DNA from: an uncultured Methylococcaceae bacterium
GTDB taxonomy: Bacteria > Pseudomonadota > Gammaproteobacteria > Methylococcales > Methylomonadaceae
Assembly (NCBI GenBank): GCA_903908165.1
Contig: CAIVQX010000078.1
Location: forward strand, 1 to 64,000
Length of the DNA: 64,000 nucleotides
Direction: 5' to 3'
This document shows positions 1 to 64,000 of the stretch, in pieces (the first letter of the stretch is position 1; each line of letters starts with the position of its first letter). Below the pieces are notes generated by a model. That model had not been told where the DNA came from. It searched no databases and worked only from the letters and a program-made list of their open reading frames with translations. Made by a program: the position numbers and the translations under genes.

Positions 1-34
1 AAGCCACAAAAAAACCAAGCAGTCCTAAAAAATA

Positions 35-208
35 ATGCAAAATCTCCTGCTTTGTCCTGTTTGCCGCTCCAGTCGAAACAAAGGCAATCATCAACACTGC
101 TCGAAAGTAACACATTTAAAATACCTTCAAAAAGCGGCAGTCCAAGAAGAAAGCAGCAAGACCAGCGACGACCCTAGTGTTCAAGCAACCCTCGAATTAA
201 AACGCTAG
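35..208 (+). CDS. Small Cys/His-rich hypothetical protein (57 aa; MQNLLLCPVCRSSRNKGNHQHCSK...)
   Basis: Manual translation: ATG at 35 to TAG at 206-208; CxxC followed by HxHC resembles a small zinc-ribbon; shorter than the supplied ORF track cutoff. Confidence 0.4.
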   Translation: MQNLLLCPVCRSSRNKGNHQHCSKVTHLKYLQKAAVQEESSKTSDDPSVQATLELKR

Positions 209-331
209 TCCCAGCAGCAAACTCCTCTTCCCACGTCATCACGCCTTAATCATGAACTCGTAATTGCTTGCCAAATTTACTCGCCAATGATAATAATAGG
301 GCTATCGATTTTACTGGGATTGATCTTAACA

Positions 332-353
332 TAATGATTGTTATCGATAATTT
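332..353. promoter_or_regulatory. Possible Fur-like box upstream of smbP copy 1
   Basis: cATAATGATtgTtATCGATAAT partially matches GATAATGATAATCATTATC (8 contiguous matches in the left half, weak right half). Confidence 0.3.
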
Positions 354-386
354 TGCTTTTTTACTATAAAACTTGAGGAGAGAATA

Positions 387-722
387 ATGAAAAAAATTTC
401 ATATTTATTAGCCGGATTATTATTGTGTTTAAGTACCAGTGTTTTTGCTGAAGATCATCTTGCTGAAGCCACCAAACATGCCAATGAAGCGGTTTCTGAA
501 GGACATGCAGGGTCAGCGCCTAAAATGATGCACCATGCAAAAGCTGCGCTTGATCACGCATTAGCGGCATCTATCGTTGCTAAAAGCATCCCCAAAAACC
601 ATATCAATGCCGCCTCTAAATCACTTCAAGAGTCCATAGATCAGAGCAGTCTAAATCAAGTGGCAGGGGCTACTAAATCTGCTGAAACCGCTGTCGAGCA
701 TCTTAACGCCGCTAAAAAATAG
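387..722 (+). CDS. smbP: Small metal-binding protein SmbP-like, periplasmic (copy 1)
   Basis: Signal peptide ending VFAEDH; regularly spaced His in helical repeats (KHANEAV..GHAGSAPKMMHHAKAALDHA); 111 aa; resembles Nitrosomonas SmbP. Confidence 0.8.
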   Translation: MKKISYLLAGLLLCLSTSVFAEDHLAEATKHANEAVSEGHAGSAPKMMHHAKAALDHALAASIVAKSIPKNHINAASKSLQESIDQSSLNQVAGATKSAETAVEHLNAAKK

Positions 723-744
723 TTAACCCGTTAGGTTTTAGAAA

Positions 745-773
745 AAAAACAGGTGGGTGATCCACCTGTTTTA
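745..773 (+). terminator. Intrinsic terminator after smbP copy 1
   Basis: AAACAGGTGGgtgatCCACCTGTTTTA. Confidence 0.7.
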
Positions 774-822
774 CCCATAGCGATTTATAAAAATTGCGTA
801 CTTGGGCTTATTGTTTTAAAAA

Positions 823-1009
823 TGCGAGTCGACCGATGTTTACGCCGAAAGAGTTAACCGAACAAGCCTTTAGGCTCTATCAAAAGATAACTGAGCTGTC
901 TAAGAAGAAAGGTATTCGTGCTAACCAAGAAAAATATTTCTTAGGATTGGCATCTAGAGCATTTAAACGTTACGAACGGCGCTTGATGAAGTGGTTGTCT
1001 AGTTTCTAG
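823..1009 (+). CDS. Small basic hypothetical protein
   Basis: ORF MFTPKELTEQAFRLYQKITELSKKKGIRANQEKYFLGLASRAFKRYERRLMKWLSSF; approximate start (ORF track start is 794; internal Met chosen). Confidence 0.45.
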
Positions 1010-1123
1010 ATGAAACAGTTAATGTCCCAATATATATGACCCTTTAGGGGACTCCTTGTTTTTAGACAGTCAATATAATCACGGATTAGTGTCTCAAGGT
1101 AAAGATAATGTCTTTAAAGAAAA

Positions 1124-1471
1124 ATGAACTTTATAGAAGTCTCTCTTGAATCGACTGTGGCAACAATGTGCCAAGCCTATCATGCCGGAATTAGAGAAGG
1201 TGATACGTTACAAGGGTGTTTATATCGACTGTATGTTTCAATAGCAGACAGAAGTTATTTTCTCTCTAATATGCAGGCTGACTATTACTATAACAGCCTC
1301 TATAAAAATGAATTTAACAAGCTGAACTTGGAAGACAAAAACGCACACGATTTTATAATACGCGTTATTGAATTCATAATTACTGAAAGATTAAATTTTG
1401 AATTAAATGAACCTGATGAGTTCAGGCAGTTAATTGAAAAACACCTAGCCAACTCTTCAATATGCTCTTAG
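1124..1471 (+). CDS. Hypothetical protein
   Basis: 115-aa ORF with protein-like composition; no family recognised. Confidence 0.5.
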   Translation: MNFIEVSLESTVATMCQAYHAGIREGDTLQGCLYRLYVSIADRSYFLSNMQADYYYNSLYKNEFNKLNLEDKNAHDFIIRVIEFIITERLNFELNEPDEFRQLIEKHLANSSICS

Positions 1472-1479
1472 TTTTCTAA

Positions 1480-1713
1480 GTGCATTTCAGCAAATCACAT
1501 AACCCTAATAAGACCGGTCAATTGAATATGAAAAAATCCGATAAAGATAGTTTAGAGGTAGTGGTCATAGAGGATGATTTTGGTAGTACGAATGATCTTC
1601 CCGATCGAGACGCCACCCTCGCTGAGCTTGCTTATTACAAAGCAGAAAATAGAGGCTTCCATCCAGGACATGACCTCGATGATTGGTTAGCGGCTGAACA
1701 AGAACTGGATTAG
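1480..1713 (+). CDS. DUF2934-like protein
   Basis: C-terminal IAELAYYKAE-RGFxPGHDLDDWLAAEQEL-type motif typical of DUF2934; start at 1480 (GTG) or 1528 (ATG). Confidence 0.65.
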   Translation: MHFSKSHNPNKTGQLNMKKSDKDSLEVVVIEDDFGSTNDLPDRDATLAELAYYKAENRGFHPGHDLDDWLAAEQELD

Positions 1714-1805
1714 TTCAACCAGCTTTGCTGTCTATTTGTCTAATTTATTTCAGTCAGTCAAAAAAAGTCCTTATGTTTATTTAATTCTTAATAGTGGGTG
1801 ATACG

Positions 1806-1940
1806 ATGCTGCGAATGGTGATGGAAGTCGTAATGGTGTTAGCTGTTGTAGGCATGATGTTATTTATTATGCGAGTCTCAAAAAAAGAAAATGATTCTGA
1901 GGTTAACTTGCAGGATCATGATAAAGAGAATGATCAATAA
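1806..1940 (+). CDS. Small single-pass membrane protein (44 aa)
   Basis: Manual translation MLRMVMEVVMVLAVVGMMLFIMRVSKKENDSEVNLQDHDKENDQ; one TM segment plus charged tail; not in ORF track. Confidence 0.45.
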   Translation: MLRMVMEVVMVLAVVGMMLFIMRVSKKENDSEVNLQDHDKENDQ

Positions 1941-2074
1941 GTTATATGAAGTGCATAACGGCTAATGGACAAGTTGTGCCTTCGATAGTTATCTATTTCT
2001 AAGCCTTATTAATGACGAAAGCACTGCGTATCTCTATCGACTTAGAAGGTGCGTCAAACTGTCGCAGGTTTTTA

Positions 2075-2102
2075 TAGACAGCTCAATTTTATTCTATATA
2101 AT
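2075..2102 (+). promoter_or_regulatory. Sigma70-like promoter for candidate small RNA
   Basis: TAGACA-N16-TATAAT (2075-2080, 2097-2102). Confidence 0.5.
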
Positions 2103-2108
2103 TTGTAA

Positions 2109-2302
2109 TCCTTACAAAGGGAACTCAAATTACAGAGTGTTTGATTTTCCTGTAAGTGTGACATGAGAAGGAATTGCGGTCAGTTTTTAACTGATACAAT
2201 AATAAAAATAACGCTACCAAATGAAGCTGTAAAATAAGCCCTACAGTCGTCCGCAAAATAAAAATATAACAGGACGAAGCCCTCTTTATGAGGGCTTTTT
2301 TA
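2109..2302 (+). ncRNA. Candidate structured small RNA, unknown family
   Basis: Predicted start just after the -10; 17-bp interrupted hairpin 2111-2156; TCAGTT/AACTGA 2180-2194; CTGTA/TACAG 2227-2246; TCGTCC/GGACGA 2247-2277; terminator 2278-2302; no plausible same-strand ORF. Confidence 0.5.
2278..2302 (+). terminator. Intrinsic terminator of candidate small RNA
   Basis: AGCCCTCtttatGAGGGCTTTTTT. Confidence 0.75.
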
Positions 2303-2439
2303 TACCTGTTAGAAAACAATGACAGTATCAGAATAGACTTGCATGGTAAGGTATAGTTTTTAGATAAACCTTCTCCTACCCACCGGGTTTATTATGTACC
2401 ACCAAAACTATAATTATAATAACCAGGGGAGTGGAGTCT

Positions 2440-4581
2440 ATGTTGCTATCAACATCAGCATCAATTGTAATTGCCTTATTAATGGGCATCGTTGGAGTGG
2501 GATTTGTACTTTGGCAATTAAGGCAAGTTCTTGCTTATGACCAGGGTAGTCAGCTCATGCGCGAAATTGGCGCAGCTATTCAAGAGGGAGCATCTGCTTT
2601 TATGGCGCGTGAATACCGTGTAATTGCGATATTTGTGGCGATTGTCGCGACTGTTATTGCCGCGTTTTTACAGTGGCAAACGGCATTTTGCTTTGTCTCT
2701 GGTGCAATTGCCTCAGCTGGTGCAGGTTATTTGGGTATGTACGTGGCAGTCCGTGCCAACACTCGAACCGCCTCTGCCGCAAGCCGCGGTTTACATGAAG
2801 GTTTACGTGTTGCCTTCGGTAGTGGTGCGATTATGGGTATGTCTGTAGTCAGCTTCAGTCTTATTGGTATGACCTTGCTATTCCTTGTGTTTAAAGGTGA
2901 TTCTAACCAATTAACTTATATTACTGGTTTCGGTTTTGGTGCCAGCAGTATTGCTCTATTTGCTCGAGTTGGCGGCGGTATCTTTACCAAAGCAGCCGAT
3001 GTCGGTGCTGATTTAGTCGGCAAGATTGAAAAAGGCATACCAGAAGACGATCCACGCAACCCTGCTGTCATCGCCGACAATGTGGGTGACAATGTTGGCG
3101 ATGTTGCAGGTATGGGTGCAGATTTATTTGAAAGCTACAGTGGCTCTATCATTGCTGCTGCTACATTAGGCGCAGCATTGGGCAATGGCTCAACGATTGC
3201 TTACATTGGCTTGCCATTTCTGGTTGCTGCTGTCGGTGTAATCTCCAGTCTATTTGGTATCTATATGGTGATCGGCAAGGAGCGCGATGATAGCGTGGAA
3301 GCTAGTAATATTGCTAATAGATCATATTGCTCTCAGTTCGTTCATTATCTAAGTCAATACGTAGCAAAAATTAACGAAAACGCAACACTGGAAGACTTGT
3401 TGACGGCACTACGTCGATCGGTTTGGGGCGCATCTGTCGTGGTTCTGGCGCTGACTTTACTGGCTGTTTTAATGTCGGGTCTCCATTTTAATTATTGGTT
3501 GGTTATTGTGACCGGCTTAATTGCTGGAAATGGCATCGCGTATGTAACCGAATATTTCACTGCTTATACTGAAAAACCAACCCTTGCGATTGCCAAAGCT
3601 ACACAAACTGGTGCGGCAACGACTATTATTCAAGGCTTAGCTGTTGGTATGATGAGTACGGCATTACCGGTACTTATTACAGCAATTGCTATCCTTATCA
3701 GTATCTGGCTGGGGCATAAAGCCGATGGCACACTTGCTGCCGGATTGTACGCAGTAGCATTGGCTGGCGTGGGTATGTTAAGCACATTGGGGGTCACGTT
3801 GGCGACGGATGCTTATGGGCCGGTCGCGGATAATGCCGGTGGAATTGCTGAAATGAGTCACCTTCCTCAAGAAGTCCGACACCGTACCGATGCGCTCGAT
3901 AGTTTAGGCAATACCACTGCGGCAACCGGAAAAGGCTTTGCTATCGGTTCCGCTGTTTTGACGGCCTTAGCATTGATTGCAGCTTATGTTACCGCAGCCA
4001 AAATAGAATCCTTGGACATACTAGGTCCTACTATGTTGCCAGGGTTGTTGATAGGCGCGATGATGCCATACCTGTTCTCAGCACTCACCATGATGGCAGT
4101 GGGCAAAGCAGCGCATGAAATCGTAATTGAAGTAAGGCGGCAATTTCATGAAATACCTGGCTTGATGGAAGGTACAGGCAAGCCCGATTACAAAACTTGT
4201 GTGGATATTAGCACAGAGAGTGCATTACGTGAAATGATTCTACCAGGTACTTTAGCGGTCCTTGTGCCAATTATTGTCGGTCATGTCCTAGGTAAAGAAG
4301 CGCTGGCAGGATTGTTGGTCGGCACATTGTTATCGGGCTTTCTACTGGCGGTGATGATGGCAAATGCAGGCGGCGCATGGGATAACGCGAAAAAATATAT
4401 CGAAACAGGGGAGTATGGCGGTAAAGGTTCAGATGCTCATAAAGCAGCTGTTGTTGGCGATACGGTGGGAGATCCTTTCAAAGACACTAGTGGTCCATCC
4501 TTGAATATACTAATCAAACTGATGACGATTGTAAGTCTTGTGTTTTCTGGTTCGTTTGGATCAGGATGGTTGAGTTTTTAA
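2440..4581 (+). CDS. hppA: V-type (membrane-bound) proton/sodium-translocating pyrophosphatase
   Basis: [47 protein letters not shown] and [21 protein letters not shown] signatures; ORF track start 2431 (GTG), ATG at 2440 preferred. Confidence 0.97.
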
Positions 4582-4650
4582 TGCTAGGAGGGGTAAGTCA
4601 AGATTACACCTCAACTTCGCAGATTTGTCTTGGTATTAATTTATGACAAT

Positions 4651-4675
4651 GGGCTAGTTTGATACTGGCCTTTTT
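4651..4675 (+). terminator. Intrinsic terminator after hppA
   Basis: GGCTAGTttgatACTGGCC + TTTTT. Confidence 0.6.
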
Positions 4676-5242
4676 GTGCTTGGTAATGCCGGCATTAAGG
4701 TTTATTATTTAAATTAGCAGTTCCATTAAAAATCAGTTTTCTTTCGTCAACATACTAAATAAAGCGTCACTTTTTACCCCACATTTACACCTGAATCATT
4801 ATAAAATTTTGATTTAAAAAGATACTGCACCTTCTGTATTGGGGAAAAGTAAGTAAGTAAAACAACAACTAAAAAAATTCAATAATATAAGGGCTTGTAG
4901 CGATACACGCTACTTTGTTGTTGCTGGCTATGGTGTCAAACAGCGTGGAATAATGACCACTAACACCGTAAAAATAGCGTCAAATTTGATCATGTAAAAT
5001 CCCTTACATACTGTTCTAATATATATCGGCGATAAAAACCAATGCTGAAGATGGTTATTTGTAGGTGCTGCTTTACATTCTGGCAACGGTTGCCAAATTT
5101 TCTTACTAATTAGTCACTTTTTTTATGGTGTGTTTTCTCAAGCAAGCGCATGGTGTATTATGTAAACACATGAAAAGTGTTCACCAAGGCGTTCACCAAA
5201 ACCCTAAGTCTTATTAAGTAAATCCATATAAAACAATAATTT

Positions 5243-8200
5243 ATGCGCATACTCAATATTCGTTTTAAAAACATCAATTCCTTAGAGGGTGAGAGTGAGG
5301 TTAATTTCGAACAACCGCCTTTTATTGATACCGGTGTTTTTGCGATTACCGGACCTAATGGCTCGGGTAAATCAAGTATTTTAGACGTCATTACCCTTGG
5401 TTTATATGGTGAAACGTTTCGTTTTGATAGGCCAGCCGATTATGTAATGACCAAAAACACGGTTGAGTGTTTCTCAGTTGTTGAGTTTTCTTTGAGTGGA
5501 GAAAAGTATCAATCTAGTTGGTATGTTCAACGCTCAGAAGGTAATTCAATACAGGAATTAATGCTACCTGAGATGCAATTGGTTCGGTTGAATGATGGCG
5601 AGGTATTAGCTAACACTCCTTATGAAGTATGTGCAAGGATAACAGAAATTACAGGTATGAACTTTCGTAATTTCACTCGCTCAATTATGCTCGCGCAAGG
5701 CGATTTTTCTGCTTTTTTGAATGCCCGAGATAGTGAGCGCATGGACATTCTTGAAAAAATAATCAGTACGGATATTTATGCAGATTATAAAAAAGAAATT
5801 ATTGATAATGCTGAAAATGCCCAAATGGAGTTGGATCTTTTAAAAAATAATTTGGCGACTATTCAGTTAATGGAGCCTGAAAAACAAGAAGCTGCTGAAC
5901 ATGATTTAATCGATTTTAAAGACGATTTGTTGGTGTTGCAGCAGGAGCAAAGCAGATTAACAGAGCAAAAAGCATTGTTAATTAACAATGAAGTTATAAA
6001 AAAGCATATTTTTGAGCAAGAAAAAAACTTAGCAGATGTAAAGGAACAAGCTAAAGATACGCAAGCTATTTTGGATCAAATTATTAGAGGAAAAGATACA
6101 TTAATCTTCAAGGATGATATCAGGGCACTAAAAGATAAAAATCACGCTATTCATCAGGGTAAATTAGTACTGGATGATTTTCAAGATGAACTTAAGCAAA
6201 TAAAAAACAAATTAGGTACTGATGCTGCAGTGCCCGAGAGTTTGGAGCTATTTTCTTTTAATGAGCAGCAGAAAACATTAGAAAATATCAAGGCACAGCT
6301 TAGTCATTTCAGTTTGAATAGGCAGTCTGAGACGGAGCTTTGGCAATCCTTATCGATGCAACATGCTGAAAAAGAAGCGGTTCTTTCTAGCGTATCGGCT
6401 TGGCTTCAAGATCACGATGCAGACGCAAGATTATTAACGGATTTTCCCGAAATTGGTAAATTAAAAAAATTACGTGCTGATGTTACTGACTTAACAGCAA
6501 AACAAAAGTTATTTTCTAAGCAGTCTAAAAAAACCATAACATCTTTTAGAAAGAACGCTTCAGAACTTGATAAAGAAATTAAGAAACAAGCTGATCTTAC
6601 AAAGCAATTACAGGCTGACGAAAAAGAACTTGAGATAATGTCAAAGGCTAATACGGCAGGCGACATAGAGATTGTCAGGTTAGATCAACAAGAGCGTGTT
6701 ACAAATTTACAGTTACTTTATCAGTTAGCTCAAAAACATCAAAAATTGTCGAGTAGTTCTGGTTTTTTCTCCTTATTTAGACGTAAAGAGCAACCAGACC
6801 AAGACCTAGAGATTTTGAATCTTGATTTTGAAAAGCTCAAGCAGGAATTAAAACGGGAAGAAAATATTAAGCAGGTTCTCGAAGAGTCAATTGCTCGAGA
6901 AGTTTTATTAAAAAAAATGGCTCCCGATAGGCATAGCCTTGTTGATGGTAAACCTTGCCCGTTATGTGGGGCTTTGCAACATCCTTACGCTAAATATCCT
7001 CCGGCCTTAAGTAACTCAAAGCAGGCTCTGATTGATCAAAAGGCAAAATTAAGGATGATCAAGGAAAAATCACTTAATTTGGGGCTTAAAATAAGCGATT
7101 TAGAAAAGCTATCCACAAATACTAAAGATAAACAAACGCAATTACTCCAAACCAGATCGCAATGGTTAGGTTTGTGTAATCGCTTAAATATGGTTAGTTC
7201 TGAATTAGATATAAAAAATTTCGGTTTGATGAAGGAACTGATAAAGAAAGAGAGCGTTGAATTATCAGATATTGTCAGTTTCGCTCTTAAATTTAGAAAT
7301 AAGCAAGCTAGCGTTGAAAAAATAAAGACTTTAATAGCTAAGGGCGCAATTATTATTGAACAATTGCAGGCATTAACGCAGGAAATGGGCTTAGATAAGG
7401 AGGGCTTAACCCAAGAACAAATAGAGATTAATGCGGCTTTAGCCTTGGCTCAAACGCAAGAAAAAGAATTGGCAGAAAAAGTCCTGGAACAACTGGTTTT
7501 GCTGGGTGAAAAGCTCCCAGCTAAAGGGCAGGAAGATATATTGTTTGATCGACTGAATATTCGCAGGCAAGACCATCATGGATATGCATTTCGTCATAAA
7601 GCCTTGGCAGAAGAGTTGGTAGAGTTGCAAGCTAAGCAAATAGCTTGTCAAAATGAAATAACGTTTTGTAATGAACGATTGGAGTTTTTTAGTAATCAAT
7701 TACAAAATGAAGAATCCATAGGTCTGCATTTAGGTATTATCGAGAAACAGAAGTTAATTGCTGAAAAAGAACGCTTTTTAAGCCTGTTGGAAGCTGAAGT
7801 TTCAAACTTGCAGCAAATGATACAAAAGAAGATGGAGGGGACGCCTTATAGTAGTTTCCTGGAGGTTATTGAATTACTGGACTTAATTGAAAATCAACCA
7901 GAAATTGAGCGTAAAAAAGCTGAAATGGAGCAAACAATAGATGCTATGTCTATTGAATTGGACATAAGTCATGCACAACTACAAGGTGATTTTGTAATTG
8001 CAGAATTAGCAAATTTAGACGTAACAAAAATAGATGCACAAATAAAGGACATAGCTGGGAGGATAGAAAATACAAGCATGGAAGTTCAGCATCTAGAAAG
8101 ACTTTTTAGTGAACAAGCACAGTTACAGCAGACTTATGAAGAGATACGGTTGCGATTACAAGAACAAGAACTTATATTTCAGCCTTGCTTTACTGAAATG

Positions 8201-8686
8201 GAGTTCATTACAGTTGAAAGTGGAATGGCTTTTCGTCGTCGAGTGCAGCGACAGGTGGCCGATAAGTTATTGTCTCAAACCAATGGGATATTGGAAAAAA
8301 TTAGTGGTCGTTACTATTTGAGGCAAGGAGTGAGCGAGCAAGGATTGGCTTTAGAGATCGAAGATACTTATCAGGCAAATGTTCGTCGTTTGCCAAAGAC
8401 ATTATCGGGTGGAGAGAGTTTTGTTGTTAGTCTGGCTTTAGCGTTGGGGCTTTCTGAATTGGTAAGTAATGGTCGATCGGTGGATTCATTATTTCTTGAT
8501 GAGGGTTTTGGTAATCTGGATGCAGATTCACTTTATACGGTAATCAGTACCCTAGAGAATCTTAATACCCACGGAAAAACCGTAGGTGTTATTTCTCATG
8601 TTGAAGCTGTACAAAAACGCTTCAAAGCGCAATTGCAAGTGGTTAAAAAACCTAACGGCATGGGTGAGTTGAAGAAGGTGTCTTGA
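5243..8686 (+). CDS. sbcC: SbcC-like SMC-family exonuclease subunit
   Basis: Walker A GPNGSGKSSILD, zinc hook CPLCG, signature LSGGESFVVSLALALGLSEL, Walker B DSLFLDEGFGNLD, long coiled coils. Confidence 0.93.
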   Translation: MRILNIRFKNINSLEGESEVNFEQPPFIDTGVFAITGPNGSGKSSILDVITLGLYGETFRFDRPADYVMTKNTVECFSVVEFSLSGEKYQSSWYVQRSEGNSIQELMLPEMQLVRLNDGEVLANTPYEVCARITEITGMNFRNFTRSIMLAQGDFSAFLNARDSERMDILEKIISTDIYADYKKEIIDNAENAQMELDLLKNNLATIQLMEPEKQEAAEHDLIDFKDDLLVLQQEQSRLTEQKALLINNEVIKKHIFEQEKNLADVKEQAKDTQAILDQIIRGKDTLIFKDDIRALKDKNHAIHQGKLVLDDFQDELKQIKNKLGTDAAVPESLELFSFNEQQKTLENIKAQLSHFSLNRQSETELWQSLSMQHAEKEAVLSSVSAWLQDHDADARLLTDFPEIGKLKKLRADVTDLTAKQKLFSKQSKKTITSFRKNASELDKEIKKQADLTKQLQADEKELEIMSKANTAGDIEIVRLDQQERVTNLQLLYQLAQKHQKLSSSSGFFSLFRRKEQPDQDLEILNLDFEKLKQELKREENIKQVLEESIAREVLLKKMAPDRHSLVDGKPCPLCGALQHPYAKYPPALSNSKQALIDQKAKLRMIKEKSLNLGLKISDLEKLSTNTKDKQTQLLQTRSQWLGLCNRLNMVSSELDIKNFGLMKELIKKESVELSDIVSFALKFRNKQASVEKIKTLIAKGAIIIEQLQALTQEMGLDKEGLTQEQIEINAALALAQTQEKELAEKVLEQLVLLGEKLPAKGQEDILFDRLNIRRQDHHGYAFRHKALAEELVELQAKQIACQNEITFCNERLEFFSNQLQNEESIGLHLGIIEKQKLIAEKERFLSLLEAEVSNLQQMIQKKMEGTPYSSFLEVIELLDLIENQPEIERKKAEMEQTIDAMSIELDISHAQLQGDFVIAELANLDVTKIDAQIKDIAGRIENTSMEVQHLERLFSEQAQLQQTYEEIRLRLQEQELIFQPCFTEMEFITVESGMAFRRRVQRQVADKLLSQTNGILEKISGRYYLRQGVSEQGLALEIEDTYQANVRRLPKTLSGGESFVVSLALALGLSELVSNGRSVDSLFLDEGFGNLDADSLYTVISTLENLNTHGKTVGVISHVEAVQKRFKAQLQVVKKPNGMGELKKVS

Positions 8687-8781
8687 TACTCTCAGTTAAA
8701 AAGTTTAAGTTATAATTCCTTTGCTTAGCAATTTTGGAAATGCTGGTTTATATAGGGTAGTTCATAAAATTAAACAAATAC

Positions 8782-10149
8782 ATGCTTAAGGAAGGAATTT
8801 TGGAACGATTACAACCGGTTACTTTCAGTGAAGCTTTTCGCTTCTGGCTCAAGCTGGGTTTTATTAGTTTCGGTGGTCCTGCTGGACAGATTGCTATCAT
8901 GCATCAAGAATTGGTAGAGCGACGACACTGGATTTCAGAAAAACGTTTTTTACATGCGTTGAATTATTGCATGTTGTTGCCTGGGCCTGAAGCACAGCAG
9001 CTTGCGATTTATTTAGGTTGGTTAATGCATCGGACATGGGGAGGTGTTGTCGCTGGTTTGTTGTTTATTTTACCCTCACTTTTTCTATTAATTCTGTTAA
9101 GTTGGGTATATTTAAACTATGGTCATTTACCTGTAATTGCCGGCTTGCTTTATGGGATAAAACCTGCTGTTACAGCTATTGTGCTGTTTGCTGCGTATCG
9201 CATAGGTTCACGTGCTTTAAAAAATGGTGTTTTATGGACTTTAGCTGCTTTGGCTTTTTTTGCCATTTTCGTATTGAATACACCGTTTCCTTTGATTGTA
9301 TTAATCGCTGCTAGTTTTGGGTGTATTGGTGGATATGTTATGCCTGATAAATTTACAGTCGGTGGGCATGGCTTGGCTAAACAAAATTACGGTCCTGCTC
9401 TGATCGATGATGATACGCCCATTCCAGAGCATGCTAATTTTCGTTGGACTCACTTTTTTAAAATTGTCGTAGTAGGTTTGATTTTGTGGCTTGGTATGAT
9501 GAGCTACTTATGTGGATATTATGGTTGGAATGGCGCATTGACGCAAATGGGTTGGTTTTTTACCAAAGCTGCATTACTCACTTTCGGTGGCGCTTACGCG
9601 GTATTACCTTATGTCTATCAGGGTGCGGTTGAGCATTACCATTGGTTGAGCGCTACGCAGATGATTGACGGACTCGCATTGGGTGAAACAACTCCTGGCC
9701 CGCTAATTATGATTGTCACTTTTGTTGGGTTCTTAGCTGGTTGGAGTCAATTACCGTTCGGCTCAGATGCGACGTTGTTGGCTGGGGTGGTTGCAGCGGT
9801 CATTGTGACTTATTTCACTTTTTTACCTAGTTTTTTGCTGATAATTGCCGGTGGCCCATTAGTAGAGTCTACACGCGGTAATCTAAAATTTACGGCGCCA
9901 CTTTCAGCGATTACTGCTGCCGTGGTGGGGGTGATACTTAATCTTGCCGTATTTTTTGCATGGCATGTCTTTTGGCCGCAAGGGTTTAACAAACAATTTG
10001 ATGTAATTGCCGCTATGATTGGTATGGGTGCATTATTGGTAATGTTTCGATATAAGGTCGGTGTTATTCCTGTTATCGTTACTTGTGGTTTAGTCGGGGT
10101 GTCATTTTTATTTATAAAGCCTTGGATGATTCAGTATGGGGTATATTAA
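8782..10149 (+). CDS. chrA: Chromate transporter, CHR family (two-domain)
   Basis: FWLKLGFISFGGPAGQIAIMHQELVERRHWISEKRFLHALNYCMLLPGPEAQQLAIYLGW and second-half FGGAYAVLPYVYQ...GETTPGPLIMIVTFVGF. Confidence 0.92.
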   Translation: MLKEGILERLQPVTFSEAFRFWLKLGFISFGGPAGQIAIMHQELVERRHWISEKRFLHALNYCMLLPGPEAQQLAIYLGWLMHRTWGGVVAGLLFILPSLFLLILLSWVYLNYGHLPVIAGLLYGIKPAVTAIVLFAAYRIGSRALKNGVLWTLAALAFFAIFVLNTPFPLIVLIAASFGCIGGYVMPDKFTVGGHGLAKQNYGPALIDDDTPIPEHANFRWTHFFKIVVVGLILWLGMMSYLCGYYGWNGALTQMGWFFTKAALLTFGGAYAVLPYVYQGAVEHYHWLSATQMIDGLALGETTPGPLIMIVTFVGFLAGWSQLPFGSDATLLAGVVAAVIVTYFTFLPSFLLIIAGGPLVESTRGNLKFTAPLSAITAAVVGVILNLAVFFAWHVFWPQGFNKQFDVIAAMIGMGALLVMFRYKVGVIPVIVTCGLVGVSFLFIKPWMIQYGVY

Positions 10150-10337
10150 ATAGGTTTATTTCTCTGAGCGCCTGTTTTATCAGGGAGTTCCCGTAAGGGT
10201 GGGGTCATTTGGCCGATAAATTAGATCTTGCCCTGGTAGTGCGATAGCTTTAGGCTTCTTATAATGCTGTTATCCTATAGGCTGTCGGTCACTAATTTTT
10301 AGGTTAGCGGACCGAACATGTTTTAGATGGCTTTTAT

Positions 10338-10937
10338 TTATTTCTGCATTTCTCTTTCAAATAAGGCATCCAAATTTTTGTTGATAGTTTGATTCTGTTG
10401 ATTTGAGTGATCAATTTTAATTGGTTCTTGGAGAGATACTTCAGCTATTGGTTTGGGAATTGATGCTGTGATAGGTGGTTCTGCAATTTTGTTGTTATCC
10501 AGACGAAATACATCGCCATAAGTAGTATCGACATCAAAATCATTCCAGATATATATAGGATAGGCAACTGGTTTAGTCGGTAGTGGTAGGGTTAATAAAT
10601 CAGCAATGCCACAGCCGGCTCGACCCAGAGTATTAACTAGGCCTTTAAGAAATCCACCAAAGACGCCATAAAAAAAATTACTTTGATTAATGGTGTTGAT
10701 GATATTCTTGGGAAGTTCTAGTGGACTTGTGGTTAGATTCGCAAAAGCTATTAGGGCTTTATTACCGATTTTTTTATCATAGCTTAATTGAGTTATTGAT
10801 TCAGTTGAGTTATAGCTATGACTTTCGATAGTCTGATTGTCATAATCTTGTTGAACATCAGCCTGAATTAGTGGTGGATAAGCTATAAAAATTGAGGTAA
10901 AAATTACAAAAATGTAAAAATGAAAAAATTTATTCAT
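10338..10937 (-). CDS. Exosortase system-associated protein, TIGR04073-like
   Basis: SPLELPKNI...GVFGGFLKGLVNTLGRAGCGIADLLTLPLP pattern; signal-like N-terminus MNKFFHFYIFVIFTSIFIAYPPLIQA; internal Met start chosen over 11012. Confidence 0.65.
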   Translation of the reverse strand: MNKFFHFYIFVIFTSIFIAYPPLIQADVQQDYDNQTIESHSYNSTESITQLSYDKKIGNKALIAFANLTTSPLELPKNIINTINQSNFFYGVFGGFLKGLVNTLGRAGCGIADLLTLPLPTKPVAYPIYIWNDFDVDTTYGDVFRLDNNKIAEPPITASIPKPIAEVSLQEPIKIDHSNQQNQTINKNLDALFEREMQK

Positions 10938-10986
10938 ACTAAGTCCTACAACTGTATTGGTAAGACTAAGCATAGCAGAGCTGTTG

Positions 10987-13266
10987 TTATTTACTTTTTT
11001 GTGCTTTTGCAAAGGCCGTAGCCATTAGGTTTTGAATAGGTATTTGTTGTTTTTTTTGGTTGATTTGTTTAGGGATATTTCTATCATGTTTGGCTTCAAC
11101 TGTTTCAGGATGAGTTTTCATGGATAGTGATATACGCTTACGATCAATATCAACTTCCAGAACTTTTACTTTAACCATATCACCCGTTTTTACTGCGTCT
11201 CTTGGATCTTTGATAAAAGTATCTGATAAGTGTGAAATATGTATCAAGCCATCTTGATGTACTCCGATATCAACAAATGCGCCAAAATTAGCGACATTAG
11301 TTACTACGCCATCCAATCGCATACCAGGCTTAAGGTCAGATATTTTTTCGATGCCGGCTTTAAATTCTACACTCTTAAATTCAGGTCTAGGATCGCGTCC
11401 TGGTTTTTCTAATTCTTGCAGGATATCTGTAACGGTTGGCAGGCCAAAGTGTTCGTTGGTATAGTTTGCCGGGTTAAGTGAGCGTATAAATGCGCTTTGG
11501 CCAATAAGATCACGGATCGATTTTCCTGTGCGGCTTATAATGGATTCAACGACTGGATAGGCTTCTGGATGAACAGCTGAGGCATCAAGGGGGTTATCGC
11601 CATTCATGATACGAAGAAATCCTGCTGCCTGCTCATATGCTTTATCGCCAAGTCGAGGTACTTTTTTGAGATCTCTTCGATTAACAAAGGGTCCATTTTC
11701 ATCACGAAACGCCACAATATTTTCACTAACAGTTTTTGATAATCCTGAGACTTGATTTAATAGAGAAATAGACGCTGTGTTCACATCCACTCCTACTGCA
11801 TTTACGCAATCTTCGACAACAATATCCAAACCTTTTGCTAATTGAAATTGATTAACGTCATGCTGATACTGACCGACACCAATAGATTTTGGATCAATTT
11901 TAACCAACTCTGCTAAAGGGTCTTGCAAACGTCTGGCAATAGAAACTGCACCACGAAGGGATACATCCAAATCAGGGAATTCCTTAGCAGCAAGTTCGGA
12001 AGCAGAGTAAACAGATGCTCCAGCTTCTGATACGGTTATTTTTGTAAAGTTAAGATCACTGTGTTGTTTGATAATATCAGCAACCAGTTGATCAGTCTCT
12101 CTGGAGGCGGTGCCATTACCTATACTAACCAAGGCAACGTTGTGTTTTTTTATTAATTTTGCCAAGGTATCAATCGATTCGTCCCATTGTTTACGGGGTG
12201 GGTGTGGGTAAATAGTCTCAGTTGCCAACAATTTTCCTGTAGGGTCGACAATAGCAACTTTAACACCGGTACGTATTCCTGGATCAAGTCCCATGGTGGC
12301 TTTGGCTCCAGCAGGTGCTGCTAATAGTAAATCTTTTAAATTACTGGCAAAGACTCTTATCGCTTCCAGTTCTGCAGCCTCTCGTAATCTAAGTTTCAAA
12401 TCCAGATCAATGCGGGTAAATAGTTTTATTTTCCAGGCAAATCGGGCCGTTTCGGCCAGCCAGACCTCAGCAGGTTTCCTGTTGTCCTTGATGTTAAGGT
12501 AGTGAACGACAAACTGGACGCAAAGGCTATGCGCATCTTTTTCTTCAACACCGGGCTTTAGCGTTAAGGACAATAAATCTTCATTACGCCCGCGAAACAG
12601 AGCTAATGCTCGATGCGATGGAATTTTATTGATAGCTTCCTGATAATCAAAATAGTCTTTAAATTTTTCAGCCGCTTGTTCTTTTCCGGCGATGACCGAT
12701 GCATGTATAAATCCTTTTTGCCAAACTCGCTCACGTAATTCAGCCAGTAACTCTGCATTTTCAGAAATGCGTTCCATAATGATTTGTCGAGCGCCATCGA
12801 GAGCGGTAACTATATCAGGCACATTTTTTTCGGGATTAATAAAATTCGTAGCGACTTGTTCCGGGATCAGGTTTTGATCATCTAATAGCGCATCAGCTAA
12901 GGGTTCAAGCCCTGCTTCACGGGCTATTTGGGCTTTTGTATGACGTTTCGGTTTGTAGGGTAAATATAAATCTTCCAGCAGTGTTTTAGTGTCTGCCTCT
13001 TTAATGACTTTTTCAAGTTCAGGTGTTAATTTGTCTTGTGAGCTAATACTATCGAGAATGGTTTTTCGACGTTCGTTAAGTTCACGTAAATAACCTAAAC
13101 GATCTTCCAATTGTCTTAATTGAGTATCATCTAAACCACCAGTAACTTCTTTTCGATAGCGTGAAATAAAGGGTACTGTAGCGCCTCCGTCTAGCAATGC
13201 GATTGCAGCTCTGACTTGTTTGCTGTTAACAGATAATTCTTCAGCAATTCGTTGGATTATGTCCAT
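10987..13266 (-). CDS. tex: Tex, RNA-binding transcriptional accessory protein with S1 domain
   Basis: Tex core ([37 protein letters not shown]) and C-terminal S1 domain. Confidence 0.96.
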
Positions 13267-13520
13267 TTCTTAATTTCTTATGCAGGTTTAATTTGATGTA
13301 TTGTATCAGCCAGATTTCAATTTTTATTGTGTTCTTGATAGTTTCAGCTATTCAAAGTGGCAAAAGTTTTCAGTCAAAGATAAATTTTAAGTGTAAGGGG
13401 GGGGTGGATAATTGCCAACATGCTGAGATTTTTTTCTGAAAAATAATAGTTGTTGCTTAGTCATCTGGCACAAAAAATTTAGTTTTATAGGTGATCTACA
13501 GCAAAAAACTTTTTAAGTAT

Positions 13521-14585
13521 TTAGAGTCCCAAAGGATTTTCAGGATCTACACCATCCATAAAAGGTAAACGTCTATTTTGATTAGTGAGTTGGTATATTT
13601 TACCAAGCCAGTTGTTGAAAACGGCTTTTGCTGTATCTTTCCAAGTATTATCAATGTGATCGAGAATTTGTGTTTCAGGAAACTCATTGAGTGGTTTCTT
13701 GGAGGTTTTTGCCCATCTGACGTGCGCTTCATATTCAGAAAAAATCTGCTGTGCAATGTCATTAAAATAATTTTCAGGAAAAGGCGGATAGTTACTTATT
13801 TCATCATGATAAAAACGCATTACTTCTCGTTTATATTCTTTTAATAAGCTAATGTCGTCATATTCAGGGTGGCCTTGAAAAAATACAATACGAAAACCAT
13901 CTGGACTAACGGCAAGATGAACGCCAGCTTCTTTGCTGGCGGCCAGAACCTTAAGTCCACATTGTTCCATATCGGCTTGGAATATTTCATTGAAACGAGA
14001 GTGCGGAACATCAAACCGTGTGTTAATTTCAGCAACCAAAGGATGGTTTTTATTAATGAGTTTGTGAGAAAAAACACCCCAACGTTTTGCAGGTAAACGG
14101 GTGCGTTCAATGCCATAACAGTGCTGAATGACGGCATGGGTAGCAAGGCATGAGCAAAGTATAGATGTGACATTTTTCTTTGCCCAAGAGAAAACTTCTA
14201 TCAATGGTTCCCAAAAATCTTCTTCAGGTAAGTGGGGTTGAGTAACATTGGCGCCACTGATAATTAATGCATCCAAGCCATCCAGTTTTATTTTTTCGAA
14301 GGATTCATAATAGGTATCTATATGTGTTTGCACTTCAGGGCTCCTATTAAGTCCCTGTACTGTAAATGGATGGACGTGAAACTGAACAATTTGATTACAA
14401 GCACCTACCAAGCGAAAAAACTGCCTTTCAGTAGCCTCTAATGCGGCATCAGGCATCAAGTTGAGCAGGCCGATATGCATTTCTCTAATATCTTGTTGCG
14501 CAGCACGATCTGGAGCTAATATGTCTTCCCCTTCTTCATGTAGGCGTTTAAAAGTGGGTAAATCGATATGGGCGACTAAAGGCAT
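13521..14585 (-). CDS. metA: Homoserine O-acyltransferase, MetA/HTS family
   Basis: HIGLLNLMPDAALEATERQFFRL, catalytic CSCLATHA and FFQGHPEYD; acyl donor (succinyl or acetyl) not determined. Confidence 0.88.
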   Translation of the reverse strand: MPLVAHIDLPTFKRLHEEGEDILAPDRAAQQDIREMHIGLLNLMPDAALEATERQFFRLVGACNQIVQFHVHPFTVQGLNRSPEVQTHIDTYYESFEKIKLDGLDALIISGANVTQPHLPEEDFWEPLIEVFSWAKKNVTSILCSCLATHAVIQHCYGIERTRLPAKRWGVFSHKLINKNHPLVAEINTRFDVPHSRFNEIFQADMEQCGLKVLAASKEAGVHLAVSPDGFRIVFFQGHPEYDDISLLKEYKREVMRFYHDEISNYPPFPENYFNDIAQQIFSEYEAHVRWAKTSKKPLNEFPETQILDHIDNTWKDTAKAVFNNWLGKIYQLTNQNRRLPFMDGVDPENPLGL

Positions 14586-14604
14586 GGCGGTAGCTGAGAA
14601 GTGA

Positions 14605-15450
14605 TCATAATTGTTTAGCCAATGCGTCTGTTATTAGATGGAGAAAATCAGTTTCGTTTTTAACGGTGGCAACGTCTTTAGCATCAACGGTATAACCATA
14701 TTGGTCTGCAATGGCTTGATAGCGTGGCAGACGGGATTTAAATAACTCAGGAAAAACCCATGAAACAAAATCATCCGGAGGCATGTTGTCAGTAGATGAA
14801 TAGCCTTTTAGGTGCATAAATTCATTGAGTTTGTCATCTAGAAAAGCTTCTCTGTAGTAGAGTGGTTTGGGATCAGTCTTTGCGCGCTCAATAATGGTTT
14901 GTTCCAATGCAGGTGGTATTTTTATGTAAATAATTAATGTATTTTTTGCCAGAATTTCCAAGGACTGTGGGTTGTCCAGTTCACAAACACTTCCACCTGC
15001 ATCGTTGATAAAATGATGATAACCGTATATGTCTTCAGCTTTATGTATAAACTCAGGCACATCATTCATAGCTGCAATTTCTGCTTGATGATGTAATAGT
15101 TGTCGACGTTTGAATTCCTCAAGAGATAAACCACCTTTTTTAGGATCACCAACTTTACCTAAAAAAGTTGAAACAGGTGCAAGATTATCAACGGTTATTT
15201 TATTAGAAATGTAGATAGAGTCGGATAATAATAATTCCCGTAAAAATGGAATGCTCATCGCTTGTCTTTTAATATTATCGAGAATGGGCTCCCGAAGATA
15301 TTTTGTACCTATTCGGTAATCACCAGAATAATGAAACCATTTGGCCTTTGGTAGTTTATTGGCGAGTGTGGTTTTTCCAGCACCTGACATTGCTAGTAAA
15401 GTAATTCTTTTTGATGGCCAGTTTAAAAATTCCTGGGGGCTCATTTTCAT
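14605..15450 (-). CDS. P-loop ATPase/kinase-like protein of unknown function
   Basis: Walker A ITLLAMSGAGKTTLANKL; 281 aa. Confidence 0.7.
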   Translation of the reverse strand: MKMSPQEFLNWPSKRITLLAMSGAGKTTLANKLPKAKWFHYSGDYRIGTKYLREPILDNIKRQAMSIPFLRELLLSDSIYISNKITVDNLAPVSTFLGKVGDPKKGGLSLEEFKRRQLLHHQAEIAAMNDVPEFIHKAEDIYGYHHFINDAGGSVCELDNPQSLEILAKNTLIIYIKIPPALEQTIIERAKTDPKPLYYREAFLDDKLNEFMHLKGYSSTDNMPPDDFVSWVFPELFKSRLPRYQAIADQYGYTVDAKDVATVKNETDFLHLITDALAKQL

Positions 15451-15462
15451 ATCATAGATCCC

Positions 15463-15765
15463 TTATTGATCCAGATAGTCATCAATGTCTATATCTTCAG
15501 GATTGGGTTTATGTTCATCTGTGTCCGTATAACCCATGTCGTCGATTTCAAGGTCGTCAAAAGGTGCGCTCCAGTCTTCAGGTGCTTCAATATAATCAAA
15601 AGTGGAGCTATACCAACTGTCAGTATCGTATTCTCCAATATCCCCATTGAGATATTGCACGTCAATTGAATCATCATTTTCATCAATGGCGACAATTTTA
15701 AATTTCAAATTGTTTTCTATGTCTTTGTACCAACTACCAATTATAGGATCTGCTATTGTTGTCAT
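15463..15765 (-). CDS. Acidic DUF6763-like protein
   Basis: PIIGSWYKDIENNLKFKIVAIDENDDSIDVQYLNGDIGEYDTDSWY...PEDWSAPFDDLEIDDMGYTD; ATG at 15765 preferred over ORF track start. Confidence 0.6.
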   Translation of the reverse strand: MTTIADPIIGSWYKDIENNLKFKIVAIDENDDSIDVQYLNGDIGEYDTDSWYSSTFDYIEAPEDWSAPFDDLEIDDMGYTDTDEHKPNPEDIDIDDYLDQ

Positions 15766-16222
15766 GATGAATGCCTCAAATTTAATTAGGATGTTCGATA
15801 GACTATACAAGTTAGTCGGTCACGAAAAAAATTATGTTTCTTTGTGTGTATGAAATGTATTTGGTAGTTTATAAAAGTTATAGGCGCTATGTTTTTATTT
15901 TATGCAGTTATAAAGGATGTGTAGTTTCTATGCAAGTCTCTCTATAAGTTCAAAGTTAAAACATATGAATAGTTGTTAGAATGTATTTAATTTTTAATAT
16001 TGACTGTGATAATACCATCTTGAATGGATAGGCATAATAAGGTGTCTTAAAAATTATTTAATTATTCATTGAATTAGGAAATAGCTAAATAATTCAGAAT
16101 AAAGGTTGTATTGCTACTGTTTTATGATTCCATCATTAATTGATGTCTTGCAAAATTAATTTATGATGGTAAATATGCTAATGTCAATATCTAGTTATTT
16201 GGCTTTTATAAAAATAGTGGAG

Positions 16223-16251
16223 TTGACAAATTAAAGGTTATTTTCAAAATA
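16223..16251 (+). promoter_or_regulatory. Sigma70-like promoter of smbP copy 2
   Basis: TTGACA-N17-AAAATA. Confidence 0.4.
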
Positions 16252-16269
16252 AATATTGAGGAGAGAATA

Positions 16270-16605
16270 ATGAAAAAAATTTTATCTGTAATCGCGGGCT
16301 CTTTATTGTTTATAAGTGTAAGTGTATTTGCTGAAGAGCATCTAAATGCGGCACTTGAGCACGCCAATGCAGCAGTAGCTGAGGGCCACGCAGGTTCAGC
16401 TCCAAAACTGGCTATTCATGCTAAAGCAGCCTTGGATCATTCTTTGGCAGCATCTCTTGTTGCTAAAAGCGTTTCAAAAAATCATATTGATGCTGCATCT
16501 AAGTCTTTGCAGCAGGCTATTGACCATGCAGCATTGAATCATGTTGATCCAGCCACTAAGGCCTCTGAAGAGGGGGTAGCTCACCTGACTGCGGCTAAAA
16601 AATAA
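16270..16605 (+). CDS. smbP: Small metal-binding protein SmbP-like (copy 2)
   Basis: Aligns without gaps to the 387-722 product; same signal peptide type and His spacing. Confidence 0.8.
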   Translation: MKKILSVIAGSLLFISVSVFAEEHLNAALEHANAAVAEGHAGSAPKLAIHAKAALDHSLAASLVAKSVSKNHIDAASKSLQQAIDHAALNHVDPATKASEEGVAHLTAAKK

Positions 16606-16625
16606 TACGATTAGCAATTTGTAAG

Positions 16626-16652
16626 AAATGGGTGGGTTATCTCGCCCATTTT
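16626..16652 (+). terminator. Intrinsic terminator-like hairpin after smbP copy 2
   Basis: AAATGGGTGGG-TTAT-CTCGCCCATTTT, 11 pairs including G-U. Confidence 0.6.
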
Positions 16653-16952
16653 ATTTATCTTGTAAGCACAACTTTAAGCAATAATCTGATTTAGAGGCAG
16701 TGACTTTCTTATACAAAGAGCGAGTCAAATTTATAGCCGTGGTATAGCATTCTTAATAAAATTTTGCTTTCAGCCTATTAATTTGTATCTGCACAGTCAA
16801 TTCATATGCTTCGACTAATAAGCCTTCGTTGCCAACAGGGATCAGTTTGAGCGATAATAAGTAGAATTTAACATGTAATTATGTTGCTAAATACACTGCA
16901 ACACGCCATACGCTCAATATATTGAGCCAATAAGTAAGCTTTGGAATACGTA

Positions 16953-18350
16953 ATGAAAAAAACCATGTACGAAAAAATTTGGGACAGTCACCTTGTCGTT
17001 GATGAAGCTGGTCAAGCGCCATTGCTTTATGTCGATCGTCATTTAATGCATGAGGTAACGAGTCCACAAGCCTTTGAAGGTTTGAGATTATCTGGTCGTA
17101 AAGTGCGGAATCCTCAAAGCATTCTTGCAACAATGGATCATTGCGTACCTACAAAAAATCGTGATCTTCCTATTGCTGATCCGATAGCAAAGAAACAAAT
17201 TGAGACTATGGCTGAAAACTGCCGTGAAAATGGATTAAATCTCTATGATATGAAAAATCCGAATAACGGTGTTATTCATGTTGTCGTTCCTGAGCATGGA
17301 TTTGTGCATCCAGGTATGGTGGTTGTCTGCGGAGATAGTCACACAGCCACACATGGAGCTTTTGGTGCACTTGCATTCGGTATTGGTACATCTGAAGTAG
17401 AGCATGTCATGGCTACACAAACTTTACCTCAGAAAAAATCTAAAACAATGCAGGTAGTAGTGAATGGTGAATTATCCAAATATGCTTCTGCAAAAGATAT
17501 TGCTTTGGCAATTACCGGAAAAATTGGTACTGCGGGTGGAACTGGTTATGTAATTGAATATACCGGTTCGGCGATTAAAGATCTTTCAATGGAAGGACGA
17601 ATGACCCTTTGCAATATGGCCATTGAAGCGGGGGCAAGAGCTGGCTTGGTTGCACCGGATGAAAAAACTTATGAATATCTTAAAGGACGTGAGTTTGCAC
17701 CATCTAGTCAATATTGGGATCAGGCTTTGGCTTATTGGAAAAGCTTGGTTAGTGATGAGGGTGCAGAATTTGATGCCACTATAACATTGACAGCGGCTGA
17801 TATTGCGCCACAAGTATCTTGGGGAACCTCTCCAGAACAGGTTATTGGTGTTGACGGTTGTGTGCCTGCTCCGGAAAGTTTTGCAGATGAAATAAAACGT
17901 AAAGCATGTGAAAGTGCTTTGGCTTATATGGGGTTGAAGCCTAACACTAAAATAACCGATATTCCGGTCGATCTTGTATTTATAGGATCCTGTACTAATG
18001 GACGTATTGAAGATTTCCGAATAGCTGCTCAAGTAGCAAAAGGTACCAAGGTTGCCAAAGGCGTTATTGCAATTGCAGTGCCCGGTTCTTATCATGTTAA
18101 GCAACAGGCTGAAGATGAAGGTTTAGATAAAATATTTATTGATGCAGGCTGGGAGTGGCGGGATCCGGGTTGTTCAATGTGTTTGGCAATGAATGGTGAT
18201 GAATTGACCAAAGGTCAGCGTAGTGCATCAACTTCAAATCGTAATTTTGAGGGTAGGCAAGGTAAAGGTGGTCGTACGCATCTGGTTTCGCCTGCAATGG
18301 CAGCTGCAGCCGCTTCTGCCGGCCATTTTGTCGACATTCGTAACCTTTAA
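16953..18350 (+). CDS. leuC: 3-isopropylmalate dehydratase large subunit
   Basis: [49 protein letters not shown], aconitase Cys residues; ATG at 16953 preferred over TTG at 16941. Confidence 0.97.
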
Positions 18351-18373
18351 CAGATAAGTAGATCGGAAAAATT

Positions 18374-18985
18374 ATGGAACCTTATAAAAAACATGAAAGT
18401 ATCGCTGCTTTGATGGATCGTAGTAATGTGGATACTGATCAAATTATACCCAAGCAGTTTTTGAAAAAAGTAGAACGCAGTGGTTTTGGTGTACACCTAT
18501 TTCATGATTGGCGATTTAATGATAACGGAACTGATAATGAAGCATTTGAGCTGAACAAGCCAGCTTTCAAAGGTGCAAAAATTTTGGTCGCGGGAGATAA
18601 TTTTGGTTGTGGTTCATCCCGTGAACATGCGCCTTGGGCAATTGCTGATTATGGTTTCAATACCATCATTTCGACCAGTTATGCAGATATTTTTTATAAC
18701 AATTGTTTTAAAAATGGAATTCTGGCGATAAAAGTCGATAAAGATCAATTGGCCAGTTTGATGGCAGAGATAAATGCCAATGAAGGCGTTCGTTTTGTTA
18801 TTGATTTAGAAAATCAAAAGGTTATCACTCCTGCTGGCAATGGTTTTACATTTGATATCGATCCATTCCGTAAAGGCAATCTAATAAGCGGTTTAGATGA
18901 TATTGGTTTGACATTGAAGCATGTAGATAAGATAACTGCTTACGAAACTCGACACAAGCAAACTTATCCGTGGCTTTGGGTTTAA
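18374..18985 (+). CDS. leuD: 3-isopropylmalate dehydratase small subunit
   Basis: NVDTDQIIPKQFLK, GDNFGCGSSREHAPWAI. Confidence 0.97.
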   Translation: MEPYKKHESIAALMDRSNVDTDQIIPKQFLKKVERSGFGVHLFHDWRFNDNGTDNEAFELNKPAFKGAKILVAGDNFGCGSSREHAPWAIADYGFNTIISTSYADIFYNNCFKNGILAIKVDKDQLASLMAEINANEGVRFVIDLENQKVITPAGNGFTFDIDPFRKGNLISGLDDIGLTLKHVDKITAYETRHKQTYPWLWV

Positions 18986-19138
18986 GGATTTTATTGAGTG
19001 ATATAAAGACGGAAAAAGAAGTTTTAATAATCTCTAGAGTGCGTTTCATTTTATGTCTGAAACTAAGTATTAAAATCATCAAAAGTAGCTTTTTTCGCTA
19101 AAAACAAATTCTTAATTAGAAAATACAGGCTAAAAAGT

Positions 19139-20701
19139 ATGTCCACAGATTCAAGAACCATACAACTGATGGACACTACTTTGCGTGATGGCGAGCAAAC
19201 ACAAGGTGTATCTTTTACCCCAACTGAAAAAGTTAATATTGCTAAGTTTTTATTAAATTCCTTACGAGTTGATCGGATTGAGGTTGCTTCTGCACGTGTT
19301 TCTCACGGCGAAAAGGAAGCGGTTACTAATATTAATGAATGGGCCAAACAAGAAGGTTTTGATGGCTGCGTTGAAGTTCTTGGATTTGTTGATCACACCA
19401 AAAGCGTTGATTGGATTCTGGAAACAGGTGGTAGTGTAATCAATTTACTTACTAAAGGTAGCGAAAAACATTGCCGGGAACAATTAGGAAAAACACTTCT
19501 TCAACATACTAAGGATATTATAGAGACAGTAAAGTATGCTTTAGAGAAAGGCCTTAGGGTTAATGTGTACTTAGAAGATTGGTCGAATGGTTATCAAAAT
19601 AGTCCAGACTATGTTTATGGATTAATGGATAATTTACGCCATATTGGCATTAATCATTTTATGTTGCCTGACACGCTTGGGGTCCTGTCGCCCGATGAGG
19701 TTTTCAATAATTTAAGTGATATGTGTTATCGCTATCCTGAGCTTGAATTCGATTTCCATCCGCATAATGATTATGGCTTGGCAACTGCTAATGTAATGGC
19801 TGCCGTTAGAGCTGGTGTCAATTCTATACATTGTACTGTTAATTGTTTGGGTGAGCGCGCAGGTAATGCTTCATTAGCCGAGGTTGCAGTTGTATTGCGC
19901 GATAAAATGAATATGCAACTATCTATTAATGAGGGTTATATCGTAAGAATTAGTAATATGGTTGAAAGCTTTTCTGGTAAGCGTGTTGCTGCTAATGCGC
20001 CAATTGTTGGCGCTGATGTTTTTACCCAAACGGCAGGTATTCATGCTGATGGGGACCAAAAAGGTGGGTTATACAAGACCAAATTGGGTCCTGAGCGTTT
20101 TTCTCGTATACGTAGCTATGCGCTGGGCAAGATGAGTGGTAAGGCTTCGTTGAAAAAAAATCTGGAGCTTTTGGAGCTTGATCTTTCGGAAGAGAATCAG
20201 AAAAAAGTGTTGGAGCGAATTGTTAATCTCGGGGACTCAAAACAGACTATCACTACAGATGATTTGCCTTTTATTATTGCTGATGTTTTGGAAAGTAAAA
20301 ACTATCAACATATCAAGTTATTAAATTGTTCTATTACGAGCGGGCTTGATTTAGAGTCGACGGCGAGTATAAGGGTTAATGTTAATAGCAATAAGCATAT
20401 TGCCTCAGGTTCTGGTAATGGTGGCTTTGATGCTTTTGTTGATGCTATTAATAAGGTGATGAGCTGTCATAATTATACGTTGCCAGGATTGGTTGATTAC
20501 GAGGTGAGGATTCCTAAGGGTGGTCATGCCAGTGCTTTAACCGAATGTGTTATTACTTGGGATTGTAGTGGTGAGTTACGTAAAACGCGAGCTGTACATT
20601 CTAATCAGGTATTTGCTGGGGTTTTAGCGGCGCTTAAAATTATTAATATGCAGTTACACGATCTCGATTTGAATTCACGAATAAATGAAATTAAATCGTA
20701 A
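19139..20701 (+). CDS. cimA: Citramalate synthase / 2-isopropylmalate synthase family protein, CimA-like
   Basis: MDTTLRDGEQTQGVSF, HxH in DFHPHNDYGLATAN, C-terminal LeuA regulatory-like domain; closely resembles the leptospiral-type CimA as I recall it. Confidence 0.75.
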   Translation: MSTDSRTIQLMDTTLRDGEQTQGVSFTPTEKVNIAKFLLNSLRVDRIEVASARVSHGEKEAVTNINEWAKQEGFDGCVEVLGFVDHTKSVDWILETGGSVINLLTKGSEKHCREQLGKTLLQHTKDIIETVKYALEKGLRVNVYLEDWSNGYQNSPDYVYGLMDNLRHIGINHFMLPDTLGVLSPDEVFNNLSDMCYRYPELEFDFHPHNDYGLATANVMAAVRAGVNSIHCTVNCLGERAGNASLAEVAVVLRDKMNMQLSINEGYIVRISNMVESFSGKRVAANAPIVGADVFTQTAGIHADGDQKGGLYKTKLGPERFSRIRSYALGKMSGKASLKKNLELLELDLSEENQKKVLERIVNLGDSKQTITTDDLPFIIADVLESKNYQHIKLLNCSITSGLDLESTASIRVNVNSNKHIASGSGNGGFDAFVDAINKVMSCHNYTLPGLVDYEVRIPKGGHASALTECVITWDCSGELRKTRAVHSNQVFAGVLAALKIINMQLHDLDLNSRINEIKS

Positions 20702-20804
20702 ATGTAAGTTTTTTGTTTTAGTAACTATGCCCATTCTGTTTTCTTCATCGGCTTTGTAGACCATACTACGAAATATAACTGCATTTAAATGAGAGATTTT
20801 GGTG

Positions 20805-21359
20805 ATGAGTAAGCAAAAGTTATCATTGCAAGAACAGCTTTTAAAGTCTGGTTTAGTGAGTTCTGCTCAAGCCAAAAGTGTCAAATCTGACAAGCGTAAA
20901 CAAGTTCAACAGCAACGTAATAATAATGTCATCGTAGTTGATGAAGCAAAAGAATTGGTTAAAAAGGCACAAGCAGAAAAGATTCTTAGGGATAGAGAGT
21001 TAAATCAATTAAGGGTTCAGCATGAAGAGCAAAAGCATTTGTTTGCACAAGTTAAACAAATAATTGAACTTAATAAATTACCAAAAGACTCCGATGGGTT
21101 GGCCTATCATTTCACAGATAATAATAAAATAAAAACGCTATATGTATCTGAAACAATGCGCGAACAAATTATTCGAGGTAAGTTGGCTATTGTAAGACTT
21201 GGTGACGGTTATGAAGTTGTTTTATCTAATGTAGCAGAAAAAATAAGTTTACGTCATATCGCGAGTGTTATTGTAGATAATGAACAGGCTGTTGCGGATG
21301 TAGTGAAAGAAGATGATCCTTATGCGAACTATCAAATTCCAGATGATATGATTTGGTAA
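20805..21359 (+). CDS. DUF2058 (YaiL-like) protein
   Basis: LSLQEQLLKSGLVSSAQAKSVKSDKRKQ...YHFTDNNKIKTLYVS. Confidence 0.75.
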   Translation: MSKQKLSLQEQLLKSGLVSSAQAKSVKSDKRKQVQQQRNNNVIVVDEAKELVKKAQAEKILRDRELNQLRVQHEEQKHLFAQVKQIIELNKLPKDSDGLAYHFTDNNKIKTLYVSETMREQIIRGKLAIVRLGDGYEVVLSNVAEKISLRHIASVIVDNEQAVADVVKEDDPYANYQIPDDMIW

Positions 21360-21371
21360 CAAGTTTAAGTG

Positions 21372-21411
21372 AAAAAGGGAGCAGGATCTTATTAATCCAG
21401 CTCCCTTTTTT
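21372..21411. terminator. Bidirectional intrinsic terminator between convergent genes
   Basis: AAAAAGGGAGC-a-GGAT-cttatta-ATCC-a-GCTCCCTTTTTT. Confidence 0.8.
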
Positions 21412-21415
21412 GAAG

Positions 21416-22024
21416 TTATTTTTTTGTGCTTTCTTGTTTAATGAGTTGATTCATCACTTCAATCATCTTTTCATGAGATCCAGCTAATGTACCATTAGTT
21501 TTGTATTTGCCATTGATAATGATGGCAGGAACACCTGTTATGCCATAGCGAGCGGCCATTAGAGGGGCTTGACGCATTTTTGAATCAACCACAAAAGAAT
21601 TATAGGCTTCTTTGAATTGCGTTTCATTCACTCCATGAGCAATAAAAAACTTGGATAAGGCCTCTTCGGTATCCAAGCTTTCTTTCTTATTTTGTATTGC
21701 ATCAAATAGATCTGCATGTACTTTATCAACAATACCTAATGCTTCGGCTGTGTAATAGGCTTTAGCATGTTTGCTCCAAAGTTCATTAAATGCAGCAGGT
21801 TGGCGGATAAATTCAACATTTTTAGGTAGATTCTTTGACCAATTGTCGAGTAACGGCTCAAAACTATAACAATGTGGGCAGCCGTACCAAAAAAACTCAA
21901 TAACTTCAATTTTATCAGGATGTTGAGTGGGTTGAGCGGGTGATATTATTTCATAACCTTTTGGGTCTGCTCGTAAAAAAGAAGAAAATAATAACAGTGT
22001 AATTGGTAAAATCTTTTTAAGCAT
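21416..22024 (-). CDS. dsbA: Thiol:disulfide interchange protein DsbA
   Basis: FFWYGCPHCYSFEP active site, cis-Pro GVPAIIING, signal peptide. Confidence 0.95.
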   Translation of the reverse strand: MLKKILPITLLLFSSFLRADPKGYEIISPAQPTQHPDKIEVIEFFWYGCPHCYSFEPLLDNWSKNLPKNVEFIRQPAAFNELWSKHAKAYYTAEALGIVDKVHADLFDAIQNKKESLDTEEALSKFFIAHGVNETQFKEAYNSFVVDSKMRQAPLMAARYGITGVPAIIINGKYKTNGTLAGSHEKMIEVMNQLIKQESTKK

Positions 22025-22095
22025 GGTTTAGTCCTTAATTAAGCATGTATTAGGAATAAAAAATAATAGGAAAGCCAGATACTGTAAATGAAGTC

Positions 22096-22764
22096 TTATT
22101 TCATCATTGAAATTCGATAAGACAATGCTTTTATTTCTTCATCAGTCATTTTTTTAGCAATCATATACATCATGTTTTCTGGATTATTAGTGCGAGCCCC
22201 AGATTTAAAATCAGTGAGAGTTTGTATCAAATAATCGGCGTGTTGAGATTTTAAGGCCGGAAATCCTGCTGGTTTGTTCCCTTCACCAAAAGGACCATGG
22301 CAAGCAATACAGGCGGATACTTCTCTGGTTAAATCACCGTTACGATATAAATCGGCCCCTTGAGCAATAATAGTTTGAATATCGTCTTTACTGTTTGATT
22401 TTTTATCTTCATCCTCATCGTCCTGATCTAGAATTGGCAATTCATTTGATGATATTTTTTGCTCAGCATAGTAATTTGCGATATCAGTTATATCTTCATC
22501 ACTTAGGCCCGAAGCGATAGCTGACATCATGGGGTTTTTTCGGGCGCCGCTTTTAAATGCATGTAATTGTTTTATCAGGTAGGAAGAATGTTGCTCTGCA
22601 AGCTTTGGAAATGTTGATATTACGCTGTTACCATTTTCACCGTGACAACTGATACATGCCTCCGATTTTTCTTTTCCTGCGTTAATAGAGTCTTCTGCAT
22701 GTAAAATAGCTGTAGTGCTGGTAAAAGCCAGGGCTATTGAAAGTGCCAACAGTTTTTTTGTCAT
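22096..22764 (-). CDS. Dihaem cytochrome c4
   Basis: Two CxxCH motifs (CISCH, CIACH) in duplicated domains, signal peptide; Met at 22764 preferred. Confidence 0.92.
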   Translation of the reverse strand: MTKKLLALSIALAFTSTTAILHAEDSINAGKEKSEACISCHGENGNSVISTFPKLAEQHSSYLIKQLHAFKSGARKNPMMSAIASGLSDEDITDIANYYAEQKISSNELPILDQDDEDEDKKSNSKDDIQTIIAQGADLYRNGDLTREVSACIACHGPFGEGNKPAGFPALKSQHADYLIQTLTDFKSGARTNNPENMMYMIAKKMTDEEIKALSYRISMMK

Positions 22765-22879
22765 TGAATTCCCCTTTGGAATAAATTTAGTCATGTTACG
22801 AAAGCCTTTTAATGTATCAGTGACGGCTATTTTCTGTAGCCAGATTCTACCCTAATTAGTAAGCTTAAGCGAGGCAACG

Positions 22880-23503
22880 ATGAACCCAGTTTATCATCAA
22901 GCAAAATTTATAAACAGTTCTCCTGATCTAAAACATACGCCTGAAGATCAGGGAAGAGAAGTAGCATTCGCGGGACGTTCAAATGCAGGAAAATCAAGCG
23001 CAATTAATACGTTAACGCGACAAAATGGATTAGCCAGAATCAGTAAAACTCCTGGTAGAACGCAGATGCTTAATTTCTTTGAAATAAATGATCAACAAAG
23101 ATTTGTAGATTTACCTGGCTATGGTTATGCCAAGGTGCCGGTCGCGGTGAAAAAAAAATGGCATGAATTAATGGAAAAGTATTTAACCAGACGTAAATCA
23201 TTGTGTGCAATTATATTGGTTATGGATGTCCGTCATCCGTTAACTGAGTTTGATTTGCAGATGGTTGAATGGTGTCAGCATACCGGATTAGCATTACATA
23301 TATTGTTAACTAAAGCCGATAAATTGACTTATGGGGCAGCGAAAAACACTTTATTGCAAGTTCAAAAAGAGCTTAATAATAGTAATTTTCCGTTGACGAT
23401 ACAGTTGTTTTCAGCACTAAAAAAGACAGGTGTTGATGAAGTGCATCAAGCGCTAGATAATCTTTTTGGCCAAGTTGTAACGATAGACTCAGAGTTGGAA
23501 TAA
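22880..23503 (+). CDS. engB: Ribosome biogenesis GTPase EngB/YihA
   Basis: GRSNAGKSSAINTLTRQ, TPGRTQMLNFFE, VDLPGYGYAKV, TKADKL. Confidence 0.97.
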   Translation: MNPVYHQAKFINSSPDLKHTPEDQGREVAFAGRSNAGKSSAINTLTRQNGLARISKTPGRTQMLNFFEINDQQRFVDLPGYGYAKVPVAVKKKWHELMEKYLTRRKSLCAIILVMDVRHPLTEFDLQMVEWCQHTGLALHILLTKADKLTYGAAKNTLLQVQKELNNSNFPLTIQLFSALKKTGVDEVHQALDNLFGQVVTIDSELE

Positions 23504-23628
23504 AATATAAAAGAAAGCAAATTCAGAGACTAGATAATTATTTAAATATGCAAGGGACGTTATTAATTGATAAAGAAAAGGTATACATTTAAAGAGGAAG
23601 TATATATAAGATTATATTTATAGGTAGT

Positions 23629-26343
23629 TTAGTGTGCTTCGTCCCAATTATTGCCTGTACCAATATCAACAATTAGGGGGACGTTAAGATTAGCTGCAGT
23701 GCACATAATATCTCTAATGATAACGGTATATTGATCGACTTTATTTTCTGCAACTTCAAATACTAGTTCATCATGAACTTGCATAATCATTTTTGCATCT
23801 GGTTCATCTGTTAATAACCAATGGTCAACATTAATCATTGCCCGTTTAATAATATCTGCTGCAGTCCCTTGCATGGGTGCATTAATTGCTGTTCGTTCGG
23901 CATATTGGCGACGAGCTGCATTACGTGACTTTATTTCCGGTAAATATAAACGACGACCAAATAGAGTTTCAATATAACCTTGTTCACGAGCTTGATTTCT
24001 AATGTTGTCCATATAGTTTTTAACACCCGGATAGCGTGTAAAATATAAGTCTATATATGATTGAGCCTGACTTCGTGATAGGCCTAGTTGCTGTGCTAGA
24101 CCAAATGAAGACATACCGTAAATCAGTCCAAAATTAATAGCTTTTGCAGACCGACGCAAATCAGTAGTTACCTTATCTAGCTCAACCCCAAATACTTCTG
24201 CTGCTGTGGCTTTGTGGATATCTTCACCACCACTAAAGGCTTTAAGTAAGCCTGCATCAGCCGATAAATGCGCCATTATCCGTAATTCAATTTGTGAATA
24301 ATCAGCAGCTACTATCTTATAGTTTTGTGGGGCAATAAAGGCTTGTCTTATTTTACGACCTTCTTCACTGCGAATAGGTATGTTTTGTAAGTTGGGATTG
24401 GAAGAAGATAATCTGCCGGTAGCAGTAACTGCTTGATGATAAGAGGTATGTATGCGTCCTGTTATAGTATCAACTTGTTGTGGAAGTTTATCGGTATAAG
24501 TCGATTTTAATTTACTTAGGCTACGGTAATCAAGAATGAGTTTGGGTAAAGGATAATCAACAGCGAGTTCCTGAAGTACTGATTCTTCTGTTGATGGCTG
24601 ACCCTTGGGTGTTTTTTTTAGAACAGGTAGTTTTAATTGATCATAGAGAATATCTTGAATTTGTTTGGGAGAGCTTAGATTAAAAGTATGTCCAGCAAGA
24701 TCATGAGCTTGCAGTTCAAGGGCAATGATATGATTGGCCAGTTCCAAGCTTTGTAAGGATAGCATGTCTGTATCAATAAGCACGCCATTGTGTTCAATGC
24801 GAGTAAGCACACCGATGAGTGGTATTTCTATTTCGGTATATAGTTTAAGTAAGGTTGGGTGCTGGTGAAGTTTAGCCATTATTGTTTGATGCAGTTGTAA
24901 GGTGATATCTGCATCTTCAGCGGCATAGGATGCCGCTTGTTCAATGGGAACTTCCTGAAATGGAATTTGTTTGACGCCTTTACCGGTGACATCTTCATAA
25001 TGAATGGTTGTGATGCCCAGATATTCTTTAGCTAGATCATCCATATTATGTTTGGTAGCTGTACTGTTTAATACATAAGATTCCAGCATGGTATCGTGGG
25101 CCACACCTCTTAGTGTAATGCCATGATTGGAGAGCACATGAGCATCATATTTGAGGTTCTGTCCTAGTTTGGGTTTTTGTGAGTTTTCCAGTAACGGGCG
25201 CAGTTTTTCTAAAGTTTCTAAGCGATCAAGTTGATCGGGTACGCCATTATATTGATGGGCTAAAGGGATATAAGCAGCTTTGCCAGGAGTAACTGAAAAA
25301 GAAACGCCTACAATTTGTGCTTTATTGTAATCAAGGCTAGTGGTTTCTGTGTCGAAAGCAAATACATCATTAGTTTCAAGTAGTTCAATCCATTGATTAA
25401 GTTGTTGATGTGTGAGTATAGTGTCATAGGTGGAGTTAATAATCGCTGGTTTATCTTCGATTATTACTACTTCATTGTCTAAGTGGTTATCTAATGTTTT
25501 AAACCATGAGAGAAAGCCGAGCGTGGCCAAAAGGGTTTTCAATTCGTCAATATTTATGGGAGATCGTCTTAGATCTTTCATTTCATAAGGTAAATTAAGA
25601 TCACATTTGATTGTGGTCAGTTGTTTGGCTAATGGAAGTTGATGCAGTCCGTCACGGAGACTTTCACCAATTTTACCCGTGATTTTATCGGCATTAGCTA
25701 CCAGATTTTCCAAGGTTTGATATTGTTCTAACCATTTCGCAGCAGTTTTAGGACCTACTTTAGCTATACCAGGAATATTGTCGCTGCTATCACCCATTAA
25801 TGCCAGATAATCGACTATCTGATTTGGTTTTACACCAAATTTATCGACGACACCTTGAATATCCAAGCGTGTATTGGACATAGTGTTTTCTAGAATTATA
25901 TTATCTGTGACCAATTGGGCCATATCTTTATCGCCGGTGGAAATAATCACTTTGAAGCCTTGTTTTTCTGCAAGTTGCGCCAGAGCACCCAAGACATCAT
26001 CAGCTTCTACACCAGACTGCATAATTAAAGGTAAGCCCATGGCGCGAATTAATTCATGCAGGGGTTTTATTTGAATGCGAAGGTCATCAGGCATTGGGGG
26101 TCTGTGAGCCTTGTATTGATCATACAGATCATTGCGAAAGGTTTTTCCGGGGGAATCAAAAACAACGGTGATGTACTCACTATGATAGTCCGTAATTAAT
26201 TTTCGCAACATGTTGGATACGCCATATATTGCATTGGTGGGTTCACCCTGAGGATTCGTTAGAGGGGGAATGGCATGATATGCACGAAACAAAAAGGATG
26301 AACCGTCGACTAGAATTAGACTTTTTTTTGTTGGTTCTGACAT
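23629..26343 (-). CDS. polA: DNA polymerase I
   Basis: 5'-3' exonuclease, 3'-5' exonuclease (FAFDTETTSLD) and family A polymerase motifs (DYSQIELRIMAHLS, RRSAKAINFGLIYGMS, QVHDELVFEV). Confidence 0.98.
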   Translation of the reverse strand: MSEPTKKSLILVDGSSFLFRAYHAIPPLTNPQGEPTNAIYGVSNMLRKLITDYHSEYITVVFDSPGKTFRNDLYDQYKAHRPPMPDDLRIQIKPLHELIRAMGLPLIMQSGVEADDVLGALAQLAEKQGFKVIISTGDKDMAQLVTDNIILENTMSNTRLDIQGVVDKFGVKPNQIVDYLALMGDSSDNIPGIAKVGPKTAAKWLEQYQTLENLVANADKITGKIGESLRDGLHQLPLAKQLTTIKCDLNLPYEMKDLRRSPINIDELKTLLATLGFLSWFKTLDNHLDNEVVIIEDKPAIINSTYDTILTHQQLNQWIELLETNDVFAFDTETTSLDYNKAQIVGVSFSVTPGKAAYIPLAHQYNGVPDQLDRLETLEKLRPLLENSQKPKLGQNLKYDAHVLSNHGITLRGVAHDTMLESYVLNSTATKHNMDDLAKEYLGITTIHYEDVTGKGVKQIPFQEVPIEQAASYAAEDADITLQLHQTIMAKLHQHPTLLKLYTEIEIPLIGVLTRIEHNGVLIDTDMLSLQSLELANHIIALELQAHDLAGHTFNLSSPKQIQDILYDQLKLPVLKKTPKGQPSTEESVLQELAVDYPLPKLILDYRSLSKLKSTYTDKLPQQVDTITGRIHTSYHQAVTATGRLSSSNPNLQNIPIRSEEGRKIRQAFIAPQNYKIVAADYSQIELRIMAHLSADAGLLKAFSGGEDIHKATAAEVFGVELDKVTTDLRRSAKAINFGLIYGMSSFGLAQQLGLSRSQAQSYIDLYFTRYPGVKNYMDNIRNQAREQGYIETLFGRRLYLPEIKSRNAARRQYAERTAINAPMQGTAADIIKRAMINVDHWLLTDEPDAKMIMQVHDELVFEVAENKVDQYTVIIRDIMCTAANLNVPLIVDIGTGNNWDEAH

Positions 26344-26469
26344 AGGAAGGGTCGCTGCAAGTTGAAGGCCGAATGGCATATATTATCGTGTCCAGTGGAT
26401 TTGTCGTAGGTTTAATAACGGTTTCAAGTTTAGTTAAACGGATTTGTTGGTGTTACCTCTTAATTTAGA

Positions 26470-28581
26470 TTAAGTTTTACGGATTACGTCTATTATGTTG
26501 GGTGCGCAACTGATTTTAGTCAGAATTTGGCTTAATTGAACGGTATTTTCTACTTGAATAGTTAGATGTAAGGTGGCAGAAAAATCAGGATCTGTATTTA
26601 GTGTAGCGTTTAATATATGAATTTTTGATTGGGCTAAAATTTGTGACACGTTAGTTAATAAATTCTGCGTATTAAATGCATGGATAACAATTGGAACAGC
26701 ATGGCTAGCTTTTTTATCTCCCCAAGCGACCGAAATAAGCTGAGGCTGTTTTTCAATGCTTAAATGCGTTATGTTTTTGCAATTCTTGTGGTGCACAGTA
26801 ATGCCTTTATGATGCGAAATATAACCAATAATGTCGTCGCCCACTACCGGAGAACAGCAATGGGCAAACGTTGTTTGTACATTATCAATGCCGGCAACTG
26901 TAACGACCGATTTCGCAGGAGAAGCATTTGGCTGGACGTTAGTCTTAACAACTTCTAATTCGGGTATTTTTAAATACCCAGCAAGTTGTCGACTATTGAT
27001 GTCACTGCGTCCGATGGCTTCAAATAAAACATCACTGTTAGGTTGTTTAAAATAGTGAAGCATATCGACAAAATTAAGAGTTTTTAGCCCCAATCGTTTA
27101 CTTTCCTTATCGAGAATGGCTTTACCGCGCGCTATATTTTCTGTTTGCTGTTGATTTCTGAACCAATTTTTTACTCTGCTGATAGCTCGTGATGATTTTA
27201 AATACCCTAAATTAGGATTGATCCAGTTATGATTGGGTGCTGCTTCTTTTGTTGTTAAAATTTCAATTTGCTCTCCAGATTTGAGAGCGTAAGTGAGAGG
27301 CACTATTTTGCCGTTGATTTTTGCCCCACGGCAACGATGGCCAATTTGGGTATGAACAGCATAAGCAAAATCTAGGGGTGTTGAGCCTTTTACCAGATCT
27401 ATTAATTTACCTGCAGGTGTTAAAACATAGACTCTGTCGTTAAATAGCTCACTACGAAAGTCATCAGTTAACTTTTCATCCCCCTGCTTTTCTTCCAGCA
27501 ATTTGCGTAAAGTGGTTACGCTTTTTTCCATCGCTAGTGAGTGTTTGCCGCCTTCTTTATAAGACCAGTGCGCTGCAATTCCAAGTTCTGCATAATCATG
27601 CATATCTTGAGTACGAATTTGTACCTCAATACGATTACCTTGCGAATCTAAAATAACGGTATGCAGTGATTGGTAACCGTTTTCTTTGGGGTTGGCGATA
27701 TAATCATCAAACTCTTTGGGGATGTATTGCCATAAGCTATGAACAATACCTAATACTGTGTAACAATTTGTCAAGTTATCAACAATTACCCGCACGGCTA
27801 ATAGGTCATATAACTGTTCAATATTTAGTTGTTTGCGATGCATTTTTTTCCAAATGCTATATATATGCTTGGGACGACCATAACACTTACTAGATATTTT
27901 TTCTCCATCAAGATGGTTTTGTAAAAGCGCAATAAATCCATTGATACAGCTTTCTCGTTGTAACCTATTATTGGCAAGGGACTTGGCAATTTGACGATAA
28001 GTTTGCGGCTCCAAATAGCGAAATGCTAGATCTTCTAATTCCCATTTAAATTGATGAATACCTAAGCGATTAGCAATAGGAGCATAGATATCGAGAGTTT
28101 CTTGGGATATGAACTTTCTAATTTCATAAGATTCTTTCGGTAAATCTCGAAGTCGTTGGATTCGGTAAGCCAGTTTTATTAATACGGCCCGAACATCTTG
28201 GGTCATGGATAGAAGCATGCGCCTTAAGGTTTCAACCTCATTGGGTTTTGTAGTCATTTGCGGCGAATAAACAGTTAGTTTATTCAACCAGTTAACATCC
28301 TTTACGAGGGTAGCAATAGTGTCGCCAAATAACGCTTTAATGTTGGGCGGTGGGTATAATTGTGGTAGTCGAGGATCGCTTAATATAGCAGCCAGTATGG
28401 TTATAAAGTCAACATCGTATTCTCTTAAAATGGCCGCCACATCAATGCCTTTGGGATGATCAAAATCTAAATCTTCAGGAATTTTTTCAATAATTTCAAG
28501 TGCACGCTCGATTTCAATTTTTTCATTAGCTGAAAAGTAGTCGCTAAAAGCTTGTTTATTGTGATCAGTTCTTTTTTGCAT
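26470..28581 (-). CDS. relA: RelA-type (p)ppGpp synthetase with degenerate HD domain
   Basis: Synthetase, TGS and ACT domains; canonical HD catalytic motif replaced (AAILSDPRL). Confidence 0.92.
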   Translation of the reverse strand: MQKRTDHNKQAFSDYFSANEKIEIERALEIIEKIPEDLDFDHPKGIDVAAILREYDVDFITILAAILSDPRLPQLYPPPNIKALFGDTIATLVKDVNWLNKLTVYSPQMTTKPNEVETLRRMLLSMTQDVRAVLIKLAYRIQRLRDLPKESYEIRKFISQETLDIYAPIANRLGIHQFKWELEDLAFRYLEPQTYRQIAKSLANNRLQRESCINGFIALLQNHLDGEKISSKCYGRPKHIYSIWKKMHRKQLNIEQLYDLLAVRVIVDNLTNCYTVLGIVHSLWQYIPKEFDDYIANPKENGYQSLHTVILDSQGNRIEVQIRTQDMHDYAELGIAAHWSYKEGGKHSLAMEKSVTTLRKLLEEKQGDEKLTDDFRSELFNDRVYVLTPAGKLIDLVKGSTPLDFAYAVHTQIGHRCRGAKINGKIVPLTYALKSGEQIEILTTKEAAPNHNWINPNLGYLKSSRAISRVKNWFRNQQQTENIARGKAILDKESKRLGLKTLNFVDMLHYFKQPNSDVLFEAIGRSDINSRQLAGYLKIPELEVVKTNVQPNASPAKSVVTVAGIDNVQTTFAHCCSPVVGDDIIGYISHHKGITVHHKNCKNITHLSIEKQPQLISVAWGDKKASHAVPIVIHAFNTQNLLTNVSQILAQSKIHILNATLNTDPDFSATLHLTIQVENTVQLSQILTKISCAPNIIDVIRKT

Positions 28582-28857
28582 GAGATTTTAGAATAACAAT
28601 TACTGGAACTTTAGAGTGACTGGTTGCATGGTAGAAGTTTTTTACCTTTTTACCTTTTTAGCTATTTCTATTGTATGCCTATCCAGCATCAATCTTCATT
28701 GATTTTTAAAAGCTTCAACAGATCTTTAATCGAATGGCATTTAGAGGTTAATCATTACTCTATACTTAGAGTATTTGATGAAATAACTACAGTTAAGCTT
28801 TAGTGATGCATTAACAAATTGGTAGAAAATAGTTACGATAATTTCTGGGAAATCAAT

Positions 28858-30681
28858 ATGGGCTCCATTTATGGCTGGGTATCAACAGCGGAAAAACCTC
28901 CTTTATCTCATTGCGTTGATAGTCAACGTAAAGCCTCTAAATGCTTAGAAACGGCAACGTCTAAAACTGGTTTTATTCGCCATGAAATGGCTGAAGTAGC
29001 TGGACATGCTACAAATCAAGCCCCTTCGACTTATCAATCTGCCAAATACTTGGTTATTCTTGAAGGATCACCGCAATGGCAAGATGCCGAATTAGCGGCA
29101 CTTTCAAAAACGCATGGTGCGGCTCATGCGTTTGCTGAAGGATTTTTTCGCGATGGACGTTCGGTTCTGAATAAGATTAAAGGACCATTTGCCTTATGTT
29201 TATTTGAGCCTGAACGTTGTTATGCTTTGCTGGCGATTGATAGGATAGGTGTTAGACCCTTAGCTTATTCTTGCCAGAATAGGATGTTGGTATTTGGCTC
29301 TGAGCTTGATCAAATTATCGGTCATCCAATGATTAAGGCAGAAATTGACCCACAGTCTATTTTTAATTATATGTATTTTCATGTAATTCCGAGTCCAGGT
29401 AGTATTTACCGTGGGATTTCAAAGCTTCAGCCTGGCGAATGTATAGAGTTTAATAATGGAGAGCTTTCAAATTATTTCTATTGGCAATTAATATATACCG
29501 ATAGTCATTATTCAAAAAAAGAATTATTTGCTCAATTACGAGCAGAATTGGAGCAATCGGTTTCTGTCTGCGAACCTGATCTCAATACAGGCGTTTTTTT
29601 GAGTGGTGGCCTTGATAGCAGTACAGTGGCAGGGTTTTATAAAAAAATAACGAATCGATCGATTGATGCTTTTACTATGGGTTTTGATGCTGAAGGTTAC
29701 GATGAAATGGCCTATGCCAGGATTACAGCGGCACATTTCAAAATTAATTTGCATGAGTACTATGTTACTCCAGCAGATGTATTACAAGCCATACCTTTAA
29801 TTGCTCAGACTTATGATGAGCCTTTTGGCAATGATTCTGCGGTTCCTGCATATCATTGCGCTAGGTTCGCTCGTGAACTAGGTATGACATGTTTATTGGC
29901 AGGGGACGGTGGTGATGAGCTTTTTGCTGGTAATTCTCGTTATGCTAAACAAAAGGTTTTTGATATTTATAGTCATGTACCGGACACAGTTAAGTCAATT
30001 TTAGAGTTTGCGGCCTTTAATGTGGGGTCCCTCGGGAAGGTAAGAAGCTATATAGAACAAGCCAGAATAGAAATGCCCGAACGTATGGAGACCTATAATT
30101 TTTTGAGTAGAACAGCTTTGACAGAGATCTTTTCTGGAGATTTTTTGAAGCAAATAAATCCAGATCAACCTATTGAATACCTTAAAAGTACTTATGAGCG
30201 GACATCTAATGACGATTTAATTAAAAAAATGTTGTTCTTGGATGGCAAATTTACTTTAGCAGATAACGATTTACGGAAAGTTAATCGAATGTGTGATCTT
30301 GCAGGTGTTGATGTGCTTTATCCGATGTTACAAGAAAATCTGGTGGAGTTTGCGGCCACTGTCCCTTCTAAATGGTTAATCCAGAGGTTTAATTTGCGCT
30401 CTTTTTATAAAGAAGGGCTAAGTGATTTTTTGCCCAAAGAAACACTGGCAAAAAGTAAAAAGGGTTTTGGTTTGCCTTTTGGTGTGTGGATGAGTAACGA
30501 TGAAGCATTAAAAAAATTTTCAGAAGACGCTTTAGATAGTATTGCCAAACGGGGTTTTCTAAATCCTGATTATATAAAAAAATTAGTTATGTCACATCAA
30601 AGCGGACATTCCTCTTATTACGGTACCATGATTTGGGTTTTAGTGATGTTAGAGCAGTGGCTATTAATGCACAATTTATAA
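28858..30681 (+). CDS. Asparagine synthetase-like protein lacking the N-terminal glutaminase Cys
   Basis: N-terminus MGSIYGWV rather than MCGI; ATP site GVFLSGGLDSSTVAGF, GDGGDELFAGNSRY intact; Met at 28858 preferred over TTG at 28819. Confidence 0.88.
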   Translation: MGSIYGWVSTAEKPPLSHCVDSQRKASKCLETATSKTGFIRHEMAEVAGHATNQAPSTYQSAKYLVILEGSPQWQDAELAALSKTHGAAHAFAEGFFRDGRSVLNKIKGPFALCLFEPERCYALLAIDRIGVRPLAYSCQNRMLVFGSELDQIIGHPMIKAEIDPQSIFNYMYFHVIPSPGSIYRGISKLQPGECIEFNNGELSNYFYWQLIYTDSHYSKKELFAQLRAELEQSVSVCEPDLNTGVFLSGGLDSSTVAGFYKKITNRSIDAFTMGFDAEGYDEMAYARITAAHFKINLHEYYVTPADVLQAIPLIAQTYDEPFGNDSAVPAYHCARFARELGMTCLLAGDGGDELFAGNSRYAKQKVFDIYSHVPDTVKSILEFAAFNVGSLGKVRSYIEQARIEMPERMETYNFLSRTALTEIFSGDFLKQINPDQPIEYLKSTYERTSNDDLIKKMLFLDGKFTLADNDLRKVNRMCDLAGVDVLYPMLQENLVEFAATVPSKWLIQRFNLRSFYKEGLSDFLPKETLAKSKKGFGLPFGVWMSNDEALKKFSEDALDSIAKRGFLNPDYIKKLVMSHQSGHSSYYGTMIWVLVMLEQWLLMHNL

Positions 30682-30757
30682 TAAAAATTTCATTTTGTTG
30701 AAATAATATTGCTAACGCATCATTAATTAGAGAGAGCAATAAAAAAGAGGAAATAGT

Positions 30758-32113
30758 TTGGACGATAGGAAAGTTTTACTTGTTATTGAAGATGATCCAG
30801 GATTGCAAAAGCAATTAAAGTGGACCTTTGAAAGTTATCAAGTGATCATTGCCGGTAATAAAAGTGAAGCCATTGCAGCACTAAGACGTTATATGCCAAG
30901 CGTTGTTACGCTTGATTTGGGTTTGCCACCTGATCCGGCTAATGCGAGTGTGGGTCTTGAGATTCTTAAAGATATTATAAAACTTGCGCCTGCTACTAAG
31001 GTAATTGTAGTAACAGGAAATGATGACCGTGAAAATGCTATTCTTGCTGTGGCAATTGGCGCTTATGATTTTTATCAGAAGCCAGTTAATAGTGATATTT
31101 TAAATTTAATCATAAAGCGTGCCTTTCAATTGAGTGAATTGGAAGCAGAGCATTTAAAGCTCCAACAAAAAACAAATGAGCCATTGGATGGAATTATTGC
31201 TTCCTGTCAAAAGATGCAAGAATTGGGTCGTAAGATAGAAAAGATAGCTCCAACAAGTGTAAGTGCATTGTTACTCGGAGAAAGTGGTACCGGAAAAGAA
31301 TTGTTTGCCAAAGCTATTCACGGCTTAAGTGATAGAAAAGAGAAGCCTTTTGTTGCTGTGAATTGTGCAGCCATTCCTGAGAATCTATTAGAAAGTGAGC
31401 TATTTGGATACGAAAAGGGCGCCTTTACTGGGGCATCTCAGCAAACAAAAGGAAAAATTGAATATGCTAATAAAGGAACCTTTTTTCTTGATGAGATAGG
31501 CGATCTTTCTTTTTCTTTGCAATCAAAATTATTGCGTTTTTTACAAGAAAGGACAATAGAGCGGATTGGTGGAAGACAGGAGATTGCGATTGATGTGCGA
31601 ATTATTTGCGCTACACACCAGAATTTGCAAGATCTTATTAAAGAGGGTAAGTTTAGGCTTGACTTATATTATCGAATAAGTGAAATAACGATTAACATTC
31701 CACCTTTGAGAGAAAGAGAAGGCGATGCACTTGCAATTGCTGCTGTTTTTTTAAAAAAATTCTCTGAGTTAAATAATAAAAAAATTAAAAGCTTTAGCAA
31801 AGAGGCGGGAATAGCTATCGAAAATTATTTGTGGCCAGGCAATGTTAGGGAATTGGAAAATATAATAAAACGAGCAGTAATAATGACTGATGAGGCCCAA
31901 ATTGGGGTTGAAGACCTTGATCTTGCTTATAATAGTGAGTCTGTCAAGCCCTTTAATTTAAAAGAGGTTCGAGATGTTGCTGAGACACAAGCTATCAAGA
32001 GAGCATTGTCGTATTCTAATAACAATATTTCAAATACAGCAAAGCTTCTTGGGGTAACCAGGCCAACGCTTTATACACTGTTTGAAAAATATAAGATTTC
32101 TGTTAATGAATAA
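30758..32113 (+). CDS. prsR: Sigma-54-dependent response regulator, PEP-CTERM-box type (PrsR-like)
   Basis: Receiver domain VIEDDPGLQKQLKW...DLGLPPDPANASVGLEIL typical of this class; AAA+ [15 protein letters not shown] and GAFTGA; Fis-type HTH; TTG start. Confidence 0.8.
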   Translation: MDDRKVLLVIEDDPGLQKQLKWTFESYQVIIAGNKSEAIAALRRYMPSVVTLDLGLPPDPANASVGLEILKDIIKLAPATKVIVVTGNDDRENAILAVAIGAYDFYQKPVNSDILNLIIKRAFQLSELEAEHLKLQQKTNEPLDGIIASCQKMQELGRKIEKIAPTSVSALLLGESGTGKELFAKAIHGLSDRKEKPFVAVNCAAIPENLLESELFGYEKGAFTGASQQTKGKIEYANKGTFFLDEIGDLSFSLQSKLLRFLQERTIERIGGRQEIAIDVRIICATHQNLQDLIKEGKFRLDLYYRISEITINIPPLREREGDALAIAAVFLKKFSELNNKKIKSFSKEAGIAIENYLWPGNVRELENIIKRAVIMTDEAQIGVEDLDLAYNSESVKPFNLKEVRDVAETQAIKRALSYSNNNISNTAKLLGVTRPTLYTLFEKYKISVNE

Positions 32114-32135
32114 TTTTCAAGACTAGAGAATAAAG

Positions 32136-32936
32136 TTACCTTGCTTTTAGAATGGCTTCATAAGCCTTTCTAATTTTTTGAGTTTTTTCTTTGGCTAGTA
32201 TCATCATTTCTTCAGGCAGGCCTTTAGCCACAAGTTTGTCGGGGTGATTTTGATTCATTAACCGACGATAAGCATTTTTTACTTCGTCTTTGTTGGCCGA
32301 AGGCAATAACCCTAAAATGCTATAAGCATCTTGTAGGCTTTGTTTTTGTAAATTATTGTGGGCGTGTGTAGAGTTCCCCGCATGAAAACGCTGTTGTGCT
32401 TGGAGTTGAATCTTTAAGCGTTCAAAATCAAAGCGCGAAAATCTGAGTCGACTGCAAATATGTAATAACAAATCTTCTTCGCTAACAGCAAAATAGCCAT
32501 CAGAAAAAGCTGCTTGTAGTTGTATATTAAGAAACATGCGTATTAAATCAGTCCGTCGATGACATTCCTTATAGAATTGATCTAAAACTTCATCCAAAGG
32601 GAAATCATGGTGTTTACCTTGCTCAAAGAGGTTGATAGCGGCTTGTCTCATCTCGTTAGTTAGAGACATTTCTTCCATGACACGCTTGGCTAATGAAATT
32701 TCTTCTCGTGAGACCTGGCCATCAGCTTTAGCAATATGACCCATGACTGAAAAAGTAGCGGAAAAAAAAGCCATTTGAACCCGATGTTGATCACCTGAGC
32801 TAAGTGTTTCAACTGTATCAAGCCCAGCCAATCCTTTTCCAAATTGATGGCCTACTGATGCACCTAAAATGGCGCCTAAGGGGCCACCGAGCAGGAAACC
32901 GAATGTGCCACCCACAACTGTGCTAAACCAGTTCAT
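32136..32936 (-). CDS. djlA: DjlA-like membrane co-chaperone (TerB + DnaJ)
   Basis: N-terminal glycine-rich TM, TerB-like middle, C-terminal J domain with HPD (NQNHPDKL). Confidence 0.9.
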   Translation of the reverse strand: MNWFSTVVGGTFGFLLGGPLGAILGASVGHQFGKGLAGLDTVETLSSGDQHRVQMAFFSATFSVMGHIAKADGQVSREEISLAKRVMEEMSLTNEMRQAAINLFEQGKHHDFPLDEVLDQFYKECHRRTDLIRMFLNIQLQAAFSDGYFAVSEEDLLLHICSRLRFSRFDFERLKIQLQAQQRFHAGNSTHAHNNLQKQSLQDAYSILGLLPSANKDEVKNAYRRLMNQNHPDKLVAKGLPEEMMILAKEKTQKIRKAYEAILKAR

Positions 32937-33100
32937 CGTTATCAATCCTGTTCTGAGAAAATAATGTTAGAATTATACCATTAGGTAATTTACAAGAAAG
33001 AATATACATTTTTCAAACTGTTAAGGTGAGTAAGGTGGTTAGCCAGTTGGGCGTATTGTGAGAGATCTGCCTAAACTTTTTTAAATTTTAGTGAGTAATT

Positions 33101-34000
33101 ATGACTGTACCAGAAGCCCTATATCAATCAGTATTGCCATCACTTAAGCTACGTGCCCGGGGAAAGGTTCGAGATATATACGATATTGATGATAAGTATA
33201 TGTTAATTGTAGCAACGGATAGGCTTTCTGCATTTGATGTGATTTTGCCTGATCCCATACCTGGTAAAGGACTCGTGTTAACGCGTATATCCAATTTCTG
33301 GTTTGGAAAATTGCACAATATCATGCCCAATCATTTAGTTAATATTGCTTTGAGCCAGGTTTTGCCAGACGCCAAAGAACGTTCACAAGTAGAGGGGCGT
33401 GCAATTGTGGTTAAAATATTAAAACCATTGCCCGTAGAAGCAATAGTCCGAGGCTATTTGATAGGTTCCGGTTGGAAAGATTATCAAAAAACAGGGGATG
33501 TTTGTGGTATTAAACTGCCGGTTGGGTTGCAGCAAGCTCAGCAACTGCCAGAGGCGATATATACGCCATCTACAAAAGCGGCTGTTGATCAGCATGATGA
33601 AAATATATCATTTGAGCAAAGTGTAAGTTTATTGGGTCAAGATCTAGCAGAGCAGGTGCGTGATGCAAGCTTGATGTTATACAAAGAAGCTGCAGCTTTT
33701 GCTAAAGAAAGAGGCATTATTATTGCAGACACCAAATTTGAATTTGGAGTCGATACTGATGGGCTTTTGTATTTAATTGATGAGGCATTAACCCCGGATT
33801 CGTCAAGATTTTGGCCTGCAGATGATTATCAGGTAGGTATTAGCCCGCCTAGTTTTGATAAACAATATATTCGTGATTATCTCGAAACTTTAGATTGGAA
33901 TAAAACTGCTCCGGGGCCCTCTCTGCCAAGTGAAGTGGCCGCTTTTTGCGCACAGAAGTATCATGAAGCGGAGATGAGGTTAACGCAAAATAAAGTTTAG
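33101..34000 (+). CDS. purC: Phosphoribosylaminoimidazole-succinocarboxamide synthase
   Basis: [52 protein letters not shown]. Confidence 0.97.
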
Positions 34001-34173
34001 ATAGATTGAGATGCTAAAAAGTGGACTTTGACCTATAAAAGCACTTGGCTACAAAGATGCTTATTAAAAATTTATGGAGTTAAATTCCTTTCTAGGTGAG
34101 ATTCTCAGGGTTATGAGCAGTAAGTGTTACCATAATTTATCGTTATAAAGTTGCCAGTAAAGGCTAATCAATC

Positions 34174-34202
34174 TTGATTTAATGAAAGCCGCTAGATATA
34201 AT
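34174..34202 (+). promoter_or_regulatory. Sigma70-like promoter of atp operon
   Basis: TTGATT-N17-TATAAT upstream of atpI. Confidence 0.6.
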
Positions 34203-34230
34203 CCTTCAGCTATTGGGTTTGGGGAGCCGT

Positions 34231-34590
34231 ATGGGTAGTGCAAAACAATCTACGGTGAGTAGGATTCTAAGTTATCAAATTCTGATAATACTCTTAACTA
34301 CTGCCAGCTTCAGTCTTGCTAGGGGTTGGCCTCAAGGGATGTCAAGTGCATTAGGTGGAGTGGCTGCATTTGTCCCCAATCTTTATTTTGCATTGAGAAT
34401 ATATAAAGTTTCGGGACAACCAGCCAGGAAGATTGTTAACTCCTTTTATGTGGGAGAATCAGGGAAATTATTATTAACGGCGGGACTGTTTATATTAATT
34501 TTTAAAGTAAAAAATGTAGAAATATTACCGCTGTTTGTAGGTTACGTAACGGCATTATCAGTTTTTTGGTTCGCGCTTATTATGCGTTAA
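34231..34590 (+). CDS. atpI: ATP synthase subunit I
   Basis: Small membrane protein preceding atpB; GWPQGMSSALGGVAAFVPNLYFALRIYK. Confidence 0.85.
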   Translation: MGSAKQSTVSRILSYQILIILLTTASFSLARGWPQGMSSALGGVAAFVPNLYFALRIYKVSGQPARKIVNSFYVGESGKLLLTAGLFILIFKVKNVEILPLFVGYVTALSVFWFALIMR

Positions 34591-34605
34591 CATTATTTTA
34601 AATAG

Positions 34606-35391
<786 letters not shown>

Positions 35392-35424
35392 TTATTTTCA
35401 ACTATATTTTTTTAACTTTTTTAA

Positions 35425-35727
<303 letters not shown>

Positions 35728-35766
35728 TTGCACTTTCGTGTTTAATAGCAACAAGAGGAACGCATC

Positions 35767-36240
35767 GTGAGTATCAATGCTACTCTGATTGGGCAAATGA
35801 TTACATTTGCACTTCTGGTATGGTTTACCATGAAGTACATTTGGCCTCCTTTATTTGACTCTTTAGAAGAACGTAAAAAGAAAATTGCTGATGGTTTGGC
35901 TGCTGCTGAAAAAGGGCAGGAAGAAATTGTTCTAGCGGAAAAAAAAGCCAAGGGTGTCTTAAAAGATGCAAAGCAACAATCTTCAGAGATTGTTAATTTG
36001 GCACAGAAGCGTGCAAATGAAATTGTTGAAGAATCAAAAGATACCGCTAAAAAAGAAGGGGAGCGATTGATTGTTGCGGCAAAGGCACAGATTGAACAGG
36101 AAATTCAGCAGGCTAAAGAAGGTTTAAGAAAAGAAGTGGCTGATTTAGCACTAAGTGCTGCAGAACAGATTCTAGGTGCGGAGATTGATAAGGCAAAGCA
36201 TCAAGACATTATTAATAAAGCTTCTAATCAATTGGGCTAG
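35767..36240 (+). CDS. atpF: F0F1 ATP synthase subunit b
   Basis: TM helix plus long amphipathic helix; position in operon; GTG start. Confidence 0.96.
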
Positions 36241-36245
36241 GCATA

Positions 36246-36779
36246 ATGAGCGAACTGGCAACATTAGCAAGGCCATATGCAGCTGCAGCTTTTAAAAGAG
36301 CTAAAGAAACGAGTGCGACTGATAAATGGTCACTAAGCTTAGCTTTTTTAGCTTCTGTAATAAAGAATGAAAATATTTCTGTTGTCGTCGACAACCCGAA
36401 AGTAAATAGACAAAAGTTATCAGCGCTTATGTTAGATATTTGCCAAGGACATGTTGATATAGAGAATGAAAATTTCATTAAATTACTTGTCCATAACAAT
36501 CGATTAGATTTATTACCTACAATTGCCAAGCTTTTTGAGATTTATAAAGCAGAAGATGAGGGGTATATCGAGGTTGATGTATTTACAGCTTTTGTATTTT
36601 CAAAAGAAACAAAGCAAGAATTTACGATAAATTTGGAAAAAACGTTGGGCAAAAAAATCCATATGAACGTAGCAGTAGATAAGTCATTAATTGGTGGCAT
36701 ACTGGTGCGGGCTGGTGACAGAGTAATTGACGGATCTATTAAAGGTCGGCTTCAACACATGCAAAAAGCGCTACAGTGA
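36246..36779 (+). CDS. atpH: F0F1 ATP synthase subunit delta
   Basis: [35 protein letters not shown]. Confidence 0.97.
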
Positions 36780-36789
36780 GAAAAAGCAA

Positions 36790-38331
36790 ATGCAACTAAA
36801 CCCATCTGAAATAAGTGATCTTATTAAAAAGAAGATCGAAAACTTCGACTTAAGTGCCGAAGCGCATACTGAAGGTACTGTAGTCAGTGTGACTGACGGT
36901 ATAGTAAGAGTACATGGACTTTCTGAAGCTATGCAAGGAGAGATGCTTGAATTTCCAGGCAATACCTTTGGTATGGCGCTTAATCTTGAAAGGGATTCAG
37001 TTGGTGTGGTGGTATTAGGGCCATATCAACATATCACAGAAGGTGATACTGTAAAATGTACTGGAAGAATTTTGGAAGTTCCTGTTGGAGAGGCCTTATT
37101 AGGGCGTGTTGTTGACGCTTTGGGTAATCCTATTGATGGAAAAGGGGCTATCAATACTACTGAAACAGCACCTATTGAAAAAATCGCTCCGGGTGTAATT
37201 GCTCGACAATCTGTTGATCAACCAGTGCAGTTGGGTTTGAAGTCAATTGATGCGATGATTCCAGTAGGGCGTGGGCAGCGTGAATTAATTATTGGCGACA
37301 GACAAACTGGTAAAACAGCCATTGCGATTGATGCAATCATCAATCAAAAAGGAACCGGTATTAAATGTATTTATGTAGCAATCGGTCAGAAACGTTCATC
37401 AATTGCAAACGTAGTACGCAAGTTGGAAGAACATGGTGCAATGGCTCATACGATCATTGTTGCAGCATCAGCTTCTGAATCAGCTGCTTTACAATTTATC
37501 GCACCTTATACAGGGTGTTCAATGGGTGAATTCTTCAGGGATAAAGGCGAAGATGCGCTTATCATTTATGATGATTTAACAAAACAAGCATGGGCTTATC
37601 GCCAAGTTTCTCTATTATTAAGACGTCCGCCCGGTCGTGAAGCTTATCCTGGAGACGTGTTTTATTTACATTCACGTTTATTGGAAAGAGCATCACGCAT
37701 TAATGCAGAAGAAGTTGAGAAGCTTACCGGAGGAAAAGTAAAAGGTAAAACAGGTTCTCTAACAGCTTTACCAATTATTGAAACTCAAGGTGGAGACGTT
37801 TCAGCCTTCGTTCCAACTAACGTTATTTCTATTACAGATGGTCAGATTTTCTTGGAAAGCAACTTGTTTAATTCAGGTATTCGTCCAGCTGTAAATGCCG
37901 GTTTGTCAGTGTCGCGAGTTGGTGGGGCAGCACAAACTAAGATCATTAAGAAATTAGGAGGCGGAACTCGTTTGGATTTGGCTCAGTACAGAGAGTTGGC
38001 AGCATTTGCTCAATTTGCTTCTGATTTGGATGAAAGTACGCGTAAGCAAATTGAACGTGGACAGCGGGTTACTGAATTAATGAAGCAAAATCAATATTCG
38101 CCGATGTCGGTTGCGCAAATGGCTGTTTCATTATTTGCTGCTAACGAAGGATTTCTTGATACTGTAGAGGTTAATAAAGTACTCGATTTTGAGGCAGCCT
38201 TGCAGCTTTATATGAAATCAGAGCATTCTGAATTAATGAATAACATTAATGCAACTGGCGATTTTAATAATGAAATTAGCAGCGGATTAAAAGCTGCAAT
38301 TGAAAGTTTCATTAAAACTCATAGTTGGTAA
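36790..38331 (+). CDS. atpA: F0F1 ATP synthase subunit alpha
   Basis: [31 protein letters not shown]; start at 36790 rather than ORF track 36727. Confidence 0.98.
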
Positions 38332-38343
38332 AAGGGTCTTCAA

Positions 38344-39207
38344 ATGGCTGTTGGAAAAGAAATACGCACAAAGATCGCGAGTATTAAGAATACTCAAAAG
38401 ATCACTCGGGCAATGGAGATGGTTGCTGCGAGTAAAATGCGTAAAACAAAAGACAGGATGCAGGCAACTAGGCCCTATTCTAAAAAAATTGGCCAAATAA
38501 TAAAGCATTTGGCTCAGGCCAATCCAGAATATAAACACCCTTACCTAATCGCTAGAGATGTGAAGCGGGTAGGGGTTATTTTGATAAGTTCTGATAGGGG
38601 TTTGTGTGGGGGACTAAATTCAAATTTATTTAGAAAGACACTTGCTCAACTATCGCTTTGGCATAATGCAAATATAGAAGTAGATGTTTGTACTATAGGC
38701 ACTAAAGCGTTTGGTTTTTTTAGTAATCATAAAGTAAATTTAATAGGGCAAGCTTCTAAATTGGGTGATACTCCTCATCTGAATGATATAGTTGGCGTGA
38801 TTAAGTTAATGTTGGATGCTTACGAAGAAGGTAAGATCGACCAATTGTATGTGGTTAGCAATGAATTCGTGAATACAATGACGCAACGTCCCGCTGTTGA
38901 ACAGTTACTTCCCGTAGTCGCTAGTGAACTGGACGAGAATCTTAATGGACATTGGGATTATATTTATGAGCCTGATGCTAAAGAGGTATTGGATCATTTA
39001 TTGACTCGTTTTATTGAGTCTAAAGTTTACCAAGGGCTTGTTGAAAATAATGCTTGTGAACAAGCAGCCAGAATGGTGGCTATGAAGAGCGCTTCGGATA
39101 ATGCGGGCAATCTTATTGGTGAATTACAATTAATTTACAATAAAGCTAGGCAAGCAGCGATTACTCAGGAAATTTCAGAAATTGTTGCAGGGGCATCCGC
39201 GGTTTAA
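38344..39207 (+). CDS. atpG: F0F1 ATP synthase subunit gamma
   Basis: [31 protein letters not shown]. Confidence 0.98.
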
Positions 39208-39257
39208 TCCGGTAGGGGTTGGTTTTACACCGGCCCATGGTTTAGGAGCTTGGGTAA

Positions 39258-40700
<1,443 letters not shown>

Positions 40701-40750
40701 TAAATGTTTCTTCCTGCAGTGGTAGTAAGAATATTGAAACAGGTGAAAAT

Positions 40751-41176
40751 ATGACTATGACCGTACATGTAGATATTGTAAGTGCAGAGAAGGAGATTTT
40801 TTCCGGTTTGGCGGAAATGGTATTTGCTCCTGCTGAACTCGGCGAACTGGGTATTTCTCCTCGTCATGCTCCATTAATAACAAAATTAAATGCGGGGGAA
40901 GTTCGGGTAAAGGTAAGCGATAATGAAAGTTATCCTTTTTATATCTCGGGTGGTCTTTTAGAAGTACAACCACATTTAGTTACTATTTTAGCTGACACGG
41001 CAATTAGAGCAAAAGATATCGATGAAGCAGCAGCGCTAGATGCGAAAGCGAAGGCAGAAGAAGCTTTAACAGATAAGTCGGGTAAAATTGATTATGCATC
41101 CGCCCAGTCTCAATTGTTACAAGCAGTTATGCAATTGAGAACGTTAGATAGACTTAGAAAGCGTGGCGGAATATAG
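40751..41176 (+). CDS. atpC: F0F1 ATP synthase subunit epsilon
   Basis: VHVDIVSAEKEIFSGLAEMVFAPAELGELGISPRHAPLIT. Confidence 0.97.
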   Translation: MTMTVHVDIVSAEKEIFSGLAEMVFAPAELGELGISPRHAPLITKLNAGEVRVKVSDNESYPFYISGGLLEVQPHLVTILADTAIRAKDIDEAAALDAKAKAEEALTDKSGKIDYASAQSQLLQAVMQLRTLDRLRKRGGI

Positions 41177-41225
41177 TAGAAAGGCTTATTAAGGGTAAGC
41201 CCAAACAAGTTATTCATTTTGAAAA

Positions 41226-41259
41226 CCCGATAACGTAGATTGCGATATCGGGTTTTTTT
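41226..41259 (+). terminator. Intrinsic terminator of atp operon
   Basis: CCCGATA...TATCGGG + T7. Confidence 0.75.
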
Positions 41260-41276
41260 GTTTACAAGGATTAGAA

Positions 41277-42644
41277 ATGAAAATTATCACAATTATTTTA
41301 GCTGCAGGTAAGGGAACACGTATGTGCTCAGAATTACCTAAAGTACTTCATAAAATTGCTAATCGCCCTTTATTGCGTCATGTTTATGATATGTGTTATC
41401 AGTTGAATAATAATGCTATAAAAATTGTATATGGTCATGGAGCAAATTTGGTTAGAAACTCCTTAGCAGATATAGATGTTAGTTGGGTTGAACAAAAGCA
41501 ACAGTTGGGTACAGGTCATGCAGTGCAACAGGTAAGTGATCAAATTCCAGATTCTGATATTGTATTAATACTTTATGGTGATGTACCTTTATTAAAGTTG
41601 GCTACTGTGAAGCACTTAATTGCAAATGTGAGTGACAAGACTCTTGCATTATTAACGGTTAATCTGAAAAATCCTCAGGGTTACGGCCGCATAGTACGAG
41701 ATTCGACAGGAAAAGTAATCAAAATCGTTGAGGAAAAAGATGCTTCTATTATTGAGAAATTAATAGTTGAGGGTAATACTGGCATTATGGCTGTTCAAGG
41801 AGTTAAATTGAAAAAATGGCTGAATCAGTTAGGTAATCATAATGCACAAGGAGAATATTATTTGACTGATGTTATTGAAATGGCTGTTTCAGATGGAGTG
41901 GATATCTCAACCAGTCAACCAGAATCAGTTGATGAGGTATTGGGTGTTAATAATCGAATCCAATTAAGTTATTTGGAAAGAATTTATCAACAAGAGCAGG
42001 CTTATAGTCTAATGGAGCGTGGTGTGACATTGCTGGATCCAGCACGGTTTGATCTAAGAGGCTCAATTGTTGAGTTAGGTAAAGATATAGTGTGTGATGT
42101 AAACGTTATTATCGAGGGTGAAAACACTATTGGTAATAACGTCAATATTGGTGCCAATACTCATATTAAGAATTCAATAATTGGTGATAATGTAGAGATT
42201 TTGGCAAATTGTATAATAGAAAATTCTGTGGTTGGGCAGGGCAGTAAAATAGGACCTTATGCAAGATTACGCCCGGAAACTGTTTTGGCAGAAAATGTCC
42301 ACATTGGAAATTTTGTAGAACTTAAAAAATCAACGGTAGCTGAATTCAGTAAAATAAACCATCTTAGCTATATTGGTGATACAACAGTTGGTGCAAAAGT
42401 TAATATTGGGGCTGGGACTATTACTTGTAATTATGATGGAGTGAATAAATTTAGAACAATCATAGAGGATGGTGCATTTATTGGCTCAGATACTCAATTA
42501 ATTGCGCCAGTCATAGTAGGTAAAAATGCCACAATAGGTGCAGGTTCAACAATCACAAAAGATAGTCCCGAAAATCAGCTGACTTTAAGCAGAGCGAAAC
42601 AGATGACAGTTGCAGAATGGAAACGACCGGTAAAACTTGACTAA
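41277..42644 (+). CDS. glmU: Bifunctional UDP-GlcNAc pyrophosphorylase / GlcN-1-P acetyltransferase
   Basis: ILAAGKGTRMCSELPKVLHKI; left-handed beta-helix hexapeptide repeats. Confidence 0.97.
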   Translation: MKIITIILAAGKGTRMCSELPKVLHKIANRPLLRHVYDMCYQLNNNAIKIVYGHGANLVRNSLADIDVSWVEQKQQLGTGHAVQQVSDQIPDSDIVLILYGDVPLLKLATVKHLIANVSDKTLALLTVNLKNPQGYGRIVRDSTGKVIKIVEEKDASIIEKLIVEGNTGIMAVQGVKLKKWLNQLGNHNAQGEYYLTDVIEMAVSDGVDISTSQPESVDEVLGVNNRIQLSYLERIYQQEQAYSLMERGVTLLDPARFDLRGSIVELGKDIVCDVNVIIEGENTIGNNVNIGANTHIKNSIIGDNVEILANCIIENSVVGQGSKIGPYARLRPETVLAENVHIGNFVELKKSTVAEFSKINHLSYIGDTTVGAKVNIGAGTITCNYDGVNKFRTIIEDGAFIGSDTQLIAPVIVGKNATIGAGSTITKDSPENQLTLSRAKQMTVAEWKRPVKLD

Positions 42645-42695
42645 ACTGATGTTGGGGTAGTGTTATGTTTGGAACATTTACTGAGGAAAAATAAT

Positions 42696-44525
42696 ATGTG
42701 TGGAATTGTTGGCGGAATAGCGCAGCGTAATATAGTGCCTATCTTATTAGAAGGTTTAAAGCGATTGGAATATCGTGGTTACGATTCAGCGGGTCTGGCG
42801 GTTATTAAAGACAATGTTATATATAGGAAAAGGGAGTTGGGTAAAGTTAAAGGACTTGAGGAGTTATTGTTAGCAGATCCTATTTCTGGCAATATTGGTA
42901 TAGCTCACACTCGCTGGGCAACCCATGGGAAACCCAGTACAGAAAATGCTCATCCACATCTCTGCAGAGATAAGGTGGCTGTCGTTCATAATGGAATTAT
43001 TGAAAATCACGAGCAGCTTCGCGATTCATTGATGACTAATGGCTATGAATTTACATCAGAAACAGATACGGAAGTTATTGTTCATGAGCTTCATCAAGCA
43101 TTAGCGTCAGCTGACTGCTTGTTAACAGCAGTTAAGCAGACAATTAAGAAATTGGAAGGTGCTTATGCACTTGGGATTATAAGTACAACGGAACCTAAGA
43201 CATTGGTAGCATGCAGGAAAGGAAGCCCGTTAGTTATAGGTGTAGGAATTGGGGAATATTTTATTGCATCTGATGTAGCTGCATTGCTTCCGGTCACGCA
43301 GCGGTTTATTTTTTTAGAAGATGGAGATATAGCTTCGATAAGTATTGATGAACTTATCATATATGATGTTAATGAACACATTGTCAATCGTCCAATCAAA
43401 GAAAGTCAATTAAGTGCTGATTCTATTGATAAGGGTCATTATCGCCATTACATGTTGAAAGAAATTTATGAGCAGCCTTTTGCCATCTCACAAGCACTTG
43501 AAGGACGGTTTATTAATAATCGTTTACAAGAAAGTTCTTTTGGACATAATGCCAGTGACGTTTTCGATAAAATAAAATCAGTACAAATTTTAGCCTGTGG
43601 TACCAGTTATCATGCTGGTTTAGTTGCCCGATATTGGTTCGAAAAATTAGCTCGAGTTCCTTGTAATATTGAAGTAGCTAGTGAGTTTCGTTATAGAAGT
43701 CCAGTATTAGATGAAGATACTTTAATAGTGACTATATCTCAGTCAGGTGAAACTGCAGATACACTTGCAGCACTTCAAGAAGCAAAAAAACTAGGCGCTA
43801 AATATTCTTTGGCCATATGTAATGTTTCAGAAAGCTCGTTGGTCAGAGAGTCAGATTTGGTGTTAATGACGCGTGCAGGTCCTGAAATTGGCGTAGCGTC
43901 AACCAAAGCATTTACTACACAATTAACAACTTTAATGTTATTGGTTATTGCTATAGGTAGGCGTTTTGCATTAACTGATGAAGTAGAGAAAAGAATTACT
44001 TCGGCATTATTTAATCTACCAGGAAAAATTGAATCAGTTTTAAAACTTGATAATGATATTAAATTATTAGCGGAACAGTTTGCCGAAAAGCAAAATGCCT
44101 TGTTTTTAGGGCGAGGAAGTCACTATCCAATAGCAATGGAAGGTGCTTTAAAGTTAAAAGAAATTTCTTATATTCATGCTGAAGCTTATCCGGCTGGCGA
44201 ACTAAAGCACGGGCCATTGGCATTAATAGATGCCGATATGCCAGTTATTACTGTCGCGCCCAATAACAGTTTACTTGAAAAATTAAAGTCTAATATTCAG
44301 GAAGTAAGTGCAAGAGGCGGACAATTAATAGTATTTATGGATGAAACATTAGTCTCATCGTCTGATAACAACATACAAATTATTAAAGTACCGCAAGTTG
44401 AAAATGAAATTTCACCGATTATTTATACCATACCTTTGCAATTACTTTCTTACCACGTTGCAGTTTTAAAAGGCACTGATGTCGATCAACCAAGAAATCT
44501 GGCTAAGTCCGTTACAGTGGAATAA
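42696..44525 (+). CDS. glmS: Glutamine-fructose-6-phosphate aminotransferase
   Basis: [33 protein letters not shown]; two SIS domains; C-terminal [13 protein letters not shown]. Confidence 0.98.
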
Positions 44526-44654
44526 AATTTTGAAATTCGAAAATACGATTAGGAAATACTAAAGTTTCACTTCAAGTCATTTTGAATTATGGTTAAATAA
44601 AAATAGATTCTGACTTATGCAAGAATATATTCGATGAATGGTGTTGGAGGTTAG

Positions 44655-45320
44655 ATGCGACTTTTATTAGTTGAAGATGATGAAATATTAGGTGATGGTT
44701 TGGTTGCAGGTTTAAAAATGGAAGGTTATGCGGTTGATTGGTTAACGAATGGAAAGCTTGCCGACGAAGCTTTAAAACTTAATAGTTATGAGTTGATTGT
44801 ATTGGATCTTAACTTGCCGGATATGGATGGAATGACCATTCTACGTGCACTAAGAAGTCGTAAAGATGAGACGCCAGTGATGGTGTTAACCGCCAAAGAT
44901 ACTATTTCTGATCGGGTATTAGGTTTGGATAGTGGAGCGGATGATTTTGTTATTAAACCCTTTGAATTAGATGAGGTTTGTGCACGACTAAGAGCCTTGG
45001 CTAGAAGAAGTGAGGGAAGGAGTGCTCCAAATATTGAATATAAGGGTATTGTCTTAGATCCTGCATCGCATCAAGTTACGTTTAACGATGAAAAAATAGA
45101 ACTATCACAAAAAGAATTTGAGATATTGAGTTTTTTAATGAGTAATATCGGTAAAGTTGTATCTCGTTCCAGGCTGGAAGAAAGTCTTTATTCTTGGGAT
45201 TCTGATGTAGAAAGTAATACTGTTGAGGTTCATATTCATTATTTAAGAAAGAAACTTGATCCTGCACTTATTCGAACAGTCAGGGGAGTAGGTTATATTA
45301 TTGATAATGAAGACGAGTAA
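44655..45320 (+). CDS. OmpR-family response regulator
   Basis: MRLLLVEDDEILGDGLVAGL receiver and winged-helix DNA-binding domain. Confidence 0.93.
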   Translation: MRLLLVEDDEILGDGLVAGLKMEGYAVDWLTNGKLADEALKLNSYELIVLDLNLPDMDGMTILRALRSRKDETPVMVLTAKDTISDRVLGLDSGADDFVIKPFELDEVCARLRALARRSEGRSAPNIEYKGIVLDPASHQVTFNDEKIELSQKEFEILSFLMSNIGKVVSRSRLEESLYSWDSDVESNTVEVHIHYLRKKLDPALIRTVRGVGYIIDNEDE

Positions 45321-46921
45321 TGAAGTATTCTCTGCGACAATTACTGTTGGTTAGTTTGTTATCTGCCTCTATGCTTATCTGGGGTATTGCAGCTTATTTG
45401 AATTATAAAGTTACTCGTGATGAGGTTGCTAATTTATTTGATGCCGAATTGGCGCAATCAGCAAAAGTACTTAATGCTTTTGTAGAAAGTTTGGCTCGAG
45501 ATGGTTCATTGTCTGGAAATTGGAGTCAAGAGCAGGAAAAAACTGATGAAATGTTGCGAACTTATGCATTAAATCGTAAGTTAAAAAACAAAAATGATCA
45601 TCAGTTATGGCCTGAATATGATGTGTTATTACCACATTCTGAAAATCCCACTGTTTTTTCAGTTCATGAAACTAGTATTGACGAACAATTATGGCCTATA
45701 TTTGATGGTTTGTTAAAAGCAAATGCCCTAGGTCATAAGTATGAAAGAAAAATTGCCTTTCAGTTATGGTCCCAAAAAAAAGGCTTAATGTTGAGGTCTG
45801 AAAGTGCTCCTAAATTTGCGTTCTCTTCTTCTGATCATGGTTTTAATGAAACCAATATTGATGGTCATGAGTGGCATGTTTTTAGTGTTACGAACGGAAC
45901 AGGTGAGTATGTTATTCATGTAGGTCAGAAGGAAGAAATTCGCGCTGAATTAACAGATGAAATATCATCACAATTGGGTACTCAGTTTCTCGTAGGGCTC
46001 CCTTTTTTAGGGGTCGTTATATGGTTTATCGTAGGTCTTTCGTTGAAGCCTCTAAATAGATTGGAAAAGGCGTTGGCGAAGCGTGAGGCAAGTTATCTTA
46101 AACCGTTATCTACTAATAGATTGCCTAATGAAATTGTACCGGTCGTTAATGAAATTAATAACCTTTTCGTTCAGTTAGAGCGTGCTTTTGAGCATGAACG
46201 GCGCTTCACGGCAGATGCTTCACACGAATTAAGAACCCCTTTGGCAGGTTTGTTGACGCAGGCGCATGTTGCTTTAAGAACCACTGATGAGGAGGTTAGA
46301 AAGCAGGCGCTCTCCCGGATTAAGCAGGCAGTTAACAGAATGACCTATATGGTTCATCAATTACTGACTTTTTCTCGTATTGAATCTAATACAGAGTTTT
46401 TAACCAAACAAAATACCATGGTGAGTCGTGAGATTGTTCATGTTATCGCTGAATTGGAACCAGAAGCACATAAAAAACAAATTGTTATTGAGTTTGTTGA
46501 AGATAATGCCATTCCTGTATTGGTCAATGGGCCCTTGGTTGCAATTCTACTGAGGAATATTATTGACAATGCTATCAAATATACACCAGCTAAAGGTAAT
46601 GTCTTAATAACGGTCTCTGGGCTTGAGAGATTTTTAGAGATATGTGTTGAGGATTCGGGTCCTGGAATAGCACCTGATCAGTATGAAAAATCATTGGAGC
46701 GTTTTCATCGTTGTGTTGAAACAGCAAACAGAGTGAAAGGAACCGGTTTGGGATTTTCTATTGTTGATCGTATTGCAGCGATTCATAATGCCGACTTGGT
46801 TTTAGGGGTATCTCAATTTGGTGGTTTGAAAGTGACGGTATTATTTCCCTTGCCAATAAAACCGGTCGATCAGTCATGGCAAAAGAAATTAAGTTTTTTT
46901 CATATCAGAAAAAGTAATTAA
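45320..46921 (+). CDS. QseC-like sensor histidine kinase
   Basis: ADASHELRTPLAGLLTQAHVA H-box, N box IIDNAIKYTP, G boxes; overlaps the response regulator stop (TAATG). Confidence 0.92.
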   Translation: MKYSLRQLLLVSLLSASMLIWGIAAYLNYKVTRDEVANLFDAELAQSAKVLNAFVESLARDGSLSGNWSQEQEKTDEMLRTYALNRKLKNKNDHQLWPEYDVLLPHSENPTVFSVHETSIDEQLWPIFDGLLKANALGHKYERKIAFQLWSQKKGLMLRSESAPKFAFSSSDHGFNETNIDGHEWHVFSVTNGTGEYVIHVGQKEEIRAELTDEISSQLGTQFLVGLPFLGVVIWFIVGLSLKPLNRLEKALAKREASYLKPLSTNRLPNEIVPVVNEINNLFVQLERAFEHERRFTADASHELRTPLAGLLTQAHVALRTTDEEVRKQALSRIKQAVNRMTYMVHQLLTFSRIESNTEFLTKQNTMVSREIVHVIAELEPEAHKKQIVIEFVEDNAIPVLVNGPLVAILLRNIIDNAIKYTPAKGNVLITVSGLERFLEICVEDSGPGIAPDQYEKSLERFHRCVETANRVKGTGLGFSIVDRIAAIHNADLVLGVSQFGGLKVTVLFPLPIKPVDQSWQKKLSFFHIRKSN

Positions 46922-46939
46922 TATGCCTATAAGCACTGA

Positions 46940-47812
46940 TTAATAAACTATTATAGAATCAGGTTCATCGATAATTGGATTAAACAGGGTGCCGATGCCT
47001 TCAATTTCAATTCTGACGATTTGTCCAGATTTCATATAACCTCGTGGTTGCATTTTTACGCCAACACCGCTTGGTGTTCCTGTGGTAATTACATCACCAG
47101 GATTCAAGGTCATGGCTTGTGATAAATAAGCAATCATTTCATAGCAATTAAAAATCATTTGTCGCGTATTGGCATCTTGTCTTAGTTCATCATCAATCCA
47201 TGTTCTAATGGACAGATTATGAGGATCAGTAAGTTCATCAGGGGTTATAATCCAAGGGCCTATTGGACCGCAGGTATCAAAAGATTTGCCAATCATCATT
47301 GTAGGTGAGTGCATTTGCCAGTCACGTACTGAAACATCATTAGCAATTGTAAATCCAGCGATCACTTGATGAGCCATATCTATAGACACATAACGACAAC
47401 GTTTGCCGATAACAAAAGCCAGTTCGCCTTCATAGTCGAGTTTATCGGATATTTTAGGTTTGTGAATGGCATCACCACAGCCAATAACACAGCTGCTTTG
47501 TTTGGTAAAAAAGCTGGGATATTTAGGTTGTTCACGCCCGGTTTCAGCGATATGGTCAGCATAATTTAGACTAATGCCCAGATATTTTTCGGGTCTGGGA
47601 ACAGGTGCGTTTAGCTTGATCTCATTTAGGGCCATAACTGCATTGCCTTTATTAATGAGGTTTTGCATTGCAAAGAGTGCTTTGGGGCCGGCAGAAAGAA
47701 ATTTGATCATTGAATCAGGAATCTCAGGGCAACCTAGGCTATCAATAATGGTGTCGTTGATTACTGCGCCTACACGTGTCAGATTGTTATGGGTAAAGGT
47801 CACTAGTTTCAT
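46940..47812 (-). CDS. Fumarylacetoacetate hydrolase family protein
   Basis: [43 protein letters not shown]. Confidence 0.9.
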
Positions 47813-47913
47813 CGATTGTGAATCCTGTATTATGTTTGCTGTGGTTGTTTTATAACGAAGATCAGACTGTAAAAAAAAGATATAATATACAATTTTACGT
47901 AGAGGAACAGAAT

Positions 47914-48585
47914 ATGAACGAAAACTGGATTGCTCCTTCCATTCTTTCAGCCAATTTTGCCAAATTAGGTGAGGAAGTTGATAGAGTTTTAGCTGATGGT
48001 GCTGATGTGGTGCATTTTGATGTCATGGACAATCATTTCGTGCCCAATTTGACTATTGGACCTTTAGTGTGTGAAGCCTTAAGAAAACATGGTGTTACTG
48101 CACCGATTGACGTACATTTGATGGTTGAGCCGGTTGATAGATTGATTCCCGATTTTGCCAAAGCCGGTGCTAGTATTATCACTTTCCATCCTGAAGCTTC
48201 TGTACATATTGATCGTACATTACAATTAATTAAGGATTGCGGTTGTCAGGCTGGATTGGTTTTTAATCCTGGAACGCCATTACACTATTTGGATTACGTA
48301 ATGGACAAATTGGATATGATTTTGTTAATGTCAGTTAATCCAGGATTTGGTGGCCAATCATTTATTCCATCTGCGTTAGATAAATTACGTCAAGTTAGAA
48401 AAAGAATTGATGACAGCGGTTTAAATATTCGATTAGAGATTGACGGTGGCGTGAAAACTGACAATATCCGTTCAATTAAAGCAGCTGGTGCTGATACATT
48501 TGTTGCTGGATCAGCAATTTTTAGTCAGCCAGACTATAAAAAAGTCATTGATGAAATGCGTGCAGAATTGGCATTGGCTCGATAA
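47914..48585 (+). CDS. rpe: Ribulose-phosphate 3-epimerase
   Basis: [48 protein letters not shown]; start at 47914. Confidence 0.97.
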
Positions 48586-48743
48586 GCGATGGTAGTTCAG
48601 TGCGACTAACATTTGCCTTAATTCATGGATGGTTTTGCATTAATTTTTGATAAAAAGCTATTTGTGAGGCAAGAGGTCGCCTACTATAAGATTAAAAGTA
48701 CCTAAGATTTTTGCCAAACTTAATCAGTACGTTGAATAACACT

Positions 48744-50231
48744 ATGACCGCAGAACAATTTAATCAATATGCCTTTCAAGGTTACAACCGTATTCCGGTT
48801 AGCCGCGAAGTTTTAGCTGATTTAGATACGCCCTTAAGTGCGTATTTAAAATTAGCTGATGGCGCGTATTCCTATTTATTTGAATCGGTTCATGGTGGTG
48901 AACAGTGGGGACGATATTCCATTATAGGATTGCCTTGCAAAACGGTTGTTAAAATTAATGGCAAGCAAATTCGGGTACAAAAAGATGGAGAATTGCTGGA
49001 AACTTTAATTCATGACAACCCACTGGTCTGGATTGAGCAATTCACACAGCGTTATAAAGTGCCTGATTTAGCAGATTTGCCGAGATTTAATGGTGGTTTA
49101 GTGGGTTATTTTGGTTATGAAACCATTCGTTATATTGAGCCAAGATTAAAGGGAATAGAAAAGCCTGATCCATTGGGTTGTCCAGATGTTTTATTAATGG
49201 TATCAGAAGAAATATTAGTGTTTGATAACCTATCAGGAAAAGTATTGCTACTAACTCATGCCAATCCTGAAGAGGTCGATGCTTATAACCGAGCGTTAGC
49301 ACGTCTATCGGATTTGGCGGAGCAGTTACGCGAAATACAAGCCAAGCCGAAAAAAAATGCTAAGCCTTGCAAAGTTGAAGAAGCAGATTTTATTTCTGGT
49401 TTTACGCAACAAGGTTTTGAAGATGCCGTTTTAAAAGCCAAGGATTACATTACTGACGGCGATATTATGCAAGTCGTTTTATCTCAACGTCTGTCGATTC
49501 CTTATAATGCGTCGCCGTTAAACTTATACCGTGCTTTGCGTTGCTTAAATCCATCGCCGTACATGTTTTATCTTAATTTGGATGATTTTCATATCGTTGG
49601 ATCATCGCCGGAAATTTTGGTTAGATTGGAAGATAATACAGTTACAGTGCGTCCGATTGCCGGAACACGTCGCCGTGGTATGACGCCTGAGCAAGATATT
49701 GCGCTTGAGCACGAATTATTAGCAGATCCAAAAGAACTGGCGGAACACTTAATGCTAATTGACTTAGGTCGCAATGATGCAGGTCGTGTTGCTGAAATAG
49801 GGTCGGTGCAATTGACTGATAAAATGGTTGTTGAACGTTATTCTCATGTTATGCACATTGTTTCAAATGTCACAGGAACATTGCAACAAGGTAAAAATGC
49901 TTTTGATGTATTGGCGGCAACTTTTCCAGCAGGAACGGTGAGCGGTGCTCCAAAGATACGTGCTATGGAAATTATTGATGAACTTGAACCTGTAAAGCGG
50001 GGTATTTATTCCGGTGCTGTCGGTTATATTGCCTGGTCTGGAAATTTGGATACAGCCATTGCTATTAGAACCGCGGTTATTAAAGATAACATGCTGCATA
50101 TACAAGCAGGTGCCGGTATCGTTTATGATTCTGTACCAAGAAATGAATGGGATGAAACCATGAACAAAGGTCGCGCTATCTTCCGTGCCGTCAGTATGGC
50201 GGAAGCAGGTTTGGAAGGAGAGCAGGTATGA
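48744..50231 (+). CDS. trpE: Anthranilate synthase component I
   Basis: Chorismate-binding domain [27 protein letters not shown]; start at 48744. Confidence 0.97.
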
Positions 50232-50818
50232 GTGCAGTAAAAGTGGTTATGGTCGATAACTACGATTCGTTTACTTATAATCTGGTTCAATATTTCGGCG
50301 AACTGGGTGCAGATGTTACGGTTGTTCGAAATGATCAGGTGACTGTAGCAGATATAGAAAAATTGGCACCGGATAAAATTGTTATTTCTCCTGGCCCTTG
50401 CACGCCTAAGGAGGCCGGAGTATCAGTTGAAGCTATTTTAAAATTTGCCGGAAAATATCCGATTCTGGGTGTTTGTTTAGGTCATCAAAGCATCGGTTAT
50501 GCCTTTGGTGGTCATGTTATTCATGCTAAACATATTATGCATGGTAAAACTTCATTGATTCATCATCATAATTTTGGTGTGTTTAAAAACTTGTCCAATC
50601 CGTTTACAGCTACTCGTTATCATTCTTTGGTTATTGAACAGGCGTCTTTACCTGATTGTCTTGAAGTTACGGCTTGGACAGAAAATGAAAGCGGAGAATT
50701 GGACGAGATTATGGGTGTCAGGCACAAAACCTTGGATATAGAAGGGGTTCAGTTTCACCCGGAATCCATTTTGACCGAACATGGACATGATTTGTTAAGG
50801 AATTTTTTGGAAAGGTAA
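50228..50818 (+). CDS. trpG: Anthranilate synthase component II
   Basis: [29 protein letters not shown]. Confidence 0.96.
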
Positions 50819-50829
50819 TCTAACCGATA

Positions 50830-51846
50830 ATGGATATACAACAAGCCTTACAAAAAGTACTTAGCAAGAAAGATCTCGCTATTGATGAGATGCGTGATGT
50901 TATGCGTCTTATCATGACTGGAAAAATTACGGAGGCACAGCTTGCTGGGTTTTTAATAGGATTGCGTTGTAAAGGTGAAACGATTGACGAGATAACTGCC
51001 GCTGTTGAGGTGATGCGGGAGTTGGCCAGCAAAGTAATAATCAACGGCCAGTATGTCATTGATACTTGCGGTACAGGCGGTGATGGTGCTAACACCTTCA
51101 ATATTTCCACTACCTGTGCTTTTGTAGTCGCAGCAGCGGGAGCACAGGTTGCCAAGCATGGCAATCGATCGGTATCCAGTAGTTGTGGTAGTGCAGATTT
51201 GCTTGAAGCTGCGGGTGTTAATCTGGATTTGAGTGCCGAACAAGTTGCGCAGTGTGTTAATGAAATTGGCGTCGGATTTTTATTTTCACCCAAGCATCAT
51301 GGTGCGATGAAGCATACTATTAAAGTACGAAAAGAAATGGGGGTTAGAACCTTGTTTAACTTATTGGGTCCCTTATCTAACCCGGCTGGCTCACCCAATC
51401 AGTTAATAGGCGTGTTTGCAAAAGAGTGGGTTGTACCAATTGCGCAGGTATTAAAAAAACTGGGTAGCCAACATGTTCTCGTTGTACATGCTGATGATGG
51501 TTTGGATGAAATCAGTATTGCATCAGATACTACGATTGCTGAACTTAAAGCCGGAGAAGTTTTTACATATACAATTTCGCCTGAGCAGTTTGGTTTTAAG
51601 CGAACCAATCTTAATGAGTTGGCAGTTATCGATGCTGAATCAAGTTTAGTGATGGTGAACTCGGTATTAGATAATAAGGCTGGATCTGCTAGAGATATTG
51701 TCATTTTAAACGCAGGCGCTGCGATTTATGCAGCAAATATTACTGATTCTTTGGCGACAGGTTTCGAAAAAGCTGCCCAAGTTATCGCCAGCGGTGCTGC
51801 AAGAGCTAAATTCGATGCATTAATTGCTTATTCCAAAATTTTATAA
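50830..51846 (+). CDS. trpD: Anthranilate phosphoribosyltransferase
   Basis: [40 protein letters not shown]. Confidence 0.97.
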
Positions 51847-51859
51847 TAATAAATTAAAA

Positions 51860-52660
51860 ATGACTAACACACCTGATATTCTAAAAATTATTTTGGCAAA
51901 AAAAGCGGAAGAAGTAGCCAGACGCAAGTCTGGTATTTCTATAGCCAATCTTGAAGAGATAGCCTGTGCCGTGGAGCGTCCACGTGGTTTTTATAATGCT
52001 ATTCAATATAAGGTGTTGGCAAAAAAACCAGCGATTATTGCTGAAATTAAAAAAGCATCACCCAGCCAAGGCGTGATTAGGGAAAATTTTCAGCCGGTAC
52101 TTATCGGCCAAGATTACGCTATGAATGGTGCTACTTGTTTGTCAGTGTTAACTGATAAAGAATTTTTCCAGGGATCGGAAGCATATTTGCAAATGGTTAG
52201 GGAGCGTTGCCCACTTCCGGTCCTTAGAAAAGATTTTATGATTGATGTTTATCAGGTTTATGAAGCGAGAGCTTTGGGTGCAGATTGTATCTTGCTGATA
52301 GTAGCGGCGCTAGAAGATGATTTAATGCGCGTGTTAGCAGATACCGCCAAAAAACTAGGCATGGATGTATTAGTTGAAGTTCATGACGCCGAGGAGTTGC
52401 AAAGAGCGCTTAAACTGGATACCAAATTAATAGGTATTAACAATCGTAATTTACGTACTTTTGAAACAGCACTCCAAACAACGTTGGATTTAAAACAGCA
52501 AATTCCGGAAGATCGTATTGTTATCACCGAAAGTGGCATTCATACTTCTGATGATGTGAAACTTATGCGGGATAATAATGTTTATGCATTTCTAGTTGGC
52601 GAAGTATTTATGCGGTCTGAAAGTCCGGGTAAAAAAATGCGCGAATTGTTTGCTTTGTAA
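51860..52660 (+). CDS. trpC: Indole-3-glycerol phosphate synthase
   Basis: [30 protein letters not shown]; start at 51860. Confidence 0.97.
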
Positions 52661-52722
52661 GGTTTAACCAGTGGTTGGAAACCTATATATCATGGCAGAT
52701 AGCGGGAAAATTTAAGTTCTTG

Positions 52723-53877
52723 TTAGTTGGGTTTTTTGAAAATATTGTTAGAGAAGGTGTTTTCTTCGATTTCTTCAGATAATAGTAAGTCATTTTCATC
52801 AAGAGTATTGGTGTTTTCAGTACTTAGCTTGATCATTAATCGCACTTCGTTTCTTGAATCTGCTGAATTTAATGCATCATCGTAACTAATTTTTCCAGTT
52901 ACGTACAAATCGTAGAGTGCCTGGTCAAAAGTTTGCATGCCTTGTTCACGTGAATTTTTTATCAATTCTTTTAGCTTATGAATTTCACCTTTACGGATAA
53001 AATCTTTAGCTAATGGTGTATTAATGAAGATTTCAACGGCCGGATAACGACCTTTGTCATCAGATCGTTTAATTAATTGTTGAGCAACTATTCCTTTGAG
53101 ATTTAGGGATAAATCCATTAATAATTGATTATGCATTTCTTCAGGAAAAAAGTGCAAAATGCGATCCAATGCTTGGTTGGCATTGTTTGCGTGGAGTGTA
53201 GAGAGGCATAAATGTCCTGTTTCAGCAAAAGTAATCGCGTTTTGCATAGTTTCACGGGTTCTAATTTCACCAATTAGGATCACATCAGGCGCTTGACGCA
53301 ATGTGTTTTTTAAAGCCACCTCATAAGATGCAGTATCAATGCCTACTTCTCGTTGAGTGATAATACAACCTAAGTGTGGATGTTGATACTCTATTGGATC
53401 CTCAATAGTAATGATATGACCATTGCTGTTTTGGTTGCGATGCTTGATTAAGGCAGCTAATGAGGTCGATTTTCCTGTGCCGGTGGCTCCCACAAAAAGA
53501 ATGAGGCCACGTTTTTCCATGATCATCTCTTTTAAAATTATTGGTAAATGTAATGATTCTGCATCAGGTATTTCGTTTGCAATACGCCGCATAACCATTC
53601 CGGCGCAATCTCGCTGAGTAAATACACTAACTCTGAATCTTCCAAAATCGGGTATGCCGATTGCAAACTGGCATTCTTTGGTGCTCTCAAATTCGTCTTT
53701 TTGTTTTTGATTCATAATGCTTAAGACAATTTCTAAAGCTTGGTCTGCAGTTAGAGGTATTTTTGAGGTTTCAATGATTAGGTTATCAACTTTAATGGAA
53801 GGCGCTCTCCCTGCCGTTATGAATAAATCGGAGGCTTTTTTCTGATCCATCAGCGTAAATAATGCGTTAAAATTCAA
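52723..53877 (-). CDS. pilU: Type IV pilus retraction ATPase PilU
   Basis: PilT-family ATPase (GATGTGKSTSLAALI, GEIRTRETMQNAI) downstream of pilT. Confidence 0.92.
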   Translation of the reverse strand: MNFNALFTLMDQKKASDLFITAGRAPSIKVDNLIIETSKIPLTADQALEIVLSIMNQKQKDEFESTKECQFAIGIPDFGRFRVSVFTQRDCAGMVMRRIANEIPDAESLHLPIILKEMIMEKRGLILFVGATGTGKSTSLAALIKHRNQNSNGHIITIEDPIEYQHPHLGCIITQREVGIDTASYEVALKNTLRQAPDVILIGEIRTRETMQNAITFAETGHLCLSTLHANNANQALDRILHFFPEEMHNQLLMDLSLNLKGIVAQQLIKRSDDKGRYPAVEIFINTPLAKDFIRKGEIHKLKELIKNSREQGMQTFDQALYDLYVTGKISYDDALNSADSRNEVRLMIKLSTENTNTLDENDLLLSEEIEENTFSNNIFKKPN

Positions 53878-53886
53878 TGTACTACC

Positions 53887-54924
53887 TCAAATAAATACAT
53901 CTTTGTTAACGGCTTTAGTCATGGCTATCTTCGAACTAATCAAACCTTTGTCAACCAGTTCTTTTAAATTTTGATCTAAGGTTTGCATTCCGTCTTTACG
54001 TCCGGTTTGTATTGCGGAATACATTTGTGCCACTTTTGCCTCCCGAATTAGGTTTCTGATGGCGGATGTTCCTACCATGATTTCATGTGCAGCTATTCGC
54101 CCACCACCGACTTTTTTCAAGAGTGTTTGAGAAATAACACCTTGTAAAGATTCAGATAACATGGATCGAATCATATCTTTTTCAGCAGCAGGGAAGACAT
54201 CGATAATACGGTCGATAGTTTTTGCTGCTGAGGTTGTATGTAATGTTCCAAATACAAGGTGGCCTGTTTCTGCAGCAGTTAACGCTAAGCGTATGGTTTC
54301 CAAATCTCGCATTTCACCCACCATGATGACGTCAGGATCTTCACGAAGTGCTGAGCGTAATGCTTCGTTAAAGCCATGAGTGTCACGATGGACTTCGCGT
54401 TGATTAATCAATGATTTTTGGCTTTCATGAACAAATTCGATGGGGTCTTCAACTGTTAGTATATGTGCATAATCATTACAATTAATATGATTGATCATTG
54501 CTGCTAGTGTAGTTGATTTACCTGACCCTGTTGGGCCGGTAACTAAGATAAGTCCGCGAGGTTTTCTGGTTAGTTCTTCAAAAAATGGCGGTGCTGCGAG
54601 GTCTTCCAGTGATAACACCTTTGAGGGAATAGTTCTGAAAACACCTGCTGCCCCTCGTTCCTGATTAAATGCATTGACACGAAATCGTGCAATACTAGGC
54701 AACTCAAAGGAAAAGTCGGTTTCTAAAAATTCTTCATAATCTCGACGCTGTTTGTCATTCATTATGTCATAAATTAAAGCATGCACTGTTTTATGATCAA
54801 GAACAGGTAAATTAATTCGCTTAATATCACCATCAACTCGTATCATTGGTGGTAGGCCGGCGGATAAATGTAAATCCGAGGCTTTATTTTTTACTGAGAA
54901 AGTGAGTAACTCTGTAATATCCAT
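53887..54924 (-). CDS. pilT: Type IV pilus retraction ATPase PilT
   Basis: MDITELLTFSVKNKASDLHLSAGLPPMIRVDGD, GPTGSGKSTTLAAMI, AIRNLIREAKVAQMYS; start at 54924. Confidence 0.95.
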   Translation of the reverse strand: MDITELLTFSVKNKASDLHLSAGLPPMIRVDGDIKRINLPVLDHKTVHALIYDIMNDKQRRDYEEFLETDFSFELPSIARFRVNAFNQERGAAGVFRTIPSKVLSLEDLAAPPFFEELTRKPRGLILVTGPTGSGKSTTLAAMINHINCNDYAHILTVEDPIEFVHESQKSLINQREVHRDTHGFNEALRSALREDPDVIMVGEMRDLETIRLALTAAETGHLVFGTLHTTSAAKTIDRIIDVFPAAEKDMIRSMLSESLQGVISQTLLKKVGGGRIAAHEIMVGTSAIRNLIREAKVAQMYSAIQTGRKDGMQTLDQNLKELVDKGLISSKIAMTKAVNKDVFI

Positions 54925-55053
54925 TAGATTCTCTGGTAAAGTAACTAATAAAAACAACTTACTTATTGATACCATAGTGCAACTCTGCGGTTTTTTGAAG
55001 AGTCTGTGAAAAATAATAAGAATAAACGCCACTTTGATAATTTCTCGACATCC

Positions 55054-55725
55054 ATGATAAGGACTAAATTAAAGCGCTTGCTTGCTCAGATAAGGCAGGC
55101 TGAAGTAGCTTATAACCGTAAAGAAGGCTCGGTATTATTATTGGCAGTAAGCAAAACCAAAACAGCTATAGAGATCGCTCAAGCCTATAGTGCGGGACAG
55201 CGACATTTCGGTGAAAATTATTGTCAAGAGGCCTTAAAAAAACAGCGCGAATTAGGCGCATATGATATTACTTGGCACTTTATTGGCCCCATTCAATCAA
55301 ATAAAACCAAATTAATTGCAGAGCATTTTGCTTGGGTGCACAGTGTAGACAGTTTGAGAATTGCTAAACGTCTTAGTGATCAACGCCCAGAGTCATTGCC
55401 AGCATTAAATATTTGCATACAAGTAAATATCAGTGGTGAGCAAAGTAAGTCCGGTATTGCTCTTGGTGAATTACAAGAACTTTGTGAAGCCGTAGCGGCA
55501 TTACCTAATATAAAACTGCGCGGGGTCATGGCGGTTCCTTTAACTGAAGACGACTTTGAATGCCAACGAAAACCTTTTAGAAGTCTTTATCAAGCTGTTA
55601 TAAAGTTGACCAATTATGATTTAGATACCTATTCATTTGGCATGAGTGGGGATTTAAACGCTGCGATTGCTGAGGGTTCTACTGTGGTAAGAATTGGTAC
55701 CTCATTATTTGGTAATCGAGGATAG
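55054..55725 (+). CDS. yggS: YggS/PROSC-family PLP homeostasis protein
   Basis: LLAVSKTKTAIEIAQAYSAGQRHFGENYCQEA, HFIGPIQSNKTKLI. Confidence 0.95.
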   Translation: MIRTKLKRLLAQIRQAEVAYNRKEGSVLLLAVSKTKTAIEIAQAYSAGQRHFGENYCQEALKKQRELGAYDITWHFIGPIQSNKTKLIAEHFAWVHSVDSLRIAKRLSDQRPESLPALNICIQVNISGEQSKSGIALGELQELCEAVAALPNIKLRGVMAVPLTEDDFECQRKPFRSLYQAVIKLTNYDLDTYSFGMSGDLNAAIAEGSTVVRIGTSLFGNRG

Positions 55726-55731
55726 TAGATT

Positions 55732-55887
55732 ATGCGTTTTCTTTGTGTGCTCGGTCTTGTGGTTGTTTCAATTGTTGAGATTGGCCCTATTCCGATTACC
55801 CCGATACTTTTAATTTGGATTGTTGTGTTTAGGCCTATATGGTTTTACCAATTTGTAAATAAGATATATGGAAAAGAAGATAGTTAA
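55732..55887 (+). CDS. Small membrane protein (51 aa)
   Basis: Manual translation MRFLCVLGLVVVSIVEIGPIPITPILLIWIVVFRPIWFYQFVNKIYGKEDS; below ORF track cutoff. Confidence 0.45.
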   Translation: MRFLCVLGLVVVSIVEIGPIPITPILLIWIVVFRPIWFYQFVNKIYGKEDS

Positions 55888-56056
55888 AGTTAAAGGTATT
55901 AATAGGTATGGAGTGGTGTTTAGTTCGGTTTTAGTTTGGGCGATCCATATTGGTGCGTTTTTTGTTGTTATAGTCAGTTTAATTAGGAGTTTTGGAAGTG
56001 AACATAGTATTTGCGATGATTGGTCTACAAATTGCTTAAAAAATATAAACTTTTAA
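55868..56056 (+). CDS. Small hypothetical membrane protein
   Basis: 62-aa ORF with one TM segment overlapping the preceding small ORF. Confidence 0.35.
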   Translation: MEKKIVKVKGINRYGVVFSSVLVWAIHIGAFFVVIVSLIRSFGSEHSICDDWSTNCLKNINF

Positions 56057-56080
56057 TCTTAAAATGATTGGTTAAAAATT

Positions 56081-57130
56081 ATGTATAAAAGGATATTGGA
56101 CAATCTTAATACTGCAATTTTATTATTCGATAGTGAGTTAAGACTTACTTTTATAAATCCGACAGGAGAGATCTTGTTGGCTGATAGTTCATATCACTTG
56201 GTAGGGCAAAGTGCAGACGAATTATTTAAGTATTCTGATCCCGCTATGCTTAATAATATAAAACAATCTTTAACTATGGCAGAGCCTCTGATTGATAGGG
56301 CGCTAACATTAAGTCGCACAAGTCATAATGTGACTATCAACTTCAGTGCGACCCCTTTGGTAGTTAACGAGCGGGTTAGTGAAATATTGGTTGAGCTTCA
56401 GCAGGTTGATAATCACTTGCGAATATCGAAAGAAGAGCAATTATTAACGCAACAAAATACAGCTCGTTTATTAGTTAGAGGATTGGCACATGAAATAAAA
56501 AACCCCTTGGGTGGATTGCGAGGTGCAGCCCAACTATTAGATATGGAGTTACATGATCCGGAGCTTAAAGAATATACGCAGATCATTATTGATGAATCAG
56601 ATCGCCTACAAGTCTTAATGGATAGAATGTTAGGACCTAATAAATTACCCAATAAAAATGCGCTCAATATTCATGAGGTTTTAGAAAGAGTAAGGCAATT
56701 GGTTCAAGTTGAGTCTACAGGCGGACTTGTTATTGAAAATGATTATGATCCTAGTATTCCTGAAATTTATGCAGATAAAGATCAACTTATTCAAGCTATT
56801 TTAAATATTGCAAGGAACGCTTTACAGGCAATGGAAGGGAAAGGTCGTATTATTTTTAAGACACGGATATATCGGCACATTAATGTGGGGCATAAGCATT
56901 ACAAATTAGCTGTTAAATGCGACATTATTGATAATGGGCCAGGTATAGATGCCAATATGATGAGTCAAGTATTTTATCCTATGATAACAGGGAGAGCTGA
57001 TGGTACTGGGTTGGGTTTATCAATTGCTCAGGCCTTGATAACTCAAAATAATGGATTAATTGAGTGTAATAGTGAGCCTGGAAAAACGGTTTTTTCAGTG
57101 TTATTGCCTATGGGGGTAGACAATGACTAG
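56081..57130 (+). CDS. ntrB: Nitrogen regulation sensor kinase NtrB
   Basis: PAS domain, H-box GLAHEIKNPLGGLRGAAQLL, followed by ntrC. Confidence 0.95.
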   Translation: MYKRILDNLNTAILLFDSELRLTFINPTGEILLADSSYHLVGQSADELFKYSDPAMLNNIKQSLTMAEPLIDRALTLSRTSHNVTINFSATPLVVNERVSEILVELQQVDNHLRISKEEQLLTQQNTARLLVRGLAHEIKNPLGGLRGAAQLLDMELHDPELKEYTQIIIDESDRLQVLMDRMLGPNKLPNKNALNIHEVLERVRQLVQVESTGGLVIENDYDPSIPEIYADKDQLIQAILNIARNALQAMEGKGRIIFKTRIYRHINVGHKHYKLAVKCDIIDNGPGIDANMMSQVFYPMITGRADGTGLGLSIAQALITQNNGLIECNSEPGKTVFSVLLPMGVDND

Positions 57131-58541
57131 GTCTGATAGGGTTTGGATAGTTGATGATGATAAGTCGATACGCTGGGTTGTTGAAAAAGCGTTGCAAAAA
57201 GCTGGAATAATTACTCGTAGTTTTGTTGCTGGAAAGGATTTATTAACGGCTTTGGAAAACGATTTACCTGATGCACTTATAACTGATATTCGAATGCCTG
57301 GTATGGATGGCTTGGAGTTATTAGAGAAAGTTCAGGGGAGTAATCCAAATTTGCCGGTTATTGTGATGACTGCTCATTCTGACTTGGAAAGTGCGGTGTC
57401 AGCATTTCATGGCGGTGCTTTTGAATATTTACCTAAACCTTTTGATATTAAAGAGGTAGTAAGCCTTGCGCAACGCGCTTGTATTCACGGGCGACAGCAT
57501 CAGGATGATTCGTCATTTGTTGTGTTAGCAACTAGTGAGCCAACGCCAGAAATCATAGGTGAAGCTCCTGCAATGCAAGAGGTTTTCAGAGCAATAGGTC
57601 GACTCGCTCGATCTCATATTACTGTTCTTATTAATGGCGAGTCTGGAACGGGTAAGGAGTTGGTTGCTAAGGCCTTACATCGACATAGTCCTAGAAAAAA
57701 CAATCCTTTTATAGCCCTGAACATGGCGGCTATTCCTAAAGACTTGATGGAATCGGAGTTATTTGGGCATGAGAAAGGTGCGTTTACTGGCGCTCAATTA
57801 AGGCGAGCTGGTCGTTTTGAGCAAGCCAATGGTGGGACGTTGTTTCTTGATGAGATAGGCGATATGCCTGCAGAACTGCAAACACGCTTATTGAGAGTAT
57901 TGGCGGACGGTGAGTTTTATCCAGTCGGGGCGCATCTTGCTATTAAAGTTGATGTACGTATTATTGCAGCTACACATCAAAATCTCGAAATATTAGTTGA
58001 ACAAGGTCGCTTTCGAGAAGACTTGTTTCATCGTTTAAATGTTATCCGTATCCAGATTCCTGCTCTACACGAACGTAAAGAAGATATTCCTTTGTTATTA
58101 CGTCATTTTTTGCAGCAGGCGGCTACTGAATTAGGTGTTGAAAATAAAATTTTAAGCGCGGAAGCTGAGATACATTTGAGTCAGTTAGATTGGCCAGGAA
58201 ATGTAAGACAATTAGAAAACGCCTGTCGATGGTTAACGGTAATGGCGTCAAGTCGAGAAGTTCAGTTACATGACTTACCTCCTGAGTTGCTAAATACTGT
58301 GGCGACAAAACAGGTTGGAGGAACAGGCGATTGGCAATCTTTGCTTAGAAATTTTATAGATCATCAATTGCAGACAAAAGAAGAGTTAATTGCAAAACAA
58401 GTTATCCCAGATGTTGAAGCTATTTTAATTAAAGCCGCCTTGGGTTTTACTCACGGTAGGCGCCATGAAGCAGCGATTTTATTGGGTTACGGTCGAAATA
58501 CGCTTACTCGTAAAATAAAAGAGTTGGGTATTGAAGAGTAG
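57123..58541 (+). CDS. ntrC: Nitrogen regulation response regulator NtrC
   Basis: [43 protein letters not shown], Fis-type HTH. Confidence 0.97.
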
Positions 58542-58730
58542 TTTTGGATGTAAATTGTTTAGCAATCCATATTTTATGGGTTGTCTTAAGGGAGAATAAA
58601 ATATTAAATTTTAGTCACCTCACCTATCAACTGAAAAATTTCCTCTGTGGACATTAATTAATGACTCAGTAATGTTAAGTGAGAGCTTCATATATGGCTC
58701 TAATTGCCCTCACCCCACCAATTTATATAC

Positions 58731-58779
58731 ATGCACCATAATGATACGCAAAATAAGCCACATGTCTATTATGGTGCAT
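58731..58779. promoter_or_regulatory. Putative NtrC enhancer (two divergent half-sites)
   Basis: ATGCACCATAAT (58731-58742) and its exact inverted copy ATTATGGTGCAT (58768-58779). Confidence 0.45.
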
Positions 58780-58923
58780 ATATTCAGAGTATTTAATTGA
58801 ATAAACCAATCATTCTTAATCCACGTTAAAAAATTTTTATATTTACTCAGTCATAGATCGTTGGGTGTGATTGATATCGTAGTTTAATAAATGCACATTT
58901 TTTCTTTATAAAAAGTCGATTAG

Positions 58924-59340
<417 letters not shown>

Positions 59341-59355
59341 TAGTTATAAGGGGGA

Positions 59356-60756
59356 ATGATGAAACATTTATTAAACAGCTTTATTCTGTTTGCTTTGTTG
59401 GGTTTTGCAGGGTTTGTATTTGCTGAGCCTGCAGTGGTAGTGACGCCATCGATTAATAAAGGTGATACTGCTTGGATGATTGTGGCAACAGTACTTGTCA
59501 TTTTAATGGTAATACCAGGATTGGCATTATTTTACGGTGGCATGGTTCGCGCAAAGAATATGCTGTCAATATTAATGCAAGTATTTGTAATTTTTTCAAT
59601 GATGGCAATATTGTGGGCTATTTATGGATATAGTGTTGCATTTACAGAGGGTAATCCTTTTATTGGCGGGCTTAGTAAGCTTTTCCTTATTGGAATAACA
59701 CCTGATTCAATGGCGGCCACTTTTAGTAAAGGCGCTTATATTCCGGAGTATATTTATGTGGCATTCCAGCTTACGTTTGCTGCTATAACCCCCGCATTGA
59801 TCATAGGGGCATTTGCTGAACGGGTAAAATTCTCAGCTATATTAATTTTCATGTTTATTTGGTTTACGTTTGCTTATCTGCCAATGGCTCACATGGTTTG
59901 GTATTGGGCAGGCCCTGATGCATATACTGACGCAGCGGCTGGAACTACAGCAGGTGCGACTGCAGGCTTTTTATTTCAAAAAGGTGCTTTGGATTTTGCA
60001 GGAGGTACTGTTGTTCATATTAATGCTGGTATAGCAGGATTAATAGGCTGTTTGATAGTTGGGAAACGTATTGGCTATAAAAAAGAATCGCTTGCTCCAC
60101 ACAGTGTCACTATGACCATGATTGGAGCTTCCTTGTTATGGGTAGGTTGGTTCGGATTTAATGTGGGCTCAAACCTTGAGGCAAATGGTCTTTCAGGCTT
60201 GGTGTTTATTAATACTTTACTTGCTAGTGCGGCTGCTACATTGGCCTGGAGTGGAGCAGAATGGATTATTCGAGGTAAGCCTAGTATGTTAGGTGGTGCA
60301 TCAGGTGCTATCGCCGGATTGGTTGCTATTACACCTGCTTGTGGATGGGCGGGTCCAATGGGGTCTATTGTATTGGGATTGGTAGCTGGTATTGCTTGTT
60401 TTGTTGCCGTTACCAGTTTGAAAAGCCTGTTGGGTTATGATGATTCATTGGATGCATTTGGTGTGCATGGTGTTGGTGGAATTATTGGTGCTTTGGGAAC
60501 GGCTGTAGTTGCAAGTCCTGCTTTGGGTGGTACAGGTGTTTGGGATTATGTCGCTAACGGTGTAGCTGAATACAGCATGTCTACTCAATTAATCAGTCAA
60601 GCTTGGGGAGTTGGTGTGTGTTTAGTTTGGTCTGGGGTAGTTTCTTTCATAGCATTCAAGTTAATTGATATGGTAATTGGTTTGCGCGTTAGTGAAGAGG
60701 CTGAGCGTGAAGGGCTTGATATTTCAGAGCATGGCGAGACGGCATACCACATGTAG
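59356..60756 (+). CDS. amtB: Ammonium transporter
   Basis: PGLALFYGGMVRAKNMLS, DFAGGTVVHINAGIAGL, DDSLDAFGVHGVGGIIGALG; signal peptide. Confidence 0.97.
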   Translation: MMKHLLNSFILFALLGFAGFVFAEPAVVVTPSINKGDTAWMIVATVLVILMVIPGLALFYGGMVRAKNMLSILMQVFVIFSMMAILWAIYGYSVAFTEGNPFIGGLSKLFLIGITPDSMAATFSKGAYIPEYIYVAFQLTFAAITPALIIGAFAERVKFSAILIFMFIWFTFAYLPMAHMVWYWAGPDAYTDAAAGTTAGATAGFLFQKGALDFAGGTVVHINAGIAGLIGCLIVGKRIGYKKESLAPHSVTMTMIGASLLWVGWFGFNVGSNLEANGLSGLVFINTLLASAAATLAWSGAEWIIRGKPSMLGGASGAIAGLVAITPACGWAGPMGSIVLGLVAGIACFVAVTSLKSLLGYDDSLDAFGVHGVGGIIGALGTAVVASPALGGTGVWDYVANGVAEYSMSTQLISQAWGVGVCLVWSGVVSFIAFKLIDMVIGLRVSEEAEREGLDISEHGETAYHM

Positions 60757-60781
60757 TTTCAAAACTTAGTGGTAAGCATAA

Positions 60782-60805
60782 CGGGAGCTTTAAGCTCCCG
60801 TTTTT
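60782..60805 (+). terminator. Intrinsic terminator after amtB
   Basis: CGGGAGCTTtAAGCTCCCG + TTTTT. Confidence 0.75.
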
Positions 60806-60882
60806 GTTTCTACGATATAGTTAAGCTCCATTTTCATTATCATATTAAGCTTTGTTAGTGTTAATGAAAAATAGAATATTTT

Positions 60883-62316
60883 TTAGCCTTGTAGTTTGGT
60901 TTTTAACATTTTATTTACTTCCGCGGGGTTAGCTTTACCCTGCATTTCTTTCATCACTTGTCCAACAAAAAAAGCGAATACCTTATCTTTTCCACTACGG
61001 TATTGTTCAACTTGGCCTACATTTTCGGCAATGATTTTATCGATAATGGTTTCAATTGCACCTGTGTCGGTAATTTGTTTTAACCCTTTTTCAGCAATAA
61101 TGTCATCTGCTACTGAGGAAGATTGCCAAAGTGCTTCAAACACTTGTTTAGCGATTTTTCCGGAAATAGTATTGTCACTGATGCGAGCCAATAGTCCCGC
61201 CAATCGTATGTCGCTGACGGGCGAATCGGTAATTTCCAAACCTGCTTTATTGAGTGCGGCAGAAAGATCGCCAGTTATCCAGTTTGCGCAAAGTTTTGCT
61301 TCGCAACCGGATAGCTTAACTACGGTTTCGAAATAATCAGCCAATTGGCGTGAGCTAGAAAGAATTGTTGCAGTTTCATCATCCAAGTTATAAGCTGTTT
61401 TAAAGCGTTGTTTTTTAGTATCGGGCAATTCTGGTAATTTGGCTTTTATTTGTGCTTTAAAGTCTTCATCAATGCTAACCGGCAATAAATCTGGGTCAGG
61501 AAAATAGCGATAATCATTAGCTTCTTCTTTGCTACGCATGGAGCGTGTTTCATCTTTTACCGAATCATATAAGCGGGTTTCTTGAATAACTTTACTGCCA
61601 TTTTCTAGTAGTTCAATTTGTCGCTCAATTTCATAATTAATGGCTTTTTCTACAAACTTGAATGAGTTGATGTTTTTAATTTCCGCACGCGTACCAAATT
61701 CTGTTTGACCTTTGGGACGTATCGAAACATTTGCATCACAGCGAAAAGAACCTTCTTGCATATTGCCGTCACAAACGCCAAGATAGCGAACCAATTCATG
61801 AAGCTTTCGCATATAGGCAACAGCTTCTTTGGCAGAGCGCATATCAGGTTCAGAGACGATTTCCAGCAGTGGGGTGCCGGCACGGTTCAAGTCAATACCT
61901 GTCAAGCCGTGGAAATTTTCATGTACTGATTTGCCTGCATCTTCTTCCAGATGCGCGCGCGTAATCCCAATCCGTTTAGTAATCCCATCAACGTTGATAT
62001 CTAAATGGCCAGCTCCGATAATGGGAAGTTCCATTTGACTAATTTGATAACCCTTGGGCAAGTCGGGATAAAAATAATTTTTTCTGGCGAATACAGAATA
62101 GGGTGCAATGCGGGCTTCGATTGCCATTCCAAATGTCACTGCCATGTGTACGGCTTTTTCATTTAAAACGGGTAAAACTCCGGGCATTCCTAGGTCGATT
62201 GCGCAAGCTTGTGTATTAGGCTCTGCGCCATATGCAGTAGGAGCCCCTGAAAAAATTTTTGATTGGGTGGCCAGTTGAGCGTGAATTTCCAGGCCGATAA
62301 CAGTTTCCCATTCCAT
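60883..62316 (-). CDS. gatB: Asp/Glu-tRNA(Asn/Gln) amidotransferase subunit B
   Basis: [34 protein letters not shown]; start at 62316. Confidence 0.98.
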
Positions 62317-62326
62317 AATTATATCC

Positions 62327-63778
62327 TTACTCAAAACCTTTAGGTGTGTGTTGGTGCCAATCGGTGACATGTTGATACTGATGTGCAATATTTAACAAAC
62401 GGTCTTCAGCAAAATAATTACCAATAATTTGTATGCCGACTGGCATGCCATCAACAAAGCCAGCGGGAATTGACATGGCTGGCAGGCCTGCCAAATTAAT
62501 GGCAATGGTATAAATGTCTGATAAATACATTTCGATGGGATCGTCCATTTTATCGCCGATACCGAAAGCGGTAGTTGGTGTTACGGGACCCATAATGACA
62601 TCGACTTTTGTAAAAGAATTTTTGAAGTCTTGACTGATCAAGCGCCTTATTTTCTGAGCTTTAAGGTAATAAGCATCGTAATAACCAGCAGATAAGGCAT
62701 AAGTACCCATAAGTATGCGGCGTTTAACTTCCTTACCAAAACCTTCTCCCCGAGACCTAGTGTATAAGTCGGTTAAGTCGATTGGATTGTTACAGCGATA
62801 GCCATAACGCACACCATCGAAGCGTGATAGGTTTGCAGAGCATTCGGCAGGAGCAATTACATAATAAGCTGGAATAGCCAATTTAAGGGTGGGCATGGAA
62901 ATCTCAATAATCTCAGCACCTAATTTACGATATTCATTAATAGCTGTTTCGAGTATTACTGCAACATCATTATTTAATCCTTCGCCAAAAAATTCTTTGG
63001 GTAAACCTATTTTTAAGCCATCAAGTGAGTTATTCAATCCTGAACAATAATTAGGTACAGGGATATTAACGCTGGTTGAATCTTTTTCATCAAATCCAGC
63101 CATGGCTTGCAATAATATAGCTGTATCTTCAGCATTACGTGCCATGGGGCCACCTTGGTCCAAGCTAGAGGCATAGGCAATCATGCCATAGCGGGATACG
63201 CGACCATAGGTTGGTTTTAAGCCGGTAATGCCACATAAAGCAGCTGGTTGTCTTATAGAACCGCCGGTATCTGTACCGGTTGCACAGACTGCTAAGCCTG
63301 CTGAAACAGCGACGGCTGAGCCACCTGAAGAACCGCCTGGAACCATGTTAATATTCCAAGGGTTTTTAACGGCACCGAAATGGCTGGTTTCATTTGATGA
63401 CCCCATTGCAAATTCGTCCATATTCAGTTTGCCTAGCATTACCGCGCCTGCTTGATTAAGCTTTTCCACAACAGTTGCATTGTAAGGGGCAATAAAATTA
63501 TCGAGCATTTTAGAGCCACAACTGGTTTTAATATTTAACGTGCAAAAAATGTCTTTTTGGGCAATGGGGATACCGGTTAGCAAGTCGGCCTTGTCGTTAG
63601 ACAGTCGAAGGTCGGCATCTTTTGCATTTTGCAATGCAAGTTCTTCAGTGACAGTAATATATGCGTTAAGGTGATTATGCTGTTTTATGCGTTTCAAAAA
63701 CGCCTGAGTCAATTCTATGCTAGAAAATTCACCTGTACGTAAGCCTTGGGCTAATTCTGTAAGTGTTTTAGTGTGCAT
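62327..63778 (-). CDS. gatA: Asp/Glu-tRNA(Asn/Gln) amidotransferase subunit A
   Basis: Amidase signature [38 protein letters not shown]. Confidence 0.98.
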
Positions 63779-63795
63779 TGTAGTGTATACCTCTT

Positions 63796-64000
63796 TTACT
63801 CGATCACTTTCGGTACTAGATAAAATCCGGCTTCAACTTGCGGTGCAATGGTCATAAATTCTTCACGATTGTTGTGTTCTGTAATTAAATCAGTTCTTAA
63901 TCGTTGCATTTGATCCATTGGATGAGCCATGGGCTCAACATTATCAGTATTTAATTCACTCATTTGAGTCATTAAATCTAGCATACTAGATAGGTCTTTC
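63796..64000 (-). CDS. gatC: Asp/Glu-tRNA(Asn/Gln) amidotransferase subunit C, 5' end outside window
   Basis: [37 protein letters not shown]; reading frame remains open to the window edge. Confidence 0.92.

Follow-up and report, generated by a model that had tools for sequence, protein, structure and literature searches.

A multicopy small RNA family behind a RegA-type palindrome in a family of methanotrophs and its possible role in redox control

A small RNA gene upstream of hppA

The DNA under study (the window) is a stretch of 64,000 nucleotides from an uncultured Methylococcaceae bacterium. Near its start, an ORF at 387-722 specifies a small histidine-containing secreted protein, which we take to resemble SmbP-type metal-binding proteins. 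Between this ORF and hppA lies what is almost certainly a stand-alone small RNA (sRNA) gene with its own promoter, structured body and terminator (Table 1); we refer to its family as class 1. A first-pass annotation of the window had proposed an undescribed structured sRNA at this place. This proposal is borne out for an RNA of about 195 nt, which has no Rfam match, shows strong covariation, and keeps its promoter and terminator in multicopy homologues. Likewise, the promoter, with a spacer of 16 nt, and all hairpins listed in that annotation are found where it had placed them. Absent from it were a helix formed by GCG and CGC around the TCAGTT hairpin (P2 in Table 1) and a 17-bp palindrome just upstream of the promoter.

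Table 1. Features of the class 1 gene in the window
Feature	Position	Strand	Remarks
Palindromic operator of the RegA/RegR type, putative	2050-2066		TGCGTCAAACTGTCGCA, one mismatch to TGCGACANNNTGTCGCA; centre at about -50
-35 element TAGACA	2075-2080	+	kept in copies
-10 element TATAAT	2097-2102	+	kept in copies
sRNA gene, class 1 family	2108-2304	+	start inferred from the position of the -10 element
P1, 5' hairpin CTTACA..TGTAAG	2111-2156	+	sequence variable, fold kept
Unpaired purine-rich linker GAGAAGGAA (family consensus GAGGAGGAA)	2165-2173	+	Shine-Dalgarno-like; candidate pairing site for a C-rich partner
P2 (2176-2178/2212-2214) around P2a (2180-2184/2190-2194)	2176-2214	+	covariation
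(ARN)5 run AATAATAAAAATAAC	2198-2212	+	candidate site for the distal face of Hfq
P3 hairpin (2226-2230/2243-2247)	2226-2247	+	3 pairs changed on both sides
P4 helix CGTCC/GGACG (2248-2252/2272-2276)	2248-2276	+	4 pairs changed on both sides; surrounds a second A-rich stretch
Intrinsic terminator AAGCCCTC/GAGGGCTT (2277-2284/2290-2297) and T-tract	2277-2302	+	fold, covariation

The strand from 2105 to 2305 folds with -50.3 kcal/mol (z = -3.45), a value reached by none of 200 dinucleotide shuffles. The hairpins of the 3' two thirds (2180-2194, 2227-2246, 2248-2276 and the terminator at 2277-2302) covary. In a trimmed alignment, five helices comprising 28 pairs are 94.8% paired, and 9 pairs have changed on both sides. 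When 58 copies are aligned, pairing amounts to 92.7% and 18 of the 28 pairs show changes on both sides (124 cells versus 39 in shuffles), with a covariation score of 0.297 compared with at most 0.086 for controls with slid partners; as this alignment was fitted to the covariance model, its counts lean towards the model, but the earlier MAFFT alignment agrees. RNAalifold recovered only the three 3' helices from the full alignment, and P2 and P2a needed the trimmed one. The 5' hairpin changes in sequence and keeps its fold, the first 56 nt having a mean z of -1.84 against shuffles (53 copies). A switch between the TCGTCC helix and an alternative TTGCGG/CCGCAA pairing, which had also been suggested, has to be rejected: the partner is lost in the closest copies, where TTGCGG stands opposite CCGTAA or CCGTAT. 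Since the aligned copies differ by indels of all lengths and their A-runs are rich in stop codons, a coding function of class 1 is disfavoured.

Copies, distribution and the relation to hppA

A DNA search revealed four further class 1 copies in the same genome, all full or near-full (two in C49, one each in C192 and C189). Most genomes of the genus contain homologues, one to four copies are found per genome in relatives from across the family, and thirty copies can be aligned from the operator to the terminator. With a covariance model built from the 3' two thirds of class 1 (R1), strong matches were obtained across the whole genus and also in several further genera of this family. At E < 1e-6 the model detects 59 of 151 family genomes, some of the weaker matches probably representing a second, different RNA family. 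Of 369 genomes drawn from across the taxonomic class, just two reached the same threshold, namely the own genome and that of a single family member, and class 1 therefore appears confined to one methanotroph family.

The weak R1 matches (L241, L247, L249, L254, L252 and L245) belong to a different, mostly single-copy RNA family, which this methanotroph family shares with further families of the order. It is characterised by a AGAGGGGGAA linker, A-rich AAYAAYAA stretches and a GCCCGC/GCGGGC terminator; neither the TGCGACA operator nor an Rfam match was found for it. R1 matches of 38-43 bits in other families were accordingly rejected as class 1. In the own genome, a sixth, divergent R1 match of 47.9 bits (G000:C54:823-946, L240) has no recognisable operator and is possibly a decayed copy.

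The position next to hppA had led to the idea that the RNA is linked to this gene, and that it could be a cis-acting leader or switch. The arrangement itself holds, and it recurs in G015; the link to hppA does not extend beyond it. In the window, the strong terminator is followed by a gap of 126 nt before hppA, and the alternative pairing required for a switch is not conserved. The hppA loci with flanks of three named relatives (L038-L040; among the hppA relatives, the nearest bear the label Methylobacter) contain no detectable class 1 copy, so that a conserved place in the hppA 5' leader is not seen. As the other copies lie elsewhere, in unrelated intergenic regions, a leader function can practically be dismissed.

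The palindrome, RegB/RegA and a second RNA class

The palindrome TGCGACANNNTGTCGCA is located just upstream of the -35 element (TAGACA or TGGACA) in nearly all class 1 copies, centred at about -50 and with a nearly fixed spacing to the -10 element. It is degenerate in a few copies, such as the one in C192; all 11 copies from other genera keep it with no more than one mismatch. Allowing up to one mismatch, the own genome has four sites, each of them preceding a class 1 copy. With two mismatches the number rises to nine: the four class 1 sites, one at regB, two at members of a second RNA class (class 2, see below) and two apparently chance sites inside coding sequence. We also searched 16 related genomes with TGYGACANNNTGTCGCA at up to one mismatch and obtained 70 sites, which, given the relatedness of the genomes, are not independent events. 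They precede class 1 (28), class 2 (19), class 3/4 variants (5) and regB (8), i.e. 60 of the 70 precede sRNA classes or regB, and one of the 10 other sites (G032:C214) has a class 1-like start behind it that is cut by the contig end. A reversed control pattern gave 0-2 matches per strand and genome.

Two seemingly attractive target genes were discarded. An operator adjacent to mmoX (G025) could have been taken for the promoter of methane monooxygenase, yet it is adjoined by a class 4 sRNA, and the operators near msrA (G006, G029, G008) are followed by a class 3 sRNA instead. Three RegA-type palindromes (G029:C14, L291, sites 1487, 1502 and 1899) lie upstream of genes that appear to encode a Zur/Fur-family protein and a TonB receptor.

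The published RegR box, GNGRCRTTNNGNCGC (PMC5506826), is fully matched by GCGACATTTTGTCGC. Three operators of the own genome (TGCGACATTTTGTCGCA) match it completely in one orientation, and the window copy agrees in 14 of 15 positions. A single full-length RegA homologue is encoded in the own genome, immediately behind the gene for a RegB-like kinase. When compared with PDB entries, RegA matches 3rqi (E 1.9e-47), and its helix-turn-helix matches both 3rqi and 1umq. In the kinase, the sequences GGASNPI and AHDMGTPLGT resemble the RegB motifs of the quinone site and the H-box. As neither protein reaches its NCBIfam equivalog cut-off (192 of 250 for RegA, 211 of 350 for RegB), their membership in the RegA/RegB family rests on homology and not on NCBI's rule. 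Upstream of regB, 15 of 30 regions from the genus contain TGTGRCATATTGTCGCA (TGTGACATATTGTCGCA or TGTGGCATATTGTCGCA), mostly at a distance of 110-135 nt from the start. In the own genome, TGTGGCATATTGTCGCA is found 126 nt upstream of regB (L135:4204-4220, G000:C193). Such palindromes are as expected of autoregulation, a circumstantial argument.

From these sequence patterns, class 1 transcription would very probably be under RegA control. We propose that this redox response regulator (PrrA/RegR/ActR family) acts at the palindrome 2050-2066 and most likely activates the sigma-70-type promoter just downstream. Against this stand the sub-threshold equivalog scores and the RegA sites of At. ferrooxidans, which show no motif (PMC5506826).

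The second class sharing the operator is a short, C-rich RNA of about 90 nt consisting of CAACUCUUGAGAUGCAAACUUCCUCCUCGGAAAUCAGAGUUUUAUAUCCUUCUUUUAAUG and a terminator. It is found behind operators near rsmA and elsewhere, often in tandem behind rsmA/ksgA with copies about 171 bp apart; the own genome has it at G000:C171:22336-22425 and G000:C190:25752-25838 (L140, L141). The operator centres 42 and/or 57 nt before the start of the RNA model, which is an activator-like position. The class 2 model (R2) detects 54 of 151 family genomes, and class 2 has no match in Rfam. Its loop, UUCCUCCUC, is anti-Shine-Dalgarno-like. Class 3 (L295, L303, L296 and L297, near msrA) and class 4 (L289 and L301, near phasin/mmoX) are variants of the short C-rich sRNA with the same operator, and the class 4 loop holds ACCUCCU.

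Possible function of class 1

From 5' to 3', class 1 has the P1 hairpin, the unpaired G-rich linker, conserved helices with two A-rich (ARN)n stretches between them and a terminator, a layout that fits an Hfq-bound sRNA. Sequence features expected of Hfq-dependent sRNAs are present, namely an intrinsic terminator with a U tail, the ARN motif and an Hfq gene in the genome, and the longest ARN run comes to 5.8 triplets versus 3.1 in shuffled sequences. Judged by these features, class 1 is probably a pairing RNA of the Hfq type. Its G-rich linker would most likely be the site of base pairing by which it acts, and class 2, predicted to be RegA-controlled too, would be the likeliest partner, which class 1 may titrate under the same redox signal. 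We assign a probability of roughly 0.6 to this overall reading, in which class 1 is a trans-acting sRNA family of the Hfq type under RegA control; it is favoured by the complementarity between linker and loop, the Hfq gene and the (ARN)n runs.

Complementarity to the conserved unpaired block of class 1 (GAGGAGGAA; GAGAAGGAA in the window) is found in the class 2 loop UUCCUCCUC or in the UCCUUCUU linker of class 2; in G024, for example, GAGGGGGAA pairs with UUCCCCCUC. Duplexes between linker and loop have a mean of -14.3 kcal/mol compared with -4.7 for all windows of the RNA. For duplexes of the whole RNAs the mean z is -1.09, and 29% fall below -1.65. That the block serves as a sponge for the co-regulated C-rich sRNA is, however, only suggested by these data. 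The advantage of cognate over non-cognate pairs is slight (p about 0.06, phylogeny not corrected for), and a linker rich in purines will find a partner in every pyrimidine-rich loop. Within the own genome, a bulge interrupts the pairing of the window linker with one of the class 2 loops. Moreover, the two classes do not always occur together: class 2 is present where strong class 1 matches are missing (G003, G004, G034 and others), and genus g22 has class 1 but no detected class 2. On balance, a sponge function of class 1 is possible, with the odds somewhat against it.

The situation in genus g22 would also suit a direct action on mRNAs by a RegA-controlled sRNA, which would pair with them through conserved unpaired segments such as its linker, the CACCUU at its 5' end or the AUUAAAC that precedes P3; its complementarity to class 2 would then be incidental. 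Conservation of AUUAA/GAAACUG and of the 5' end speaks for such a role, and we regard it as a serious contender that falls just short of an even chance, given that the region pairing best with class 2 is precisely the conserved unpaired G-rich block and that both classes share one operator. Alternatively, the A-rich (ARN)n linkers could make class 1 a protein decoy that titrates Hfq as CrcZ does in Pseudomonas, with base pairing being secondary. Long ARN runs in most copies and the multiplicity of the genes are in keeping with this, as are the A-rich motifs between hairpins that CrcZ (RF01675) shares with class 1. Yet the CrcZ match of one copy, at 18.6 bits, is at chance level against a gathering score of 95 bits, no other feature is common to the two RNAs, and a pure Hfq decoy would need neither a conserved G-rich linker nor conserved helices, which makes this role unlikely. 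Sequestration of CsrA/RsmA in the manner of RsmY or CsrB might be inferred from GGA motifs in the linker and the 3' part, but is highly improbable. The GGA triplets of the window RNA are situated in the P1 stem, the linker and P4 and none in a hairpin loop, where CsrB/RsmY-type RNAs have several; several copies have only one or two GGA; and the operator differs from the GacA site (consensus TGTAAGN6CTTACA). We thus retain the RegA-controlled, Hfq-type pairing sRNA, with the sponge as favoured mechanism, within the limits set by the cognate comparison and the separate occurrence of the two classes.

Each element of this model exists elsewhere. PcrZ of Rhodobacter sphaeroides, according to a later account (PMC8139620, citing Mank et al. 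2012), is a PrrA-controlled sRNA induced at low oxygen, with a RegA/PrrA-family consensus site in its promoter, as predicted for class 1. In the same account, it is one sRNA pairing with photosynthesis mRNAs, whereas class 1 is multicopy and occurs in methanotrophs; no sequence match between the two emerged in Rfam. The layout of class 2 and class 1 is the same as that of RoxS and RosA in Bacillus subtilis, where the C-rich RoxS is under the redox response regulator ResD and is titrated by RosA, a stand-alone G-rich sRNA of ~225 nt (PMC8216469). RosA is not homologous to class 1, and it is controlled by CcpA, a regulator other than that of its target, whereas class 1, the sponge action of which is predicted, shares its operator with class 2. 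In Caulobacter, a proteobacterium with Hfq, the sRNA CrfA sponges the sibling family SisA-D (PMC12559287); it differs from class 1 in being a single sponge that responds to carbon starvation, and no shared sequence is shown.

The window has no Rfam match at gathering thresholds, and the class 1 copies reach no family of Rfam 15 at this cut-off; the best, Trp_leader with 25.1 bits versus 41, reflects a resemblance of the terminators. Relaxed scans of several copies gave terminator or A-rich look-alikes below the cut-off, which were rejected, apart from neighbouring tRNA genes. Among the first results listed from the open-licence literature, there was no paper on class 1 or class 2 RNAs and no named sRNA from gammaproteobacterial methanotrophs of this group. 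The class 1 family, its multicopy genes with putative RegA operators and the co-regulated sRNA pair appear to be new.

These results add two structured RNA families that are absent from Rfam. Given the well-known degeneracy of RegA sites in other bacteria (PMC5506826), the conserved palindrome would make a RegA regulon readable from the sequence. The shared, precise operator would tie both RNA families to the redox regulator RegA in bacteria living at oxygen-methane boundaries. A speculative and rather unlikely extension is that RegB/RegA is chiefly an RNA regulator in this methanotroph family: its best palindromes are located almost only before its own operon and two multicopy sRNA classes, which could be antagonistic, a C-rich, anti-Shine-Dalgarno-like class 2 and a G-rich class 1 mimicking Shine-Dalgarno sequences, and the redox state might set translation through this pair of sRNA and decoy. 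With the operator and the RNAs in hand, the model can be tested directly in cultured strains, and the redox response of these methanotrophs may have an RNA layer.
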